A stretch of DNA of 64,000 bases from Patescibacteria group bacterium (lineage in GTDB: Bacteria > Patescibacteriota > Minisyncoccia > Moranbacterales > GWC2-37-73): contig JAKLIP010000001.1 in assembly GCA_022709545.1 (NCBI GenBank), positions 248,001 through 312,000 on the forward strand, read 5' to 3'. Under the pieces are notes generated by a model. The model did no database searches. It had not been told where the DNA came from and was given only the letters and a program-made list of their open reading frames with translations. Shown in pieces: positions 1 through 64,000 of this stretch (positions are counted from its first letter, which is position 1; every line of letters begins with the position of its first letter). Position numbers and translations under genes: made by a program.

Positions 1-338
1 CTAGAAGTGGAGATCTTTATGTAACTGTTCATGTAAAACCACATGATGAATTTCAACGCAAAGGTAGTAATATATTTTCAACTGAGCATATATTATTTTC
101 ACAGGCAGTTCTTGGAGATAAGATAAACGTTAAAACTATTAAAGGCCCGGTTACTATTAAAATACCAAGTGGAACCCAATCAGGTGAAATTTTCCGCATA
201 AAAGGACAAGGAGTGCCTCAATTAGGTCGTGACTACATTAAAGGTGATCATATGGTTACCATTATTGTAGACATTCCAAAAGCTACCACAAAAGAGCAGA
301 AAAGGGCTATTGAAGATTTGAAAAAATACGGAATTTAA
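1..338 (+). CDS. dnaJ: DnaJ chaperone, C-terminal fragment (partial)
   Basis: The frame is open from the window edge to TAA at 336-338 and gives about 111 residues. The fragment matches the C-terminal substrate-binding domain of the Hsp40 co-chaperone DnaJ: a run beginning SGDLYVTVHVKPH, then FxRxGxNI, a segment ending IPSGTQSGEIFRIKGQGVP, and a final VDIPKATTKEQ-type strand before the end. DnaJ delivers unfolded clients to DnaK and stimulates its ATPase. The J domain and zinc fingers lie outside the window, so it cannot be told whether this is canonical DnaJ or the zinc-less CbpA type. A terminator follows at once. Confidence 0.88.
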   Translation, partial: RSGDLYVTVHVKPHDEFQRKGSNIFSTEHILFSQAVLGDKINVKTIKGPVTIKIPSGTQSGEIFRIKGQGVPQLGRDYIKGDHMVTIIVDIPKATTKEQKRAIEDLKKYGI

Positions 339-369
339 GGTAATTAATATAATGTATTAAAATAAAAAA

Positions 370-397
370 CGAGTTGTTTTTACTACTCGCTTTTTTA
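370..397 (+). terminator. Rho-independent terminator after dnaJ
   Basis: Short stem CGAGT (370-374) with ACTCG (385-389), followed by C and a run of six T. The stem is weak, but the T tract and the position between dnaJ and the next gene support it. Confidence 0.6.
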
Positions 398-409
398 TTT
401 AAAAGCTAT

Positions 410-424
410 TATAATGGGTATATA
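410..424 (+). promoter_or_regulatory. -10 box 8 nt before the start codon (possible leaderless mRNA)
   Basis: A perfect TATAAT at 410-415 ends only 8 nt before ATG 424, so transcription would start within a base or two of the start codon. There is no SD sequence. The same spacing recurs at several other genes in the window. Confidence 0.55.
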
Positions 425-2496
425 TGAAAAAAATAAAAAAATACAAATCGTTGTTCAGCCCTAAATCTATAGCAATTGTAGGCGCTTCAAATAAGAAAGG
501 TAAGATAGGAAATATTATAACTGAAAATATTTTAAAATTAGGATATGAGGGGAAAACATATTTTGTTAATCCTGCATATAAAATTTTAAAAATGAGACGT
601 TGCTATGCTTCTTTAGGAGAGATTAAAGATAAAATTGATCTGGCTATAGTATGCGTACCAGCAAAGTTCGTATTAGATGTAGTAAATAATGGATCAAAAA
701 ATGTTAGAAATTTTGTTATTATTTCTGCTGGTTTTTCAGAAAGTGGTCCAGAAGGAGTAAAAAGAGAAAAAGATCTCTTAGTCTTAGCAAAAAAATATAA
801 AATAAACATTTTAGGCCCAAATTGCCTTGGTTTTATTGTACCTAAATTAAAAATCAATGCTTCTTTTGCCAGTGGAATGCCTAAAAATGGAAACATATCC
901 TTTGTTTCGCAGTCTGGAGCATTAGCAGTTGCTCTTATGGATAAATCTTCAGAAGAAAATCTAGGATTTTCAAACATAATTTCAGTGGGAAATCAAATGC
1001 AAATCAATGAGATAGAGCTGTTAGAATATTTAGCTGAGGACAGGGAAACGAAAGTTATTGGAATGTATTTAGAGGGCATAAAAGATGGAATAAAATTTTT
1101 GGAAAAAGCCAGAGAAGTTTCAGTTAAGAAACCTATTGTTATATTAAAAGCAGGGAAAACAGAAAAGTCACAGCAAGCAATTTCTTCACATACTGGAGCG
1201 TTAGCGGGCAGTGATGATGTAGTTAACGCTGTATTTGAAAGCGCAGGCATAATAAGAGCATATGATTTAAATAATTTTTTTGATTTATTAAAGCTCATTT
1301 CATTCACAAATGCACCAAGAAATAATACTGCCACAGTAGTCACTAATGCAGGAGGAGCTGGTGTTCTTACAACAGACGCTTTTAAAGGCAAAGATATATT
1401 TTTAGCAGAATTAAATGAAAAAATAAAGACTGAAATAAGAAAAAATCTTCCAGAAGAATCAGCCATACAAAATCCTATAGATCTCTTGGGTGATGCAAAA
1501 GAAGATAGATATGAAAATGTTATTAATCTTATAAAAGGAAGCGACACGGGTTCTATACTTTGTTTACTTACTCCACAAGAACAAACACCGGTTGAAAATA
1601 TAAGTAAAATAATTATTAAATCAAAAAAATCAATAAAATTGCCAATAGTAGCTGTTTTTATAGGTGGAAAAAGAGTAAAAAAAGCTATTTCATATCTTGA
1701 AGAAAAAAATATTCCTAATTTTTCCAATCCTGAAGATGCGGTGCGGGCATTGGATCAATATTACAAATGGGACTTTTTTAGGAAAAACAAATTATCAAGA
1801 AAAAGAATAAAAAAATTAGCAGAAAGAAGAAATCAAGTCGCTGAAATAATAGCACAAGCTTATAAACAAAAAAGGGGTTCTCTTTTTTTCAGTGAATCAG
1901 CAAATGTTATGAAAAGATATGGCATAAAATGCTCAGAATTTTATGAAATTTCAAATTATAATGATTTTCCTAAAAATATCAACTATCCAATAGCTTTAAA
2001 AGTTGATAGTGATAAAATATTACATAAATCAGACAAGCAAGCGCTGATATTGAATATAGGAAACAGGGACAGTTTAAATTTATCCATTAAAAAATTACAG
2101 GACAATTTTCCAGGTGAAAGGCTTATCATCCAACCCATGAAAGAAAAACAAATAGAAATTATATTAGGTATCAAAAAAGATCTAATCTTTGGCCCAATTA
2201 TTATATATGGTTTAGGTGGAATATACACAGAAATTTTTAAAATGGTTGATTTCCTTGTGCCACCTATGGATAAAAATAAAATAAAAGAAAAGCTTCTACA
2301 AGGAAAGATAAGCTTTTTATTCAAAGGTGCTCGCGGAAAAGCTGTTTATAATATTGATGAATTTTCTGAAATTGTAAAATCCCTTATGGATTTCTCATTA
2401 GAAAACAAACAGATTAAAGAGTTCGACATAAACCCGTTATTAATTTATAATGACGGGCGCAAAGCTTTTGCGGTTGATGTAAAAATAATTATTTAA
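424..2496 (+). CDS. acdA: Acetate--CoA ligase (ADP-forming), alpha-beta fusion
   Basis: 690 aa. This enzyme interconverts acetyl- or acyl-CoA, ADP and phosphate with acid, CoA and ATP, so it makes ATP in fermentative cells. Visible domains in order: CoA-binding Rossmann domain (about 10-135, IAIVGAS near the start), succinyl-CoA-ligase-like domains (about 150-300) with the phosphorylated histidine in SSHTGALAGSDD (H256), then an ATP-grasp domain (about 480-690; IALKVDSDKILHKSD and the ending FDINPLL). Alpha and beta parts are fused, as in many bacterial and CPR homologues. Acetate specificity is assumed from the family; related enzymes use other acids. Its own -10 lies just upstream. Protein acetyltransferases share this fold but carry an extra GNAT domain, which is absent here. 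Confidence 0.88.
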   Translation: MKKIKKYKSLFSPKSIAIVGASNKKGKIGNIITENILKLGYEGKTYFVNPAYKILKMRRCYASLGEIKDKIDLAIVCVPAKFVLDVVNNGSKNVRNFVIISAGFSESGPEGVKREKDLLVLAKKYKINILGPNCLGFIVPKLKINASFASGMPKNGNISFVSQSGALAVALMDKSSEENLGFSNIISVGNQMQINEIELLEYLAEDRETKVIGMYLEGIKDGIKFLEKAREVSVKKPIVILKAGKTEKSQQAISSHTGALAGSDDVVNAVFESAGIIRAYDLNNFFDLLKLISFTNAPRNNTATVVTNAGGAGVLTTDAFKGKDIFLAELNEKIKTEIRKNLPEESAIQNPIDLLGDAKEDRYENVINLIKGSDTGSILCLLTPQEQTPVENISKIIIKSKKSIKLPIVAVFIGGKRVKKAISYLEEKNIPNFSNPEDAVRALDQYYKWDFFRKNKLSRKRIKKLAERRNQVAEIIAQAYKQKRGSLFFSESANVMKRYGIKCSEFYEISNYNDFPKNINYPIALKVDSDKILHKSDKQALILNIGNRDSLNLSIKKLQDNFPGERLIIQPMKEKQIEIILGIKKDLIFGPIIIYGLGGIYTEIFKMVDFLVPPMDKNKIKEKLLQGKISFLFKGARGKAVYNIDEFSEIVKSLMDFSLENKQIKEFDINPLLIYNDGRKAFAVDVKIII

Positions 2497-2538
2497 AAAA
2501 TGTTTTATTGTTTAAAGAATTAGATATAAAAAAGTATT

Positions 2539-4245
2539 ATGACAAAATGGCTGATAAATAAACCGCAGGAGATACCTTCTTCTTTTTCTTTTCCGTTGCA
2601 TCCATTGATAGTGCAGCTTTTGTTTTCTCGTGGTATCGCGACAGAAAAAGAAGTAAGGGAATTTGTCGATCCTAATTATGAAACTGATCTAAATGACCCT
2701 TTTCTCTTTAAAGATATGGAAAAGGTTATTCAGAGACTGAAACAAGCTTGCGATAAAAATGAAAAAGTCGTAATTTATGGAGATTATGACGCAGATGGAA
2801 TTACTGCTTCTATAATAATGAAAGAAGCATTTGATAAACTGGGAATTGATTCTTATGTATATATTCCCGATAAGCACATAGAAGGTTATGGCATTAATGT
2901 TACTGCTGTAGATACATTCAAAGAAAAAAAAGTATCTTTAATTGTAACTGTTGATTGTGGTATTACAAACATTACAGAAATTAAAAAAGCAAACTCATTA
3001 GGTATAGATGTAATTATCACTGATCATCATCATGTTCCTAAAAATGTACCACCAGCTTATGCTATTATCAACCCTCATTCTAGTGACTCAAAATATCCAT
3101 TTAGAGATTTAGCTGGGGTTGGTGTAGCTTTTAAAGTTGTACAGGCCATTTATCAAAAATTAATAAAAGAAAAAACAGAACAAACTAAATGGATGCTTGA
3201 TTTAGTAGCTATTGGTACTATTGCCGATTGCGTTCCTCTTACAGGAGAAAACCGTCTTTTTACAAAATTTGGACTTTTAGTTTTGACAAAAACCAGAAGA
3301 GTAGGACTTAAGGAACTTTTTAAGGTCGGGCGCATAATAATTAATGAAAATGTTTTGCCAGATACTAGAAAAGTTTCATTTTATGTAGCACCGCGAATAA
3401 ATGCAGCTGGAAGAATAAAGCATGCTAATTTGGCATTTGATCTTGTTTTCGAAAAAAATATTGCTAAGGCACGGGAATTAGCCTTAGAAATTGAAGACCA
3501 AAACAGTCAAAGACAAAAAATGACTGATAAAATAACTGATGAAATTAAACTATTAGCACAAAGCTTATATAAAGATAAAAAATTTATTTTCGCAATAGGC
3601 GAACACTTTCCAGTAGGAATTCTTGGATTAGTGGCTGGAAAAATTGCCCAAAAATTCAATAAACCTACGGCTATTTTTCAAGAAAGCGAAGATATTTGCA
3701 TGGGATCTTTCCGTAGTATTCCTAAATTGAATATTATAGAAACAATCGAAGAATGCAAAGATTTGCTGGTTAAATTTGGCGGCCACGCTCAAGCAGCCGG
3801 GGTTAGTGTTAAAAAAGAAAATGTTGAAAAATTCTACACAAAAATAGACAGAATTATAAATAAAAAATTGAAAGATATAGACCTTTCAAAAGAAATAGAA
3901 ATTGACGGAGAAGCTTTAGCGGAAAATATAAATTATGACTTAGTAGAAGATCTTGAAAAACTTAAGCCTTTTGGAGAAGGAAACAGAGAACCTGTGTTTC
4001 TTATAAAAAATTTAAATATTAAAGAAAAGAAAATAGTCGGTAATGGTAATAAACATATAAAGCTATTTTTAACAACTAACGGATCTTCGAATATTTTTGA
4101 GTCTATTTGCTTCAATGGTTATGAAAAGTTTATAGATATAAACGAAGGAAGTAATGTTGATATTCTTTGCAATATACAGAAAGATGAGTGGAATGGGAAT
4201 AAAAAAATTCAACTATCCCTCGTAGACATGAAGATTATAAAATAA
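2539..4245 (+). CDS. recJ: Single-stranded-DNA-specific exonuclease RecJ
   Basis: 568 aa, the usual length for RecJ, a 5'-3' ssDNA exonuclease used in recombination and base-excision repair. The DHH phosphoesterase motifs are all visible: YGDYDADG (residues 80-87), VTVDCGI (about 137-142), TDHHHVP (161-167, the DHH signature) and, in DHHA1, GGHAQAAG near residue 413. An OB-fold-like C-terminal part follows. A TATAAA (2525-2530) ends 8 nt before the ATG, so the mRNA may be leaderless. A glycosyltransferase follows 6 nt after the stop, probably co-transcribed. Confidence 0.93.
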   Translation: MTKWLINKPQEIPSSFSFPLHPLIVQLLFSRGIATEKEVREFVDPNYETDLNDPFLFKDMEKVIQRLKQACDKNEKVVIYGDYDADGITASIIMKEAFDKLGIDSYVYIPDKHIEGYGINVTAVDTFKEKKVSLIVTVDCGITNITEIKKANSLGIDVIITDHHHVPKNVPPAYAIINPHSSDSKYPFRDLAGVGVAFKVVQAIYQKLIKEKTEQTKWMLDLVAIGTIADCVPLTGENRLFTKFGLLVLTKTRRVGLKELFKVGRIIINENVLPDTRKVSFYVAPRINAAGRIKHANLAFDLVFEKNIAKARELALEIEDQNSQRQKMTDKITDEIKLLAQSLYKDKKFIFAIGEHFPVGILGLVAGKIAQKFNKPTAIFQESEDICMGSFRSIPKLNIIETIEECKDLLVKFGGHAQAAGVSVKKENVEKFYTKIDRIINKKLKDIDLSKEIEIDGEALAENINYDLVEDLEKLKPFGEGNREPVFLIKNLNIKEKKIVGNGNKHIKLFLTTNGSSNIFESICFNGYEKFIDINEGSNVDILCNIQKDEWNGNKKIQLSLVDMKIIK

Positions 4246-4251
4246 AAAACA

Positions 4252-5370
4252 ATGAAAATAGCCATTGTTCATGATTATTTAGTGCAATACGGAGGAGCAG
4301 AACGTGTTTTAGAGTGTCTTTGTGAACTTTATCCATATGCACCAATTTATACCATTATATATAATAAGGAAGCCATGCATGGAGTTTTTGAAGATAAGCG
4401 CATATATACTTCCTATCTGCAAAATTTTCCTTTTGCACGCAAACGTCATAGGATTTTCCCGTTGCTTATGCCACCAGCGATAGAACAGTTTGATTTTTCA
4501 ATGTATGATATCGTTATTTCGGATTCCTCGAGTTATGCTAAAGGCATAATTACCGGACCAGATACATTGCATATATGTTATATGCATACTCCAATGAGGT
4601 ATGCTTGGGATGACTGTCAAAAATATACGCGCGACTTTTATTTTCCAAAAATAATAAAGAAACTTATTCCTTTTGCAATGAATTACATACGCTTATGGGA
4701 TAAAACAAGTGCAGATAGAGTTGATATTTTCATTGCTAACTCTAATTTTGTTGCTCGAAGAATAAAAAAATATTACCACAAAGATTCCATAGTCATAAAT
4801 CCACCCGTAGATACAAAAAAATTCTCAATTACTGATAACTTGACTAAAGAAAAAACTGAAAAATACTTCTTGATGGTAGGAAGACTGATCACCTATAAAA
4901 GACATGATATAGCCATTGAAGCTTTCAATAAGCTTGGATTAAAACTAAAAATAATCGGCAGGGGACCAGAAATGGAACGCTTGAAAAAAATATCTAAATC
5001 AAACATTGAATTCTTAAGCAGAGTTAATGATGAAGATTTAAAAAAATATTATTCTGATTGCCAAGCTTTTATTTTTCCTCAAGAGGAAGACTTTGGTATT
5101 GTCGCTATCGAAGCCTTAGCTTCGGGAAAACCTCTGATCGCTTATCGTGGCGGAGATATTCCGGAACATATGGAAGAAGAAAAAATGGGAGTATTTTTTG
5201 AAGAGCAAAATCCTGAAGCAATTATAGAAGCTGTAAAAAAATTCGATAATATGTCCTTTGATCAGAAATATATAAGATCAAGGGTTTTAAAATTCGATCG
5301 GGAAATTTTTAAGGAGAAAATAAAAGAAATCATTCAAAGAGAAGTAGGAAAACATAAGCAGAGAAAATAA
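4252..5370 (+). CDS. GT4-family glycosyltransferase
   Basis: 372 aa. It starts MKIAIVHDYLVQYGGAERVL, the N-terminal Rossmann strand and GGAE loop of GT-B transferases. The C-terminal donor-binding half has VGRLITYKRHDIAIEAF and the E-x7-E motif EDFGIVAIEALASGKP. Such enzymes transfer a sugar from a nucleotide- or lipid-linked donor to a growing glycan at the inner membrane face. It follows recJ by 6 nt and belongs with the glycosyltransferases, DUF4012 protein and MurJ downstream in a surface-polysaccharide locus. Donor and acceptor cannot be read from sequence. Confidence 0.87.
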   Translation: MKIAIVHDYLVQYGGAERVLECLCELYPYAPIYTIIYNKEAMHGVFEDKRIYTSYLQNFPFARKRHRIFPLLMPPAIEQFDFSMYDIVISDSSSYAKGIITGPDTLHICYMHTPMRYAWDDCQKYTRDFYFPKIIKKLIPFAMNYIRLWDKTSADRVDIFIANSNFVARRIKKYYHKDSIVINPPVDTKKFSITDNLTKEKTEKYFLMVGRLITYKRHDIAIEAFNKLGLKLKIIGRGPEMERLKKISKSNIEFLSRVNDEDLKKYYSDCQAFIFPQEEDFGIVAIEALASGKPLIAYRGGDIPEHMEEEKMGVFFEEQNPEAIIEAVKKFDNMSFDQKYIRSRVLKFDREIFKEKIKEIIQREVGKHKQRK

Positions 5371-5410
5371 AAAAGAATCACTTGTAATTTTACGAAAATG
5401 ATTCTTTTTT
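5370..5410. terminator. Bidirectional terminator
   Basis: AAAAAGAATCA (5370-5380) pairs with TGATTCTTTTT (5399-5409). The arms are A-rich and T-rich, so it can end the plus-strand glycosyltransferase transcript and the convergent minus-strand gene at 5432. Confidence 0.7.
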
Positions 5411-5431
5411 TGGATAGCTTTACTATCTTTT

Positions 5432-5665
5432 TTATTTGAGGTCGTGATCTTCATGATCCTCAAATTCTTCCACTGTTTCGTCAGGATGCAGTGGTGAGTT
5501 GTCACTGCTAAATTCCTCCCTTGCATTTCTTATTTCTTCTCTACATTCCATGCACGTTTTTTCACTTACTTGCCATTCTTTGTCGCTCTCAGAAATTTCA
5601 TCTTTTTCCATTTTAATCAAATCATCAATTTCTATCAGTTTATTGCAATAATCACAGTAAAACAT
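5432..5665 (-). CDS. Small acidic putative zinc-binding protein
   Basis: 77 aa, reading against its neighbours. It has two Cys pairs, CDYC at residues 4-7 and CMEC about 30 residues later, as in a treble-clef or zinc-ribbon fold. The tail is very acidic (PDETVEEFEDHEDHDLK). A clear SD (AGGAGG, 8 nt before ATG) supports the start, which is notable because most core genes here lack one. A perfect inverted repeat lies about 30 nt upstream. No family recognised. A role in protein or nucleic-acid binding is possible but unproven. Confidence 0.7.
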   Translation of the reverse strand: MFYCDYCNKLIEIDDLIKMEKDEISESDKEWQVSEKTCMECREEIRNAREEFSSDNSPLHPDETVEEFEDHEDHDLK

Positions 5666-5696
5666 TGTCCAATCCTCCTTCTTTTAAAATACTACT

Positions 5697-5712
5697 CAAG
5701 TACTAATACTTG
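5697..5712 (-). promoter_or_regulatory. Inverted repeat upstream of the zinc-binding protein (possible operator)
   Basis: CAAGTA (5697-5702), CTAA, TACTTG (5707-5712): perfect 6-bp arms with a 4-nt centre, 32 nt upstream of the minus-strand start at 5665. Confidence 0.4.
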
Positions 5713-5858
5713 GGAAATCTAATAATAAATTAAACCATTATTTTTGTCCAGAAGCTTTAAAAGTTATACTTAAAAGTATTTAAAAAGTCAATATTTGATA
5801 ATTTCTGATATTAAGTTATTATGAAATGACGTTAAAATCGTTTATCTAATAGACAAAA

Positions 5859-7007
5859 ATGGCAAAAATAGGAATTGACATTAGGTGCCTTTCTGACGGC
5901 AGAAATACTGGAGTTGAAGAGTATACGATGAATATTCTTGAACAGCTTTTTGAGCTTGATAAACAAAATGAATATATACTCTTTTTAAATTCTTTCCGCA
6001 ATTATAACTTTGATTTATCGGTGTTTTCTAGGTTTAAAAATGTAAAGATAAAAAAATTTAATTATCCTAATAAGCTGCTTAACTTATGCTTTTGGTATTT
6101 ACGTTGGCCATACGTTGATAAGATGCTTGGCGGAGTTGATATTTTTTTCATGCCCAACATCGGTTTTATTGCTCTTTCAAAAAATACGAAACTTATTTTA
6201 ACTATACACGACTTATCATACGAAATTTTTCAAGAAACTTTTTCCATTAAACGTCAACTTTGGCATCAAATAATAAATCCACGCAAGCTTTGCCAACTTG
6301 CTAGTAAAATAATTGCCGTATCTGAATCTACAAAAAATGACCTTATTTCGAGGTGGAAAATATCGGAAAAAAGGGTGAAAGTTATTTACAACGGCATACC
6401 GGCTAATTTCGAACAATTAGATCGTAATAGCCCAGAAATTATAGAAATTAAAGAAAGATATAAATTGCCTTTTAATTTTATTTTTTATCTGGGAACCGTT
6501 GAGCCAAGAAAAAATATTCCAGCTGTCATAAAAGCTTATGATCGTTTGCGTGAAATCAAAGATTTTAGATTAGACAAATATAAATTAGTAATAGCTGGAA
6601 GCAAGGGTTGGAAGACAAAAAATATTATTTCTATTATGCAGAACTCTAAATTTACTGATGATATAATTTTTATAAACAATATTATTAACAAAGATAAAAC
6701 TGCTGTTTATACAATGGCTTCGCTTTTTGTTTATCCGTCATTTTTTGAAGGATTTGGCATCCCTGTTTTAGAAGCCATGCGCTGTGGTGTGCCTGTGATT
6801 ACCTCTAATACTTCTTCTTTGCCAGAAGTTTCTGACAGCGGAGCTATTATGGTTGATCCAGACAAGCCGGATGAACTTTATCTTGCTATGAAAGAGGTTC
6901 TGCTAAATCGTGATTTTCATGCAACTATGCATCAAAAGGCCCTGAAACAGGCAATTAGATTCAATTGGAAAGCTTCAGCCAGGGAATTGCTAAAGTTTTT
7001 CGAATAA
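5859..7007 (+). CDS. GT4-family glycosyltransferase (mannosyltransferase-like)
   Basis: 382 aa. It begins MAKIGIDIRCLSDGRNTGVEEYT, typical of GT4 enzymes of O-antigen and EPS loci. The middle has LTIHDLSYE and KIIAVSESTK. The C-terminal half has YLGTVEPRKNI and the E-x7-E donor motif EGFGIPVLEAMRCGVP. It probably adds hexose, possibly mannose, to a lipid-linked glycan. TCTAAT at 5845-5850 lies 8 nt before the ATG, so a leaderless transcript is likely. The next glycosyltransferase is a relative with the same opening (GIDAR/GIDIR). Confidence 0.88.
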   Translation: MAKIGIDIRCLSDGRNTGVEEYTMNILEQLFELDKQNEYILFLNSFRNYNFDLSVFSRFKNVKIKKFNYPNKLLNLCFWYLRWPYVDKMLGGVDIFFMPNIGFIALSKNTKLILTIHDLSYEIFQETFSIKRQLWHQIINPRKLCQLASKIIAVSESTKNDLISRWKISEKRVKVIYNGIPANFEQLDRNSPEIIEIKERYKLPFNFIFYLGTVEPRKNIPAVIKAYDRLREIKDFRLDKYKLVIAGSKGWKTKNIISIMQNSKFTDDIIFINNIINKDKTAVYTMASLFVYPSFFEGFGIPVLEAMRCGVPVITSNTSSLPEVSDSGAIMVDPDKPDELYLAMKEVLLNRDFHATMHQKALKQAIRFNWKASARELLKFFE

Positions 7008-7062
7008 AAATTAAATCTTAAGAAGTATTTTTTAAATGCTTTTTTAAACACTTGAAAAATGC

Positions 7063-7077
7063 TAAAATTGAGCCATA
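7063..7077 (+). promoter_or_regulatory. Extended -10 directly before the start codon
   Basis: TGCTAAAAT (hexamer 7063-7068) ends 8 nt before ATG 7077. It argues for 7077 over the in-frame ATG at 7059, which would lie upstream of the transcription start. Confidence 0.45.
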
Positions 7078-8210
7078 TGAAAATTGGAATTGATGCGCGG
7101 TTTTTTGGCTCAATCGGCAAAGGACTAGGGCGTTATACCCAAAAACTTATTGAAAATTTGGAAAAGATTGATCAGGAAAATCAATATATTGTTTTTTTGC
7201 GTAAAGAAAATTTTGATGAATATCAGCCTAAAAATGAAAACTTCCGGAAAATTTTGGCGGATTATCAGTGGTATACCTTTACTGAGCAGATAAAAATGCC
7301 ACTACTTCTCAACAAATTCAATCTTGATTTGGTGCATTTTCCTCATTTTAATGTGCCATTTTTATATAGAAAAAAATTTGTTGTAACAATACATGACTTA
7401 ATCCTGCTTCAATTTCCAACCTTCAGAGGCACGGCTCTTAACCCTATTTTTTATAAAATAAAATTCTGGTGTTATAAATTTGTTATATGGTCAGCTATTA
7501 AAAAAGCTAAAAAAGTTATAACAGTTTCCAATTTCACCAAAAAAGAATTGCTAAAATATTATAAAAAAGATCTTAGAGAGGAGAAAATAATCGTAACTTA
7601 CGAAGCAGGAAATGATTTAGAAAAAAAAGACAAAAATAAACAAGTTTCGGATGTAGAAATATTGAAAAAATATGGTATAATTAAACCGTACATGCTTTAT
7701 GTGGGGAACGCCTATCCGCACAAGAATTTAGAACGGATGGTTTTGGCTTTTTCAAGCATGAATAAAGCTCAAAAATACCAACTAGCACTAGTTGGGAAAA
7801 TGGATTATTTTTATAAACGTTTAAAGAAGCTGATTGAAAAAAAGAATATTAAAAATGTGCTTTTTTTGGGGCAAGTTTCAGATGAAATTTTAGATGTTAT
7901 TTATAAACAATCCAGAGCATATGTTTTCCCTTCTCTTTATGAAGGTTTTGGCATCCCACCGCTTGAAGCAATGTCTTGGAATATTCCCGTTATTTCTTCG
8001 GATCATCCATGCATGAAAGAAATATTAGGAGATAGCGCTTATTTCTTCAACGGACAAGAAAAAAGAGAAATTATCCAAGCAATGGAAAAAATAACAACGG
8101 ATGAGGTATTGATAAATAGCTTGATAAAAAAAGGTTTAAATCAAATAGGAAAATACAGTTGGGAAAAAATGGCGACTGAAACTTTAAAAATTTACAATGG
8201 TGAAAAATAA
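7077..8210 (+). CDS. GT4-family glycosyltransferase
   Basis: 377 aa from ATG 7077, chosen because MKIGIDARFFG is the family's usual beginning and an extended -10 overlaps the upstream ATG. GT-B fold with KKFVVTIHDLILLQFP in the N-terminal half, YVGNAYPHKNLERMV at the start of the donor domain, and the E-x7-E motif EGFGIPPLEAM. It is a paralogue of the preceding transferase. Its 3' end overlaps the DUF4012 gene by 14 nt, so the two are translationally linked. Confidence 0.87.
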   Translation: MKIGIDARFFGSIGKGLGRYTQKLIENLEKIDQENQYIVFLRKENFDEYQPKNENFRKILADYQWYTFTEQIKMPLLLNKFNLDLVHFPHFNVPFLYRKKFVVTIHDLILLQFPTFRGTALNPIFYKIKFWCYKFVIWSAIKKAKKVITVSNFTKKELLKYYKKDLREEKIIVTYEAGNDLEKKDKNKQVSDVEILKKYGIIKPYMLYVGNAYPHKNLERMVLAFSSMNKAQKYQLALVGKMDYFYKRLKKLIEKKNIKNVLFLGQVSDEILDVIYKQSRAYVFPSLYEGFGIPPLEAMSWNIPVISSDHPCMKEILGDSAYFFNGQEKREIIQAMEKITTDEVLINSLIKKGLNQIGKYSWEKMATETLKIYNGEK

Positions 8211-10884
8211 AAACAAAATTATCCCACAAATGTTCGATGTAAAACCGGTTAATCAGACTGGGGATTTGGATTGGAAAAAGATTAGGTCAGTTTCAAATCG
8301 GGATTTTAATGTAGAAAAAAATACCAGATTAAAAAAAATATGCTTGAAAAAACCTGTAAAAGCTTACATTTTGGGCGTTGGCATTGAAAATGAAAAAGCT
8401 CCTATTTTTCATGATCCAGAATTTAATTTAGATGAAATTTTAAAATATGAAGCAATAAAAGATACAGCAAAATATTTTTCAGAAGTCGATAATAAAAATT
8501 CTACAAATGAATCTAAATTAATCCTAGAAAAAATCAAAAACAGCAACAAGGAAAAGGAAGCCGAAGTAATTGCAAAAAAAACAGAGAAACAAATTCAATA
8601 TGAAAAAATATTGCCTATAAAATCTTATAGACAACAAGAAAATATAAAAAAAATAAATGAATATAATCACAAGTTAGAGAATGAAAGAGAAGCAACTATA
8701 ATAAAGCAAAAAAAGGAACTTGAAAAACAAAAAGCTTTATGGATAGAAGAAGAACTAAAAAATAATACGGAATTCATCGAAAGAGAAGAAGTATTTCCAT
8801 CAATAAGCAAGCCTATTTTTAATAATAAAGACGAAACTTACCCACAGAATTTTTCTTGGAGTAAATTTTTTTTACCATCGCAATTTTTATTCCAGTTTGA
8901 TATAAGAAAATCCCTTACTGTATTTGCAGCAGTTGCTTTAACAATGCTGCTTACTATAGGTGGCGGATCATATGCCAGTAGAGGTTTTGGCATAAAAGAG
9001 CGTGTTCTCGGTATTAGCCAAGATGGATTTAATAATTTATCTTCGGCAATAGAGGAAATGAAAGCTCGAAATTTTGAAGGTTCAGCGAAACAATTTTCTA
9101 AAGCTTATACTAATTTTTCCAAGGCTTCTGAGGATATCAATGCTATGGGCGGGGTAATTATAGAAACTGCGCGTTTTATTCCCTTTGCTTCCGAGGTTTC
9201 TTCTGGAAAAAATGCTGTTGAAGCTGGTAAGCATTTTTCAGCTGCAGGACAAGCGCTTAATAATTTAGCAAAAATATTAACTGAGCTAAAAAATCCTATT
9301 GATAATTCAAGTCAGAACGAGCTTTCATTGCTGGATATTTTTAAATCAGTCGAAGAGAATGTTAATTATGCAAAAAAAGAACTTGACGCTTCACAAAAAA
9401 ATATAGATAAAATATCTGCAGATGATTTTCCTGAAGATAAGCGGGATAAATTCATATTACTTAAACAAAAATTGCCTGAAATACGTAAATCAATAGACTC
9501 CTTCTTGAACAACAGTCATATTTTTGTTGATTTATTAGGTGGTAATGGGCCAAGAAAATATTTGTTCTTATTTCAAAATAATTCAGAAATAAGGGCTACG
9601 GGAGGATTTATAGGCAGTTATGGTCTTTTGGATATCTCGAATGGCAATATAAAGAAATTTTTTATTGACGGAATCTTCAATCCTGATGGGCAATTGAAAG
9701 AAAAGGTTGTGCCTCCTATGCCAATCCAAAAAATCAGTGCTGCTTGGAGTTTACATGATAGTAATTGGTTTCCAGATTTTCCAACCTCGGCCAGAAAAGC
9801 GATTTATTTTTATGAGAAAACGGGTGGACCCACTGCTGACGGCATAATTACATTTACACCAATAATTATGCAAAAACTACTCGAAATAACAGGACCTATA
9901 GAAATGCCTGAATATGATGTTACTCTTGATTCTGAAAATTTTACGGAAGTCACTCAATATGAAGTAGAAGCTGATTACGATAAAGAAGAAAATAAACCAA
10001 AGAAAATTCTGTCAGATTTAGCTCCGATCGTATTTGAAAAACTTTCATCTAGCAAAAATATAGAAACGGCATCAAAAGTTATCAATGTTTTTATTAATGG
10101 ATTAAAAGAAAAACAGATATTGCTTTATTTTCAGGACAATAATTTGCAGAATATAATATCCGAACAAGGCTGGTCTGGAGAAATTATATCAACAAAAAGT
10201 GATTATTTGAGTGTTGTAAATACCAATATAAACGGATTTAAAACAGATGCTGTTATAAATGAAAGTATCCAACATGATGCAGAAATAAAAGAAGATGGCT
10301 CAATTATTGATACGGTTACTATTACACGAAAACATAATGGTGGCAATTATAAACATGACTGGTTGAATAAAGTTAATGCTGATTATATGAGAGTTTATGT
10401 TCCGGAAGGATCTAAACTGTTAGAGACTAGCGGACAAACTCGTGAAATTAATAAGGAACCGTTGGATTATCAGGCTCTTGGATTTAAACGTGATATCGAC
10501 GTACAAAATGAGGAAAATAATACAGAAATTGACCCTATTTCAGGTACTCGTATATATAAAGACCGCGATAAAACAGTTTTTGCAAATTGGGTATACGTAA
10601 GTCCCCAAGAAACAGTTACCATCACTTATAAATATTTATTGCCATTCTCACTTTTCAAAGTTGCCGTGAAAGATTCTCAGCACATAGATTCTTACTCATT
10701 AGTTGCGCAGAAACAATCAGGCAGTATAGGAAGCTCTTTTTTGTCAAATATTTCCTATCCTGAAAATTATAAAGTCAAATGGAGTTTTCCCGATTATAAT
10801 AAGGACTATGGCAATAATTTAAAAAATGAAACAAATTTAACAATTGATCGTTTTGAAGCAATTGTGTTTGAAAAAAATGAATAA
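8197..10884 (+). CDS. DUF4012 domain membrane protein
   Basis: 895 aa. Residues 1 to about 225 are charged and Lys/Glu-rich, probably cytoplasmic, with coiled-coil character around 150-200. A single hydrophobic segment (SLTVFAAVALTMLLTIGGG, about 240-258) is followed by a large outside region with RKYLFLFQNNSEIRATGGFIGSYG and FPTSARKAIYFYEKTGG, the DUF4012 signature. DUF4012 proteins are frequent in CPR and Gram-positive polysaccharide loci. Their function is not settled, though a role in export or attachment of surface glycan is inferred from context. The start overlaps the preceding glycosyltransferase, and MurJ follows 33 nt later. The cytoplasmic N-terminal extension looks long for the family. 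Confidence 0.8.
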   Translation: MVKNKNKIIPQMFDVKPVNQTGDLDWKKIRSVSNRDFNVEKNTRLKKICLKKPVKAYILGVGIENEKAPIFHDPEFNLDEILKYEAIKDTAKYFSEVDNKNSTNESKLILEKIKNSNKEKEAEVIAKKTEKQIQYEKILPIKSYRQQENIKKINEYNHKLENEREATIIKQKKELEKQKALWIEEELKNNTEFIEREEVFPSISKPIFNNKDETYPQNFSWSKFFLPSQFLFQFDIRKSLTVFAAVALTMLLTIGGGSYASRGFGIKERVLGISQDGFNNLSSAIEEMKARNFEGSAKQFSKAYTNFSKASEDINAMGGVIIETARFIPFASEVSSGKNAVEAGKHFSAAGQALNNLAKILTELKNPIDNSSQNELSLLDIFKSVEENVNYAKKELDASQKNIDKISADDFPEDKRDKFILLKQKLPEIRKSIDSFLNNSHIFVDLLGGNGPRKYLFLFQNNSEIRATGGFIGSYGLLDISNGNIKKFFIDGIFNPDGQLKEKVVPPMPIQKISAAWSLHDSNWFPDFPTSARKAIYFYEKTGGPTADGIITFTPIIMQKLLEITGPIEMPEYDVTLDSENFTEVTQYEVEADYDKEENKPKKILSDLAPIVFEKLSSSKNIETASKVINVFINGLKEKQILLYFQDNNLQNIISEQGWSGEIISTKSDYLSVVNTNINGFKTDAVINESIQHDAEIKEDGSIIDTVTITRKHNGGNYKHDWLNKVNADYMRVYVPEGSKLLETSGQTREINKEPLDYQALGFKRDIDVQNEENNTEIDPISGTRIYKDRDKTVFANWVYVSPQETVTITYKYLLPFSLFKVAVKDSQHIDSYSLVAQKQSGSIGSSFLSNISYPENYKVKWSFPDYNKDYGNNLKNETNLTIDRFEAIVFEKNE

Positions 10885-10917
10885 AAATACAATTAGTTTA
10901 AATTTCGAAATATTCTT

Positions 10918-12561
10918 GTGATAAAAAAGCTTATAAAAAACAATTTTTTAAACGAAAAACCGACCGAATCTATTGCAGCTGCGGCTTTTATTATATCTCT
11001 AGCTGGTGTTGCTAGCCGTATTTTAGGTTTATTCAGAGACCGCATTTTAGCCAGTCAATTTGGAGCAGGAGATACACTTGATGCTTATTATGCTGCTTTC
11101 CGTATTCCTGATCTTATTTATAATTTAATAATAGTAGGCGCACTCAGTGCTGCTTTTATTCCTATTTTTACCCAATTCATTGAAGAAAAAAAAGAGGAAG
11201 ATGCCTGGAAACTTTCTTCAGGAATAATGAGTTTACAGATTTATATAACTGGAGCTATCCTGCTTTTATTGGTTATTTTTGCTCCTCAATTTATGCATTT
11301 AGTTGCACCCGGATACGCTGGAGATAAAATGGATTTAACGGTCAATCTTACCCGCGTAATGTTGTTCAGTCCTTTTTTATTAGGAATAAGTGGCATATTC
11401 GGAGGAATACTTATGTCTTTTAAAAAATTTTTAATATATTCCCTGGCTCCTGTTTTTTACAATATAGGTATTATTATTGGCGCTGTTTATTTTGTGAAAT
11501 GGGCAGGGCCCATGGGATTGGCGTGGGGGGTTGTGTTGGGAGCAACACTTCATATGTTAATTCAATATCCTTCTGTAAAATTTTCTGGCTTTCATTTTCG
11601 ACCAATGTTTATAGATGTTTTTAATAATCCCGGTATACGAAGAGTTTTAAAACTTATGTTACCTAGAACAATGACAATTGCAGTCAGTCAGATAAACTTT
11701 ATGATCATAACTATCTTTGCTTCAACGCTTACGGCTGGAAGTTTGGCAGTTTTTAATTTCGCTAATAATATACAGAGTGCGCCTCTTGGACTCTTTGGAA
11801 TTTCATTTGCAATTGCTGTTTTTCCAACATTAAGTTCATATGCTGCCAATAAGAAAAAGGAAGAGTTTATAAGCGCTTTTTCCCACACTTTTAGACAAAT
11901 ATTATTTTTCATTATTCCAGCCAGTATTTTTATTTATGTCCTGCGTGCACAGACAGTGCGTTTAGCGTTAGGTTCTGGAAAATTTGACTGGAATGACACC
12001 ATTGCAACATTTCAGGTTTTAGGTTTATTATCGATAAGTTTGCTTGCTCAGGCTCTATTGCCACTTTTAACAAGGGCTTTCTATGCCTTACAAAATACTA
12101 AAACTCCCCTTTATATAGCTTTTATAAGTGAAGCAGTTAATTTGTTTATGGTGGCCTTGCTTATTAAAAAATACAGCATTTTCGGATTGGCAATCGCATT
12201 CTCATTTTCTAGTTTTGTAAATATGTTTCTTTTAATGTTCTTTTTGCGTAAAAAACTCTCTAGTATTGATGGAAAAAATATTTTAGATTCTACCCTGAGG
12301 ATTTTAGCAGCTTCATTAATCGGAGGCGGAGTTGCACAGGTTATGAAATATGTCGTAGGAACACAGGGAGAACTGGACACTTTTTTTGCCGTCTTTAGGC
12401 AATTTTTTATTGCCGGTATATTTGGTTTAGGCGCATTTTTATTTGCCAGTTATTATTTAAAAATAAAAGAATTTTTCCAATTTAAAGATTCGATAACCAG
12501 GAAAATTTTCGGAGTTAAAAAGGTTATCGAAGAAGATACAGGGGAAGTAACAGGAATTTAA
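10918..12561 (+). CDS. murJ: Lipid II flippase MurJ
   Basis: 547 aa, start GTG. A polytopic membrane protein of the MOP/MVF superfamily with about 13-14 hydrophobic helices. It moves lipid-linked peptidoglycan precursor across the membrane. Family marks: AGVASRILGLFRDRILASQFGAG near the N terminus, YAAFRIPDLIYNLIIVGALSAAFIPIF after it, and ARAFYALQNTKTPL in the second half. In this setting, after three glycosyltransferases and DUF4012, it could instead flip an exopolysaccharide unit (Wzx-like), but the sequence looks MurJ-like. A terminator follows. Confidence 0.88.
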   Translation: MIKKLIKNNFLNEKPTESIAAAAFIISLAGVASRILGLFRDRILASQFGAGDTLDAYYAAFRIPDLIYNLIIVGALSAAFIPIFTQFIEEKKEEDAWKLSSGIMSLQIYITGAILLLLVIFAPQFMHLVAPGYAGDKMDLTVNLTRVMLFSPFLLGISGIFGGILMSFKKFLIYSLAPVFYNIGIIIGAVYFVKWAGPMGLAWGVVLGATLHMLIQYPSVKFSGFHFRPMFIDVFNNPGIRRVLKLMLPRTMTIAVSQINFMIITIFASTLTAGSLAVFNFANNIQSAPLGLFGISFAIAVFPTLSSYAANKKKEEFISAFSHTFRQILFFIIPASIFIYVLRAQTVRLALGSGKFDWNDTIATFQVLGLLSISLLAQALLPLLTRAFYALQNTKTPLYIAFISEAVNLFMVALLIKKYSIFGLAIAFSFSSFVNMFLLMFFLRKKLSSIDGKNILDSTLRILAASLIGGGVAQVMKYVVGTQGELDTFFAVFRQFFIAGIFGLGAFLFASYYLKIKEFFQFKDSITRKIFGVKKVIEEDTGEVTGI

Positions 12562-12587
12562 TTAGCTGCTTTATATATAAATGAAGG

Positions 12588-12616
12588 ACGGGCATATATT
12601 TTTTTGTCCGTTTTTC
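12588..12616 (+). terminator. Terminator after murJ
   Basis: ACGGGCA (12588-12594) pairs with TGTCCGT (12605-12611) with one G-U pair, then TTTT. The lepA -35 box begins right after it. Confidence 0.6.
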
Positions 12617-12645
12617 TTGATTTTAAGGTTTTTTTAATATAAAAT
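12617..12645 (+). promoter_or_regulatory. lepA promoter, leaderless geometry
   Basis: TTGATT (12617-12622), 17-nt spacer, TAAAAT (12640-12645), then 9 nt to ATG 12655. The transcript would start within a few nt of the start codon. Confidence 0.6.
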
Positions 12646-12654
12646 AAACTTTAT

Positions 12655-14451
12655 ATGAACCAAAATAAAGTTCGAAATTTTTGTATAATTGCTCATATTG
12701 ATCACGGAAAGTCAACTCTAGCTGACCGCATTTTGGAATTTACTGGAACTATCGAAAAAAGAAAAATGAAAGAGCAATTACTTGATCAAATGGATCTTGA
12801 ACGCGAACGCGGAATAACAATAAAACTTCAGCCTGTAAGAATGAATTATTCCTATGATAATCAGGAATATGTTTTGAATCTTATAGATACTCCGGGACAT
12901 GTTGATTTCGGTTATGAAGTTTCTCGTTCATTAGCTGCTGTGGAAGGTGCTTTGCTTTTAGTTGATGCGACAAAAGGCGTGCAAGCACAGACACTTTCTA
13001 ATTTATATTTAGCAATTGAACAAGGTTTGGAAATCATTCCAGTCATAAATAAAATTGATCTTCCAAACGCGAATACTGAAAAGACAAAAAAAGAAATCAT
13101 ACACATCTTAGGATGCAAGGAAGAAGAAATTTTACAAGCTTCAGGTAAGACAGGACAGGGAATTGATAAAATTTTGCACGCAATTGTGGAAAAAGTCCCT
13201 GAGCCTAAAGGAGATACTGAAAAACCTCTACGTGCTCTTATTTTTGACTCAAAATACGACACGTATAAAGGAGTGCTGGCTTACGTAAGAATTGTCGATG
13301 GGCATGTAAAACGTGATAATGAAATTCGCATGATGGAAAATCACAAGGAAAGTGGTGTGGTGGAAGTTGGCTATTTCAAACCAGGATTAGTCGCAACAGA
13401 AATTTTAACAGCCGGAGACATCGGATATATCGCCACAGGACTTAAAAGCGTTGATCATTGTCGTGTAGGTGATACGATCACTGTTGAAGATGACAGGGTC
13501 TTAGTTAAAAGCCTACCAGGCTACAAGGAGGTTAAGCCAATGGTATATGCCGGACTGTATCCACTTGAAGGAGATGCTTATAATTTTATGCGTGATGCTC
13601 TGGAAAAATTAAAACTAAATGATGCGGCGTTTGTTTTTGAACCTGAAAGCAATGCAGCATTAGGTAAGGGTTTTCGTTGCGGATTCCTGGGATTATTGCA
13701 TTTAGAAATTATTAAAGAAAGACTGGAAAGGGAATTTAATTTTTCACCAACTATTACTACGCCCAGCGTAGTTTATGAAATAAAATTAAAAGGTGAACAG
13801 GAAAATAAAAAAATATATTCAGCTTCACAAATGCCTGATCCCTCAATGATTGAAGAAATTTCAGAGCCCTATGTGAAAATTGATATCATAACACCCGCCA
13901 AATATTTAGGTGCTATCATGGATTTAATGAGTTCTTTAAGATCAATTTATTTAAATACGGAATATATTGATACGGAAAGAATAGTTCTCAGTTTTGAAGT
14001 CCCATTGACTGATATTATTGTTAATTTTCATGATGATCTAAAAAGTGTGTCATCGGGCTATGCTTCTATGAGTTATGATCTCATTGGTTATCGACATTCA
14101 AATCTTGTAAAACTTGATGTTCTTTTAGCCGGTGATACGGTTGAATCACTTTCTAGGATAGTTCCCAAGGAAAATGCTCATAGAGAAGGGAAGAGAATAG
14201 TTGAAAAACTTAAAGACGCCATCCCGCGTCAAAATTTTGCAATTCCAGTTCAGGCAGCAATTGGAGGAAAAATTATTGCCAGGGAAACAATCAGACCGTT
14301 CCGCAAAGATGTTATTGCTAAGCTTTATGGAGGAGATGTAACACGTAAAAATAAACTTTTAGAAAAACAGAAAAAGGGTAAAAAGAAAATGAAAAACATT
14401 GGCAAGGTCCAAATTCCGTCCGAAGCCTATTTGGCTGTATTGAAAAGATAA
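12655..14451 (+). CDS. lepA: Elongation factor 4 (LepA)
   Basis: 598 aa, the normal length. A translational GTPase that acts on stalled ribosomes and in 30S assembly. GTPase motifs: AHIDHGKST (G1), RGITIK (G2), DTPGHVDF (G3), NKIDLP (G4). The EF4-specific C-terminal domain ends RETIRPFRKDVIAKLYGGDVTRKNKLLEKQKKGKKKMK, split here for reading as RETIRPFRKDV then AKLYGGDVTRK. It is preceded by its own promoter and is probably monocistronic. Confidence 0.96.
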   Translation: MNQNKVRNFCIIAHIDHGKSTLADRILEFTGTIEKRKMKEQLLDQMDLERERGITIKLQPVRMNYSYDNQEYVLNLIDTPGHVDFGYEVSRSLAAVEGALLLVDATKGVQAQTLSNLYLAIEQGLEIIPVINKIDLPNANTEKTKKEIIHILGCKEEEILQASGKTGQGIDKILHAIVEKVPEPKGDTEKPLRALIFDSKYDTYKGVLAYVRIVDGHVKRDNEIRMMENHKESGVVEVGYFKPGLVATEILTAGDIGYIATGLKSVDHCRVGDTITVEDDRVLVKSLPGYKEVKPMVYAGLYPLEGDAYNFMRDALEKLKLNDAAFVFEPESNAALGKGFRCGFLGLLHLEIIKERLEREFNFSPTITTPSVVYEIKLKGEQENKKIYSASQMPDPSMIEEISEPYVKIDIITPAKYLGAIMDLMSSLRSIYLNTEYIDTERIVLSFEVPLTDIIVNFHDDLKSVSSGYASMSYDLIGYRHSNLVKLDVLLAGDTVESLSRIVPKENAHREGKRIVEKLKDAIPRQNFAIPVQAAIGGKIIARETIRPFRKDVIAKLYGGDVTRKNKLLEKQKKGKKKMKNIGKVQIPSEAYLAVLKR

Positions 14452-14495
14452 AAATACATGAAATAATTTTCCGTTTTGTGTTAGAACTATCAAAC

Positions 14496-14524
14496 TTGTA
14501 ATAAGGTTTTATATTTGTTAAAAT
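14496..14524 (+). promoter_or_regulatory. Promoter, leaderless geometry
   Basis: TTGTAA (14496-14501), 17-nt spacer with TG one base before the -10, TAAAAT (14519-14524), then 9 nt to ATG 14534. It drives the cell-division and chaperone gene cluster. Confidence 0.6.
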
Positions 14525-14533
14525 ACTACTGTT

Positions 14534-14647
14534 ATGAGCCATAAAAAAAGAAACAAAAGAATGCGGATAATCTGGATTATCATTACGATATTGGGAATAA
14601 TATCAATGATTGGATTTTCCTTATCCTCGCTCTTTATAGGTTATTAA
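14534..14647 (+). CDS. Small single-pass membrane protein (37 aa)
   Basis: 37 aa. A basic N-terminal stretch (MSHKKRNKRMR) is followed by one hydrophobic helix (IIWIIITILGIISMIGFSL) and a short tail. It lies directly behind a good promoter whose start point coincides with its ATG, and 5 nt before the DivIC-like gene, so I take it as a real first gene of the operon. In layout it recalls the tiny Prli42 type of Firmicutes, but the similarity is only in pattern and no function is claimed. Confidence 0.62.
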   Translation: MSHKKRNKRMRIIWIIITILGIISMIGFSLSSLFIGY

Positions 14648-14652
14648 AATTC

Positions 14653-15042
14653 ATGAAAAGAAAATTTTCCTCCGCAATATTTTTATTTATTATTGGAATT
14701 ATTATAGCCCTGACTGTTTCTACAATTGCAATAAAAGAGGCTTATCGTGGCAGAAAAATAGAAAAAGAGATTAGTGATTTAAAACAACAAGCTGAACGCA
14801 TACAAAATGATAATCGCACTTTTCAAAATCAGATTGATTATTACAATACACCTGAATTTATTGAAAAAGTGTCAAAAGATAAAATAAACTTACAGAAAGC
14901 TGACGAGCAAGTAGTGATAATAAATCAAAATAAAACAGAGATGATTCAGGCCGAGAATCAACAAAATCAAGAAACTGAAGAAAGCAACAACGAGAGTAAT
15001 TATAAAAAATGGTGGTATTTTTTCTTTAAATATAATAAATAA
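14653..15042 (+). CDS. Septum formation initiator family protein (DivIC/FtsB-like)
   Basis: 129 aa. One N-terminal transmembrane helix (about 7-26), then a coiled coil with heptads (EKEISDLKQQAERIQNDN) and the NTPEFIEKVSKDKINL segment typical of the FtsB/DivIC domain. The acidic-polar tail (about 95-115) looks disordered. Such proteins form the FtsQ-FtsB-FtsL (DivIB-DivIC-FtsL) complex at the division septum. It sits between the small membrane protein and the parvulin, with gaps of only 5 and 15 nt. Confidence 0.75.
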   Translation: MKRKFSSAIFLFIIGIIIALTVSTIAIKEAYRGRKIEKEISDLKQQAERIQNDNRTFQNQIDYYNTPEFIEKVSKDKINLQKADEQVVIINQNKTEMIQAENQQNQETEESNNESNYKKWWYFFFKYNK

Positions 15043-15057
15043 AAAAATTTAAATATT

Positions 15058-16107
15058 ATGAACGATGAAAAAAGAGTAAAACTTTCAACATTGATATATG
15101 CTATTTTAATTATCATTGTAATATTTATAGGAGTCATAAGTATTTTGGCTTATGGGACACAAACTGAAATCGGTAAGAGAATATCGGTAACGGTTTCCAG
15201 TATAATACCTTTTCCTGCTGCCATTATTAATTATACTCACCTGGTTTACATAAAGGATGTTGAGAAAGATCTGGCTTCTATAGAAAGATTTTATAAATCA
15301 TATAATTTTTCTGATGAAGGACTGAGAATTGATTTTACAACGTCTGACGGGAAAAAGAGATTGCAGATTAAAAAACGCGAAATTTTAGATAAACTCATAG
15401 AAGACAAGATAATTGAAGTTCTTGCCAACAAAAAAGGAATAAGACTGTCTCAGGCAGATGTTGATAACGTTATTAATCAAACACTTAATGAATATGGGAC
15501 TGCAAATGATATAAAAAGTGATTTATTAAATTCATATGGATGGAGTATGGAAGATTTTAAAAAATTTGTTGTAATGCCAAATGCATATAAAGCAGCACTG
15601 TCTTCGTATGTATCAAATAATGAACTAGATGTTTCTATAGCTAAAACAAAAATTGAAGAAGCCCAAAAACAGCTCATAAAAGGAACTGATTTTGCCCAGG
15701 TAGTGAAGGAATATTCAGTTGGGGCATCTAAAGAAAATGGTGGTGAACTGGGTTGGGTTAAGAAAAGCCAGCTTTTACCAGAATTACAGGATATATTATT
15801 TGGTTCAAAAAACATTGAAAAGAATAGCATCTTAGAAACTTCCATTGGTTTTCATATTATCGAAATAAAAGACAAAAAAAAGGATAATGGGGAAGATATG
15901 ATTGAAATCAGGCAAATATTTGTTGCAAAAGACACTTTTGCAGATTGGCTTGAAAATCAAAAAAAGAATTTACACATATTTATCCCTCTAAGTGGTTTTG
16001 CCTGGGATAGCTCTGCCGGTTCAGTCGATTTTAAAAGTGAGGAAATGAGAAATTTTGAGAAAAATGAACGTTCAAAAACAGCGGGTGATTTATCAATAAT
16101 GTTTTAA
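15058..16107 (+). CDS. Membrane-anchored parvulin-type peptidyl-prolyl isomerase (SurA/PrsA-like)
   Basis: 349 aa. N-terminal membrane anchor (IYAILIIIVIFIGVISILAYG, about 12-32), then a SurA_N-like helical part (KREILDKLIEDKIIEVLA). One rotamase domain follows at about 205-285 with FAQVVKEYSVGASKENGGELGWV and SIGFHIIEIKDKK. It likely helps extracytoplasmic protein folding. The tail after 300 is not recognised. Co-transcribed with the division gene before it and the ferredoxin after it. Confidence 0.82.
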   Translation: MNDEKRVKLSTLIYAILIIIVIFIGVISILAYGTQTEIGKRISVTVSSIIPFPAAIINYTHLVYIKDVEKDLASIERFYKSYNFSDEGLRIDFTTSDGKKRLQIKKREILDKLIEDKIIEVLANKKGIRLSQADVDNVINQTLNEYGTANDIKSDLLNSYGWSMEDFKKFVVMPNAYKAALSSYVSNNELDVSIAKTKIEEAQKQLIKGTDFAQVVKEYSVGASKENGGELGWVKKSQLLPELQDILFGSKNIEKNSILETSIGFHIIEIKDKKKDNGEDMIEIRQIFVAKDTFADWLENQKKNLHIFIPLSGFAWDSSAGSVDFKSEEMRNFEKNERSKTAGDLSIMF

Positions 16108-16133
16108 AAAATTAAAATAATTATAAAAAATTT

Positions 16134-16313
16134 ATGTCAAAACCAGTTGTAAATGAAGAGTTATGTATTGGATGTGGAGCATGTGAAGCTCTTTGTCCTA
16201 ATGTTTTTAAAGTAGAAAACGGAAAGTCCTGTGTTATAAACGATAATTGTGTTGATTGTAATTGCCAAGAAGTAGCCGACAGCTGTCCAGTTAATGCAAT
16301 TTCTTTAGAATAA
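16134..16313 (+). CDS. Small ferredoxin, [4Fe-4S]
   Basis: 59 aa. The N-terminal cluster motif CIGCGACEALCP (C11, C14, C17, C21) is canonical. The second half, CVDCNCQEVADSCP (C39, C42, C44, C51), departs from the usual CxxCxxCxxxCP. It may hold one [4Fe-4S] plus extra cysteines, or an unusual second cluster. The ending CPVNAISL is typical. Starts 26 nt after the parvulin. Its redox partner is not visible; the IscS/IscU genes elsewhere in the window could supply the cluster. Confidence 0.85.
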   Translation: MSKPVVNEELCIGCGACEALCPNVFKVENGKSCVINDNCVDCNCQEVADSCPVNAISLE

Positions 16314-16391
16314 AAAGGTTTTCTTTTCATATAAATATTAAATTCTAAAATTAGCTGCATTCTCGTGGTTAGTTTTAGGCACTTTATCGAC

Positions 16392-19004
16392 ATGGATATA
16401 AATAAATTTACTATGAAAAGCCAGGAGGCTTTACGAAAATCACAAGAATTTGCTCTTTCTGTTGGACAGCAACAGATTGATTTTTTTCACTTGCTTTATG
16501 CATTAATCACACAAGCGGGCTCAATAGTTCCGATAATACTTAGTAAAATCGGGGCAGATATAGACGAATTGAAAAAAGAAGCATTAGAAGAAGCTAAAAA
16601 ATATCCAAAATCATCTAGTGGTATTTTAGGACAAATATTTATAACCCCGACATTATTGCAGATTCTTGATCAAGCCGAGAGAGAAATGGAACATTTAGGA
16701 GATGACTTTGTATCCACGGAACATCTGCTTCTTTCTTTGCTTTCTGTTAATTCTCCAGTGAAAAAAAATTTCGAATCTAAAAACATAACCTATGACTTAG
16801 TGTTGCAAATACTTTCTGAAATCAGAGGATCGCAGAAGGTAGATTCACCTGAACCAGAAGGTAAATTTCAGGTCATTGAAAAATATACAATTAACCTAAC
16901 CGGTCTAGCTCGCCAGGACAAACTTGATCCTGTTATAGGTCGCGACGAGGAAATACGTCGTGTTATGCAGGTTTTAAGCCGACGCACAAAAAATAATCCG
17001 GTTTTGATAGGCGAGGCTGGAACAGGAAAAACGGCTATCGTTGAAGGCTTAGCGCAAAGGATTGCGTCCGGAGATATTCCGGAAACATTAAAGGATAAGG
17101 AATTAATTTCTCTTGACCTTGGATCACTGCTTGCAGGAGCTAAATTTAGGGGGGAATTTGAAGATAGATTAAAAGCCATTTTAAAAGAGACAGAGAAATC
17201 TTCTGGAAAATATATTTTATTTATAGATGAATTGCACACCTTGGTAGGAGCCGGGGCCACAGAAGGATCTCTAGATGCATCAAATATGCTAAAGCCGGCT
17301 TTAGCACGAGGAAATCTAAGAACAATCGGAGCAACAACCACAAAAGAATATCAGAAGTATATAGAAAAAGATGCTGCACTAGAAAGAAGATTTCAGCCAA
17401 TAATAGTAACTGAACCTTCTATTCAGGATTCGATAGCAATTCTGCGCGGCATAAAGGAAAAATATGAATTGCATCATGGCGTAAAAATCACTGATGACGC
17501 TCTTCAATCTGCAGTAAATTTATCTTCACGATATATAACCGATAGATTTCTTCCGGACAAGGCAGTTGATCTTATTGATGAAGCCGCTTCAGCACTGCGC
17601 ATCCAGATAGATTCGATGCCGATCGAAATAGATCAGATGGAGAGAAAAATACGGCAGCTTGAAATTGAAAAAAAAGCTATTCAGAAAGATAAGGCCAGAG
17701 ATTCCCGCAAAAAAATATTACAGATAAACAAGAATCTTGCTGAACTTAAAGAAAAATCCAACAGCTTAACATTACAGTGGAAAACAGAAAAAGATCTTAT
17801 TGTTGCAAGCAGACAACACAAAAAAGATATCGACAAATTGAAGTCAGAGGCTGAGTTTGCTGAGCGTAAAGGAGAACTAGACAAGGTAGCTGAAATCCGC
17901 TATGGAAAAATTCCTATTTTGGAAAAAAAGATAAAAGAAGAAGAAAAAAAGCTTAACAAAATACAAAAAGAAGGCTCTATATTAAAAGAAGAAATAACTG
18001 AAGAAGACATTGCAAGAGTAGTTTCTCGCTGGACAGGCATACCTATTTCAAAAATGTTACAAAGTGAGATAGAAAAACTTGCCTATATGGAAAAAGAATT
18101 GGCTAAAAAAGTCATAGGACAAGATGAAGCTATTAAATCTATTTCAAATGCTATACGCAGATCTCGTGCAGGAATTTCTGAAGAAAATCGTCCGATAGGC
18201 TCATTTATTTTCTTGGGACCTACGGGGGTTGGAAAAACAGAACTCGCTAAAACATTGACTGAATTTTTATTCAACGATCCAAAGTCATTAGTAAGATTGG
18301 ATATGAGTGAATATATGGAAGCACATTCGACAGCAAAAATGATAGGTTCGCCTCCCGGATATGTTGGCTATGAAGAGGGTGGCCAACTTACTGAAATTAT
18401 CCGTCGCAGACCATATAGTGTAATTTTATTTGATGAAATTGAAAAGGCTCATCCGCAAGTATTTAATATTCTATTGCAGATACTTGAGGATGGACGGCTT
18501 ACTGATGCTAAAGGCAGAGTAGTTAACTTTAAAAATTCAGTCATCGTAATGACTTCCAATGTTGGTAGCGATATTATTTATAAAATGCAATCCTTTGGTT
18601 TTCAAAGTGAACGCAAGGAGTGTATTGATGGGGAAGATGAGATGCGAAACAAAATTCAAGCCAGTCTAAAAGAACAATTTAAACCAGAATTTCTGAACAG
18701 GATTGATGAAATAATTATTTTTCACCCACTTAATAAAAAAATATTGCAACAGATTGTTGATTTGCAGATAAATATAGTCCAAAAGCGTCTTGGTGAAAAA
18801 AATATAAAATTAAAAATATCCAACGAAGCTAAAATGTACTTGACACAAAAAGGATATGACCCTATTTATGGCGCACGTCCACTTAAAAGAATAATTCAAA
18901 ATGAGATCCTGGACGAATTAGCTTTGCAAATAATTGAAAAGAAGATAGCAGAAGGAGATACAGTAAATGTAAAGCTGGAAAATGGAAAAATTGCTTTTAA
19001 ATAA
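16392..19004 (+). CDS. clpB: ATP-dependent disaggregase ClpB
   Basis: 870 aa from ATG 16392 ([19 protein letters not shown], the usual Clp N-terminal start); an upstream in-frame ATG at 16365 adds nine unlikely residues. Domains: Clp_N repeats (1-150), NBD1 with GEAGTGKT and [13 protein letters not shown], a long coiled-coil middle domain (about 410-530, including [14 protein letters not shown]) that separates ClpB from ClpC/ClpA, and NBD2 with GPTGVGKT and [10 protein letters not shown]. It works with DnaK and DnaJ to dissolve protein aggregates. The middle-domain length and the RYGKIP motif favour ClpB over ClpC. Confidence 0.93.
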
Positions 19005-19118
19005 TTTCATTCTATCTGTTTTTTCAACAAACAAGATTATTCTTTTATTTTTTGACATCTCTCTTATAACATGGGAAAATTACACTTAGTAAGGTTTTTT
19101 TAATTTGTCTAAAAACAC

Positions 19119-19895
19119 ATGTTTTTCCATATAAAAATATTTCTATACAGTATTATCTTTTTTCTTTTAGCTCAATTTATATCTTCCGATTATTTTAGTA
19201 GTACCATTTTGTCTTTTTCAAAAACTGGGATATGGGCTTTAATTTTATTAATTATCATCCTTCTCACATACTTCTATCAAATTGTCAGACGCGTATCACA
19301 AAGACGCAGTATGACTCCAATGCCCTTATTATTCACTCTTTCAACTTGGGGCCTTTTGTATTTTGTCCAATCAAGAAACCAGCAATATGCACTTATTATT
19401 CTTTCATCAATCGTGTACTACCTTGTTCATATTTCACTCTATAGATTGCATGTTTATTATAAAGATGAAACTGCCCGTGGCATTATTGCAGCAGGAAGTA
19501 TTGCAACCTTTTTTACTTTCTACTCAATGTCGTATGGCATATATTTAAATTTTGATATTCCACTCTGGATATTCATACTTTTATTAACAATAGCTACCAT
19601 ATTTATAAGTTTTCAATACTTTTGGCTTATAAATGAAAACAAGAAGGATGCCATGAAGTATAGCCTTATTCTGGGGCTCATAATGTCGGAGATTGCATGG
19701 ACCTTAAACTTTTGGCCATTCGGATACTTGACAACCAGCGTTATTAGTCTTATTTTCTACTATGTCTTTTGGGACCTAATAAAATCTCATTTTCTTAATG
19801 AATTGTCAAAAAGACGCGTTGTTGCTAATATGATTTTTTTCGGATTTTTAGTTACCTTAATACTCCTAAGCACAAAATGGCTACCCGTAGTATAA
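19119..19895 (+). CDS. Polytopic membrane protein, unknown function
   Basis: 258 aa with about 7-8 hydrophobic helices and aromatic-rich loops. No catalytic motif is visible. A near-consensus TTGACA lies at 19052-19057, but the -10 is unclear. It lies 27 nt upstream of the HtrA-like gene, so the two may be one unit at the head of the surface-protein region. No family recognised with confidence. Confidence 0.7.
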   Translation: MFFHIKIFLYSIIFFLLAQFISSDYFSSTILSFSKTGIWALILLIIILLTYFYQIVRRVSQRRSMTPMPLLFTLSTWGLLYFVQSRNQQYALIILSSIVYYLVHISLYRLHVYYKDETARGIIAAGSIATFFTFYSMSYGIYLNFDIPLWIFILLLTIATIFISFQYFWLINENKKDAMKYSLILGLIMSEIAWTLNFWPFGYLTTSVISLIFYYVFWDLIKSHFLNELSKRRVVANMIFFGFLVTLILLSTKWLPVV

Positions 19896-19922
19896 TCTAA
19901 TATAATTTGAAATAAATATAAT

Positions 19923-21092
19923 ATGATCAATTATTTGAAAAATCCAAGAAAAATTGCTAAGGGAATATCTATACTATTCCTGGTTTTTTTTATTGGCGGA
20001 ATTGGCGGGGTATATTTTGACCAGCATATTCTTCCTTTTATCAGGACAAATAAGTATCTTTCCCGTATAAATTTTTTGAATCGAGCAGCTGAAAATGTGA
20101 CGATTATAAACAATACTCAACAAGTTACCATAAAGGAGGATGATTCTATTAATGAGGTGGCATCTTTAGCATCAAACGCAGTTGTAAATATTGTTTCAAT
20201 AGTAAATCAGAAGGATATTATCACAAGAGAGAATAAGATAGAGAATCGGAGCGGAACAGGTGTAATAGTAACAAGCGACGGATTAATCGTCACTTATCGC
20301 ACATCAATAATTGAAAAAGATGCAAATTACAAAGTTTTTCTTTTTAATGGCAGCCATTATGATGCAAAATTTATAGGCATCGATGAGTTTACAGACTTAG
20401 CCTTCCTTAAAATTGATGCCAATAATTTAACCACAGTTTCATTGGCCGATTCATCCAGCTTACGTCCAGGTAAAAAATTGATAGCTATAGGAAATTCATT
20501 CGGTGAATACCAAAACCGATATGAGGCAGGACTTTTAAGCCATATTAATAAAAACTTTAATTTAGGAGGCAAGGCAGTTGCAGTTTCTGAAAAATTAGAA
20601 GGCGTATTTGAAGATGATTTGAAAAATCAAAAAGAATATATAGGAGGGCCAGTTGTTGGATACAGCAGAGATATGATAGGAATTATCGGCATGATTAATA
20701 TAAATGGCCAGGATAAATATTTTCAAATCCCTTCCAATGCTGTCAGAAATTCAATAAGCCTGGCTGTAAATAATGAATTGAATTATCGTCCATTTTTTGG
20801 GGCATATTATATATCCATAACCAAAGAATTTTCCATAACAAACAAATTAAATCGTGATCGAGGGGCTTTGATTTATTCACCCTCTGGCAAACAAGGATTG
20901 GCAATAATTTCAGGATCACCGGCTGAATTGGCGGGAATTAAAATAAATGACATCATTATTTCAGTCAATGGAGAAGAAGTTAATCTGGATAATCCTCTTT
21001 CAAATTTAATCAATAAAAACAAAAAGGGCAGCCGGGTTGAATTTGTTATTGATAGAAACGGACAAGAGATCAATATAACTGCTCAATTATAA
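19923..21092 (+). CDS. HtrA-like PDZ protein lacking catalytic His and Ser (pseudoprotease)
   Basis: 389 aa. One N-terminal membrane anchor (about 13-30), trypsin-like S1C core (80-290) and one PDZ domain (about 295-389; SGSPAELAGIKINDIIISVNG). The fold marks are intact: SGTGVIVTSDGLIVT, FTDLAFLKI with Asp158, and GGP. The catalytic His position in the usual TNNHV is Thr127 (LIVTYRTSI), and the Ser position in the usual GNSGGP is Ile240 (EYIGGPVVG). So I infer no peptidase activity, and a scaffold or chaperone role outside the membrane. It sits directly upstream of the surface-protein and sortase cluster. TATAAT copies lie at 19891-19896 and 19901-19906. Confidence 0.85.
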   Translation: MINYLKNPRKIAKGISILFLVFFIGGIGGVYFDQHILPFIRTNKYLSRINFLNRAAENVTIINNTQQVTIKEDDSINEVASLASNAVVNIVSIVNQKDIITRENKIENRSGTGVIVTSDGLIVTYRTSIIEKDANYKVFLFNGSHYDAKFIGIDEFTDLAFLKIDANNLTTVSLADSSSLRPGKKLIAIGNSFGEYQNRYEAGLLSHINKNFNLGGKAVAVSEKLEGVFEDDLKNQKEYIGGPVVGYSRDMIGIIGMININGQDKYFQIPSNAVRNSISLAVNNELNYRPFFGAYYISITKEFSITNKLNRDRGALIYSPSGKQGLAIISGSPAELAGIKINDIIISVNGEEVNLDNPLSNLINKNKKGSRVEFVIDRNGQEINITAQL

Positions 21093-21187
21093 TTTAGGCA
21101 TACTAAAAACAAAAAAAATTCTGTGTTGTATTAATAGTATGACGCAAAGGTTTTTGTTATATTAAGAACCTTTTAAACTAAGAATGC

Positions 21188-21216
21188 TTGACAAAAACAG
21201 GCCTTTATGATAGCCT
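21188..21216 (+). promoter_or_regulatory. Strong sigma-70-type promoter of the first surface protein
   Basis: TTGACA (21188-21193), 17-nt spacer ending TGA, TAGCCT (21211-21216). Leader of about 35 nt. Same layout as the promoters at 22415, 23338 and 24501. Confidence 0.75.
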
Positions 21217-21257
21217 ATTCAATCCTAATAAGGTAACTAAATTCATTTATTAAACAT

Positions 21258-21995
21258 ATGAAAAATAAGAAAAATGTAATTTATATCGCATGTATAGCTT
21301 TTTTAGCCGTTGCCTTGTTTTGCACTGCAGATATTGTATTTGCAGATACGCATATACATATAGACAATGAAAATGAATCAGAATCAACAGGGGGAAGCGC
21401 CAGTGCAACAGGGGGAAGCGCCAGTGCTTCTATTGGCAATATTACCAACAGCAATAGTAACAGTGTAAGTAACTCCAGTTCAATCACAAACAGGAATGTT
21501 AATATCAATTCCAACACTAATTATAATTCCAATACAAATTATAACTCCAATAATAATTCCAATGATGACTCAGATAACAGCAACAGCACATGTTCTAATT
21601 GCAGCAGAAGCACCTCATATAGCAATAGTACTAGCATAAATTCTTCAAGTTCAAGTGTAAATTCTAGTTCTTCAACTTCGAGCTCAAGCACAAGCCAGGT
21701 TTCCGGTGTTTCAAGCACTTCTACAGGCGGAACCTCAACTACAACAGGCGGAACTTCCTATACTGATCAAGATTCAGATGTCCACATAGACATAGATAGT
21801 GATGGACGTGAGCATCATTATACTATTGACAGGGACGGGCACAGACACTATTTCACATTTGATAGGGACGGGCACAGACACTATTGGAAAGTGCCTGCAA
21901 CTGGAAGCAATGCTTTTGCTTTATCAGTAATTTCAATCATGTCTCTGTTGACTATTATAACCGGAATAAAAAAATATTTACCCATTAGTTGCTAA
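21258..21995 (+). CDS. Secreted Ser/Asn-rich surface protein with PxTG-type sorting signal (paralogue 1)
   Basis: 245 aa. Signal peptide (1-30, ending VFADT). Then the family module: acidic strand HIHIDNENESES, two TGGSASA repeats, and SIGNITNSNSNSV leading into Asn/Ser-rich sequence (about 60-120). A Ser-rich stalk follows, then GVSSTSTGGTSTTTGGTS, an acidic strand DVHIDIDSD, and three His/Asp-rich repeats (DRDGHRHY type, about 180-215) that could bind metal. C terminus: VPATG, hydrophobic helix, KK, matching a sortase sorting signal with PxTG. I infer an extended, cell-wall-anchored surface protein, perhaps an adhesin. Two paralogues follow, with a sortase between. Its own strong promoter is at 21188. 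Confidence 0.75.
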   Translation: MKNKKNVIYIACIAFLAVALFCTADIVFADTHIHIDNENESESTGGSASATGGSASASIGNITNSNSNSVSNSSSITNRNVNINSNTNYNSNTNYNSNNNSNDDSDNSNSTCSNCSRSTSYSNSTSINSSSSSVNSSSSTSSSSTSQVSGVSSTSTGGTSTTTGGTSYTDQDSDVHIDIDSDGREHHYTIDRDGHRHYFTFDRDGHRHYWKVPATGSNAFALSVISIMSLLTIITGIKKYLPISC

Positions 21996-22018
21996 ATATT
22001 TTTTAAGCCCATGGTGAT

Positions 22019-22303
22019 ATGGAAACTCAAAATAATGTCATAATAATGTTGTTCATTGCACTCATCTTGACGGTATTTCCTATAATCCACTCTATTTATG
22101 TGAGTGGAAAAGAAAAGGGAATAAGAGATGAGCATGAAAGGGCAATTTTGGCAGTAAATAATCTTTTGGAGGTTATGGAGGAGGCTCAAAAAAATGCAGG
22201 GGTTTCTGAAAGGAAAATAGAAAAAATTAAAAGGTATTTGGCAGACCGAACAATGGAAAAGTTATATTCCGCAACCAATGCAAGCAAGAAAATACTAAAC
22301 TAA
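22019..22303 (+). CDS. Small membrane protein with cytoplasmic coiled coil
   Basis: 94 aa. N-terminal helix (NVIIMLFIALILTVFPIIHSIYV, about 6-28) then a charged alpha-helical part rich in Glu and Lys (HERAILAVNNLLEVMEEAQK). It follows paralogue 1 by 23 nt with no promoter between, and a strong terminator comes after it, so the two form one transcript. No family recognised. Position suggests an accessory to the surface protein or sortase, but that is inference. Confidence 0.7.
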   Translation: METQNNVIIMLFIALILTVFPIIHSIYVSGKEKGIRDEHERAILAVNNLLEVMEEAQKNAGVSERKIEKIKRYLADRTMEKLYSATNASKKILN

Positions 22304-22318
22304 AATAAAATTCAGCGA

Positions 22319-22352
22319 AGACCCAATTTCCATAAGGATATTGGGTCTTTTT
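22319..22352 (+). terminator. Rho-independent terminator
   Basis: AGACCCAAT (22319-22327) pairs with ATTGGGTCT (22340-22348), followed by T's. It closes the 21258-22303 unit. Confidence 0.85.
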
Positions 22353-22379
22353 GCTTCTAATAAAAACCGTATTCTTTTA

Positions 22380-22403
22380 TTTTGGCTTTAAATAAAGCCA
22401 AAA
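22380..22403 (+). promoter_or_regulatory. Inverted repeat upstream of the sortase promoter (possible operator)
   Basis: TTTTGGCTTTA / TAAAGCCAAAA: perfect 11-bp arms with a 2-nt centre, ending 11 nt before the -35. It contains AGCCA/TGGCT motifs, and a third TGGCT follows at 22404-22408. Read on the minus strand it could also act as a terminator-like stem. Confidence 0.5.
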
Positions 22404-22414
22404 TGGCTAAATAC

Positions 22415-22443
22415 TTGACAAAATATTGATTTTCTGCTAGACT
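22415..22443 (+). promoter_or_regulatory. Strong promoter of the sortase gene
   Basis: TTGACA (22415-22420), 17-nt spacer ending TGC, TAGACT (22438-22443). Confidence 0.8.
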
Positions 22444-22480
22444 ATGCAGTTATCATTTAATATCCAATAATCTAAAAACA

Positions 22481-23332
22481 ATGTCTGAAAAAATTAAAAA
22501 ATATTTAAAAAAGTTTCTATTGTCAGTGATTCTTTTTCTGGTTATTTTTATTGTTCTGTTTTATATCCTAAACCTTGATTTTAGCCCGAATAAAAATTCA
22601 ATCGTAACTGATGGTGAAAAAGAAGCTACCAGTGTGGCCAAAAATAATGACATAAGCACCCGCTTGGGCAGTACAACTTTTTCGATTGAAACATACAGTG
22701 AATGGAAAAACCGCAATGGACTAAACGATTCTAATAGCGGACTGGATGATGATCCTGACAAAGACAAACTTCCAAACTACTTGGAATACGTCCACGGTAC
22801 AAATCCTCTTAACTCTGATACTGATGGAGATGCATATTCTGATAAGCAGGAAATAATAAACGGATATGATCCGGATGCGCCGGGAGAAGCAAAACCATTT
22901 GTTGAAATAAAAATTTCTAAGATAAATATTGCTGCTCCAGTAGTCTGGTCAAAAAGCGATAAGGAAGATGACATGTTGAAAGACCTTGAAAACGGAATAA
23001 ACCATTATCCGAAAACTGCTTCTTTCGGACAAAATGGAAATTCAGTTGTCTCCGGCCATTCAAGTAATTATTTATGGGCAAAAGGCGACTACAATCATAT
23101 CTTTAAAAATTTAAATGATTTGGAAATAGGGGATATTATAGTTGCTAAAACCATCCAGGCAAATGGAAGAGTTATTATCTACCAATACAGAGTGTCTGAT
23201 AAATTTATCACTTCTCCAGATGATGAAAGAATATTTGCTCCGGCAAATGGTCCGGTCCTAACCTTGTCGACCTGCTGGCCGATTGGAACAACCTATAATA
23301 GGCTGATTATCAAGACAGAATTGGTGAAATAA
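22481..23332 (+). CDS. Sortase with thrombospondin type 3-like calcium repeats
   Basis: 283 aa. N-terminal membrane anchor (about 10-32). Residues about 85-135 hold Asp-rich TSP3-like repeats (SGLDDDPDKDKLPNYLEYVHGT and NPLNSDTDGDAYSDKQEI), probable Ca2+ loops. The sortase barrel follows (about 140-283) with catalytic His193 in SGHSS, Cys265 in TLSTCWP and Arg274 in YNRLIIK. Sortases cut a sorting signal and link the protein to a wall or pilin nucleophile. The paralogues on either side end in PATG or PNTG signals and are the obvious substrates. It looks closest to class D/E or the short CPR-type sortases, but class assignment needs alignment. Own promoter at 22415. Confidence 0.88.
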   Translation: MSEKIKKYLKKFLLSVILFLVIFIVLFYILNLDFSPNKNSIVTDGEKEATSVAKNNDISTRLGSTTFSIETYSEWKNRNGLNDSNSGLDDDPDKDKLPNYLEYVHGTNPLNSDTDGDAYSDKQEIINGYDPDAPGEAKPFVEIKISKINIAAPVVWSKSDKEDDMLKDLENGINHYPKTASFGQNGNSVVSGHSSNYLWAKGDYNHIFKNLNDLEIGDIIVAKTIQANGRVIIYQYRVSDKFITSPDDERIFAPANGPVLTLSTCWPIGTTYNRLIIKTELVK

Positions 23333-23337
23333 TAGAT

Positions 23338-23366
23338 TTGACAAAATTAATATATTATGATAATAT
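23338..23366 (+). promoter_or_regulatory. Strong promoter of surface-protein paralogue 2
   Basis: TTGACA (23338-23343), 17-nt spacer ending TGA, TAATAT (23361-23366). It begins 6 nt after the sortase stop codon. The leader (about 90 nt) holds a nested stem: CGCAA...TTGCG enclosing AGGA...TCCT at about 23411-23439. Confidence 0.75.
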
Positions 23367-23460
23367 CTAATGTTTTAGAATTTAATAATTAATTTATTTT
23401 TAATTTAAGGCGCAAAATAGGAATAATCCTTGCCTTGCGTGGCTCTAAAAGGCCAAATAT

Positions 23461-24387
23461 ATGACAAAGAAGAATATAATTTTTATCGTAGTATCAGCGG
23501 TTATATCTGCAGTCGTTTTCTATGCTGCCAACAATATGGCGTTTGCAGACATTAAAATAAACATAGATAACGAAAATGAATCGGAATCAACTGGCGGAAG
23601 TGCCACTGCCACTGGCGGAAGTGCCACTGCATCTGTTGGTGATATCACTAACAGCAATAGCAACACTGTAAACAATTCCAATTCAATCAGTAATAGAAAC
23701 ACTAACATAAGTTCAAACACGAATTACAATTCAAACACGAACAGTAATTCAAACACGAACAACAATGATAGTGATTCCTCAGCTTATTGCCACCGTTCAG
23801 GCGAGGGTTGCCATGATCATGATAATTATGACAACCATGGATCCGATCATAGCTATGACAATAGTGGAAACTCTAGCTATAGTGACAGCACTTCATACAG
23901 CGACAATTTCAGCATGAATTCTTCAACTTCAACTGTAAATTCTGCTTCTACGATTTCAAGCACAAGCACAACCAGTGTTTCCGGAGTTACAAGCACTGCC
24001 ACAGGTGGAACTTCAACCACAACAGGTGGAACTTCAACCACTGGAACTGATACTGAGATTGATGTAGACATAGATGATCCGGGTCATGATGGCCATGATG
24101 GGGAGGACGGCGAAGATGGTCACGACGGACATGATGGAACAGACGGTCATGACGGACATGATGGAACAGATGGCCGCGATGGTCATGATGGAAAAATAAC
24201 ATATGTATATAAATACAAATATATATATGATGAGAATCACAATGTAATCGGAAAAACAAGGGTTATCGTTGGTGAAAAAAAAGCACCTAACACGGGAACT
24301 GGTACCAATGTTTTAGCCGGACTTGCAGTTATATCTCTAGCAGCCACTTCATTTGGTGTAAAAAAATATTTAATTAATTTCATTTAA
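23461..24387 (+). CDS. Secreted Ser/Asn-rich surface protein with collagen-like segment and PxTG signal (paralogue 2)
   Basis: 308 aa. Signal peptide (1-30, AFAD). The family module follows (KINIDNENESES, two TGGSATA repeats, SVGDITNSNSN), then Asn/Ser-rich sequence, a His/Asp-rich patch (about 115-140) and a Ser/Thr stalk. GVTSTATGGTSTTTGGTS and an acidic strand EIDVDIDD come next. Then 13 Gly-x-y triplets, nearly all GxD (GHD, GED, GTD, GRD; about 215-255), like a short Asp-rich bacterial collagen segment. The C terminus has APNTG, a hydrophobic helix and KK, a sortase signal. Over its first 100 residues it is near-identical in plan to paralogue 1. Inferred wall-anchored filament or adhesin. 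Confidence 0.77.
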   Translation: MTKKNIIFIVVSAVISAVVFYAANNMAFADIKINIDNENESESTGGSATATGGSATASVGDITNSNSNTVNNSNSISNRNTNISSNTNYNSNTNSNSNTNNNDSDSSAYCHRSGEGCHDHDNYDNHGSDHSYDNSGNSSYSDSTSYSDNFSMNSSTSTVNSASTISSTSTTSVSGVTSTATGGTSTTTGGTSTTGTDTEIDVDIDDPGHDGHDGEDGEDGHDGHDGTDGHDGHDGTDGRDGHDGKITYVYKYKYIYDENHNVIGKTRVIVGEKKAPNTGTGTNVLAGLAVISLAATSFGVKKYLINFI

Positions 24388-24408
24388 TTAAGATATTTGA
24401 AAGTTAAT

Positions 24409-24451
24409 GGAGGCTCAATCTCATTGAAAGAGCATTGAGTCTCCTCCTTTA
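24409..24451 (+). terminator. Terminator after surface-protein paralogue 2
   Basis: GGAGGCTCAAT (24409-24419) pairs with ATTGAGTCTCC (24434-24444) with one G-U pair, followed by TCCTTT. Confidence 0.6.
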
Positions 24452-24460
24452 TAGGGATTT

Positions 24461-24495
24461 AGCCATAATAGCCAAATATAAGCCATTTATAGCCA
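24461..24495 (+). repeat. Four AGCCA motifs phased at about 10 bp upstream of a promoter
   Basis: AGCCA at 24461, 24470, 24481 and 24491, that is 9, 11 and 10 bp apart, ending 5 nt before the -35. Three copies of the motif, in both orientations, also precede the sortase promoter. This is likely a binding site for a cooperatively acting regulator. Confidence 0.5.
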
Positions 24496-24500
24496 CCCCC

Positions 24501-24529
24501 TTGACAAAAGCCTAATTATATGATAGACT
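24501..24529 (+). promoter_or_regulatory. Strong promoter of the GC-rich cassette
   Basis: TTGACA (24501-24506), 17-nt spacer ending TGA, TAGACT (24524-24529). Confidence 0.8.
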
Positions 24530-24535
24530 ATAATG

Positions 24536-24730
24536 TTCTAAATTAGTACCTAGAAAACAAGTTTATATTTAAATCAGGACTTCACAAATCATAAAAAAGT
24601 AATAATAAAGATTTGGAGTCTTGTAAAAATATAAATAATGGTATATGTAAGATATGCTCCGGCATAAATTACATAAGATCTTTCACAACTTAATAGCATA
24701 TTTAAAGGCCCGAAAGGCCAAGGAGGAATC
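24536..24730 (+). promoter_or_regulatory. Long 5' leader with hairpin before a strong SD
   Basis: About 195 nt of AT-rich leader without a convincing ORF. It ends in the small stem GGCC-CGAAA-GGCC (24707-24719), then AAGGAGG (24720-24726) and ATG 24731. A similar GGC...GGCC string precedes the start of paralogue 2 at 23441-23455. Confidence 0.5.
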
Positions 24731-26104
24731 ATGAAGAAAAAAGCTCTGGCCATTTTGGCCGCGGTGATTATGGTACTGTCTGCGAACTTCGCGTTCGCAG
24801 ATGACATCGAAATTGAACTCGAGAATGACAATCGCGCCACCGCTACCGGCGGTGATGCCAGTGCTACTGGCGGCGACGCCAGTGCGAATGTGGGGGATAT
24901 TAGCAATAACAACGCTAATAACCTCAATAACCAAAATAATATCAACAACAGGAACGACAACCTGAACATGAACAGGAACGACAACCTGAACATGAACAGG
25001 AACGACAACCTGAACATGAACAGGAACGACAGCAGAGCTAACAGTAGCTCTATGTTGATTAATAACGAGGCGCCGAATCACATAGTTGCCCCGTTACTGA
25101 GTGCCTTCGTGGGCGCTCCGACGTCCGAAGTGCCCAAGGGTTGGAAAGGCGTTGTCTGTGATCCAGACTATAGCCAATTCACCTACGGTGAGCTGAAAAC
25201 CATGGCCGATTCAGGTCGGCTAATGGATGGTCGCGGGAGTATATGGAATGCGATGACTTCTCAAAAAGTTAAAGGTTCGGTACGTAGCCGAATCAATAAT
25301 CGCATTGATGATAACACTATCATTAAAGTTATAAATGTAGCCCCTAACGCTTCAGTTAGGAGACTGGGTGTTTACCAAGGCGTTGGCGACTGGAACTGGC
25401 CAGTAGATGAAGTATTGGCTAAGACGGTTTTACAGGCCGTCGAAGAAACCGGTTCCACTAACGTAGCAATTTACTGGGACTCTGTGGTTGACAGGCATAA
25501 TTCCGGTTCCAGTTTAGGAATCGGTTTCACTGGCTCCGGCGTGGACGGAAAAGGTGCTGGGTCAGGCTCTTTAGGAGCCGTTACCGGCAATGCCTTTTCC
25601 CTTACAGAAGTGGCATACCAAGTTAAGGTGGTAGCGTATGCGAATGTCGGGTACCAACCTGATGTTTGTACGCCCCCTCCGCCTCCGGCGCCGAAACCTG
25701 AGCCTAAGGTCGTTCCTCCTCCGGCAGCTCCGGCACCGCAAGTGAAAGCTTGCGATCCGAGCAGTATTTTTACTCGGATTGAAGAGTTGAAACAGCGTAT
25801 CAAAGAGTGCACCAGATGGTGCTTAAATAACCTCCAGTTGCGCTCCAAGTTGGCAGAAGCGTATGTTGACCTGTACCAGTGTACAGGAGATAAACGATAT
25901 CTCAACTCGGCGATCGAACAGTTTAAGATCGCGGAACGCAATTACTTCCGTGGGCATGATATTCGTGCCAATCAAGCGGAAGCGGATCGGCTGATTGCCC
26001 AAGATTATTTCTTATGGGCAGGTTGCATTGATGTTCTTTATGGACCGGATGCGGCCGACCGGTTTGCGAAGGAGAAGCGGGTTGAGAAAGTCCCGCAACT
26101 GTAA
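24731..26104 (+). CDS. Large secreted protein sharing the TGG/Asn module (paralogue 3), GC-rich
   Basis: 457 aa. Signal peptide (1-23, AFAD). Then the family module with Asp in place of Ser: IEIELENDNRATATGGDAS followed by a second ATGGDAS copy and NVGDISNNNANN. Three exact 24-nt direct repeats encode NRNDNLNM (24952-25023). A globular domain follows (about 125-310; SEVPKGWKGVVCDPDYSQF, QGVGDWNWPVDEVLAKT), then a Pro-rich linker (PPPPPAPKPEPKVVPPP) and a Cys-containing helical domain (about 345-457; TPR-like AYVDLYQCTGDKRYLNSAIEQF). There is no PxTG signal. The gene is far more GC-rich than its neighbours and has a perfect SD, so transfer or a very different expression level is likely. Function unknown. 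Confidence 0.77.
   Translation: MKKKALAILAAVIMVLSANFAFADDIEIELENDNRATATGGDASATGGDASANVGDISNNNANNLNNQNNINNRNDNLNMNRNDNLNMNRNDNLNMNRNDSRANSSSMLINNEAPNHIVAPLLSAFVGAPTSEVPKGWKGVVCDPDYSQFTYGELKTMADSGRLMDGRGSIWNAMTSQKVKGSVRSRINNRIDDNTIIKVINVAPNASVRRLGVYQGVGDWNWPVDEVLAKTVLQAVEETGSTNVAIYWDSVVDRHNSGSSLGIGFTGSGVDGKGAGSGSLGAVTGNAFSLTEVAYQVKVVAYANVGYQPDVCTPPPPPAPKPEPKVVPPPAAPAPQVKACDPSSIFTRIEELKQRIKECTRWCLNNLQLRSKLAEAYVDLYQCTGDKRYLNSAIEQFKIAERNYFRGHDIRANQAEADRLIAQDYFLWAGCIDVLYGPDAADRFAKEKRVEKVPQL
24952..25028 (+). repeat. In-frame 24-nt tandem repeat
   Basis: A unit beginning AACAGGAACGACAACCTGAA and ending CATG is repeated in tandem three times, with a partial further copy, encoding an 8-residue Asn-rich repeat. 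Copy number may vary between strains. Confidence 0.8.
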
Positions 26105-26111
26105 CACTAAC

Positions 26112-26139
26112 CGGGTGAGCTTCTTCGGAAGCTCGCCCG
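26112..26139 (+). promoter_or_regulatory. Intergenic hairpin with UUCG tetraloop
   Basis: A 12-bp stem with one G-U pair (26112-26123 with 26128-26139) capped by TTCG closed by C-G, one of the most stable RNA loops. There is no T tract, so it is more likely an mRNA processing or stability element, or attenuator, than a terminator. Confidence 0.65.
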
Positions 26140-26166
26140 AACTCAATACATAAAGAGGAGGAAAAA

Positions 26167-26658
26167 ATGAAAAAGACTTTTCTGGCCTTAGTGGCCATTG
26201 CAGTTGTAGTGGGGTTTGTTCCTATGGGACAAGCCGTAACGATTAACGGAGAGCGCCAGGTGATAGCAGGTCCGCAATATGAAGCTCCTCCGCCTCCAGA
26301 GGCCGAGGTTTCGCCTGCTGACTTCAGAAAGCTGAAAACTGAAGTCACTAATCTTAAAAAGTCGACAAATAGTCAATTCGCCAGAATAAATGGGGAGTTG
26401 GAAGCGCAAAAAGAAGTTTCCAACGATATCGAGGCGAAAGTCGACGGCCAGCTAAAGGATCTGTCGGTTAAAATAGACAGACATGAGGGTTGGTTATCCA
26501 ACCTGACTGGCGCGTACAACACGACTGCCGGAACTGTAATAAAGCAGGGCCGGTCGATAAATAAGATAGCGGGGAAATTAGTAGATTTATTCTACTTCGT
26601 CCTTGCTATGATTGGCGCTTTTATTATAATTGCGTTCTTCATAGGAAGACGGAAATAA
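26167..26658 (+). CDS. Secreted coiled-coil protein with C-terminal membrane anchor
   Basis: 163 aa. Signal peptide (1-23, ending GQA). A short Pro-rich part (APPPPEAEV) is followed by a long coiled coil (about 48-125; DFRKLKTEVTNLKKSTNSQ, EVSNDIEAKVDGQLKDLSV). A C-terminal transmembrane helix (FYFVLAMIGAFIIIAFFIG) and GRRK stop-transfer end it. It would stand as a stalk on the outer face of the membrane. SD AGAGGAGG lies 6-8 nt before the ATG. It shares high GC and strong SD with the gene before it and likely forms a two-gene unit. No family recognised; an anchor or receptor for paralogue 3 is a plausible guess. Confidence 0.72.
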   Translation: MKKTFLALVAIAVVVGFVPMGQAVTINGERQVIAGPQYEAPPPPEAEVSPADFRKLKTEVTNLKKSTNSQFARINGELEAQKEVSNDIEAKVDGQLKDLSVKIDRHEGWLSNLTGAYNTTAGTVIKQGRSINKIAGKLVDLFYFVLAMIGAFIIIAFFIGRRK

Positions 26659-26676
26659 CCCCGAAACAATTTAACA

Positions 26677-26715
26677 AAGGGCGGGAAGTTCAAATGAACT
26701 GACCGCCCTTTTTCT
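26677..26715 (+). terminator. Strong terminator of the GC-rich cassette
   Basis: AAAGGGCGG pairs with CCGCCCTTT, with an inner AGTTCA/TGAACT stem, then a T tract. Confidence 0.85.
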
Positions 26716-26744
26716 ATGCCAATTTTTGAAAAAAGCTCACGCTA

Positions 26745-26772
26745 TTGACAGATAGCGTATATTTGCTATACT
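26745..26772 (+). promoter_or_regulatory. Promoter with GCTAT inverted/direct repeats
   Basis: TTGACA (26745-26750), 16-nt spacer ending TGC, TATACT (26767-26772). GCTAT (26741-26745) and ATAGC (26752-26756) form an inverted repeat around the -35, and a third GCTAT (26765-26769) overlaps the -10, which suggests repressor control. Confidence 0.65.
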
Positions 26773-26798
26773 CCCAAGTCATCTAAAAAATCATTTTC

Positions 26799-26929
26799 AC
26801 CCTGTTAAATAATCTTGTTCTGCAAAATTAAGATTAAAAAGAGGGGGAAAATTTACAAGTTAAATTGCAAATATATTAGAAATAAGTTGTTTCTACGATA
26901 AAGTAGACTCAAATCTTATTTAACAGGGT
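26799..26929 (+). promoter_or_regulatory. 5' UTR closed by a 14-bp long-range inverted repeat
   Basis: ACCCTGTTAAATAA (26799-26812) is the exact reverse complement of TTATTTAACAGGGT (26916-26929), which ends 2 nt before ATG 26932. Inside lies a local stem TCTAC-GATAAA-GTAGA (about 26892-26907) and a purine-rich AGAGGGGGAAAA. A structured leader that could hide or expose the start codon. Confidence 0.55.
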
Positions 26930-26931
26930 AA

Positions 26932-27984
26932 ATGGAAAAAATCAATCAATATTGGCAAAAGATCAGCGTGGATTCGGAATATTTTTCTCTGAGATTTTTT
27001 GTTGCAGGCATAGTGCTTTCATTTTCATTTTTATTGCTGTTCATCAGCCTGTCCAAAACCTACACTTCCAGTGTTATAATTTTAGTAAATGCAAAATCGG
27101 AAACTGCAGCTCAGCAAAAAAACCAGATTATCCGCAATGTTTCCGAATTTCCAAAAACTTTGGCTCTCTACGACCGCTTGCTGAAATACAATTCCGATGT
27201 GAAAGATTTTGCCGCCGGAAAATCATCGGCAGAAAGAAAAGACTATTGGAATGGACTGGTTTCAACCAAAAAAATAGGCAGAGATTCTTCTTTAATAAAA
27301 ATTTCAATCAACACCAAACAAAAAAATGATGCTGAAAAACTGGCAGAAAAAACTACTGAAACTCTTTTCTATTTCACCGCTTTCTATTATGACATCAAGA
27401 AGGATGTTGATTTGCTCACAGTTGAAGGACCGATCACGCATCCCCGCATTGCCGGAATTTTAAGTGTGATTCCGCTAAGCTTAATTCTCGGATTTCTGTT
27501 AGCTTTTATTTTCCAATATACACTAATAAAAAGAAAGGACTTATTGATAGAAAACTACAAGGAATCTAAGGAAAAGTTTTTATTTGATTTACAAAATAAG
27601 TCCGGAGAAAAAAAATCTGAAAAAGATGAATTGAAATCTCTTGAAAATTTATACATGTCTGATATTCCTGCCGAGATAAAGCTCGCTCCTAAAGAAGAGC
27701 TGGGAAATATATTTACCCGTAAATTCCAGGAGATGAAAAAGCTGACAAAGATTCTTGAAAAAAATACCAAATATCCTAATTTTGCAGAAGTCCCTAAATA
27801 TAATGGGGGTAAAGGAGATGCACCTGACAATCTTCCTGTCGCTGACGATTTTTCATTAAATAAGACCATGGAAGAACCTAATCAGGAAAAAACTGAAGAA
27901 AAAAAGATAAATAAGACATATCCTGAACCCGACATGGAGAAGCTAAAGAAAAGACTAAATGCCTTACTGAAAGGTGAATTATAA
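26932..27984 (+). CDS. Wzz-like chain-length determinant / polysaccharide co-polymerase
   Basis: 350 aa. Two membrane helices: about 21-42 (FFVAGIVLSFSFLLLFISL) and about 175-198 (IAGILSVIPLSLILGFLLAF), bracketing an outside domain with YTSSVIILVNAKSE just after the first helix. This matches the Wzz/YveK layout. A charged cytoplasmic tail (200-350) without Walker motifs follows, so there is no kinase. These proteins set chain length of exported polysaccharide. It links the surface region to the sugar-nucleotide genes downstream. The start codon follows a structured 150-nt leader. Terminator after. Confidence 0.72.
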   Translation: MEKINQYWQKISVDSEYFSLRFFVAGIVLSFSFLLLFISLSKTYTSSVIILVNAKSETAAQQKNQIIRNVSEFPKTLALYDRLLKYNSDVKDFAAGKSSAERKDYWNGLVSTKKIGRDSSLIKISINTKQKNDAEKLAEKTTETLFYFTAFYYDIKKDVDLLTVEGPITHPRIAGILSVIPLSLILGFLLAFIFQYTLIKRKDLLIENYKESKEKFLFDLQNKSGEKKSEKDELKSLENLYMSDIPAEIKLAPKEELGNIFTRKFQEMKKLTKILEKNTKYPNFAEVPKYNGGKGDAPDNLPVADDFSLNKTMEEPNQEKTEEKKINKTYPEPDMEKLKKRLNALLKGEL

Positions 27985-27991
27985 AAAAGAC

Positions 27992-28024
27992 AAAAGGTTG
28001 TCGCGAAGACAGCCTTTTTATTTT
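27992..28024 (+). terminator. Terminator after the Wzz-like gene
   Basis: AAAAGGTTGTC (27992-28002) pairs with GACAGCCTTTT (28008-28018) with one G-U pair, then T-rich sequence. Confidence 0.8.
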
Positions 28025-28084
28025 GCCAAAAATATCCGTTCATAGTATCATTAAAAAGCTTTAATAAAGAAAAATAAAGAAGAT

Positions 28085-28540
28085 ATGATCAAGGGAATAG
28101 TCATAAAAAACATCAGTAAAAATGAAGATGAAAGAGGCTGGCTTAGCGAAATATTCCGCCAGGATGAACTTAATGGATATCAGCCAGTGATGAGCTATGT
28201 GAGTTCGACGAAACCCGGAGTCGTCCGTGGACCGCATGAACACAAATTCCAAAGTGATTGCTTTGTTTTCATAGGTCCGGGAACTTTTGAACTTTATCTT
28301 TGGGACAGGCGGGAAGATTCAGAAACCAACGGGGAACATTTGAAAATAGAAGTGGGAGAAAAAAATCCTGTTCTTGTGATTGTTCCGCCGGGAGTCGTTC
28401 ATGGATATAAATGCATAGGAGACAAGGATGCCTGGTCAATCAATCTGCCCAACAAGCTTTATAAGGGGAAAAATAAAAGCGAAGAAGTGGATGAAATAAG
28501 ATGGGAAAAAGATCCTGATTCACTATATAAAATTTTATAA
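28085..28540 (+). CDS. rfbC: dTDP-4-dehydrorhamnose 3,5-epimerase family protein
   Basis: 151 aa, shorter than classic RmlC (about 180). A cupin-type fold is indicated by NEDERGWLSEIFRQDE, VVRGPHEHKFQSDCFVFIGPG (HEH stands where the catalytic His region lies) and VPPGVVHGYKCIG. It would convert dTDP-4-keto-6-deoxyglucose to the rhamnose configuration. It sits first in a run with rfbB, rfbD and rfbA homologues, which strengthens the call. A WxcM/FdtA-type 3,4-ketoisomerase is the main alternative for short members. Confidence 0.75.
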   Translation: MIKGIVIKNISKNEDERGWLSEIFRQDELNGYQPVMSYVSSTKPGVVRGPHEHKFQSDCFVFIGPGTFELYLWDRREDSETNGEHLKIEVGEKNPVLVIVPPGVVHGYKCIGDKDAWSINLPNKLYKGKNKSEEVDEIRWEKDPDSLYKIL

Positions 28541-28548
28541 ATAAAAAT

Positions 28549-29553
28549 ATGAAAATTTTAGTTACAGGGGGATGTGGATTTATAGGAAGTAATTTTATTC
28601 ATTATTGGCTGAAAAAATATCCCGATGATCAAATCATTAATTTGGATGCTTTGACTTATGCAGGCAATTTGGAAAATTTACGTGAGATAGAAAAAAACAA
28701 AAATTACAAATTTATCAAAGGTGATATATGTGATAAAAATTTAGTTAATGATTTAATCAAAGACGCTGACTTGGTTGTTCATTTTGCCGCTGAATCTCAT
28801 GTTGACCGTTCCATTTTAGACGCAGAAAATTTTGTCCGGACCAATGTCTTTGGAACATATAATTTATTGGAAGCAGCCAAAAACAACGGCAACAAAAGAT
28901 TCCATCATATTTCTACAGATGAGGTTTTCGGCCATTTAGGTCCATTTGATCCTGCTTTTAGTGAAAACACGCCTTATGAACCTAGAAGCCCTTATAGCGC
29001 TTCCAAGGCAGCTTCAGACCAGTTGGTCAGGGCTTATTTCCATACCTATGGCTTGCCAATAACAATCTCCAATTGTTCCAATAATTACGGCCCCTTTCAA
29101 TTTCCGGAAAAAATGATTCCGCTTTTTATTACTAATTTAATGGAAAACAAGAATGTGCCTGTTTATGGTGACGGCATGAATGTCCGCGACTGGCTTTATG
29201 TTGAAGACCATTGTGAGGCGATTGATCTTGTTATTAAAAAAGGGGAAATAGGAGAAACATATTGCGTCGGAGGAAATTCTGAAAAACCAAACATTGAAAT
29301 TACAAAAAAAATAATTGGACTTATGGATAAAAGTGAAGATTTCATCGAATATGTAAAAGATCGGCCAGGACACGATAGGAGATATGCCATTAATTTTTCA
29401 AAAATTAAAAATGAGCTGGGTTGGAAACCAAAAGTTTCTTTTGAAGAGGGAATAGTTAAAACTATTGAATGGTATAAAAACAATGAAGATTGGTGGAAAA
29501 ATATAAAATCAGGATCTTATAAAGAATACTATGCAAAGCAATATGGGAAATAG
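28549..29553 (+). CDS. rfbB: dTDP-glucose 4,6-dehydratase
   Basis: 334 aa, normal length. An extended SDR enzyme that makes dTDP-4-keto-6-deoxyglucose. NAD-binding GGCGFIGSNF (7-16), HFAAESHVDRS, catalytic STDEVFG, YSASK (Tyr and Lys), and substrate loops NNYGPFQFPEKMIP and RPGHDRRYAI, all characteristic of RmlB. Eight nt after the epimerase gene. Its end overlaps the next gene. Confidence 0.95.
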   Translation: MKILVTGGCGFIGSNFIHYWLKKYPDDQIINLDALTYAGNLENLREIEKNKNYKFIKGDICDKNLVNDLIKDADLVVHFAAESHVDRSILDAENFVRTNVFGTYNLLEAAKNNGNKRFHHISTDEVFGHLGPFDPAFSENTPYEPRSPYSASKAASDQLVRAYFHTYGLPITISNCSNNYGPFQFPEKMIPLFITNLMENKNVPVYGDGMNVRDWLYVEDHCEAIDLVIKKGEIGETYCVGGNSEKPNIEITKKIIGLMDKSEDFIEYVKDRPGHDRRYAINFSKIKNELGWKPKVSFEEGIVKTIEWYKNNEDWWKNIKSGSYKEYYAKQYGK

Positions 29554-30238
29554 CAAAATTTTACTAGGGCTAACAACCACTCCCGGTTCTGATTGGAAAG
29601 ATAAAATTGAAGAATGTAGGAAATTCAATATAACCGAAGTTGCTCTTTTTCCAACATTTCTTAAACTTCAGGAACGCCAGGAACTTTATGAATTATTAGA
29701 AAAAAGCACGATTAAAAGCATCCCTCACGTTCACTTGCGCAGTGACATGGAAACATGGGAGTTAGATCTTTTTATTGAAAAATATGGAACGCAAGTTTTT
29801 AATGTTCATCCGCTTAAGTCAAAATATAATTTTGACTATGAAAAACTTTCCAGATACAAAGACATGATTTATTTAGAGAATCAGGAACACATCCCTACCG
29901 ACAATGAAATAAAAATGTTTGCCGGATATTGCATAGATTTTACCCACTGGGCCTCTGATTTTATTAAAGGAAGCATTACCCGAAAGAAATCTTATCGCAA
30001 TTTTGAAGAAAAAATCAGAAAGTTTGGAGTGGGAGTGGGACATGTTTCTGCAATAAGATCTTTCCTTGGTTTTTTAAACTATGATAGTCACATGATGCAT
30101 GAACTCAAAGACTTGGATTATATGAAAAACTATTTGGATTTTCTGCCGCCAATTATCAGCTTGGAACTTGAAAACACTTTTGAAGAACAGTTAGATGCAA
30201 AGGCTTATTTGGAAGAAATAATAAATAGTAAAAAATAA
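29531..30238 (+). CDS. Conserved hypothetical protein in rhamnose operon (possible TIM barrel)
   Basis: 235 aa from ATG 29531; ATG 29543 (MGNSKILLGLTTTPGSDW) is an equally good start and also overlaps the rfbB stop. Alternating hydrophobic strands (ILLGLTTT, EVALFPTF, SIPHVHLRSDM, VFNVHPL, MIYLENQ, YCIDFTHW, LELENTF) with conserved-looking His, Glu and Asp at strand ends suggest a (beta/alpha)8 barrel such as a sugar-phosphate isomerase or endonuclease IV-like fold. No family recognised. Its embedded position between rfbB and rfbD suggests sugar-nucleotide metabolism, but that is inference. Confidence 0.72.
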   Translation: MQSNMGNSKILLGLTTTPGSDWKDKIEECRKFNITEVALFPTFLKLQERQELYELLEKSTIKSIPHVHLRSDMETWELDLFIEKYGTQVFNVHPLKSKYNFDYEKLSRYKDMIYLENQEHIPTDNEIKMFAGYCIDFTHWASDFIKGSITRKKSYRNFEEKIRKFGVGVGHVSAIRSFLGFLNYDSHMMHELKDLDYMKNYLDFLPPIISLELENTFEEQLDAKAYLEEIINSKK

Positions 30239-30242
30239 ATTT

Positions 30243-31172
30243 ATGCAAAAAATTTTAATAATCGGAGCTAAGGGAATGCTTGGGCAGGAATTAGTCTCTG
30301 TTTTCAGAAAAGATAAAGATTATAAAGTGGCAGCTTGGGATAAAGAGAAAATTGATATTACCAATCAAAAACAGGTTCAAGAAAAAATTGTAAAATTAAA
30401 GCCCGCAATTATTCTAAATGCGGCAGCATATAATAATGTTGATGGATGCGAAAAAGATAAGGCTGAATTTGAAAAAGCTAAAAAAATAAATGGTAAGGCG
30501 CCTGGATATCTGGCAAAAATTGCCAAAAAAATTGGTGCTACATTTGTACATTATTCAACAGACTATGTTTTCAACGGCATGCCTGAATTAACTGAACCAG
30601 CAGGATGTACCGGCTCTTGCGGGTCATGCGGATTACACCAAAATTTTATTCCGCAAATAGGCTTTGATGAAAATGCAATTCCTGCTCCGCTCCAAAAATA
30701 CGGAAAGACAAAATTAATGGGAGAAGATGCCGTTCAGGAAAAAGGTGAAAATTATTATATTATCCGCCTTTCAAAATTATTCGGCAAACCAGGAAAAGCC
30801 AGGGATGCCAAGAAGAGTTTTTTTGACACAATGTTAAAAATAGGCAAAAAACAGAAAGAAGTCAGAGTTGTTGACGAAGAAACCAGCTGTTTCACATATG
30901 CTCCCGACTTGGCCAGAAAAACTAAGGAAATTATTGAATCAAAAAAACCTTTTGGCATATATCATGTCTCTAATACAGGTGCTTGCACATGGTATGAGGC
31001 GGTTGTAGAATTGTATAGGCAAGCCAAAATTAAAGCCAAAATTATCCCCGTAAATTCAAATGAATTCCCGCGTCCAGCTCAAAGGCCATATGTTTCCATT
31101 CTTATAAACACTAAACTCAACCCACTAAGAAACTATAAACTGGCATTAAAAGATTATTTAAAGAATAAATAA
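30243..31172 (+). CDS. rfbD: dTDP-4-dehydrorhamnose reductase with Cys-rich insertion
   Basis: 309 aa. SDR fold with GAKGMLGQEL at the N terminus, LNAAAYNNVDGCE, HYSTDYVFNG and catalytic YGKTK. It completes dTDP-L-rhamnose. Between DYVFNG and YGKTK the usual short loop is replaced by about 35 residues, including CTGSCGSCG (about residues 122-130). The four close cysteines could bind Zn or Fe-S or form disulfides. The enzyme core is otherwise complete. The next gene starts directly after the stop codon. Confidence 0.87.
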   Translation: MQKILIIGAKGMLGQELVSVFRKDKDYKVAAWDKEKIDITNQKQVQEKIVKLKPAIILNAAAYNNVDGCEKDKAEFEKAKKINGKAPGYLAKIAKKIGATFVHYSTDYVFNGMPELTEPAGCTGSCGSCGLHQNFIPQIGFDENAIPAPLQKYGKTKLMGEDAVQEKGENYYIIRLSKLFGKPGKARDAKKSFFDTMLKIGKKQKEVRVVDEETSCFTYAPDLARKTKEIIESKKPFGIYHVSNTGACTWYEAVVELYRQAKIKAKIIPVNSNEFPRPAQRPYVSILINTKLNPLRNYKLALKDYLKNK

Positions 31173-31583
31173 ATGGAAAATATATCTAATATAAACCCAG
31201 AATCAGAAAAATCACTCAAGGTCCGTTCTAAAATGGAATACCTTGATAATTATTTTAAACAAAAATTGCTTTATCATGCCGCAGATGTTTGGGATCAGAT
31301 ACAACTTGCCTTGATAGATCCGGAAAGTGTTTCGGAACTTAAGCCCATGCTTCATTATGAAAAATATTACAGGGAAGAATATAAGAATGTAGAGATTTTT
31401 CCCGAAGTAATTGATAAAATTATAGAATTGAGTGATAAGGAACAAATGAAAAAATACGACACATTAGTTGATGAGTTTAACGCTGATTTGGAACTCATAA
31501 AAAAAGAGCATGATTCTCAAAAGCTTCAATATTTTTTAAATCAATTTACAGAAACAATAAAAGAAAACAAAATAAAAAATTAA
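31173..31583 (+). CDS. Conserved hypothetical protein
   Basis: 136 aa, all-alpha and highly charged ([35 protein letters not shown]). No signal peptide or membrane segment. The start codon directly follows the rfbD stop, so it is translationally coupled. glyA begins 7 nt after it. No family recognised. Confidence 0.7.
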
Positions 31584-31590
31584 TAAAATT

Positions 31591-32841
31591 ATGATTCACA
31601 AAAATCTAAAAAAATCTGATCCGCAAATTTATAAATGCATGTTAGGCGAATTAAAGCGCCAGCAGGAAGGCATGGAACTTATTGCTTCGGAAAATTATGT
31701 TTCAGAAGCTGTTTTGGAAGCACTTGGTTCTGTTTTTACCAATAAATATTCAGAAGGATATCCAGGCCATCGGTATTATGGCGGACAAAAATATACTGAT
31801 GTTGCAGAAAACTTAGCGATTGAAAGAGCTAAAAAACTTTTTGGAGCTGAACACGTGAATGTCCAGCCTCATTCGGGCGCGCCAGCCAATATGATCGCTT
31901 ACAGCGCAGTTCTTAAACCGGGAGACATAGTTTTGGGCATGGATCTTTCACATGGCGGCCATTTGACTCATGGGCATCCAGTTACACTTTCCGCCCAAAT
32001 TTATAATTTTATCAGATACAAAACAGACAAATCAGGAAAAATTGATTATGAAGAGCTGGAAAAAATGGCAATCAAGCATAAGCCGAAACTTATTTTAGCC
32101 GGTTTCTCGGCTTACACCAGACAACTTGATTACAAAAAATTCCAAGCCATTGCCAAAAAAGTTGGAGCTATTTCTATGTTCGATATCGCGCATATTGCCG
32201 GACTTATTGCTGGCAAAGCCATCCCAAATCCGGTTCCATATTTTGACATAGTTACAACTACAACCCACAAAACACTCCGCGGTCCGCGTGGCGGAATGAT
32301 AATGTGCAAGAAAGAATTTGCTAAAGCTATTGATAAAGCAGCTTTTCCGGGATTTCAAGGCGGTCCACATATGAATAATACAGCCGCTAAAGCAGTGGCT
32401 TTTGGCGAAGCTTTAAAACCGTCATTTAAAACATACGCTAAGCAGATAATTAAAAATGCTAAGGTTTTAGAAACTGAACTAAAAAAGCATGGATTTAAAT
32501 TGATGTTCGGAGGCACAGATAATCACATGGTTCTTGTTGATGTTTTTGGTTCCAAGGGCGTAACTGGAAAAGAAGCTGAGGAAGCTTTGGATAAAATCGG
32601 TATCACCTTGAATAAAAATATGATTCCGGATGATCCCCGCAGTCCTTTTGATCCAAGCGGGGTTAGAATTGGCGTTCCAGCTGTGACGACGCGCGGCATG
32701 AAAGAAAAAGAAATTAAAAAAATATGTTTCTGGATCAAGGAAGCAGTTGAAAACCATAAAAATGAAAAGAAACTGAAACAACTGCATAAAGAAGTGATTG
32801 CTTTATGCAAAAAATTTCCAATTTATCCTAACACTAAATAA
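31591..32841 (+). CDS. glyA: Serine hydroxymethyltransferase
   Basis: 416 aa, normal length. PLP enzyme that converts serine and tetrahydrofolate to glycine and methylene-THF. Marks: [45 protein letters not shown] (usual QPHSGSQAN), and the Schiff-base lysine in [14 protein letters not shown]. It is an odd housekeeping gene inside the rhamnose cluster, lying between rfbD and rfbA with small gaps, so expression is probably shared. Confidence 0.96.
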
Positions 32842-32883
32842 ATTGCTTAGTAGTTTTTTATAAAAATTTAAGATAAAAAAATT

Positions 32884-33681
32884 ATGAAGGGGATAATTTT
32901 ATCAGGAGGAACAGCCACAAGACTTTTTCCTTTAACCTCAACGACATCAAAGCAATTGCTTCCTGTTTATGACAGGCAGATGATTTTTTATCCATTAAAT
33001 ACTCTGATAAAAGCGGGTATAAAAGATATTTTGATAATTGTAGCTCCGGAGCACAGTGGGCAATACATAAATCTCTTAGGTTCAATTTTTAAGAAATTTG
33101 GCATTAGTTTGTCTTTTGAGGTTCAAAAAGTGCCCCGCGGTTTGGCGGAGGCTTTTATTTTAGGAGAAAATTTCATCGGCAATAACAATATCGCCATGAT
33201 TTTGGGAGACAATATCTTTGAGGATGATTTGGGAGAAAAAATAAAAAATTTCAAAGATGGCGGAATGGTTTTCGCTAAAAAAGTACCTGATCCGGAAAGA
33301 TTCGGAGTAGTCAAGTTCGATGAAAAAGGAAAAGCTGTAGAAGTCAAGGAAAAACCAAAAGATTTTTTAAGTGATTGGGCCATTACCGGCATCTATGTTT
33401 ATGACAAAAGAGTTTCTGATATTTCCAAAAACTTGTCTCCTTCCGAGAGGGGAGAAATCGAAATAACTGATATCAACAAGAAATACCTGGAAATGGGAGA
33501 ACTTGCAGTAGAAAAAATTGAGGGAGAATGGCTGGATGCTGGAACCTTTGATTCTCTCCTGGAAGCTGGCAACATTGTTAAGAAAAAAGAACTTTATAAA
33601 AAATTCGACCCGATAATAAATCAGGCGATCGAAGAGTTTAATGAAGAACTGAGAACTATAGCCAAGAAAAAATTATTATAA
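32884..33681 (+). CDS. rfbA: Glucose-1-phosphate thymidylyltransferase
   Basis: 265 aa, a little shorter than RmlA (about 290). First step of dTDP-rhamnose synthesis. Marks: LSGGTATRLFPLTSTTSKQL (nucleotide-binding), PVYDRQMIFYPL, LGDNIFED (metal-binding Asp), VKEKPKDFLSDWAITGIYVYD and WLDAGTFDSLLEA. The C-terminal allosteric helix is reduced, which explains the length. Together with rfbC, rfbB and rfbD the pathway from glucose-1-phosphate to dTDP-L-rhamnose is complete in this window. Confidence 0.92.
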   Translation: MKGIILSGGTATRLFPLTSTTSKQLLPVYDRQMIFYPLNTLIKAGIKDILIIVAPEHSGQYINLLGSIFKKFGISLSFEVQKVPRGLAEAFILGENFIGNNNIAMILGDNIFEDDLGEKIKNFKDGGMVFAKKVPDPERFGVVKFDEKGKAVEVKEKPKDFLSDWAITGIYVYDKRVSDISKNLSPSERGEIEITDINKKYLEMGELAVEKIEGEWLDAGTFDSLLEAGNIVKKKELYKKFDPIINQAIEEFNEELRTIAKKKLL

Positions 33682-33704
33682 TTTAATAACTTAAAAAAGA
33701 ATAA

Positions 33705-35177
33705 ATGAACAAAAAACCAAAAATTCATCTTGAAACTTTCGAGGAATACTGCACTTCTATTCTACGCTATATAGAATGGATGCTTCATTCTTATTTTAAG
33801 AATACTCGGAATATTTCCATAGAAAACATAAAGAAGCATGAAAAAGAAATAAATGCCTATGAAAATTTCAATTATCTGTCACCAATTAATGAAAGTAAAA
33901 TAACAGTTCTAGATGATGATAAAATAAATACTGCTCCAGCCGAAAAGGCCATCCTTGATGGAAAATTATTATGGGAGCATGCTGCCGCTGGTGAAGCAAC
34001 TCGTCTAGGTTTGGGTACAAAATATCTGCTTAATCTTTCCAGATTTTCCTTAAACGATATTGTTTCGCATATACGCCAAGAAAATATAAAAGAATTAGAA
34101 AAAAAAGGCTTTTCAAAAGCCAAAATAGCCAAAGAAAAAATAAAAATCAATAAAAAAATAAACAGAGATAAAATTTTGAAAATTTGCAGCGTAGATCCTT
34201 TAAAAGTGGCGGATATTTCTTTAGGAAACCGACATATGCTGCAAATGGCTTTTGATATAAATGAAATTGCAAAAAGAAACAATCAGGATCCTATAAAAGT
34301 TTTAGGCAGACAAACTGCTCTCATCATACTTAACGAACAAACAGCGGAAGAAATTTTAGAAGAATTTAAAAGTTTTAATTTTTTTGGATTGAACCCGAAA
34401 AAAATTTATTTCATGATCCAGCGAAGTTTCCATGGCATTTATGTAAAAGAAGGTTGCTTATACTATGATTCTACAACTGAAAAAAATAAAAGGCTTCACA
34501 ATCATGGGCAACTATTTATGCAAAAAATCCATAACAATGTTATTTTCAGGGTTAATCCAAGAAACACTGGCAAAAAAATATTCATTTCCAATACTGAATT
34601 TGAAAAAATATTATCACAACATGAAGATTTGCTCTCATATAATATTGACGATCTAGGTTATCTTACATGCGCGATTGACCTGCCAAGCCTTTCAATGGCT
34701 TTGAATTTAGGCAAAAAAGGTTACGCTATGGTAATGGAAATTGTAGGACAGAATCCTCTTAAGCCACAAAAAGGAGGAGCTTGTTTTTTCGACAAGAAGC
34801 TAAAGCGCGTGATTATGATTGAGACAAATCAGCTTAAGAATATAAAAAATGAAGATATAAAACATTTAAACAAAAATTTCAATCATTATCCTAACCCGGC
34901 AAAATCTTACCGCATTATGAAAGAAAAGGGCCTGCCAATCACTTTCGAAGTAAAAAATACTTTCAATCAAAATGGTGATCCTTGTGACTATTTATACGCT
35001 AACCCGGTACAGGGCAATATAAATTTCATGGTAAAAACAGCTTACGTAATGCGTAAAAATCTTAAACCAATTTACAATTGGAAATCGGCCTCTACCACAC
35101 CTTTGGCTGTAAAGGCTATGTATGAGCAAGACAAACAGCCAGGCTTTAAAGATTTTGTAAAAAAAATAAAAAAGTAA
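33705..35177 (+). CDS. UDPGP-like nucleotidyltransferase, uncertain substrate
   Basis: 490 aa. KLLWEHAAAGEATRLGLGTK (about 86-105) resembles the glycine-rich UTP-binding loop of UDP-sugar pyrophosphorylases (usual GGxGTRLG), with one Gly replaced by Ala/Glu. A later part has KIYFMIQRSFHGIYV, an LHNHGQL segment and IETNQLKN. Length and layout suggest an eukaryote-type UDPGP relative. The altered loop leaves open whether it is active. It follows rfbA by 23 nt and ends before a strong terminator, so it is the last gene of the sugar-nucleotide operon. Confidence 0.6.
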   Translation: MNKKPKIHLETFEEYCTSILRYIEWMLHSYFKNTRNISIENIKKHEKEINAYENFNYLSPINESKITVLDDDKINTAPAEKAILDGKLLWEHAAAGEATRLGLGTKYLLNLSRFSLNDIVSHIRQENIKELEKKGFSKAKIAKEKIKINKKINRDKILKICSVDPLKVADISLGNRHMLQMAFDINEIAKRNNQDPIKVLGRQTALIILNEQTAEEILEEFKSFNFFGLNPKKIYFMIQRSFHGIYVKEGCLYYDSTTEKNKRLHNHGQLFMQKIHNNVIFRVNPRNTGKKIFISNTEFEKILSQHEDLLSYNIDDLGYLTCAIDLPSLSMALNLGKKGYAMVMEIVGQNPLKPQKGGACFFDKKLKRVIMIETNQLKNIKNEDIKHLNKNFNHYPNPAKSYRIMKEKGLPITFEVKNTFNQNGDPCDYLYANPVQGNINFMVKTAYVMRKNLKPIYNWKSASTTPLAVKAMYEQDKQPGFKDFVKKIKK

Positions 35178-35185
35178 TAAAGCAA

Positions 35186-35210
35186 AAAACCGCCTAGGAG
35201 GCGGTTTTTT
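35186..35210 (+). terminator. Strong terminator of the sugar-nucleotide operon
   Basis: AACCGCCT (35188-35195) pairs with AGGCGGTT (35199-35206), 3-nt loop, followed by a T run. Confidence 0.9.
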
Positions 35211-35221
35211 CATAATAAGTA

Positions 35222-35250
35222 TTGACAAATTTAAAATTTTGTGAAACAAT
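35222..35250 (+). promoter_or_regulatory. Promoter
   Basis: TTGACA (35222-35227), 17-nt spacer ending TGA, AACAAT (35245-35250). The start point would fall about 5 nt before the TTG at 35262. Confidence 0.5.
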
Positions 35251-35261
35251 GACAGCCCAAA

Positions 35262-35978
35262 TTGCTAAACATATTTAGTATGTATTGGCTCTATCTTATT
35301 ATTTTTACGTTCATAGTTTTCGTACCAACCATTATTCAGCGTGGATTTTTTGGCTTTAATGTGACCCAAACTCAGGAATTTACGGTTCTTATTCTTGGCT
35401 CTTTCGCTTTTCTTGTTTTCACTATCCAGGAAAAAAGACTTAAAAAGAATGTTTCTGAAAAAAATGATTTTCAACGTAAAGTTAATACTATGCGAAAAGA
35501 TCTGACAAATTCTTATTCCTACATAGGTGAAATAAATCGCAAGGTAGATATCTTAGAAAGCATAGCCCTAAGCTACCCGGAAAGCTTGGTTATTACGGCT
35601 AAGAAACAAAAGGAAGTATACAATTCTATAATGGAGGCTGTCAGGCTTTTTGGGAAATCCGATGAATTTATATTGCGTTTTATATGTACTTCAAGCAAAG
35701 AAGTTTTGAAAGAAATAAAAAGTTTTCCAAATGTTTCTATGAGCTTTTCTCTCAAAAATAATGATCTGGAAAATAACTTTTTTGAGTCAGATGAGTTCGT
35801 TGTTGTAAATTCCCCTAAAAGCATAGATGATGTTTCTTCCTGCATAATATTAAAAAAGAAAACCCCAAACCAAAGACTTGAGGATCTGGAGATGATACGC
35901 ACTTTAGTCGCTCAAGCATTATTCTTTTTCATGTTTGTTCGCAAAGAAACAGAAAAAAAGAAACTTTTAAAAAAATAA
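35262..35978 (+). CDS. Membrane protein with coiled coil and possible GAF-like domain
   Basis: 238 aa from TTG 35262; ATG 35280 (MYWLYLIIFT) gives 232 aa and is the safer start. Two N-terminal membrane helices (about 8-25 and 35-52), a coiled coil (60-100, KNVSEKNDFQRKVNTMRKDL) and an alpha/beta C-terminal domain (100-225) of GAF-like pattern. The output helices of a histidine kinase are absent. A signalling or scaffold role is only a guess. Confidence 0.65.
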   Translation: MLNIFSMYWLYLIIFTFIVFVPTIIQRGFFGFNVTQTQEFTVLILGSFAFLVFTIQEKRLKKNVSEKNDFQRKVNTMRKDLTNSYSYIGEINRKVDILESIALSYPESLVITAKKQKEVYNSIMEAVRLFGKSDEFILRFICTSSKEVLKEIKSFPNVSMSFSLKNNDLENNFFESDEFVVVNSPKSIDDVSSCIILKKKTPNQRLEDLEMIRTLVAQALFFFMFVRKETEKKKLLKK

Positions 35979-35979
35979 T

Positions 35980-36008
35980 TTGATTATTTTTTATATAAAT
36001 TTTATAAT
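35980..36008 (+). promoter_or_regulatory. rplI promoter
   Basis: TTGATT (35980-35985), 17-nt spacer, perfect TATAAT (36003-36008). Leader of about 27 nt. Confidence 0.7.
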
Positions 36009-36041
36009 ACAGAACAGTCTCATAATTATTTATTAATTAAA

Positions 36042-36479
36042 ATGGAAATAATACTTCTGCAAGATGTAAAAAACGTAGGGAAAAAAGGAGAAATAAAGAA
36101 TGTTTCTGATGGTTATGCACATAATTTTCTCTTGCCAAAAAAATTTGCTAAAATTGCAACACAATCAGCCATAATTCAAACAAAAATAGAAGCTGGGAAA
36201 AGAAATCTTCAATTAGCACTTGAGAAACAAGTTGTCCAAAGGTTGGCTGAAGATCTAAAGGGAAAAAAATTTATAATCAAAGCCAAGGCAAAAAAAGGAA
36301 AGCTTTTTGGTTCTATCACTTCCAAGGAGATTGCTTTTGAAATAAAAAAGGCTGGTTACAATCTTTCTGAAAAATCCATACAAATTAGCCACATAAAAGA
36401 ATTGGGTGAAAAACATGTTGATATTGACTTGGATTTTGGCATTAAAACTGAAATAATTTTAGGGGTTGAAGAAGAATAA
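36042..36479 (+). CDS. rplI: Large-subunit ribosomal protein bL9
   Basis: 145 aa, normal length. The N-terminal domain [20 protein letters not shown] with [14 protein letters not shown] is the bL9 signature. A connecting helix (about 41-75) and C-terminal domain with [13 protein letters not shown] follow. It binds 23S rRNA near L1. Some CPR groups lack bL9, so its presence helps narrow the lineage. Own promoter and terminator. Confidence 0.96.
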
Positions 36480-36527
36480 GAAAGGATATATAATCAAGAA
36501 GGTAAAGTTTAAAAAGCACATATCTTG

Positions 36528-36552
36528 AAAGTCGCAGGGGAGCGGCTTTTTG
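36528..36552 (+). terminator. Terminator after rplI
   Basis: AAAGTCGC (36528-36535) pairs with GCGGCTTT (36542-36549) with one G-U pair, then TT. Confidence 0.7.
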
Positions 36553-36566
36553 CTTAATTTAATTCT

Positions 36567-38207
36567 ATGAAAAACAGAAAATACATTTTTGTTATGGGGG
36601 GCGTAATGAGCGGAGTAGGAAAAGGAATCACAACTTCATCCATAGGGATGATATTGAAGGCACGCGGATATAATGTTACCGCCATAAAAATAGACCCTTA
36701 CATAAATGTAGATGCTGGCACGATGAACCCCACGGAACACGGCGAGGTTTTCGTGCTTGATGATGGAGATGAAACAGACCAGGACATGGGGAATTATGAA
36801 AGATTTATGAATATAAGTCTTTCCCGGGATAATTATATGACTACCGGACGTGTCTATGAATCTGTCATTCAAAAGGAAAGAAATTTAGAATATAACGGGA
36901 AATGCGTTGAGGTTGTACCTCATATTCCCCTTGAGGTTATTGACCGTATTAAGCACGCTGCCAACAAAGCTGATGCAGACGTTACTATTATTGAAATCGG
37001 CGGAACAGTCGGCGAATATCAAAATATCTTGTTTTTGGAAGCGATCCGCATGATGAAAATAAAAAACTCTGATGATGTTATTTCTGTAATCGTCAGTTAT
37101 GTGCCAGTGCCTAATAAGATAGGGGAGATGAAAACAAAGCCGACTCAGCATGCTGTCAGGACTGTCAATGCAGCCGGCGTCCAGCCTGATATAATCATAG
37201 CCCGCAGCGAAGTGCCGATGGACCAGCGGCGCAAGGAAAAAATCTCCATGTTCTGCAATGTGCCTGAAGAATGCGTTATAAGCGCGCCTGATATTGAAAG
37301 TCTCTATGAAGTGCCTATCAATTTTGAACGCGATAATTTGAGTAAAATTATCCTGAAAAAATTAAGACTCAAGTTAAATAATTCTGATTTGAAGGAATGG
37401 GGCACTTTGGTCAGAAACATAAAATCAGCCAAAAAGAAACTAAACATAGGCATAGTCGGCAAATACTTCGGCACTGGTGATTTTGTTTTGAGCGATGCAT
37501 ACATAAGCGTCATAGAAGCCGTAAAACACGCCTGTTTCAAGGCTGGAGTTAAAGCCAATATTGATTGGATAAACAGCGAACTTTTCGAAAAGGATCCGGA
37601 AAAAATTTCAACATTAAAAGAATATGACGGCATAGTTGTTCCAGGAGGATTTGGCGCCAGAGGAATAGAAGGAAAATTAAAAGCCATTCAATTTTGTCGC
37701 GAAAATAAAATTCCATATTTCGGCTTGTGTTATGGTATGCAACTTTTAGTTGTAGAATTCGCCAGGAATGTTTTGGGTCTCAAAGATGCTAACACTACCG
37801 AAATAGACCGTGAAACAAAAAATCCTGTCATAGATATTATGCCGGAACAGAAAAAGAATCTGGAAGACAGTAATTATGGAGCCACAATGCGCCTGGGCGC
37901 TTATCCAGCAATTCTTAAGAAGGGAACTATTGCCTATGAAGCTTACGGCAAAGAAAAAATTTCTGAACGGCATAGGCACAGATGGGAAGTTAATCCTGAA
38001 TACATAGATAAATTGGAAAAAGCCGGCCTGGTATTTTCCGGAGAATCTCCTGACAGCAAACTTATGGAAATCGCCGAACTTCCAAAATCTGAGCATCCAT
38101 TCTTCTTAGGAGTTCAATTCCATCCTGAATTCAAATCTTCACCTCTTGAATCACATCCTCTATTCTTTGAATTTATAAAAGTAGCTAAAGAAAGGAATAA
38201 GAAATAA
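36567..38207 (+). CDS. pyrG: CTP synthase
   Basis: 546 aa, normal length. It makes CTP from UTP, ATP and glutamine. The synthetase domain starts KYIFVMGGVMSGVGKGITTS with YINVDAGTMNPTEHGEVFV and EIGGTVGEYQN. The glutaminase domain (about 300-546) has VPGGFGARGIEGK, the nucleophile in YFGLCYGMQ and GVQFHPEFKS with the catalytic His and Glu. All expected motifs are present. With the UMP kinase at 40468 it is part of pyrimidine nucleotide supply. Confidence 0.97.
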   Translation: MKNRKYIFVMGGVMSGVGKGITTSSIGMILKARGYNVTAIKIDPYINVDAGTMNPTEHGEVFVLDDGDETDQDMGNYERFMNISLSRDNYMTTGRVYESVIQKERNLEYNGKCVEVVPHIPLEVIDRIKHAANKADADVTIIEIGGTVGEYQNILFLEAIRMMKIKNSDDVISVIVSYVPVPNKIGEMKTKPTQHAVRTVNAAGVQPDIIIARSEVPMDQRRKEKISMFCNVPEECVISAPDIESLYEVPINFERDNLSKIILKKLRLKLNNSDLKEWGTLVRNIKSAKKKLNIGIVGKYFGTGDFVLSDAYISVIEAVKHACFKAGVKANIDWINSELFEKDPEKISTLKEYDGIVVPGGFGARGIEGKLKAIQFCRENKIPYFGLCYGMQLLVVEFARNVLGLKDANTTEIDRETKNPVIDIMPEQKKNLEDSNYGATMRLGAYPAILKKGTIAYEAYGKEKISERHRHRWEVNPEYIDKLEKAGLVFSGESPDSKLMEIAELPKSEHPFFLGVQFHPEFKSSPLESHPLFFEFIKVAKERNKK

Positions 38208-38222
38208 CTTATTTACAAATTA

Positions 38223-38766
38223 TGCCAATTACACCAGGAGAATATCTTGATATAGTTAATGAGGATGGAAACTTAACTGGAGAAAAAGAAATGCGCAGCG
38301 TTGTACATGTCGAAGGATTATGGCATAGAACTGTTCATGTGTATTTTTACAAAATAAAAAATAAAAAATTAGTATTCTTGTACACCTAAGGTCAAAACTT
38401 AAAGATCAGGATCCTGACAAATGGGATACTCGTTTTGGAGGACATGTTAATACAGGAAAAGAAATACAAGAAGCGGTAGTTAGTGAAATACAAGAAGAAG
38501 TAGGGGTTAATATAAATCCAAAATATTTATTAAAAGGAGAAATAAAAAAATACGACGGCGGTAATAATAAGGAATTTTGCTATGTTTTTTATTATAACTT
38601 TTTAGAAAATGATGAGGTATTTAATTTTAATGATGGAGAAGTTCAGGAAGTAAAATGGATGAGCCAAGATGAAATTATAAAATCTATCGATAAAAATCCT
38701 GAAAAATGGTCCACAAAAAAGTATGATTTTATGGAAGTTATGAAATATTTAAAAAACAGATTATAA
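38223..38766 (+). pseudogene. Nudix hydrolase interrupted by a frameshift
   Basis: The first frame reads MPITPGEYLDIVNEDGNLTG...GLWHRTVHVYFYKIKNKKLVFLYT and stops at 38389. The protein continues in another frame from about 38380 (HLRSKLKDQDPDKWDTRFGG), through Nudix-like GHVNTGKEIQEAVVSEIQEE, to TAA 38764-38766. One missing base near 38378-38384 would join them into about 180 aa. The family is the IDI-like Nudix type (GLWHR). In the box the first Glu is Lys and the usual Arg is Ser, while the EE metal pair is kept. It is either a true pseudogene or a sequencing or assembly error in a single read-through gene. Confidence 0.78.
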
Positions 38767-38796
38767 AAAAGAAACCTTATAAAAGATTTCTTTTTT
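38765..38796. terminator. Bidirectional terminator between the Nudix gene and rpmA
   Basis: AAAAAAGAAA (38765-38774) pairs with TTTCTTTTTT (38787-38796), with an inner CTT/AAG pairing. It lies between two convergent genes. Confidence 0.7.
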
Positions 38797-38839
38797 ATAA
38801 TTTTTCTATAAGTTATTAGCTATAAACTTAAAAAATAGT

Positions 38840-39298
38840 TTATCTGATTCTTCCTTTTTCTGCCATCAAATGTTTTCTATTCTTTCGGCTGATGATAACT
38901 TTTCCGCCTGGTTTGCGTGGACCTTTTTTCTTACCTGGTTTTCTGGTCTTGAGGTTTACGCGGAGTTTAAGCCCGGCTTTCTTGGCTCCGGTTTTCTTAG
39001 GTTTAATTTCAACAGGTTTCTTTGAAGCAACAACACTGACAAACTGGCGATAAACCAATTGGCCTGTATAGTTACGAACTTTTTTATTTACAAATTTCAC
39101 TGTTCCATCAATAAGCGCCATCAATGTGTCATCATTGCAGCGTTTAACATTGTTTCCTGCATGGAATTTTGTTCCACGTTGTCGTACAATAATGTTACCA
39201 GTTTTAACTTTTTGGTTACCAAAAATTTTAACACCTAGCCTTTTTGAACGCGAATCGCGTCCGAGTTGAGTAGAACCTCCTGCTTTACGATGTGCCAT
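38840..39298 (-). CDS. rpmA: Large-subunit ribosomal protein bL27 with basic C-terminal extension
   Basis: 152 aa. Residues 1-95 are bL27: [40 protein letters not shown] and [20 protein letters not shown]. The N-terminal tail reaches the peptidyl-transferase centre. Usual bL27 is 85-95 aa; here about 57 further residues are almost all Lys, Arg, Gly and Pro ([20 protein letters not shown] and onward). Met1 is followed directly by the mature AHRKAGG, so no N-terminal cleavage extension of the Firmicutes type is seen. The usual partner rplU is not adjacent. Confidence 0.93.
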
Positions 39299-39367
39299 AT
39301 TTTTATAAAAATATGTTAATATTAATAAAGTCTAAGCCGTATATAAAAACATAAAATAACCAATGGC

Positions 39368-39387
39368 ATGATCAGCGCAAATCTGAT
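39368..39387. promoter_or_regulatory. Hairpin between divergent rpmA and the 39447 gene
   Basis: GATCAG (39370-39375), CGCAAAT, CTGATC (39383-39388): a perfect 6-bp stem about 70 nt upstream of rpmA on the minus strand. It may be an operator or mRNA leader element. Confidence 0.35.
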
Positions 39388-39446
39388 CGGGGTATTAAAT
39401 ATTCTTATCAACTTATACGGAATTTATTCTAACAAATTTACCAAAT

Positions 39447-39878
39447 ATGTCAACGAGTGTATTTGCCAAAATAAGGGAATTTTTTCTAAAAAACGAGCAA
39501 AAAATAGTGCTAATTGTGGCTTTTTGCCTTGTTTCAGCTATTTCTTACGAATTTGGAATTTTACAAGGTCAAAAATGGCAACAAAAGCCCCTTATTATTG
39601 AGAAACCTGTCAACATATCTGAAGAGCAAAAAACCCTAAATTCAGCCAATTATGAGCCTTCTGGGACAGTTTTAGGTGCCACCTCACAAACAACAGTTGA
39701 CAACACTGGCTCTCCTTCAAATATGGCAAAATGTGCCTATGTTGGCAGTAAGAATTCCAACAAATTTTACCCGCCGACCTGTTCATATGCCAAGCGCATA
39801 AAACCGGAAAATGTGGTATGTTTTAAGAGTGCCGAAGAAGCTATCGGACAGGGAAGGACGGAAAGCAAATGCAATTAA
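39447..39878 (+). CDS. Membrane-anchored protein with Ada-type Cys domain
   Basis: 143 aa. N-terminal helix (about 18-36, IVLIVAFCLVSAISYEFG), polar linker, then AYVGSKNSNKFYPPTCSYAKRIKPEN and VVCFKSAEEA (about 92-130), the small Cys/Lys domain found in Ada N-termini and as a C-terminal unit of extracellular nucleases and competence proteins. Here it stands alone behind an anchor. A role in binding metal or DNA at the surface is possible. The hydrolase gene follows 7 nt later. Confidence 0.7.
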   Translation: MSTSVFAKIREFFLKNEQKIVLIVAFCLVSAISYEFGILQGQKWQQKPLIIEKPVNISEEQKTLNSANYEPSGTVLGATSQTTVDNTGSPSNMAKCAYVGSKNSNKFYPPTCSYAKRIKPENVVCFKSAEEAIGQGRTESKCN

Positions 39879-39885
39879 ATAAATT

Positions 39886-40443
39886 ATGAAAAAAAGAGTA
39901 TTTATAATTCATGGTTGGGGCGGGGGACCGGAAGGCGCATGTTTGCCATGGCTTAAAAATGAATTAGAAAAAATCGGATATGAAGTTGTTGCACCTCAAA
40001 TGCCGAATACCGATGAACCCGCTGTTGAAGAATGGATAAATCATATTTCTGAAATTGTTGGCACGCCTGATGAAGAGACTTATTTTGTCGGACACAGCAT
40101 CGGCTGCCAGGCAATCATGAGATATCTGCAGACTATGGATCATAAAATTGGCGGAGCTGTTTTTATTGCCGGCTGGTTTGTGCTGGAAAATCTGGAACCG
40201 GAAGAAATAGAAATTGCTGCGCCATGGACTCAAAATAATATTGATTTTGAAAAACTCAGAAAAATTTCACAGAATTATGCTGAAATCATTTCCGACAATG
40301 ATCCTTTCGGCGGTTTTAAAGAAAATAAGAAAATATTTTCAGAAAAGTTAGGTGCTAAAATTATTGTTTTGAACAATGCCGGACATATTGAAAACGCAGA
40401 ATTGCCAGTCGCATTGGAAGAATTAATAAGAATTGCAAAATAA
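39886..40443 (+). CDS. RBBP9/YdeN-family alpha/beta hydrolase
   Basis: 185 aa. IIHGWGGGPEGACLPWLKNE at the N terminus, nucleophile elbow VGHSIGCQAIMRYL (Ser about 70), acid DNDPFGGF (about 140), and catalytic His in NNAGHIENAE (about 167). This is the whole serine-hydrolase triad in the short RBBP9-like layout. Natural substrate unknown for the family in bacteria. It lies between the anchored Cys protein and UMP kinase, probably one operon. Confidence 0.85.
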   Translation: MKKRVFIIHGWGGGPEGACLPWLKNELEKIGYEVVAPQMPNTDEPAVEEWINHISEIVGTPDEETYFVGHSIGCQAIMRYLQTMDHKIGGAVFIAGWFVLENLEPEEIEIAAPWTQNNIDFEKLRKISQNYAEIISDNDPFGGFKENKKIFSEKLGAKIIVLNNAGHIENAELPVALEELIRIAK

Positions 40444-40467
40444 TTAATAAATAAATTTTTTAATAAT

Positions 40468-41160
40468 ATGAACAAGAAAATGATTGTGATTTCTCTCGGG
40501 GGATCGCTGATCGTGCCGGAGGAAATTGACTGGAAATTTTTGAAGCAATTCAAGAAAATAATTGAAGGAAAGATTAAAAAAGGATTCCGTTTTATCATCG
40601 TCACGGGAGGAGGGAAGACTGCCAGAAAATATATTGAGGCTAGTGCTAAAGTCGGAGATATTGACGCTGAGGATAAAGATTGGGTCGGCATACATTCAAC
40701 CAGGCTGAATGCGCATTTCATAAGGACAATTTTCAAGAAATATGCCCATCCGACAATCTGCACAAATCCCTATGACTTGGAAGGATTTTTAAAAGCCAAA
40801 GAATATATTTTGGTGGCTGCCGGATATCGCCCGGGAAATTCCACTGACTATATTTCCATACTTTTAGCTAAACATTTTGAAATCAAAAAAGTAGCCAATC
40901 TTTCCAATATTGATTATGTCTATGATAAGGATCCAAAAAAATACAAGGATGCCAAAAAAATAAAGGAAATTTGTTGGATTGATTTCCAGAAAATTGTCGG
41001 CAATAAATGGGATCCGGGTTCCAATGTGCCTTTTGATCCTGTCGCTTCCAAATTGGCAGCCAAAGAAAATATTGAAGTTGCTATTTTTAACGGAAAGAAA
41101 CTGAAAAACTTGCAAAATTATCTTGATGGGAAAAGATTCATAGGAACAGTGATAAAATAA
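40468..41160 (+). CDS. pyrH: UMP kinase, archaeal-like
   Basis: 230 aa. Amino-acid-kinase fold: MIVISLGGSLIVPEEIDWKF, FIIVTGGGKTARKYIEA and VANLSNIDYVYDKDPKKYKD. The pattern (short, GGGKTAR, DYVYDKDP) resembles archaeal PyrH rather than the E. coli type, a trait reported for several CPR genomes. It phosphorylates UMP to UDP. A terminator follows. Confidence 0.85.
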   Translation: MNKKMIVISLGGSLIVPEEIDWKFLKQFKKIIEGKIKKGFRFIIVTGGGKTARKYIEASAKVGDIDAEDKDWVGIHSTRLNAHFIRTIFKKYAHPTICTNPYDLEGFLKAKEYILVAAGYRPGNSTDYISILLAKHFEIKKVANLSNIDYVYDKDPKKYKDAKKIKEICWIDFQKIVGNKWDPGSNVPFDPVASKLAAKENIEVAIFNGKKLKNLQNYLDGKRFIGTVIK

Positions 41161-41196
41161 TTTTCTAATCTTTAAACTAACGAATTAGCTTTTTAG

Positions 41197-41222
41197 AAAA
41201 ACAACCCTCATGGGTTGTTTTT
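41197..41222. terminator. Bidirectional terminator
   Basis: AAAAACAACCC (41197-41207) pairs perfectly with GGGTTGTTTTT (41212-41222), 4-nt loop, between the convergent pyrH and DUF2062 genes. Confidence 0.9.
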
Positions 41223-41229
41223 GGTAAAG

Positions 41230-41688
41230 CTATTTTATCTTATTGTATTTCAAAAGAAAATATAAAGCAGCATAAAATAAAATTGAGATAGCCCCAGCAA
41301 CTATAATAAAACCAATAATAACCGGCAAGGCTAAATCCAAAAATATAACCTTACTTAAGAAATATCTATATCCCAAATGATAAGTTTGATCAAATTGACT
41401 GACAAGCTGACTGGGTTTCACGTTGAATAAAAATCCTCCAACAGCCGCAGCCAGAGGAAGCGTGGCAATAGTACCCCACATGTTTGTTGCTAAAGCGCCT
41501 GATGTTGCCGAAGCTCTGTTAAAACGAAAAATTGTTGCCAGAACAATAGCTGCCGTAATTCCTTCGCCGGGTATTATTCCTAAAAAAATTCCCAATGCAA
41601 AACCGGCTGCAATTTTGTGCGGCGTATCTTTAAGTGTAAAAAACTTAAGAAAGAAAGCCCTGATTTTTTGGTAAGTATCTTTTATCAT
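41230..41688 (-). CDS. DUF2062 domain membrane protein
   Basis: 152 aa from ATG 41688 (MIKDTYQKIRAFFLKFFTLK). DUF2062 signature TPHKIAAGFALGIFLGIIPG, then three further hydrophobic segments ending in a long helix (about 115-140). Found alone or fused to glycosyltransferases in many bacteria; function unknown. An extended -10 (TGTACAAT) on the minus strand ends 7 nt before the ATG, another near-leaderless start. Confidence 0.82.
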   Translation of the reverse strand: MIKDTYQKIRAFFLKFFTLKDTPHKIAAGFALGIFLGIIPGEGITAAIVLATIFRFNRASATSGALATNMWGTIATLPLAAAVGGFLFNVKPSQLVSQFDQTYHLGYRYFLSKVIFLDLALPVIIGFIIVAGAISILFYAALYFLLKYNKIK

Positions 41689-41729
41689 ATATGTTATTGT
41701 ACAATAGACAGGAGCAATTTGAAACACTA

Positions 41730-41736
41730 TAATAAA
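41730..41736 (+). promoter_or_regulatory. -10 box of the exonuclease gene
   Basis: TATAAT just after 41730, with TAGACA 17 nt upstream as -35. Promoters for 41688 (minus) and 41760 (plus) are back to back within 70 nt. Confidence 0.5.
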
Positions 41737-41759
41737 AACAAAGAATTAACTGCAAATTT

Positions 41760-42467
41760 ATGGCATTAGTATTTGATATTGAAACGATAGGAGAGAATTT
41801 TGACGCTCTTGACCAAACGACCCAGGAGGTTCTTACACGTTGGATAAAAAGAGAATCAGATACTAAGGAAGAATATGAAAAAGCTCTGGAGGATCTTAAA
41901 AACGGACTTGGATTTTCTCCGCTGACTGGAGAAATCGTGGCTATTGGTGTTTATGATACTGAAAAAGATAAAGGTGCTGTATATTTTCAAGCTCCAGATG
42001 GAAAAGTAGATAATTCAGAAATGGGTAATATCAAATACAGAGTATTGGGAGAAAAAGAAATTCTGGAACAATTCTGGAATCTAGCTGAAAAATACAATGA
42101 GTTCGTAAGTTTTAATGGACGCATGTTTGACGTGCCTTTTCTAATGATACGCAGCTCTATAAATGAAATAAGACCGTCAAAAAATCTCCTAGCTAACCGC
42201 TACCTGTCAAGTCAACCTAAAAACGCCATGCATATTGATCTCTTGGATCAATTTACTTTCTATGGCGCCGTGAGAAAAAAGGGTAATCTACATCTTTGGT
42301 CACGCGCTTTTGGCATAAAAAGCCCAAAAGCCAGTGGCATAACTGGTGATGATGTGGGAAAACTATTTAAAGAAAAAAAGTTTTTCGAAATTGCCAAATA
42401 CAATGCCGGCGATCTCATAGCGACCAAGGAATTATATGAGAATTGGGAAAAATTTATAAAATTCTGA
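41760..42467 (+). CDS. PolB-like 3'-5' exonuclease
   Basis: 235 aa. DEDD exonuclease motifs: FDIETIGENF (Exo I, D and E), FVSFNGRMFDVPFL (Exo II) and KYNAGDLIATKEL (Exo III, YxxxD). A stand-alone proofreading-like domain without polymerase. It probably acts in repair or RNA/DNA end trimming. The stop codon abuts the stop of the convergent nuclease gene with no spacer. Confidence 0.82.
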   Translation: MALVFDIETIGENFDALDQTTQEVLTRWIKRESDTKEEYEKALEDLKNGLGFSPLTGEIVAIGVYDTEKDKGAVYFQAPDGKVDNSEMGNIKYRVLGEKEILEQFWNLAEKYNEFVSFNGRMFDVPFLMIRSSINEIRPSKNLLANRYLSSQPKNAMHIDLLDQFTFYGAVRKKGNLHLWSRAFGIKSPKASGITGDDVGKLFKEKKFFEIAKYNAGDLIATKELYENWEKFIKF

Positions 42468-43595
42468 TTATTTTTTCTTAACAGTCAGACTTTTAGTTTC
42501 TTTATCTACAGCTTTTGCATTTTCAACTTTTTTTTGCACGGAAGGGGAAAGAACGCCCATTATATTTTTTAGAGCAATGCCATCAACTTTCAGTATTACA
42601 TCCCATTTATCCAAAGGTTCCAGGATATCCCGGAGCTTTTTTTCATCGTATTTGTAAGTTTTCCTGATTGACTGTGCAATAACTCCTTCTTCGCCAAAAA
42701 CCCTTTCAACGCCTTCCTGCTGCATATACTGGGTTATTTTTTCCTGGAGTTCTGCCAGTCTTTCTTTAGTGGAAGTAATAGCTGATTTTAAATTTATATA
42801 GTCGCTAATAGCCGCATTGATTTCCGCTGTATCAATTTTCCTTTCTTCTTTGAATTTATGCTTCCACATCGGACAAATTTTCTGATAGCCGCACCAATCA
42901 CAGAGCGGCGTTACATTTGGTTCAAATTTTCCTTCTTCAATAGCTGCAATGACATCCAGGAAAATTTTATTGGCATTTTCCAGCTGCTCTTTTGTTCGTG
43001 TAGAACTCAGTTTTACTCCATGCTTGAGATAATAAAGACTGACTGTAATTTTATCTAAATTTTTTATTTCTTTTGGATAGCGCGCCAAAAATGCATTCAG
43101 ATAAATAGACAACTGCAGATCATTGTCTACTTTTTCCTGGGATGGCATTTTTTTGGTTGTTTTATAATCAATAATTTCATATCCATCTTCAGTTTTGTCT
43201 ATGCGATCAATTATCCCGGAAGTAATATGTTTTGATCCGTCAGGAGAATCAATTTCAACTGCAAACCGGCTTTCCAAATCAACTATGTTTGCATCCGCCG
43301 GATTATTTTTCTTGTAATAATCCTGGATCATGGCTACACCTTGGGAAAAAGCCGATCTTTCCTCCAGCTCATTTTCAAAAACATCACTGTTCCAATTTTT
43401 GGAAAAATAATCCAGAGCTTCTTCAAGTTTTGGCTGAAGCAGGGAAGGAGAATGGATAAATTTCAGAGTAGCGTGCATCAGCGTGCCGAAAACAGCCTCT
43501 TTGCTCTTAGGCTCTTTTATCTTGTCTACATTCTGAAATTTATATTTCAGCGAGCAATTTTGGTATGTATCCAGCGCTGAATAGGAAATACGCAT
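42468..43595 (-). CDS. PD-(D/E)XK nuclease, RecB/Cas4-like with Fe-S cysteines
   Basis: 375 aa. SYSALDTYQNCSLKYKF at the start, GTLMHATLKFIH, GIIDRID and EIIDYKTTK (catalytic D...D-x-K), QLSIYLNAF (motif Q) and CDWCGYQKICP. Cys14 and the three late cysteines form the 4-Cys Fe-S pattern of AddB/Cas4 nucleases. A C-terminal helical extension (about 250-375) is not part of the core. Likely DNA end processing. No CRISPR array or cas gene is near, so not a Cas4. Confidence 0.85.
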   Translation of the reverse strand: MRISYSALDTYQNCSLKYKFQNVDKIKEPKSKEAVFGTLMHATLKFIHSPSLLQPKLEEALDYFSKNWNSDVFENELEERSAFSQGVAMIQDYYKKNNPADANIVDLESRFAVEIDSPDGSKHITSGIIDRIDKTEDGYEIIDYKTTKKMPSQEKVDNDLQLSIYLNAFLARYPKEIKNLDKITVSLYYLKHGVKLSSTRTKEQLENANKIFLDVIAAIEEGKFEPNVTPLCDWCGYQKICPMWKHKFKEERKIDTAEINAAISDYINLKSAITSTKERLAELQEKITQYMQQEGVERVFGEEGVIAQSIRKTYKYDEKKLRDILEPLDKWDVILKVDGIALKNIMGVLSPSVQKKVENAKAVDKETKSLTVKKK

Positions 43596-43652
43596 TTGTT
43601 TATTTTTTTAGTTCGTACTTTTTAACCATAGTAATTATAACAGGCTAGGGAA

Positions 43653-43681
43653 TTGACAGCAATTTAATATCGTCTTATTAT
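43653..43681 (+). promoter_or_regulatory. Promoter of the Fe-S assembly operon
   Basis: TTGACA (43653-43658), 17-nt spacer, TATTAT (43676-43681). Confidence 0.8.
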
Positions 43682-43688
43682 TAAAGCA

Positions 43689-43701
43689 TACTAAATTAGT
43701 A
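43689..43701 (+). promoter_or_regulatory. Palindromic operator candidate for the Rrf2 regulator
   Basis: TACTAA-A-TTAGTA, a perfect 13-nt palindrome 8 nt after the -10, covering the likely transcription start. Its position suits autorepression by the Rrf2 protein encoded directly downstream. Confidence 0.6.
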
Positions 43702-43711
43702 GGGATTAAAT

Positions 43712-44101
43712 ATGCAATTTTCAACTAAAGCAGGGTATGGACTGAGAGCTATAACCAATTTGGCTAAATGTTTTCCTGAACAAAAAACTATAAAAGAAAT
43801 CGCCAAAGAAGAAAATATTTCCCAAAAATACTTGGAACGTATTTTGGGTATTCTAAATAAAAATAATTTAGTGATTAGCCATAAAGGAAAGAGCGGTGGA
43901 TATATTCTGGCCAAAAATCCAAAAAAAATAAATGTTGGGGAAATTATTGAAATATTAGAAGGAACAATAGCTCCTATGAGATGTGTGGGTCAGTTTTGTT
44001 CAGCTAAAAAAAGGTGTCCATCCAGCATAGTCTGGGATAAACTAGGAAAACAAATAAGAAAGACTTTATACAATATAAAATTAAGTGAATTAATAAAATA
44101 A
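43712..44101 (+). CDS. Rrf2 family Fe-S-type regulator (IscR-like)
   Basis: 129 aa. It starts MQFSTKAGYGLRAITNLAKC, the Rrf2 winged-helix beginning. The recognition helix region is ISQKYLERILGIL, then SGGYILAK. Three cysteines CVGQFCSAKKRC (about 91-102) match the cluster-binding loop of IscR. It probably senses Fe-S status and represses its own operon through the palindrome at 43689. IscS and IscU follow. Confidence 0.9.
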   Translation: MQFSTKAGYGLRAITNLAKCFPEQKTIKEIAKEENISQKYLERILGILNKNNLVISHKGKSGGYILAKNPKKINVGEIIEILEGTIAPMRCVGQFCSAKKRCPSSIVWDKLGKQIRKTLYNIKLSELIK

Positions 44102-44125
44102 TTCTTAGTTAATGCTAAAAAACCT

Positions 44126-45355
44126 ATGAATAAGAAACGGATTTATTTAGACTATGCAGCTACAACACCAGCCGATCAAAAAGTTTTAAAGGCTATGTTG
44201 CCTTATTTTTCAGAAAAATTCGGCAATGCTATGTCTGTGCACGGTTTCGGACAGGAAGCTTTGGAGGCTGTTGATAATTCACGCGCAGAAATCGCCAATT
44301 TTTTTAATTGTTCGCCTAGTGAAATTATTTTTACTTCTGGCGCAACAGAAAGCAATAATTTAGCCATAAAGGGAAGCATACACTCTTTTTATTCAATTCC
44401 CAGAAAAGCAGGAGAAAAACCGCATATTATTACCACTAAATTCGAGCATCATTGTATTTTAGATGCTTGCAAAATAGTTGAGAAAGATGGCTTAGCCCAA
44501 ATTTCATATATTTCGCCAGGTCGCGATGGCATTGTGTCTTTAAAAGAAATTGAAAAAGCTATTCAGCCAAACACTATTCTTATTTCTGTTATGTATGTAA
44601 ACAACGAAGTTGGAACTGTGCAACCTATAGCAGAAATTGGAAAAATGCTGGAGAAAATAAATAGTCAAAGAATCGGCAATAAATTGCCTCACATATCATT
44701 TCATACCGACGCTACGCAGGCAGTTAATTATTTCAATTGTAATGTTAATGATCTCAATGTAGACCTACTTTCCATATCCGGACATAAAATATACGGACCA
44801 AAGGGCGTTGGCCTGCTTTATGTGCGCAAAGGAACTCCTATAAAACGCATCCAGGATGGTGGCGATCAGGAATATAAGATGCGTGCCGGAACCCATAATG
44901 TTCCGGGAATCGTGGGGCTTAGCATGGCTATCAGCATGATAAAGACTCCGGAAATGCAGAAAAAAATAAAAGAAATAAAAAGTCTGCGTGATTATACAAT
45001 AAAAAGAGTGCTGAAAGAAATTCCAAAATCATATCTGAATGGCTCAGCTGAAAAACGTTCTCCTAACAATGCCAACTTCAGATTTGATGATGTAGAGGGA
45101 GAGGGCTTGATTCTTTCACTCGACATAGAAGGAATTGCCGGTTCAACAGGTTCTGCCTGTTCTTCTGGAGCCCTAGAGCCATCGCATGTGCTTCTCTCAT
45201 TGGGACTTAAGCATGAGCAGGCACATGGAAGCCTTAGAGTCACATTTGGCAAGCATACAACTAAAAAAGAGATTGATATTTTTATAACTAAGCTTAAGGA
45301 AATTGTGAAAAGACTGCGAAAAATTTCCGGCAACGTTATGAAAGAATTTAAATAA
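44126..45355 (+). CDS. iscS: Cysteine desulfurase (NifS/IscS)
   Basis: 409 aa. PLP enzyme that takes sulfur from cysteine for Fe-S clusters and tRNA thiolation. YLDYAATTPAD start, FTSGATESNNLAIKG, PLP lysine in SISGHKIYGPKG and the active Cys loop GSTGSACSSGALEPSHVL. A full-length group-I enzyme. Second gene of the Rrf2-IscS-IscU operon. Confidence 0.95.
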   Translation: MNKKRIYLDYAATTPADQKVLKAMLPYFSEKFGNAMSVHGFGQEALEAVDNSRAEIANFFNCSPSEIIFTSGATESNNLAIKGSIHSFYSIPRKAGEKPHIITTKFEHHCILDACKIVEKDGLAQISYISPGRDGIVSLKEIEKAIQPNTILISVMYVNNEVGTVQPIAEIGKMLEKINSQRIGNKLPHISFHTDATQAVNYFNCNVNDLNVDLLSISGHKIYGPKGVGLLYVRKGTPIKRIQDGGDQEYKMRAGTHNVPGIVGLSMAISMIKTPEMQKKIKEIKSLRDYTIKRVLKEIPKSYLNGSAEKRSPNNANFRFDDVEGEGLILSLDIEGIAGSTGSACSSGALEPSHVLLSLGLKHEQAHGSLRVTFGKHTTKKEIDIFITKLKEIVKRLRKISGNVMKEFK

Positions 45356-45368
45356 TTAAAATAATTTT

Positions 45369-45800
45369 ATGAATTTAAGATATTCTAAAAAAGTCATAGA
45401 GCATTTTACCCATCCGCATAATCAGGGAGTAATAAAAAATCCTGACGGAGTTGGCATCGTTGGAAATCCCAAATGCGGAGACATTATGCGCATGTATATA
45501 AAAGTTTACAAAAATAAGAAAGGTGGGGAAATAATTAAAGATGTTAAATTTGAAACTTTAGGTTGCGGTGCAGCTATTTCCACATCTTCCATTGCCACCG
45601 AAATGTCCAAAGGCAAAAGCCTGGACGAAGTTATGACTATCACAAACAAGCAAGTCGCTGATGAACTTGGCGGTTTACCAGCAGCAAAACTGCATTGCAG
45701 CAATCTGGCCGCTGACGCACTTCATAAAGCGATTGAAAATTATAAGTACCGTAATAAAAAAACATCAAACAAAAACTATGGCAAAATTAAGAAAACTTAA
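45369..45800 (+). CDS. iscU: Iron-sulfur cluster scaffold IscU
   Basis: 143 aa. The three ligand cysteines are in GNPKCGDIM, GCGAAISTSS and KLHCSNLAADAL. It receives sulfur from IscS and builds [2Fe-2S]/[4Fe-4S] clusters. The C-terminal 15 residues are Lys/Asn-rich. The next gene starts 23 nt before its stop. No hscBA or ferredoxin follows in this operon. Confidence 0.94.
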   Translation: MNLRYSKKVIEHFTHPHNQGVIKNPDGVGIVGNPKCGDIMRMYIKVYKNKKGGEIIKDVKFETLGCGAAISTSSIATEMSKGKSLDEVMTITNKQVADELGGLPAAKLHCSNLAADALHKAIENYKYRNKKTSNKNYGKIKKT

Positions 45801-46191
45801 ACATCAAGACAAGAAGAGAGTTGAAAGACTTCTCTGCCAGCTGACAGGAAAAGAGACGAAGATAAACATAAAATCCCTTATAAAAGACAAGGGCTGTAAT
45901 TGTATTGTTATTGAAGAAAATAAACAGGTAATAGGTTTCGGATCATTGATAGTCCATCAAGTTCCTTGTGAGGGTTATGTGGCAAGAATAGAAGATGTTG
46001 TCATAGACTCTGCCTGGAGGGGGAAGGGGCATGGGAAAAGGCTTACAAAAGAACTTATAGCCATAGCAAAAAATAAAAAAGTAAAAAAAATAAATTTAAC
46101 CAGCAATCCCAAAAGGATAACAGCCAGAAATTTATACAAAAATATGGGATTTGAAATTTATAATACCGGAGTTTTTAAAATGGATCTATAA
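45778..46191 (+). CDS. GNAT family N-acetyltransferase
   Basis: 137 aa from ATG 45778, overlapping iscU. The longer frame from 45661 lies wholly inside iscU and its extra residues are unlike GNATs. Acetyl-CoA site VIDSAWRGKGHGKRLTKELI (usual RxxGxG/A) and the C-terminal RNLYKNMGFE are clear. Substrate unknown. Last gene of the Fe-S operon, followed by a terminator. Confidence 0.85.
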   Translation: MAKLRKLKHQDKKRVERLLCQLTGKETKINIKSLIKDKGCNCIVIEENKQVIGFGSLIVHQVPCEGYVARIEDVVIDSAWRGKGHGKRLTKELIAIAKNKKVKKINLTSNPKRITARNLYKNMGFEIYNTGVFKMDL

Positions 46192-46204
46192 ATTAGGGAA
46201 CAAT

Positions 46205-46236
46205 GGTCATTTGGCAGAAAAATGGCCTTTCTTTGT
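46205..46236 (+). terminator. Terminator of the Fe-S operon
   Basis: GGTCATTT (46205-46212) pairs with AAATGGCC (46220-46227) with one G-U pair, then TTTCTTTG. Confidence 0.65.
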
Positions 46237-46866
46237 ATGTATACTACGTCGCACAATATATCTTTTGCGACATTATATCTAAATATAAACCCCTCTAGTA
46301 ATCCTTTTAACCGCTTTACTCTTTACTAAATAGCCTTTTTACATTTTCCAGAAATTAAAATTATAAAAATATTTTTTCTTATTTCTCTCTGTTTCCTATA
46401 TATCTACATATGTCCAAACCTTTTTATTTTTTAATTTTTAATTTCAAGCAACTCTTAGATACATATATGTATACTCCTTTGTACCCATTTCTTTCAGAAA
46501 TTGCCTCTTTCTAAAAACTTTACCTATTTTGAATACACTGAGGCATACATCTACCTATCCAAAAAACTACTCAAACCAGGCAGAAGCAAAAATGGCTAAC
46601 AGGAGATATGTCTATGTATTCCCGATTTCCATTATTTTAAAAATATTTTTAAAAAAATAAAAAAAATAAAAAAATATTTTCAGAAATAAAAAATAAAAAA
46701 ATCAGACCTTAAAAAAATCTGAATCAGTAGGGAAGAGCTGCTTTTAAAAATAATTTATAAGATATTTATTTTATATTGCCTTATAGCTATAGAACTATAT
46801 ATTCTTCCCTTTTTTATAACCTATTATATTATGTCGCACAACCTTTAATAGGTGATTCAAGTAAAA
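46237..46866. other. Long AT-rich intergenic region with short repeats
   Basis: No ORF with convincing protein character was found in about 630 bases. It contains GTCGCA...TGCGAC (46249-46254 with 46267-46272; a 6-bp hairpin), the same GTCGCACAA string again at 46833-46841, the palindrome ATACATATATGTAT (46459-46472) and a tract of A's near 46646-46700. No tRNA, tmRNA or RNase P signature was recognised. It lies between convergent transcripts, so it might hold a small RNA or be spacer. Confidence 0.4.
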
Positions 46867-48186
46867 TTAATTATATATTATCATCTGATCTATTGAAGTT
46901 TTACTGGAAGAACCTAAGGCACCCACCAAAGCTCTTGAAGTATCCAAGAATATATTGGCTCCAAAGTATGGATCATGAACCACATACTTCCCTGCTGCGT
47001 CCTTATGGTGAATCACAACATAATGTCCCTGACTGCCGTTGCTTTTTTTAATATATACAATGACAGGATTACCCTTTTTGATCTGGCTATCAATAGTTGA
47101 CCAACTTACATTTCCATGAGACTTGCTGGAAATTAAGGATACTTTAGGACTTGACCATGAACTTGGCCAGTTTATAAGATCGCCATAAAATATGGGCTTA
47201 CTGGCAAGATATCCAGGTGTTATGGAACCTCCATGTTCAGTGAAAACCATGGCTACAGAAGTCACTGCACATCCGTAATTTTTCATCTTAGTTCTTGTAT
47301 TTCCTATGTTTTTATTGCCCCATCTACTGTCCCATTGTGAATAATACCAGCTGGTTGAAGCAAAGTATTTTGAATCAGGTTTGGGATATGAATCTGCACT
47401 AAGTCCGCTGGCGGAAAAATAATCATCTATGTTTAACAATTCATTCTTTTGTGCTTCAATCTTAGCCAAAAGCTTCTGATAACGCTGTTCTTCGCCTTGA
47501 GTTTCACTCAGAAGACTCTGTTTTTGATCTTTTATCGAATTCAAATCATCATTTTTTTCCTGCAATTCTTGATTCTTGCTCAAAAATTCACTTTTTTTCT
47601 GATCAAGCTGATTGTTTTCTTCATTCAGATCCTCCTTGATTTTTTTGATTATATCAATCAGCTCCTTTATTTTATCTCCTGTCTGTGAAATCCTGTCTTC
47701 TTTTACCATAAAAGATTTCAGATTTCCGCCGGAAAGGTACGTGAAAAAAGGACTTGTGTTGCTTGATTCATAATAAACCTGCATGATCTGACCGAGCAAT
47801 TCTTTATTCCCTTCAATCATAGCTTCATTTTCTTTTATCTCTTTCTGTATTCTTATTATTTGGTCGTTTAAATCTTCGATTTGTTTTGAAATCATTTTCA
47901 TCTGATTTTCTATCTGCCCTATACTGGCATCTGTTATAGATATCTGGTTGCTTAATGTCTCTCCTTGTTTTTGCTTGATCTCAATAATCTTTCTGTAGGT
48001 CTCGGCTTTTTCATCTAGTTCTTTTAGTTCTTCTTTGTCATCTGCAGAAAGAGAGCCTGTACCTGAAATATTGTTTATGCTCTCAGCTTTGACCCCGCAA
48101 AAAATTAAAAAGGCAGCAAAAAACAACATTGCTCCCATGAGAAATTTAATTTTATCCGTAAAGCTGTTTTTTATTTTTATATTCAT
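46867..48186 (-). CDS. Secreted C39-type cysteine peptidase with EnvC-like coiled coil
   Basis: 439 aa from ATG 48186. N-terminal hydrophobic signal (about 12-30), then a long coiled coil (about 45-250) with the pattern of EnvC/CwlO hook domains, and a C39_2 papain-like domain (about 280-439). Its active residues are visible: Cys in NYGCAVTSVAMV, His in QGHYVVIHH and Asp/Asn in YVVHDPYFG. It likely cuts peptides in the cell wall or processes surface protein. In most bacteria this coiled coil is joined to an M23 or NlpC/P60 domain, so the combination is unusual. It follows the GltX frame closely on the minus strand. Confidence 0.82.
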   Translation of the reverse strand: MNIKIKNSFTDKIKFLMGAMLFFAAFLIFCGVKAESINNISGTGSLSADDKEELKELDEKAETYRKIIEIKQKQGETLSNQISITDASIGQIENQMKMISKQIEDLNDQIIRIQKEIKENEAMIEGNKELLGQIMQVYYESSNTSPFFTYLSGGNLKSFMVKEDRISQTGDKIKELIDIIKKIKEDLNEENNQLDQKKSEFLSKNQELQEKNDDLNSIKDQKQSLLSETQGEEQRYQKLLAKIEAQKNELLNIDDYFSASGLSADSYPKPDSKYFASTSWYYSQWDSRWGNKNIGNTRTKMKNYGCAVTSVAMVFTEHGGSITPGYLASKPIFYGDLINWPSSWSSPKVSLISSKSHGNVSWSTIDSQIKKGNPVIVYIKKSNGSQGHYVVIHHKDAAGKYVVHDPYFGANIFLDTSRALVGALGSSSKTSIDQMIIYN

Positions 48187-48200
48187 CTGCACTTTTAAAC

Positions 48201-50396
48201 TTATATTAATCCCAAGGCCTGATTGATGCGTTTTAATGTTTCTTTTTTGCCAATCACCCAAGCAACTTCAAATGGTGAGGGTGATTTTTTTTCTCCCGTT
48301 AGAGCTACTCTAAGGGGCCACAATAAATCCCCTCGTTTTTCTCCTGCAGCTTCCAGCAGCTTCTCTTCTAAATTTTTCAAATTCCAGTTCTCGCCGGAAA
48401 TTCCAGCCAGGACTTTTTCCGAAGTTTCCAGTGAATTTTTAATCTCCTCATCGGTAATTGATTTCCAGCGCAGCATCTCTTTATTGCACGAAATATCCTG
48501 AAAGAAAAATTTATTCTCCTCTCCGACATCTGAAAATTTTATGAGTCTGTCTTTTTCTACTGTCAGAACTTTTTTCAAATACTCTGCTGATTTTTTTTCT
48601 TGCTGAGCATTAGTATAAAAATCCTTCTTCTCAAAAAATCGCAGTGCATTTTTATATAGATCTTCATCACTCATTTTTTTAATATATTGCGCATTGATCC
48701 AGTCTAATTTTTTCAGGTCAAAAATCGCTCCGGCTTTATGGACTTTTCCAAGCTCGAATTTATCAATCAATTCTTGTATTGAAAAAATTTCCTGCACACT
48801 TCCCTCCCCTGGATTCCATCCCAAGAGTGCTACGAAATTAATGATTGCTTCTTTAAGATATCCTTTGCTGATATAATCTTCCACCGACACATCCCCCTGC
48901 CGTTTGGAAAGTTTGGATTTGTCAGAATTCAAAAGCAACGGTAAATGTGCAAATTCAGGAATTTCCCAGCCAAAATTTTGGTACAATTGAACATATTTTG
49001 GAGTACTGGAGACATATTCCTCGCCACGGATAACATGAGTAATCCCCATCAGATGATCATCGATGACATTGGCAAAATTATAAGTCGGATAACCGTCCGA
49101 TTTAAGAAGCACTTGGTCATCCAATAAATCATTTTTTATTTTTACTTTTCCGCGGATTAAATCTTCATATTCCGTAAATCCCTCCGTGTTTATTTTTTGG
49201 CGGATGACATATTTTTCTCCTTGTTCGATTCTTTTGGCAGTTTCTTCAACGCTTAATTTCAGGCAACACTTGTTATACATCGGGGCTTGTTTGCTGGCTA
49301 TCTGTTCATTCCTCATCTGTTCAAGTTTTTCCGGCGTGCAGAAACAATGATAAGCCTTGCCACTTTCAACAAGTTCGTCGGCATATTTTTTATATATATC
49401 CAGACGTTCCGATTGCACATATGGCCCGAAATCCCCTTTCTGCAAAACTTTTCCATTTTCAATAAAAACTCCTTCAGAATATTCAAAGCCTGCCCAATTT
49501 ATAATATCAATAAGTTTTTCTAAAGCATCCTGGACATATCTTTTTTGGTCCGTATCTTCAATCCTCAGAATAAAATCGCCTTTATTTTTTTTAGCAAAAA
49601 GATAGGCATAAAGCGCAGTACGGAAATTGCCGACATGCATATAGCCGGTCGGCGACGGTGCGAAACGTACTCTTACTTTTTTTTCTGAACTTTTCATTTG
49701 TTTGGAAAATAATATTTTTACCGGAAAAATTACAACGGCATTGATTATTCTTTTTATTCTTTTTGGCTGTAAAATGAGCCTCCAAAGCCATTCTAAGCCA
49801 AGATTTTGCATTATTTTTGGGGCACGCTTCACTTTTCCGGTGATAAAATCAAAACTGCCACCTATTCCTATGGCCAATCCGATTATATCATTTTTCAGAG
49901 AATTAATAAACTTTTCCTGCTCTGGAGCCCCGAAATTGCAAAAAAATAAATTACTATCCGAATTTAGAAGTTTATAACCAACACTTCGTGGATCAATATC
50001 ATCTCCGAAAAATTGTACATTAGGGTATTTCAAACTTAAAGCACTTTTTACTTCTTTATAGGAACTTAGTCCGTTCTTGTTTACGGCCAAAAATACCGAA
50101 AAATTTTTTTCATCCGCAATTTTCAAAATTTCATGCATCAAGTCAGCTCCTGGCATTCTTTCTTTCAGCCATTTTCCGAATCTTAAAAAAGCAAACTTGA
50201 TTCCTATCCCATCTCCAATATTAAGATCACAAGAATTTAAAATATTTTTAAATTCTTCATCTTTTTGTGTTTCCAGTATGAATTCTGGATTTACAGTTGC
50301 AATCTGATGGAATTTTCCGTCACTCAAAAATAATTCTATTTTTTCAAGAATTTCTTTTTTGGAAAAATTATCAATCCTGATTCCTAAAATATCCAT
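48201..50396 (-). CDS. gltX: WecG/TagA glycosyltransferase fused in frame to glutamyl-tRNA synthetase
   Basis: 731 aa, one uninterrupted frame. Residues 1-233 are a GT26 (WecG/TagA/CpsF) transferase: TVNPEFILETQKD, NIGDGIGIKFAF, PGADLM and GSFDFITGKVKRAPK. Residues 234-731 (498 aa, full length) are a class I GluRS starting MKSSEKKVRVRFAPSPTGYM, with HIGH as HVGN and KMSKS as KLSKR. The junction is CAA-ATG (Q233 at 49698-49700, M234 at 49695-49697): one C-to-T change would give a TAA stop and two ordinary genes. No SD precedes the internal ATG. It is either a true fusion or a base error. Confidence 0.9.
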   Translation of the reverse strand: MDILGIRIDNFSKKEILEKIELFLSDGKFHQIATVNPEFILETQKDEEFKNILNSCDLNIGDGIGIKFAFLRFGKWLKERMPGADLMHEILKIADEKNFSVFLAVNKNGLSSYKEVKSALSLKYPNVQFFGDDIDPRSVGYKLLNSDSNLFFCNFGAPEQEKFINSLKNDIIGLAIGIGGSFDFITGKVKRAPKIMQNLGLEWLWRLILQPKRIKRIINAVVIFPVKILFSKQMKSSEKKVRVRFAPSPTGYMHVGNFRTALYAYLFAKKNKGDFILRIEDTDQKRYVQDALEKLIDIINWAGFEYSEGVFIENGKVLQKGDFGPYVQSERLDIYKKYADELVESGKAYHCFCTPEKLEQMRNEQIASKQAPMYNKCCLKLSVEETAKRIEQGEKYVIRQKINTEGFTEYEDLIRGKVKIKNDLLDDQVLLKSDGYPTYNFANVIDDHLMGITHVIRGEEYVSSTPKYVQLYQNFGWEIPEFAHLPLLLNSDKSKLSKRQGDVSVEDYISKGYLKEAIINFVALLGWNPGEGSVQEIFSIQELIDKFELGKVHKAGAIFDLKKLDWINAQYIKKMSDEDLYKNALRFFEKKDFYTNAQQEKKSAEYLKKVLTVEKDRLIKFSDVGEENKFFFQDISCNKEMLRWKSITDEEIKNSLETSEKVLAGISGENWNLKNLEEKLLEAAGEKRGDLLWPLRVALTGEKKSPSPFEVAWVIGKKETLKRINQALGLI

Positions 50397-50403
50397 ATCC
50401 TTA

Positions 50404-50943
50404 TCACAAAAGAATGCACTCTTCTAGTTTATTATATTCCGACTCTCCGCCTTTGCTTTCCATAACAAAAACTGAATCTGCCGTCATAGCCAAATTTATT
50501 TTTTCATCAATAACCGGTTTTTTTGGAAGTTCATCCCATTTTAATTTTCTTATCCTACCCAGAGTTATGTGCGGCCTGAAATTTTTGTGTTTTTGAGGAT
50601 GCATCCCAAGAGCATCTTCGATTGCCTCGTTCAGTCTTCCGAGTTCTGGATTTGGTTCTCCACTCAGCCAAATCATTTTAGGATCTTCTGTACTAGGGCC
50701 CAGTTCAATACTGTTAAAATTTATTTCAAAAGATTCAAAATTATCAGTGACTTCCCTAATTTTCTGACAAATTTCGGGAATAATGCTTTCATCGACATAA
50801 CCGATAAAAGAAACGGTTATGTGCAAATTATTTTCCTTAACCCATTTGACCGGCAAAGCAGGCCACTGGGTGGTCTTTTCTATAAGTCTTTTCCTCATTT
50901 GTTGCGGAATAGCTATTTCTACAAATATCTTTTTCTTATGCAT
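50404..50943 (-). CDS. thpR: RNA 2',3'-cyclic phosphodiesterase (ThpR, 2H family)
   Basis: 179 aa. Two HxT/S motifs: HITVSFIGYVD (about 47-52) and HITLGRIRKLK (about 144-149), with the spacing of the 2H phosphoesterases. The family cuts 2',3'-cyclic RNA ends and can ligate 2'-5'. Seven nt upstream of the WecG-GltX frame, on the same strand. Confidence 0.9.
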   Translation of the reverse strand: MHKKKIFVEIAIPQQMRKRLIEKTTQWPALPVKWVKENNLHITVSFIGYVDESIIPEICQKIREVTDNFESFEINFNSIELGPSTEDPKMIWLSGEPNPELGRLNEAIEDALGMHPQKHKNFRPHITLGRIRKLKWDELPKKPVIDEKINLAMTADSVFVMESKGGESEYNKLEECILL

Positions 50944-51068
50944 AACCTTTATTATTGCTTAAAAAGCCTTTTTATGGAGTCAGAATAGCATCTTTTAGTC
51001 ATAATTACAACAAAAAACCCGGCATTTCTCGTAAAATTTACTTGTTTCAAATTTTTTAGCAAATAAAA

Positions 51069-51106
51069 ATAGGGCTAAAGCTATTCAGCTTAAAGCCCTA
51101 TTTTCT
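51069..51106. terminator. Terminator of the small-ORF operon
   Basis: AATAGGGCT near 51069 pairs with AGCCCTATT near 51102, with an inner AGCT/AGCT stem. T-rich on both strands. It ends the minus-strand transcript of the two small peptides. Confidence 0.8.
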
Positions 51107-51129
51107 CTCCTCCCGTTTGTTTTTCTGTT

Positions 51130-51234
51130 TCAATCCTCCAAGGGTCTGTACGATATCATCGAAGGAAAAAATCGGAGATATGGCACATCAGTTATTACTT
51201 CGTATCCGAGTTTTAATTTTACAACATACAACAT
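51130..51234 (-). CDS. Small peptide 2 of a two-peptide operon (34 aa)
   Basis: 34 aa, MLYVVKLKLGYEVITDVPYL then RFFPSMISYRPLED. It is preceded by GGAGGTG, 5 nt from the ATG, a textbook SD, in a genome region where most genes have none. A terminator stem follows 25 nt after the stop. No similarity recognised. Confidence 0.55.
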   Translation of the reverse strand: MLYVVKLKLGYEVITDVPYLRFFPSMISYRPLED

Positions 51235-51254
51235 TGGCACCTCCTGTTTCTGAC

Positions 51255-51359
51255 TTAAAAGAATATTGCGTAAATTTTTAACTTTATTTCAAAAACTCTT
51301 ATTATCTTTTCCAGCACCTGAATTATGATGCTTGTTTTCCACTGTTTGATTTTTTCCAT
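51255..51359 (-). CDS. Small peptide 1 of a two-peptide operon (34 aa)
   Basis: 34 aa, MEKIKQWKTSIIIQVLEKII then RVFEIKLKIYAIFF. Basic and hydrophobic, with amphipathic-helix character. SD AAGGAG lies 7 nt before the ATG. Downstream of a consensus promoter and 20 nt upstream of peptide 2. It could be a membrane-active peptide or toxin-like product; no similarity recognised. Confidence 0.55.
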   Translation of the reverse strand: MEKIKQWKTSIIIQVLEKIIRVFEIKLKIYAIFF

Positions 51360-51401
51360 TAGATTCTCCTTTTGGATTTATTATTAAAAGAACATCCCAA
51401 T

Positions 51402-51430
51402 ATTATAGGCTAAATATTATTTATTGTAAA
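51402..51430 (-). promoter_or_regulatory. Promoter of the two-peptide operon
   Basis: Minus strand: TTTACA (51425-51430), 17-nt spacer, perfect TATAAT (51402-51407). Start about 51395, leader about 36 nt. Confidence 0.75.
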
Positions 51431-51442
51431 CAGTAAAAATCT

Positions 51443-51958
51443 TTAGAAATTTACAGGCAAAGAATATGATTCGGCGTTCTGTGGAAGGCCGGATGGATTA
51501 TCTTTTTCAAAGATAATTTTTCCGCTCTTCGCACCTTCGGCACTAAAGTTAATGCTTCCTTTAAAAGGCACGAATTCAGTTGTCATCCAGTTTCCATCCA
51601 GGGAAACCACATTTCCCTTCCCTAATTCTTTTCCTTTTTCATCCACGATTTTTACAGGAAAAGTTCCTTCAAAATACCAGCCACTGGCCTGGCCAGAAAC
51701 TATGACTGGACTTGTAATTTTATCATTTGATTTGGGAAAATAAACCCGCAAGGTTTCTGGCTGTTTTTGTTCCGGCTGACTGGAAGAGATTTTCCCACAA
51801 GGTTCTTTGGGCATTGGAGCAGAAGGATTGCCATGTTTAACCCATTTATTCTCATTGCAAACCCATCCATCTTCTGGACCGCTAAAAAATCTGACGGCCA
51901 GAATGATCAAAAACAATAAGGCAACTGCACCAATAATTATCAGGGATGTTTTTTTCAT
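51443..51958 (-). CDS. Membrane-anchored Gmad2 domain protein
   Basis: 171 aa. N-terminal helix (about 5-25, IIIGAVALLFLIILAVRFF), a short Cys pair segment (WVCNENKWVKHG, PKEPCGK) and a Gmad2 immunoglobulin-like domain (about 70-171): LRVYFPKSNDKITSPVIVSG, WYFEGTFPVKIVD and WMTTEFVPFKG. Gmad2 is found in sporulation and CPR surface proteins. It is first, in map order, of three minus-strand secreted proteins. Confidence 0.82.
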   Translation of the reverse strand: MKKTSLIIIGAVALLFLIILAVRFFSGPEDGWVCNENKWVKHGNPSAPMPKEPCGKISSSQPEQKQPETLRVYFPKSNDKITSPVIVSGQASGWYFEGTFPVKIVDEKGKELGKGNVVSLDGNWMTTEFVPFKGSINFSAEGAKSGKIIFEKDNPSGLPQNAESYSLPVNF

Positions 51959-51978
51959 ATGAATATAGGTTTGTAATA

Positions 51979-52557
51979 TTATTTTGCACTTTGGATTTTT
52001 TCTGCAAATTTTTTGGCAATTTTGACTAGTTCTTCTCCAGTCACCGCATCATCAATAGCTTTCATTCTGATATATTTGTCATCGCCCAATGACAGAGCAA
52101 CCAGCCAGATTTTGTTCACATTATTGCGGACCACGAAATTATCCATGCCAATGGAAGAATCATTCGTGTATTTACTGCCGCCCTTTTCATTTGAAATTCT
52201 GTCTTTGGCAAAATCTTTAGTGTCATATACAACTACGATTTTTGGTCCGCCCGGTTTCTTGGCTCCGGAATAACTCTTTTCATAGCCATCTTCATACTTA
52301 GTGTAATAATAGCAAGTTGGATCAACAAGATCTGATTTTTCGACTTTAGCGATTGATTTTCCCAAGGCGCTTTCCACTATCTCTTTCGGAAAATAATTGC
52401 AAATATCCGCAATGCCACCCGCTTTTGCATCTTCTTTGGCGCTAGTTTCACCGCTGTTCGTTTTTGAACCGGAAGAAGTTTCGCTTTTTTGCCCGCAACC
52501 CGAAAGAACAAAAACTGCTACTAAAATTAATACTGGTAAAATAAGATTTTTTTTCAT
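51979..52557 (-). CDS. Lipoprotein, unknown function
   Basis: 192 aa. Signal peptide with lipobox LSGCGQ (Cys about 21), a Ser/Lys/Glu-rich linker and a domain with DICNYFPKEIVESALGKSI and CYYYTKYEDGYEKSY. The latter resembles DUF3558-type lipoprotein domains but is not certain. The end is charged (AKKFAEKIQSAK). Twenty nt upstream of the Gmad2 gene. Confidence 0.75.
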   Translation of the reverse strand: MKKNLILPVLILVAVFVLSGCGQKSETSSGSKTNSGETSAKEDAKAGGIADICNYFPKEIVESALGKSIAKVEKSDLVDPTCYYYTKYEDGYEKSYSGAKKPGGPKIVVVYDTKDFAKDRISNEKGGSKYTNDSSIGMDNFVVRNNVNKIWLVALSLGDDKYIRMKAIDDAVTGEELVKIAKKFAEKIQSAK

Positions 52558-52585
52558 ATTTTTTACTTATTTAATTATTAGCTAG

Positions 52586-53644
52586 CTAGTCCAGTTTGAA
52601 GCTTGAAATGACCTCGTTAAATTGAAATGCTTTGCTGGCTTCTGCATTGCTGCTCCCTAAATCGCTGGGGACATTCTGCCATGAAGAGTAAGCAAAAACA
52701 TATTTATCATTTTTTGTAATATATTTGGGAGAAAAATTATCTGATGACGCCATTGGCCAATTCTGCGGAGTATATATAAGAATTCTTAGAGGTATTGCCA
52801 TATATCCAGAATTTGACCATTTTGGATCCTTAGTCGGCAACTGAATAGCTATTGTTTCTGCAATTCCACCAATAACGTCTTCTTTTTCAGTTTTATAACC
52901 CTTCCACGCATCAGTAAAAGTAATTTCAAACCCGTATTCTTTATTTTTATATATACGCCAATCAGCTTGTGCATTTATTGTATCCGTAAATTTAAATGTA
53001 GAAATAATCTGGTTAAATATTTTATTTTCATCTGCATCCAGATGGATGCCTACCATATTGAAAAAATTTCCATCGTCAAGCGTTACCCAAAAATTAGAGT
53101 ACTCTGATCCGTCAAAACCGCTTATTTCTATAAATCTGTATGCAAACCCATTTCCGAATTTTGTCTCTTGAATATCATTATTCTTTATTATTCCGCTTTC
53201 CTTATCCCAGCCATATTCTTCGCTTAAAAAATCTCTCACCTGCAATTTTTTCTCATTTTTTATAATTCCAAAATTTATGCTATCCGTGCAGCTGTAATCC
53301 CCTCCCTCAATATTGCCACAAGCCTTCTGTTTTTCAGGCTCCAAATTACTGCAAGAAGTTTTTCCATTGTTACAATTTTCTGCAACGCCATCAGATGCAA
53401 TGTTTGCTTTCCAATCTTTTGGATATTTAAACTCGAATCCATATTCTGCATTTGCATATGTCTGCCAACCTGCAATTTCATCAACCACTATCTGATTTGC
53501 AACTGGTTTTACTGATTTATTATTGTTTACTATCGGCTGTTGGCTGATGCTTTTTCCCTGCCACCAGAAAATTGCACCGATAATAATAGCCACGAGCAAA
53601 ATAATTCCGATTGCAATTTCGCTGGCGATTTTTTTGTTAAGCAT
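52586..53644 (-). CDS. Anchored protein with two PsbP-like repeats
   Basis: 352 aa. N-terminal helix (about 8-28). Two related domains: WQTYANAEYGFEFKYPKDWK (about 60-215) and WRIYKNKEYGFEITFTDAWK (about 225-352). The YGFxxxYPxxW pattern is that of PsbP-like surface domains common in CPR. The first repeat has a Cys-rich insertion (NCNNGKTSCSNLEPEKQKAC). Function unknown. Adjacent to the lipoprotein gene, so probably one operon. Confidence 0.78.
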   Translation of the reverse strand: MLNKKIASEIAIGIILLVAIIIGAIFWWQGKSISQQPIVNNNKSVKPVANQIVVDEIAGWQTYANAEYGFEFKYPKDWKANIASDGVAENCNNGKTSCSNLEPEKQKACGNIEGGDYSCTDSINFGIIKNEKKLQVRDFLSEEYGWDKESGIIKNNDIQETKFGNGFAYRFIEISGFDGSEYSNFWVTLDDGNFFNMVGIHLDADENKIFNQIISTFKFTDTINAQADWRIYKNKEYGFEITFTDAWKGYKTEKEDVIGGIAETIAIQLPTKDPKWSNSGYMAIPLRILIYTPQNWPMASSDNFSPKYITKNDKYVFAYSSWQNVPSDLGSSNAEASKAFQFNEVISSFKLD

Positions 53645-53716
53645 ATTTTTGTTTTTTAAAATTATGTTTAAATTATATGATTTTTTAGTTTTTTTGAAAA
53701 GGAGTCATCCAATGAT

Positions 53717-54061
53717 TTATTTGAGATGCAGGAAGCAGTCACAGGGTTTCTTGCGGAGAATTATTTTCTGCTCCGCAATGGTGTTGATGAAAACTTTTTG
53801 TCCGCCTTGTCCGACAGCCAGTTTTTTGTCCAAGGGAGAATGATGATGATAGCCGCGCCGCAAAAATTCCCGGATCAGGGTCTCGTGCCTTTCAAAAAGC
53901 GCCTTCTGTTTGCCGACCCATCGGAGCGTTTCCGGATGGCGGGAATATCCGCCTTTTCCGCCGTGCTTGGTCAGAATATTCCAAAGACCATGAAGTTCCC
54001 TGTGTTCCGCCAAAAGGTGTTTCCGGCAAAGATGTTTTGGATGTATGTCCCAAACCCGCAT
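53717..54061 (-). CDS. Pyrimidine dimer DNA glycosylase (Pyr_excise/DenV-like)
   Basis: 114 aa. MRVWDIHPKHLCRKHLLAEH then RELHGLWNIL, SRHPETLRW and RGYHHHSPLD match the T4 endonuclease V-like family that excises UV pyrimidine dimers. The Glu in LLAEHRELHG is in the place of the family's catalytic Glu. The N-terminal Thr nucleophile of T4 DenV is replaced by Arg after Met, as in other bacterial members of this subfamily, so activity needs testing. Higher G+C than neighbours. Confidence 0.75.
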   Translation of the reverse strand: MRVWDIHPKHLCRKHLLAEHRELHGLWNILTKHGGKGGYSRHPETLRWVGKQKALFERHETLIREFLRRGYHHHSPLDKKLAVGQGGQKVFINTIAEQKIILRKKPCDCFLHLK

Positions 54062-54073
54062 AATTAGATAGAA

Positions 54074-54478
54074 TTATTTGCCTAAATTCAGATAAGTTAT
54101 TGTCAGCTGCAAGACTGTAGCAAAAGAAACCCAGAGAAAATAAGGAACATTAGCATAGACAATCCAGCGATAATGCGGCCAGATAGCGATCAGCGCCCAA
54201 ATAAGAGTTCCCAAAACCAGCAGAATGTCGCCCGCAGCCAGATAGTTATTTTTGAGTCCGAACTGTAAAGGAGTGAAAGCAAAATTGAAAACCAGATTGA
54301 GCGCAAAGGGCAAAGCCACCATCCAAGGCAATTTGCCGGTGAAAGTTTTCAAAAAAACCGTCCCGAATGTGAACGCTATGATGATATATAAAACTGTCCA
54401 GACGGGACCGAAAATCCAGCTGGGCGGAGACCAGGATGGCTTTATTAAAGTTGAATACCAATTGTATGCGTTGTTCAT
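54074..54478 (-). CDS. TspO/MBR family protein
   Basis: 134 aa. Five transmembrane helices with the family's aromatic pattern: WYSTLIKPSWSPPSWIFGPV near the N terminus, WTVLYIIIAF, NLVFNFAFTPLQFG and a late WPHYRWIVYANVPYFLWVSF. Binds tetrapyrroles or cholesterol-like ligands in relatives. Twelve nt after the glycosylase stop region on the same strand. Confidence 0.88.
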   Translation of the reverse strand: MNNAYNWYSTLIKPSWSPPSWIFGPVWTVLYIIIAFTFGTVFLKTFTGKLPWMVALPFALNLVFNFAFTPLQFGLKNNYLAAGDILLVLGTLIWALIAIWPHYRWIVYANVPYFLWVSFATVLQLTITYLNLGK

Positions 54479-54497
54479 ATTTTTATTTATTAATTTA

Positions 54498-54926
54498 TTA
54501 AGCAGAAACTAAAAGAGCTTTTCTAAAAATTATGGAAACGATAAAAATAGCAATAAAAAATAAAAAACCCATGACACAAGTTGGAAGGCCGAAAAAGTAT
54601 GCGCTTGGTCCATTCTGCAAAAATAAAGGCAATTCCCCTATCGAAAAATATCCAGAAAAAATTACACCGGCAAATGAAGAAAAGAATAGTGATTTTGACA
54701 AAGATTCGACATTCCATTTATTGAAAAACAGAAGCAAAGAAAAAATAAGCAATAAGCAGAACATTATAAATCCGAAATAACAAGCTGGGAATCCCAGAAA
54801 CAGCGGGCATGTTTCTCCGAAAGCACAGACAGAAGAAAACATTTTAATCCAACTCATATATCCTGAAAATAAAAATCCTGCCACTGAAAAAATTAGAAAG
54901 AAAACTTTGAAATTTTTATATTTCAT
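54498..54926 (-). CDS. Four-helix membrane protein with paired Cys (VKOR-like?)
   Basis: 142 aa. About four hydrophobic helices. Two similar motifs: CPLFLGFPACYFGF and FFGLPTCVMGF, plus SVCAFGETC. The helix-plus-CxxxxxC layout recalls the VKOR/DsbI disulfide-forming family, but no CxxC is present. I call it tentatively. It would work with membrane or secreted proteins that carry cysteines, such as those nearby. Confidence 0.55.
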   Translation of the reverse strand: MKYKNFKVFFLIFSVAGFLFSGYMSWIKMFSSVCAFGETCPLFLGFPACYFGFIMFCLLLIFSLLLFFNKWNVESLSKSLFFSSFAGVIFSGYFSIGELPLFLQNGPSAYFFGLPTCVMGFLFFIAIFIVSIIFRKALLVSA

Positions 54927-54941
54927 ATTTTTATTTATTAA

Positions 54942-55691
54942 TTATTTTTCTATTTTATTTCTGGCGTTCCAATAGGCACAATGGTCGCAATCCGCTCCTG
55001 ATTTTGGAATCCGATCGCTGTCCAGGCATTTTTTGATTTCAAAAAGCGTTTTTTCCACCCAGGAATCATCGCCCTTATGTTCAATCAAATTAATATCAAA
55101 CTCTATTTTTTTATCAAAAGCCTGTCGGTCCATTTTACCTGTGCAATAAACAAAATAGCCGGTATCGGAAACTTTCAGGCCATTCTGACGCAAGAGCCAC
55201 TGATAGATTTCCATTTGGCGCTTGTAGCCATTTTGCCATTCCTTGTCCAGAGCTTTGACTGCTTCATCCTTGGCTGTCGCCTTGTAGTCAACGACAATGT
55301 ATTCTTCTTTACCATTGATCCACAAATCGTCAATCGCGCCTGTAACCAGAAGTTCGGTCGGTTCATGCAGATATTTCACGCCGCCGAAATTTCTCCGCCA
55401 CTCATCAAGTTCGGCATGCGACATCGGCCGGGCATCAATGCCATATTCTTTCTGCAGAGGATGCTGCTCATTTTTTACCCGATAGGAATCGAATTCCTGC
55501 TTCAAAAGATAGTCCACTGCACTGTTTATGGAAAACGGAAATCCTGGCACTCGTTTCACACCCAGTTTGTTGTCCAGATAAAAACATCTCGGACATTCCA
55601 GAAACAAATCGATTTTTGATCGGCTCAATTTCCAATTTTTTCCTCCGTAGTTCCAGGAAGCATCCCTGTTTGGATTATAATATTCAGACAT
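54942..55691 (-). CDS. PD-(D/E)XK nuclease with Cys motif
   Basis: 249 aa. LSRSKIDLFLECPRCFYLDN, GAIDDLWI and EYIVVDYKATAKDE (catalytic D...D-x-K), QMEIYQWLLR (motif Q) and GADCDHCAYW at the end. The first CPRC pair and the last CDHC give a 4-Cys site as in AddB/Cas4 nucleases. A second member of the fold in the window. Sequence and Cys spacing differ from the 42468 gene, so not a recent duplicate. Confidence 0.82.
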   Translation of the reverse strand: MSEYYNPNRDASWNYGGKNWKLSRSKIDLFLECPRCFYLDNKLGVKRVPGFPFSINSAVDYLLKQEFDSYRVKNEQHPLQKEYGIDARPMSHAELDEWRRNFGGVKYLHEPTELLVTGAIDDLWINGKEEYIVVDYKATAKDEAVKALDKEWQNGYKRQMEIYQWLLRQNGLKVSDTGYFVYCTGKMDRQAFDKKIEFDINLIEHKGDDSWVEKTLFEIKKCLDSDRIPKSGADCDHCAYWNARNKIEK

Positions 55692-55718
55692 ATACCTTAA
55701 AAATGAGTAAATAATTAA

Positions 55719-56297
55719 TTATTTATTTATAAACTTATATTTCATTCTGTACTTGGGATGAAAAACAACCTCATAATGATTAAAAAAACCAATATAACCT
55801 ACTATATTAACCGCATGCTTTTTTTCTGTAAAATCAATTTTTTCTTCATAAATATTTTTATCATTTAAAATACTCATGAGAATCTTGACTCGATAAGCGT
55901 AAAATGGAATGAGCCTTTCGCTTTCGAAACCTTTGACCTTTTTCCCTTTTTTCCAATCAATTCCGATTGCTTCAGCTATTTCACTGCTGAAAGAAGAGGA
56001 ATCAGCACCGGTATCGGCCACAGCTAAAGTCATTATGGACTGCATGGTTTTTGGATTATATAAAATAACCGGTAAATAATAGCAGACATCGAAGTTTCCA
56101 ATTCTAGTAAAAAGCGGCCGTTTAATTTTTTCCCGATAACATAGAAGGTCTTTTAATTTTTTCGCATAATATACCTTACCTTTATTATCTTTCATCTTAT
56201 CAAAATCAACTACGGACCACTCACCTAAATGGCTAAGTGCAGTTTTGTTTTTGCCAGTCATAAAAGAAATCTCGTTAAACTTATCTTTATGCTTCAT
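55719..56297 (-). CDS. Retropepsin-like aspartic protease, putative
   Basis: 192 aa. MTLAVADTGADSSSFSSEIA (about 98-117) holds the DTGA active-site triad of retroviral-type aspartic proteases and is followed by LGI-like AEAIGID and a Gly/Val-rich strand. Before it are about 95 residues with CYYLPVILYNP. No membrane segment. Such single-lobe proteases work as dimers. No partner known here. Confidence 0.65.
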   Translation of the reverse strand: MKHKDKFNEISFMTGKNKTALSHLGEWSVVDFDKMKDNKGKVYYAKKLKDLLCYREKIKRPLFTRIGNFDVCYYLPVILYNPKTMQSIMTLAVADTGADSSSFSSEIAEAIGIDWKKGKKVKGFESERLIPFYAYRVKILMSILNDKNIYEEKIDFTEKKHAVNIVGYIGFFNHYEVVFHPKYRMKYKFINK

Positions 56298-56357
56298 ATT
56301 TTTTCCCGATTTAATTATTTAATCATTTCTGCACTGCTTTTATTATAGCACCAAATG

Positions 56358-56393
56358 AAAAAGGCCGCTTTGAATTTGTCATGCGGCCTTTTT
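56358..56393. terminator. Terminator
   Basis: AAAAAGGCCGC (56358-56368) pairs with GCGGCCTTTTT (56383-56393). Ends the minus-strand gene at 56400. Confidence 0.88.
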
Positions 56394-56399
56394 GGCGTT

Positions 56400-56654
56400 T
56401 CATTGGAAAATTAACTTACCAGCCCAACGGATCGTGTGCATAAAAAAAAGCGCGCTCTGCTGGCTTTGCGGATTAAAATGCCTGTACTGCACGGTAAACA
56501 TGCATTCTCTGACGCCAGGTGTAAAAGGTTTTGTCATTCCCACGTAATGGATGAATCGCTCATTGTCCAATAGTCCATTGAATTCCTCGTGCATCATGCC
56601 TATTGCCCTCGAATTCATGCTTGTTTCTTTTTTAAACAGCCCCTTTAATCGCAT
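56400..56654 (-). CDS. Small hypothetical protein
   Basis: 84 aa from ATG 56654 (MRLKGLFKKETSMNSRAIG), chosen because AAAGGGGG lies 6 nt upstream; an earlier ATG at 56678 adds 8 residues. Contains EEFNGLLDNERFIHYVGM and VQYRHFNPQSQQSALFFMHT. No family recognised. Own terminator, so likely expressed alone. Confidence 0.62.
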   Translation of the reverse strand: MRLKGLFKKETSMNSRAIGMMHEEFNGLLDNERFIHYVGMTKPFTPGVRECMFTVQYRHFNPQSQQSALFFMHTIRWAGKLIFQ

Positions 56655-56773
56655 CTGGAACCCCCTTTCATTATCCATTGATAATTGTTTTATTTTTATA
56701 AATTATAAAGGAACCAATTAAAATAGCACCGTATTGCCTGCTTGTCAAAATATATGAACAAAAAAATTTGGAA

Positions 56774-57802
56774 TTACTTGGAAAAAGAAAATTCATTGAT
56801 GATTTTTCCATCCACGGAAATGGTTTTAACCTTAATGTTTCTTCCATTAACTTCCACAATTCCGAAAGCTTGTCCTCTATAAGAGAAATCCGCCCCTGAT
56901 TTTGGCAATTCATGATCAAAAGAGTCTGTATTGCCAAAATCAAATTGCCAAATACCCTCAACATTTCTGCGACTATGAATATGCTCATGGCCATTGAAAA
57001 CGGCCGTCACGTTATATTTTTTGAAGATGGCCCAAAGCGCATCCCGGTCTTTCTTATGCTCATCCAGACTTTCACCAATCTTGCTGCTGAGCGGATAGGC
57101 CGGGGCATGGAAAAAAATAAATTTATTCTCCTTCCGCGTCGCTGCCAAATCACTTTCCAGCCAATTGCGCTGCTTGGAATCAATCAAATTTTCTTCCGGT
57201 TTTTCACTATTGAGAAAAACGAAGTGGGAATTTTTATAGTCGAAAGAATAGACTAATTCAGAATAACCGCTTGGACCATTGGTTGGAAAATTGAAAGAAT
57301 CCTGAAAAACTTTGTCGGATTTATTTTCATCAGATCTGTCATGATTACCCATAGCCACATATATTTTCCCCGCCAAAGGACCCATAACATTTTTCCAGTT
57401 TTTTAATTTTTCCGCGCATTCAGATCCGCAACCGGAAATGATGTCTCCTGTTGAAACCACAAAATCAACGTTTTGCTTTTTTATTTCTGCAACAGCTTTC
57501 TGCAATGCTCCGTTTTTATCGTTCACGTTGAATCTTTGCGTGTCTCCGAGTTTTGCAAACGTAAATTTATTTTCTGAATTTTCACTTTTTTCTTCTTCCG
57601 GAATAATAACAGGGATTTCCGGCACGACTGTTTCCTGAACCACATTGACCGGCACCTCTTCTTCGGCTGCTTTTTGGACAACATTTTCCTGCTTCGTAAT
57701 ATTTTCTTTTTTTATTATTTCAGTGCGCCCCCAAAAAAAACCAACGGCAAAAATTGCCAGTATCAGTAAAGGCAAAACAATAATAAAAATTTTTTTACTC
57801 AT
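56774..57802 (-). CDS. Membrane-anchored calcineurin-like phosphoesterase
   Basis: 342 aa. N-terminal helix (about 5-24, IFIIVLPLLILAIFAVGFF), Glu/Val/Pro-rich linker (40-75), then the metallophosphoesterase fold: GDTQ, STGDIISGCG, VAMGNHDR, FFHAPAYP and NGHEHIHSR. The metal ligands are in place; the first motif is D-x-Q. It faces the outside. Substrate unknown; purple-acid-phosphatase-like proteins are closest in layout. Three nt after arsM, same strand. Confidence 0.87.
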   Translation of the reverse strand: MSKKIFIIVLPLLILAIFAVGFFWGRTEIIKKENITKQENVVQKAAEEEVPVNVVQETVVPEIPVIIPEEEKSENSENKFTFAKLGDTQRFNVNDKNGALQKAVAEIKKQNVDFVVSTGDIISGCGSECAEKLKNWKNVMGPLAGKIYVAMGNHDRSDENKSDKVFQDSFNFPTNGPSGYSELVYSFDYKNSHFVFLNSEKPEENLIDSKQRNWLESDLAATRKENKFIFFHAPAYPLSSKIGESLDEHKKDRDALWAIFKKYNVTAVFNGHEHIHSRRNVEGIWQFDFGNTDSFDHELPKSGADFSYRGQAFGIVEVNGRNIKVKTISVDGKIINEFSFSK

Positions 57803-57805
57803 ATA

Positions 57806-58546
57806 TTAATTTTTAATCGCTTTTATTTTCAAACTTTCCAGCGGCATGCCGGAATATTGTTTTTTGCTGATATCCAAATCTTCCGAAAGTATTTCGACTG
57901 CAAAACCGGCATTTTTAATTTTTGAAACATAGTCATCTTTGAGAAGCGCTCCTGCTACACAGCCGGATAAAAGTTCTTTATTATTTTTAATTTCTTCCGG
58001 CAATTCCTGAAGCAGAACAATATCGGAAACAAACATTTTTCCTCCGCTTTTTAAAACTCGATAAGCTTCGGCAAAAACTTTATCTTTGTCAGGTGATAAA
58101 TTAATCACGCAGTTGCTGATAATTATATCCACCGAATTATCTTCCACCGGCAAGCTTTCAATCTCGCCTAGTTTAAATTCAACATTTTCGTATCCATATT
58201 TTTCGCTGTTCGCTTTGGCTTTGTCCACCATTTCCGGAACCATATCCACCCCAATCACTTTGCCTGTTTCTTTCACTCTTCTGGCTGCCAGAAAACAATC
58301 GAATCCCGCGCCTGATCCCAAATCCAAAACAACATCCCCTTCTTTCATTTCCGCCATAGCCACCGGATTGCCGCAACCCAGTCCCAAATTCGCTTCGGAA
58401 AATTTGGCGATATCTTCTTTGGCATAGCCGATTTCTTCGGCAATTCTTTCCTGTTCCTTTTTCGCCCCGCAGCAAGAATACCCGCTGCCCTTGGCGATTT
58501 TTGTATAACTCTCTTTTACAATTTTTTTTACTTCATCATTCTGCAT
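57806..58546 (-). CDS. arsM: Arsenite S-adenosylmethionine methyltransferase
   Basis: 246 aa. SAM site [16 protein letters not shown]. ArsM marks: CCGAKKE near the N terminus, [31 protein letters not shown] and SGCVAGAL, the conserved cysteines used to bind As(III). It methylates arsenite. Promoter region upstream contains the terminator of the next minus-strand gene. No arsR or arsenite pump is adjacent. Confidence 0.93.
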
Positions 58547-58587
58547 AAAATTACTTTAATTTTTGCCTGCCTTGATTATATCACCAA

Positions 58588-58617
58588 ACAAAAACAACCG
58601 CGATAGCGGTGTTTTTG
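58588..58617. terminator. Terminator
   Basis: CCGC-GATA-GCGG with A-rich and T-rich flanks on both sides (one bulged A). It ends the small genes at 58706-59009 on the minus strand, just before arsM. Confidence 0.8.
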
Positions 58618-58705
58618 TAGAAGGTTGCGCTTTTAGGCCGTCATCTCAGCAAATAATTATGCCGATCAAACGCGTCCGACTCAGTCGCATTTTCCAAGGA
58701 GACCT

Positions 58706-58822
58706 TTATTTTTTCTTTTTTGGCTTTTTATCCGTTTCTGCAACTGTTGTGTCTTTATGTTTTTTCGCATATTCCTCAGAAACATAGAGCCCTGTTTTAG
58801 CACTTCTATATCTTTTTTCCAT
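58706..58822 (-). CDS. Small basic protein (38 aa)
   Basis: 38 aa, MEKRYRSAKTGLYVSEEYAK followed by KHKDTTVAETDKKPKKKK. The RSAKTGxYVSxEYAKKHxDTTV pattern is that of small proteins often seen in phage and plasmid regions. SD AGGTAGGTG before the ATG. Function unknown. It opens the minus-strand accessory island with the zinc-ribbon protein. Confidence 0.72.
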   Translation of the reverse strand: MEKRYRSAKTGLYVSEEYAKKHKDTTVAETDKKPKKKK

Positions 58823-58853
58823 TTTTATCACCTACCTTTCTATAATTAAAAAA

Positions 58854-59009
58854 TTATCCCCTATATCCACATATTGGACATTTTCCTCGTACCGTTGGCT
58901 TGTCAGAATTACAGTTTGGGCAAACATATCTTTTAATTCTTCTTGAAGACCTTAATAAAAAACTGCCTGAACTTTTTGCAACTTTCTTTTTTGCTTTTTT
59001 CTTCGTCAT
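58854..59009 (-). CDS. Small zinc-ribbon protein (51 aa)
   Basis: 51 aa. Lys-rich N terminus (MTKKKAKKKVAKSSG) then CPNC...CPIC (C30, C33, C44, C47), ending GYRG: a compact four-Cys zinc ribbon. SD AAAGGAGGTG lies 7 nt before the ATG, very strong. Possibly nucleic-acid binding. Next to the ImmA-like gene on the same strand. Confidence 0.75.
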   Translation of the reverse strand: MTKKKAKKKVAKSSGSFLLRSSRRIKRYVCPNCNSDKPTVRGKCPICGYRG

Positions 59010-59041
59010 TTTATTTTCACCTCCTTTTTAGAATAAAAAAA

Positions 59042-59560
59042 TTAAACCAATTTTAATTCTTGTGCCCTAATATATACTGCCTCGCCAGATACTTTAAACA
59101 AACTAGACAGCCTTGCTTTCTTTAAAAAAATAGGTTCCTTTACTGTCCTCCATTTCTGAATAAATAATTCCGCTGGCATTAAATATGCAGCTGCAAATCG
59201 ATTACAAAATCTTTCTTCTCCCCATTTGGAATATATATCCCCATCAGATAATCCATACTTTAAATCTTTATTTCTTATAATATGAGCAATTTCATGACAT
59301 AAAGTAAATCTTTGCCTAAATTCTGGTTCTTTTGCATTTAACCAAATCTTATAAGTTTGTGTTGCTGGATCAAAATAAACAAGTCCGGAATGACCATTAC
59401 TAAGATTTGCAGTATAAGATATGCTACCTATTTTTACATCAAAAGCTTCCTCTACCCATTTAACCAGTGAGATTATAGATGATGGAATTTCTTTTGTAAT
59501 TTTATAAATATCTAAAGCGATATGTTCTGCCTTGATATTAATTATCTCATAATTGTTCAT
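59042..59560 (-). CDS. ImmA/IrrE family metallo-endopeptidase
   Basis: 172 aa from ATG 59560 (MNNYEIINIKAEHIALDIYK); an upstream frame start at 59644 adds 28 residues that look like leader. Zinc-protease motif HEIAH in RFTLCHEIAHIIRNK (about 97-101) and FAAAYLMPAELF. In phage and mobile elements such proteases cut a cognate repressor. No XRE repressor is seen just upstream, so its target is unknown; the MerR-HTH methyltransferase nearby is one possibility. Confidence 0.87.
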   Translation of the reverse strand: MNNYEIINIKAEHIALDIYKITKEIPSSIISLVKWVEEAFDVKIGSISYTANLSNGHSGLVYFDPATQTYKIWLNAKEPEFRQRFTLCHEIAHIIRNKDLKYGLSDGDIYSKWGEERFCNRFAAAYLMPAELFIQKWRTVKEPIFLKKARLSSLFKVSGEAVYIRAQELKLV

Positions 59561-59862
59561 GGAATATATTTTTAAACAAAAAAAAGGAAATTGAAAAATA
59601 TGTGCTGTCACAAACATACTTTTCAACTTCCTCTTTAAAATCAAACTGGACTTTAAAAATATTAAGTTCTTTTTGGTTTCGATTTGGTATTTGTCAGAAT
59701 GCCGGACTAATTAATAAAATTCTTTCGTTTTTGTGTTTGGAATTGCGGCAATTTTTCCACTTTCCTTTTTTCTATTATATCACATCTGTAAAATTTGTAA
59801 AGTGTTGATACATCACTATTTATCCACAGCACAAATCAGCCTCTTTTTGCTTCAATTGGGTA
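59561..59862 (-). other. Intergenic leader of the ImmA operon
   Basis: About 300 bases between the methyltransferase stop and the ImmA start. It holds the promoter below and a leader of about 200 nt. A GTG-led short frame (VEKLPQF..., 17 codons) is preceded by AAAGGA, and a longer open frame follows in another phase (FKVQFDFKEEVEKYVCDSTY); this may be a decayed upstream partner gene. Confidence 0.4.
59774..59801 (-). promoter_or_regulatory. Promoter of the ImmA unit
   Basis: Minus strand: TTTACA (59796-59801), 16-nt spacer ending TGTGA, perfect TATAAT (59774-59779). Confidence 0.75.
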
Positions 59863-61104
59863 TTAAAATAAACTCTTCTGACTACTTGGATAAACAATTT
59901 CCATTGTTTTTAAATCTGGTTTATTTTCAAGCATCGCAATTAAACATTTTCCTATATGATAACCGAGATTGCATGGAACCGCATTTCCTATTTGTTTATA
60001 TTGTGAGGAAGTTGATCCTTGAAATTTCCAGCTATCTGGAAAAGTTTGTATGCGCGCATATTCTCTAACAGTCAATGGACGTGTTTCTTTAGGATGGCAT
60101 CTTTCTGTTTGTTTTTGTGCTGGGCTACAAGTAAGTGTTAGACTTGGTTCATCCCATGATAATCTTCTCGCCATACCAGTTTTTCCACCTCCCATATAAA
60201 AACTTGCTCCCATATATTCCTTCTGTAATTTTACGGGTAAATCTCTCCAATATCCTCCGGGCGGAATAAGAGACAGTATTTTTTTCTTTTTTTCTGGATA
60301 TTCTTGCCCTGCTGATTTCGGACAATTTTTTAAGGCTTCTTTTATTGAAATTGTGTAATCTTTTTCTTTTGGAAAAATAAACGGAATTTTCAAATCATTT
60401 CTAATGGCAATAATAATAAGTCGCTCTCTTTTTTGAGGAACATCTAAATATTGTGATCGAACAACTCTGTATTGCACTTTATATCCAAGATCCTTCATTA
60501 TTTTTACCATCGTACTAAGTGTCTTACCATTATCATGCCTGAGCAATCCTCTTACATTTTCACCAACTGCAATTTTTGGTTTAACTTCTTTCACGCATCG
60601 CGCAAACTCAAAAAACATCGTTCCTCTTGTGTCTTCAAAACCCATTTTTTTCCCAGCATAACTAAATGTTTGACAAGGGAACCCTCCCTGAACTATGTCC
60701 GCTTTAATTCCTTTAAAATCTACGTTCGCAATATCACCACCAATTACATTCCATTTTGGTTTATTGATTTTAAGAGTTTCGACTGCATCTTTATCCCATT
60801 CATTAAGCAATACATGATTTAATCCTGCATTTTCAAAACCAATAGCAGTACCACCAGTTCCTGCAAAAAGTTCTATCGTTGTATATTTAGTTTTTTTATT
60901 ATCTTTAAGTATTTTATAATTATTCGCAGTAAAAGTCCCTGAAACCTTATTGTAAATGCGCTTTATTTCTTCGATATTAAATAGGCGATAATTTAAGTCT
61001 GAACGATCAGCCTTAATGAGACCTTTTTTGTCCCATCGTCTTATTGTGTCTGCTGAAACACCCAATTGAATAGCTGCATCAGAAATTGTCATTGTTTGAT
61101 CCAT
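59863..61104 (-). CDS. DNA (cytosine-5) methyltransferase with N-terminal MerR-type HTH
   Basis: 413 aa. Residues 1-55 are a MerR-like helix-turn-helix (MTISDAAIQLGVSADTIRRW then KKGLIKADRS, NYRLFNIEEIKRI). Then the C5 methyltransferase: IELFAGTGGTAIGFENAG (I), GGFPCQTFSYAG (IV, catalytic Cys), GENVRGL (VI), QKRERLIIIAI (VIII), a target-recognition region (about 250-330) and QIGNAVP (X). It would protect the sites cut by the nuclease upstream, presumably GGNCC-like. The HTH in the same protein suggests it regulates its own operon, where two inverted repeats overlap the promoter. Confidence 0.92.
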   Translation of the reverse strand: MDQTMTISDAAIQLGVSADTIRRWDKKGLIKADRSDLNYRLFNIEEIKRIYNKVSGTFTANNYKILKDNKKTKYTTIELFAGTGGTAIGFENAGLNHVLLNEWDKDAVETLKINKPKWNVIGGDIANVDFKGIKADIVQGGFPCQTFSYAGKKMGFEDTRGTMFFEFARCVKEVKPKIAVGENVRGLLRHDNGKTLSTMVKIMKDLGYKVQYRVVRSQYLDVPQKRERLIIIAIRNDLKIPFIFPKEKDYTISIKEALKNCPKSAGQEYPEKKKKILSLIPPGGYWRDLPVKLQKEYMGASFYMGGGKTGMARRLSWDEPSLTLTCSPAQKQTERCHPKETRPLTVREYARIQTFPDSWKFQGSTSSQYKQIGNAVPCNLGYHIGKCLIAMLENKPDLKTMEIVYPSSQKSLF

Positions 61105-61118
61105 TTTTTGTTTTCATT

Positions 61119-61145
61119 ATTTGTTATAGTTCTATTATAACAAAT
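61119..61145 (-). promoter_or_regulatory. Perfect inverted repeat over the methyltransferase -10
   Basis: ATTTGTTATA (61119-61128), GTTCTAT, TATAACAAAT (61136-61145): 10-bp perfect arms. The minus-strand TATAAT (61134-61139) lies within it, so binding here would block transcription. Confidence 0.7.
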
Positions 61146-61163
61146 AACCCTTGCATTATGCAA
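61134..61163 (-). promoter_or_regulatory. Methyltransferase promoter
   Basis: Minus strand: TTGCAT (61158-61163), 18-nt spacer, TATAAT (61134-61139). Leader of about 22 nt. Confidence 0.6.
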
Positions 61164-61171
61164 GGGTTATT
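61143..61171 (-). promoter_or_regulatory. Perfect 29-bp palindrome over the -35
   Basis: AATAACCCTTGCAT, one centre base, ATGCAAGGGTTATT: 14-bp perfect arms between the nuclease stop and the methyltransferase start. Candidate operator for the MerR-type domain; it could also terminate the nuclease transcript, although the T tract is weak. Confidence 0.7.
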
Positions 61172-61184
61172 AATTTATAGTTTC

Positions 61185-61889
61185 TTAGTAAGCTTTTTTG
61201 AAAAGAGCTACGAATTCATTAGATTTTACTTTATTTACCTTTTTTCCCAATACATTACTAATTGCAGTTGGAAGAGCTAAATATAATTGCTTTAGAGATT
61301 CAGGATAGCCGCTAGCTAAATCATAGAAAGTTTTACCATCAATTATTTTGATTTTTATATTTTTTGGTCTTCTTTTCCCCGTTCGATTATCTGGAGGTGT
61401 AAAAGGCTTATTATAAACATTTCGTCCTTTAGGTATAATCTCTACGTAATACGCTTCGTATCCTTTGTAATCTTTTTTAAGTAATTTTTTGAAGTCATCA
61501 TAAATTGCCGTCTTGTGATTACCTTTCGTTGTATTATATTTATTTTTTACTTCGGCAATTATTTTTTTATTTTTATTAGAAAGATCTGAAACTGAACCAG
61601 TTTTTAAATTTTCCCATCCAGACATTGACCCCAATATATTTTGATGAAATTCACCTATAGCATTTTGGAGTGTTTTCTGTGTTTGTCTCGATTTTTCTTG
61701 TTTTATCCATTCAGATAATGATATGTTTTGATTTGATGCATCAAATAATGCAGAGAATGGATCTATGACATTACTATAAATTTTTTTTTCAGCATTATTT
61801 GTTGCGTTTTTTGCAACATTTAAAACCATTTTTACATGTTTATATAAGTCTTCGTTTTTTATAAATGGTAACAGTTGCTTCTTGGCCAT
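61185..61889 (-). CDS. Type II restriction endonuclease, Eco47II-like
   Basis: 234 aa. The segment KKIIAEVKNKYNTTKGNHKT followed by AIYDDFKKLLKKDYKGYEAYY is the core of the Eco47II/Sau96I-type endonucleases (E-V-K at the active site). Those cut GGNCC. An upstream part (IDPFSALFDASNQNISLSEW) fits the family too. It lies directly upstream of the C5 methyltransferase on the same strand, so the pair is a type II R-M system. Specificity GGNCC is inferred from the family only; such sites occur in the window (for example GGCCC at 144). Confidence 0.82.
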   Translation of the reverse strand: MAKKQLLPFIKNEDLYKHVKMVLNVAKNATNNAEKKIYSNVIDPFSALFDASNQNISLSEWIKQEKSRQTQKTLQNAIGEFHQNILGSMSGWENLKTGSVSDLSNKNKKIIAEVKNKYNTTKGNHKTAIYDDFKKLLKKDYKGYEAYYVEIIPKGRNVYNKPFTPPDNRTGKRRPKNIKIKIIDGKTFYDLASGYPESLKQLYLALPTAISNVLGKKVNKVKSNEFVALFKKAY

Positions 61890-61948
61890 AAATTTATATC
61901 AAATTAAATAATTTATTTTTTACTTTTATAATCACCCGTTTTTTAATG

Positions 61949-62509
61949 TTACTTATAAATTCTATATTCTACCAATTCCATATCTTCTCCATTTTGTTTT
62001 TTCTTTATAAATTCTCTTACTACTTTTCCGCCCAGTGATTCTGGGATTTTTCTGCTGGCAATGTTTTCTTTCACAACAGGATACAACAGATATTCGTAGT
62101 CTAAATTTTTATCAGCCCACTCCTTAAGTCCCGTAATCGCCTCTCTTCCATATTTGTTTCCATGAGCTGATTTTTTTATCCAAATCCCCAATCCAGGAGT
62201 TTTTGTATTCAAATCATGAATTCCTCCCCCGCCTAAAAATTCATTTGTCTCTTTATTGAAAATGCTTATTAAGAAATTTATACCCTTTTCCATTTCATCT
62301 ATTGAATCTTTGATAAATTTTTCAGTATCTTCTATTTGCTTCGGCGTTGAAGGAAACATGAATTTTGTTACTTCATCAGTAAATGCTGAAAAAATCATAT
62401 CTTTATATTCCAAAGACACTGGTTTTAATTTAAGCCGTTCGGTTTCAACTTCAACATTAAGTAGGTTTTCTATTGGTCGCTTACTTTCTTTTAATTTTTC
62501 AAAATCCAT
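61949..62509 (-). CDS. GNAT family N-acetyltransferase (RimJ/RimL-like)
   Basis: 186 aa from ATG 62509 (MDFEKLKESKRPIENLLNVE); the earlier in-frame start at 62560 lies in the terminator of the HAD gene. ETERLKLKPVSLEYKDMIF, GLGIWIKKSAHGNKYGREAI (acetyl-CoA loop) and NIASRKIPESLGGK are typical of the RimJ/RimL type. Substrate unknown. It shares the upstream string AGTAACAAAATTATG with the GNAT gene at 63842. Confidence 0.85.
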   Translation of the reverse strand: MDFEKLKESKRPIENLLNVEVETERLKLKPVSLEYKDMIFSAFTDEVTKFMFPSTPKQIEDTEKFIKDSIDEMEKGINFLISIFNKETNEFLGGGGIHDLNTKTPGLGIWIKKSAHGNKYGREAITGLKEWADKNLDYEYLLYPVVKENIASRKIPESLGGKVVREFIKKKQNGEDMELVEYRIYK

Positions 62510-62568
62510 AATTTTGTTACTTAACAATTTAATTTTACTCCCAAAAATTACCTTTGGCAAAAAGAAAA

Positions 62569-62600
62569 AACCCTTGGAAATCTGCGGAGATCCAAGGGTT
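62569..62600 (-). terminator. Terminator of the HAD gene
   Basis: AACCCTTGGA (62569-62578) pairs with TCCAAGGGTT (62591-62600), with an inner TCT/AGA. T-rich on the minus strand. Confidence 0.9.
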
Positions 62601-62621
62601 TGGAAAACATTTTTTAAAAAC

Positions 62622-63245
62622 TTAAATTAACAGCAATTCCTTGTGGTGCTCGAATAGAAAATCCGGATCACAAGATTTCATTTTTTCAGGAGGAGTTATG
62701 CCCCAGGTTACTCCAGCAGTCCTGATACCGGCATTTTTGCCAGCCAAGATGTCCGCATCTGAATCACCTATAATAATCGTTTTGGAAGGATCAGCCTGAA
62801 AAGCTTCTGTGATCAGATGAACTCCTTCGGGGTGCGGTTTGACATTCTTTACGTGTTCATGACCTATGATCATCTTAAAAAAATGGGCATTGCCGTTTAG
62901 AGATTTAGACACACTGTTTGCAGAACTGCCGGAAAGAACGGCCAACTGATGTTTGGCAGAAAGAGTTCCCAGCACATTTCCCACCCAGGGAAACAGGTGT
63001 ATTTGAGAATCATAGACTCTGTGAAAAAGTTTGTTTATTTCCGAAGTATCACTTCCCCGACAAATGCCCATGCGCTCCAGGTTTTCCTGCCAGTCAGAAT
63101 TGAGCCATTTCCTGAAATCCTCAAAGTCCTGAAAAAAATCACTCGGATTTTTGTTGATAAATTTACAAATTTCCAGATAAGCCTCATAAAGAGCTCCCCA
63201 TGACACTGACCGCAATACTCCGTCACAATCAAAAATTACAAGCAT
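62622..63245 (-). CDS. HAD family phosphatase (Gph-like)
   Basis: 207 aa. Motif I VIFDCDGVLRS (nucleophile Asp), motif II VLSGSSANSVS, a Lys in KNVKPHPEGVHLI and motif III IIGDSDADILAGKNAG. The cap domain (about 15-90) is of type C1. A phosphoglycolate phosphatase-like enzyme; substrate not assigned. SD GAGGAGG lies 8 nt before the ATG, and an inverted repeat lies about 45 nt upstream. Confidence 0.88.
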   Translation of the reverse strand: MLVIFDCDGVLRSVSWGALYEAYLEICKFINKNPSDFFQDFEDFRKWLNSDWQENLERMGICRGSDTSEINKLFHRVYDSQIHLFPWVGNVLGTLSAKHQLAVLSGSSANSVSKSLNGNAHFFKMIIGHEHVKNVKPHPEGVHLITEAFQADPSKTIIIGDSDADILAGKNAGIRTAGVTWGITPPEKMKSCDPDFLFEHHKELLLI

Positions 63246-63287
63246 ACGAATTCCTCCTCATTGCTATTGCTATTTTTTTTAAAAAAC

Positions 63288-63303
63288 ACGTTCGACTGAA
63301 CGT
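63288..63303 (-). promoter_or_regulatory. Inverted repeat upstream of the HAD gene
   Basis: ACGTTC-GACT-GAACGT, perfect 6-bp arms, between a TTTACA/TATATA-type promoter and the SD. Possible operator. Confidence 0.5.
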
Positions 63304-63337
63304 TACTTCTATATAACAAACTATGAACTTTTTGTAA

Positions 63338-63362
63338 AGAAAAACCCCGACAAATGCCGGGG
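63338..63362 (-). terminator. Terminator of the GNAT gene at 63378
   Basis: CCCCG (63345-63349) pairs with CGGGG (63358-63362). On the minus strand a T run follows. Confidence 0.8.
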
Positions 63363-63377
63363 CTAGGTGTTATTTTT

Positions 63378-63842
63378 CTATAAATCCAGTCTCATTCTTT
63401 TCATAAAATCCTTAAAACCAAACTTTTTCCACGCGCTTCCGCCAATTTGATTTCGATAGTCTACCGAAAGCTCGATGTTTTTAATTTTTTTATCCTGACA
63501 CCACTTTAAAAAATCCTCAAACATCAATTTGCCAATCCCCATCCGGCGATATTTCGGAAGAATAAAAGCCGAACTTATCATTCCTATCTTTTTCGGTTTA
63601 GCGTAAGAGCGAGGCTTGTCGATCCGGCCTGCCAGAAAACCGACTGGCTTTTCATTTTCTTCAGCAATAAGTATCCGGTATTTTCTTGTTGAGATGACAT
63701 TTTTTAGATGTTTTTTGTAGTCTTTTTTAGTTTCTTTGCCCAAGCGGTAATATTTATCAAGTTTGGCATGATAATCAAACAAGCGTGCATTCATTTCCAC
63801 CAGCTTTTCGATATCCTTTTTATTAGCTTTTCTTATCTTCAT
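63378..63842 (-). CDS. GNAT family N-acetyltransferase
   Basis: 154 aa. MKIRKANKKDIEKLVEMNAR, a central VGFLAGRIDKPRSYAKP and the acetyl-CoA loop ILPKYRRMGIGKLMFEDFL, ending ELSVDYRNQIGGSAWKKFGF. Short GNAT; substrate unknown. Upstream holds the same AGTAACAAAATTATG start context as the GNAT at 62509. Terminator after. Confidence 0.87.
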   Translation of the reverse strand: MKIRKANKKDIEKLVEMNARLFDYHAKLDKYYRLGKETKKDYKKHLKNVISTRKYRILIAEENEKPVGFLAGRIDKPRSYAKPKKIGMISSAFILPKYRRMGIGKLMFEDFLKWCQDKKIKNIELSVDYRNQIGGSAWKKFGFKDFMKRMRLDL

Positions 63843-63896
63843 AATTTTGTTACTGAAGATGTTACTTAATACTTTTATTCTACTTTAAACAAGGCA

Positions 63897-64000
63897 CTAA
63901 TTTAAGTCTATTTCTTTTCCGTCTAAAACCAACGATTTTATTACAGCGTTTCCAAATTTATCAATTGCTATTTTAGCGTAAATATTGCCTATATTCTTTT
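63897..64000 (-). CDS. C-terminal fragment of an unknown protein (partial)
   Basis: Open to the window edge: 34 codons ending in TAG at 63897-63899, reading NIGNIYAKIAIDKFGNAVIK then SLVLDGKEIDLN. Too short to identify. It looks like the end of a protein with beta strands. Confidence 0.4.
   Translation of the reverse strand, partial: KNIGNIYAKIAIDKFGNAVIKSLVLDGKEIDLN

Follow-up and report, generated by a model that had tools for sequence, protein, structure and literature searches.

A sortase linked to a family of low-complexity sorting-signal proteins in Moranbacterales: a candidate surface-anchoring cassette

Introduction

Type IV pili are the usual candidate for the attachment of CPR bacteria to other cells. 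The window analyzed here, a stretch of 64,000 nucleotides from a 1.02-Mb genome of CPR type, carries a sortase gene lying between genes for two secreted proteins. We ask whether this sortase anchors its neighbors and, if so, what kind of surface structure would result. Named contigs bearing close relatives of the sortase are mostly assigned to Moranbacteria or Moraniibacteriota, and identity and synteny agree on this placement for the window. Sortases in CPR genomes are already known (PMC6744442, PMC4736985, PMC7143001). In a literature search mostly without subscription journals and preprints, we found neither a published report of the substrate family or cassette described below nor papers joining Moranbacteria with LPXTG or adhesin.

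Gene order at the locus

The genes are arranged on the + strand from a DUF5656 gene (19119) to the rhamnose genes that follow the Wzz-like gene, with these features in between:

19923..21092, +, HtrA-like protein with a PDZ domain, catalytic His and Ser lost
21258..21995, +, substrate 1, 245 aa: signal peptide, acidic strand, two TGG repeats, Asn/Ser-rich body with CSNC, DGH-rich segment, VPATG
22019..22303, +, small single-helix membrane protein
22415..22443, +, promoter-like site upstream of the sortase, TTGACA-17-TAGACT, consensus match only
22481..23332, +, sortase, 283 aa: N-terminal membrane anchor, TSP3-like segment (about residues 85 to 135), catalytic domain with His193, Cys265, and Arg274
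23338..23366, +, promoter-like site upstream of substrate 2, TTGACA-17-TAATAT, consensus match only
23461..24387, +, substrate 2, 308 aa: N-terminal module of substrate 1, collagen-like (G-x-D/H) stretch, APNTG
24501..24529, +, promoter-like site upstream of the third module protein, TTGACA-17-TAGACT, consensus match only
24731..26104, +, third module protein: N-terminal module, alpha/beta middle domain, proline-rich linker, C-terminal TPR; secreted, no sorting signal
26167..26658, +, coiled-coil/transmembrane protein: signal peptide, coiled coil, C-terminal transmembrane helix; a short version of the gene that follows the third module protein in relatives
26932..27984, +, Wzz-like chain-length protein, starting the polysaccharide block that bounds the cassette

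The original prediction, made from the sequence of this region, had two sorting-signal proteins flanking a sortase, and this order stands, with the small membrane protein gene between substrate 1 and the sortase and substrate 2 directly downstream. The cassette is larger than that prediction described, because the third module protein also belongs to the locus. Promoters were proposed at the same time; sites at 22415, 23338, and 24501 match the consensus, whereas the site at 21188 has a TTGACA yet falls below the threshold of the promoter scan. The Wzz-like protein, also predicted to lie nearby, is present and matches TIGR01006 with an E value of 6e-5, below the cut-off of that model.

Substrates with common ends and changing bodies

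Both window substrates have the C-terminal anatomy that was claimed for them: a PATG or PNTG motif (VPATG in substrate 1, APNTG in substrate 2), a hydrophobic helix, and a lysine pair within a final KKY. Their N termini are 68% identical, in keeping with the common module proposed originally. A Pfam scan of the two proteins returned no family except the collagen repeat in substrate 2 (29.5 bits against a cut-off of 27.2).

From sortase loci we gathered 33 sorting-signal proteins by a criterion of signal peptide, [LVA]Px[TS]G, hydrophobic helix, and basic tail, so that all have the LPxTG-type anatomy of wall-anchored proteins. Among the signals of proteins gathered in this way, LPATG occurs 17 times, VPATG, LPASG, and LPSTG four times each, LPVTG twice, and APNTG and LPTTG once each. 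The architecture runs from the signal peptide, often through an alternating acidic strand and TGG repeats, to the body, an Asp-, His-, or Lys-rich segment, and the [LVA]Px[TS]G signal. The 33 proteins have their ends in common and not their bodies, which are rich in Asn/Ser, Gln/Ser, Ser/Ala, or Thr/Gly or are collagen-like, depending on the species; the sorting signals are kept while the bodies change completely. Three elements recur well above shuffled expectation: the alternating acidic strand (16/33 against 0.8), repeated TGG (22/33 against 4.0), and CxxC (12/33 against 0.9).

Linkage of the sorting signal to the sortase

Across 131 genomes of the order, a profile of the sorting signal gave 33 strong matches (E<1e-9) in 27 genomes; it was trained on these same proteins, so that the matches are present by construction and only absence elsewhere is independent evidence. 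Every one of the 33 sits 35 to 1,039 bp from an orthologous short sortase with the TSP3-like segment. The original prediction would be undermined if homologues of the N-terminal module occurred mostly without a sortase; run with the sorting-signal profile, this check had the opposite outcome, and the description of a private substrate family is upheld. The short sortase itself occurs in 29 genomes, 27 of which have a strong match, while in the other two the sortase is cut by a contig end. At the 25 loci on named contigs, the gene directly upstream of the sortase bears the sorting signal in all cases, against 3 of 317 other open reading frames there, and these three exceptions are tandem second substrates. 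The linkage is far beyond chance.

The next, weaker match (E=1e-5; genome G107, locus L224) is a sorting-signal protein directly after HtrA, where the cassette is broken off at the contig end. Within the genome of the window, the profile convincingly matches substrates 1 and 2 and nothing else. Among 384 genomes sampled evenly from the class, only members of the order gave matches, and a wider spread of the substrate family was dropped; whole genomes were scanned by the profile alone, which could miss sorting signals of another type.

The sortase

The sortase belongs to the Pfam Sortase superfamily (PF04203, 79 bits against a cut-off of 26.6). His193, Cys265, and Arg274, described as intact in the original prediction, are invariant among 33 aligned homologues. 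Ahead of the catalytic domain, the TSP3-like segment resembles bacterial TSP3 calcium-binding repeats; in the window copy it lies below the Pfam cut-off, and its Asp residues are invariant across the sortase family. A widespread protein of the order, of about 320 to 440 aa, has a TSP3-like segment without a sortase domain (e.g., G000:C10:301179-301424).

By sequence, the nearest class is class D, although every class model scores below its cut-off: 61.9 bits against 165 (NF033746) and 64.4 against 140 (NF058671) for class D, 48.3 against 160 for class E (NF033747), and 43.5 against 160 for the class C pilus sortases (NF033745). The AlphaFold2 model is a confident sortase fold (mean pLDDT, 87) in which we see no second transmembrane helix, and structural comparison recovers the sortase fold at a Z of about 18. 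Matches of classes C, E, A, and D all fall within about 2.5 Z units, too close for a class call from structure, which was dropped.

Longer sortases are found in other families of Moranbacterales and in Doudnabacteria (L088-L110, L148-L177), several of them near large SPxTG/APKTG proteins, apparently a parallel system. A Moranbacterales-type sortase also occurs in a record titled Micavibrio (L154), which is probably mislabelled or a mixed bin.

A third module protein that varies with the substrates

The third module protein was missed by the original prediction. Its N-terminal module aligns with both substrates and is 51% identical over that part. Twenty-three genomes have a homologue (E<1e-60), always at the sortase locus, and the gene adjoins the sortase in all strong cases. 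The third protein is not universal to the cassette, since six genomes of family f11 have the sortase and no third-protein match.

In the AlphaFold2 model the N terminus is disordered, the alpha/beta domain has moderate confidence, and the TPR domain is predicted with confidence. Residues 344 to 448 are helical with pLDDT over 90 and match many TPR chains at Z 10 to 12 over about 95 residues, so that the TPR fold is recovered structurally, with no Pfam TPR match. A Foldseek search with the full model, which effectively covered only the TPR part, gave no significant match; the middle domain spans about residues 140 to 305. Neither Pfam nor PHROGs holds a family for the protein, a PDB sequence search with its profile returned chance-level matches only, and no relatives were seen in plasmids, phages, or viral contigs.

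The composition of its N-terminal region tracks that of the substrate encoded by the same genome (L1 0.80 against 0.91 by chance; permutation p=5e-5), with a rho of 0.79 for Gln. This covariation is drawn from 22 genomes, and selection acting alike on any secreted low-complexity sequence could explain part of it. The covariation holds when sortase divergence is controlled for (partial Mantel 0.49, p=2e-4). Recent gene conversion is an unlikely cause, because codon identity at identical residues is barely above expectation (277 seen against 256 expected of 709); a recent duplicate pair, as a control, gives 89/89. We infer that the covariation reflects selection for matching modules, most simply through association of the two proteins.

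The third-protein gene has a GC3 of 0.53 against about 0.30 in its neighbors, and GC3 is clearly higher in 16 of 19 genomes (L061-L086), perhaps owing to high expression or a different origin. In genome G101, a distant homologue and a transmembrane gene follow HtrA, with no sortase or substrate there (L223:8837-10126). The product of 26167..26658 is about half the length of that encoded at the same position in relatives, which adds a C-terminal domain past the transmembrane helix.

Neighboring genes and a variable surface slot

The HtrA-like dead protease lies upstream as originally described, and the His and Ser motifs of the active triad (TNxHV, GNSGG) are absent in 17/17 homologues. An active paralogue, which lies nearby in several genomes and served as a control, has both motifs (TNKHVV and GNSGGP). 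Such a paralogue, with TNKHVV and/or GNSGGP, is found close upstream of ClpC and the dead HtrA at three loci (L069:7744-9060, L122:2332, L136:2282). The tie to the cassette does not hold: most genomes of the order have the dead HtrA gene, whether or not they also have the cassette. Because sister genomes without the sortase also have it, we treat it as a neighbor and not a demonstrated part, and rejected it as a core component. The small membrane protein, likewise predicted and present, was not found at other sortase loci and is probably not a core part either.

Four sister genomes (G010, G004, G009, and G008; L225-L228) lack the short sortase, and in the same slot, bounded by HtrA and the polysaccharide genes, they have other secreted or lipoprotein-like genes. 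Because a different secreted set lies there, the slot looks like a variable surface locus for which the cassette is one option.

A proposed mechanism and its alternatives

Taken as a whole, the locus is best explained as a dedicated sortase cassette that displays single wall-anchored substrate chains, with the third protein associated, as a coat or contact layer; we put the probability of this reading at roughly 75%. Sec would export substrates 1 and 2, whose C-terminal helix would keep them in the membrane. The sortase would then cut VPATG and APNTG between Thr and Gly and join the substrates to a cell-wall precursor; the window encodes MurJ, the lipid II flippase, and PF00953 (MraY/WecA-type) genes are present in the genome. 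That the sortase anchors its two neighboring substrates is very probable. Once anchored, the substrates would stand on the surface of a small cell with one membrane as single chains, hydrophilic and for the most part unfolded. The secreted third protein probably associates with them through the common N-terminal module and would display its TPR domain. Such an arrangement would probably serve as a surface coat or contact layer, and for CPR bacteria a role in contact with other cells is plausible (PMC6744442). The adhesin or host-contact fiber of the original prediction is a candidate role only.

Low-complexity sequence readily yields spurious adhesin matches, and one could suppose that secreted low-complexity proteins simply lie next to a sortase with PxTG-like ends arising by chance. 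We consider this extremely improbable given the 25/25 upstream neighbors and 33/33 strong matches at the sortase, and signals that are retained while bodies change completely. A covalent pilus of the class C type, in which the sortase polymerizes the substrates and the third protein is a tip or minor subunit, would account for a sortase clustered with several secreted proteins and for collagen-like and low-complexity shafts, and in the structural comparison class C sortases tie with others as top matches. However, the sortase is without a second transmembrane helix and scores low with the class C model, and the Pfam scan found no pilin-type domains. The substrate lysine required for isopeptide linkage is also wanting in several substrates: both substrates of genome G005 have zero mature lysines, the only one in mature substrate 1 of the window stands immediately before VPATG, and 9/33 substrates have no lysine outside the last 35 residues, although other substrates do have lysines. 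Because some substrates offer no usable lysine, single wall-anchored chains are likelier than a covalent pilus, which we judge improbable.

The N-terminal modules of the substrates and third protein might instead self-associate into a noncovalent fiber or gel, with the sortase tethering the base only. A calcium role in such a structure is possible because of the acidic strands and the TSP3-like segment. The within-genome covariation, which recent gene conversion does not explain, is consistent with self-association, as are the frequent CxxC motifs and the acidic alternating strands and TGG repeats, which flank the body on both sides. Against it, the N-terminal region is predicted to be disordered in the third protein, and we consider a fiber or gel possible, though somewhat unlikely. 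More speculatively, and in our view rather doubtful, anchored and free proteins could form a two-component surface layer in which their mutual recognition relies on interchangeable low-complexity modules whose compositions co-evolve in every species. If so, the surface material would be particular to each Moranbacteria species and the anchoring machine would be constant.

Comparison with known systems

The best PDB sequence match of the window sortase is 4d70, the class D enzyme Bacillus anthracis SrtC (E=3e-16), and it resembles class D sortases (SrtD) in its N-terminal anchor and in its best NCBIfam class score (64 bits). Class D enzymes anchor single proteins in B. anthracis (PMC3208642). 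Unlike these, the window sortase lies far below the class D cut-offs and has its anchor and catalytic domain separated by a TSP3-like segment, and the cassette substrates end in [LVA]Px[TS]G instead of LPxTA. A sortase family, fam000526, to which the window sortase may belong, has been reported from over half of CPR genomes, and CPR-enriched families have been argued to serve cell-cell contact or interaction (PMC6744442). In the passage concerned, fam000526 is described without substrates, third protein, or cassette.

The substrates recall MSCRAMM/Sdr adhesins in having low-complexity repeats ahead of the sorting signal, but only the repeats are matched (14 bits against 1,700) and the substrates have no N-terminal adhesive domains. 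Streptococcal Scl1 and Scl2 are likewise LPxTG anchored with a collagen-like stretch; substrate 2 matches them weakly (22 and 20 bits), far below the cut-offs (325 and 400), and its collagen stretch has several interchangeable counterparts among the bodies of the cassette. An Sdr or Scl identity was rejected, the matches being to composition only. The cassette presents a case of bodies drifting among markedly different low-complexity compositions, with conservation of the ends, the anchoring enzyme, and the partner protein. It supplies an enzyme-substrate pair that can be tested with short peptides, and it offers a second, gene-defined candidate for cell attachment by CPR bacteria, in one order.
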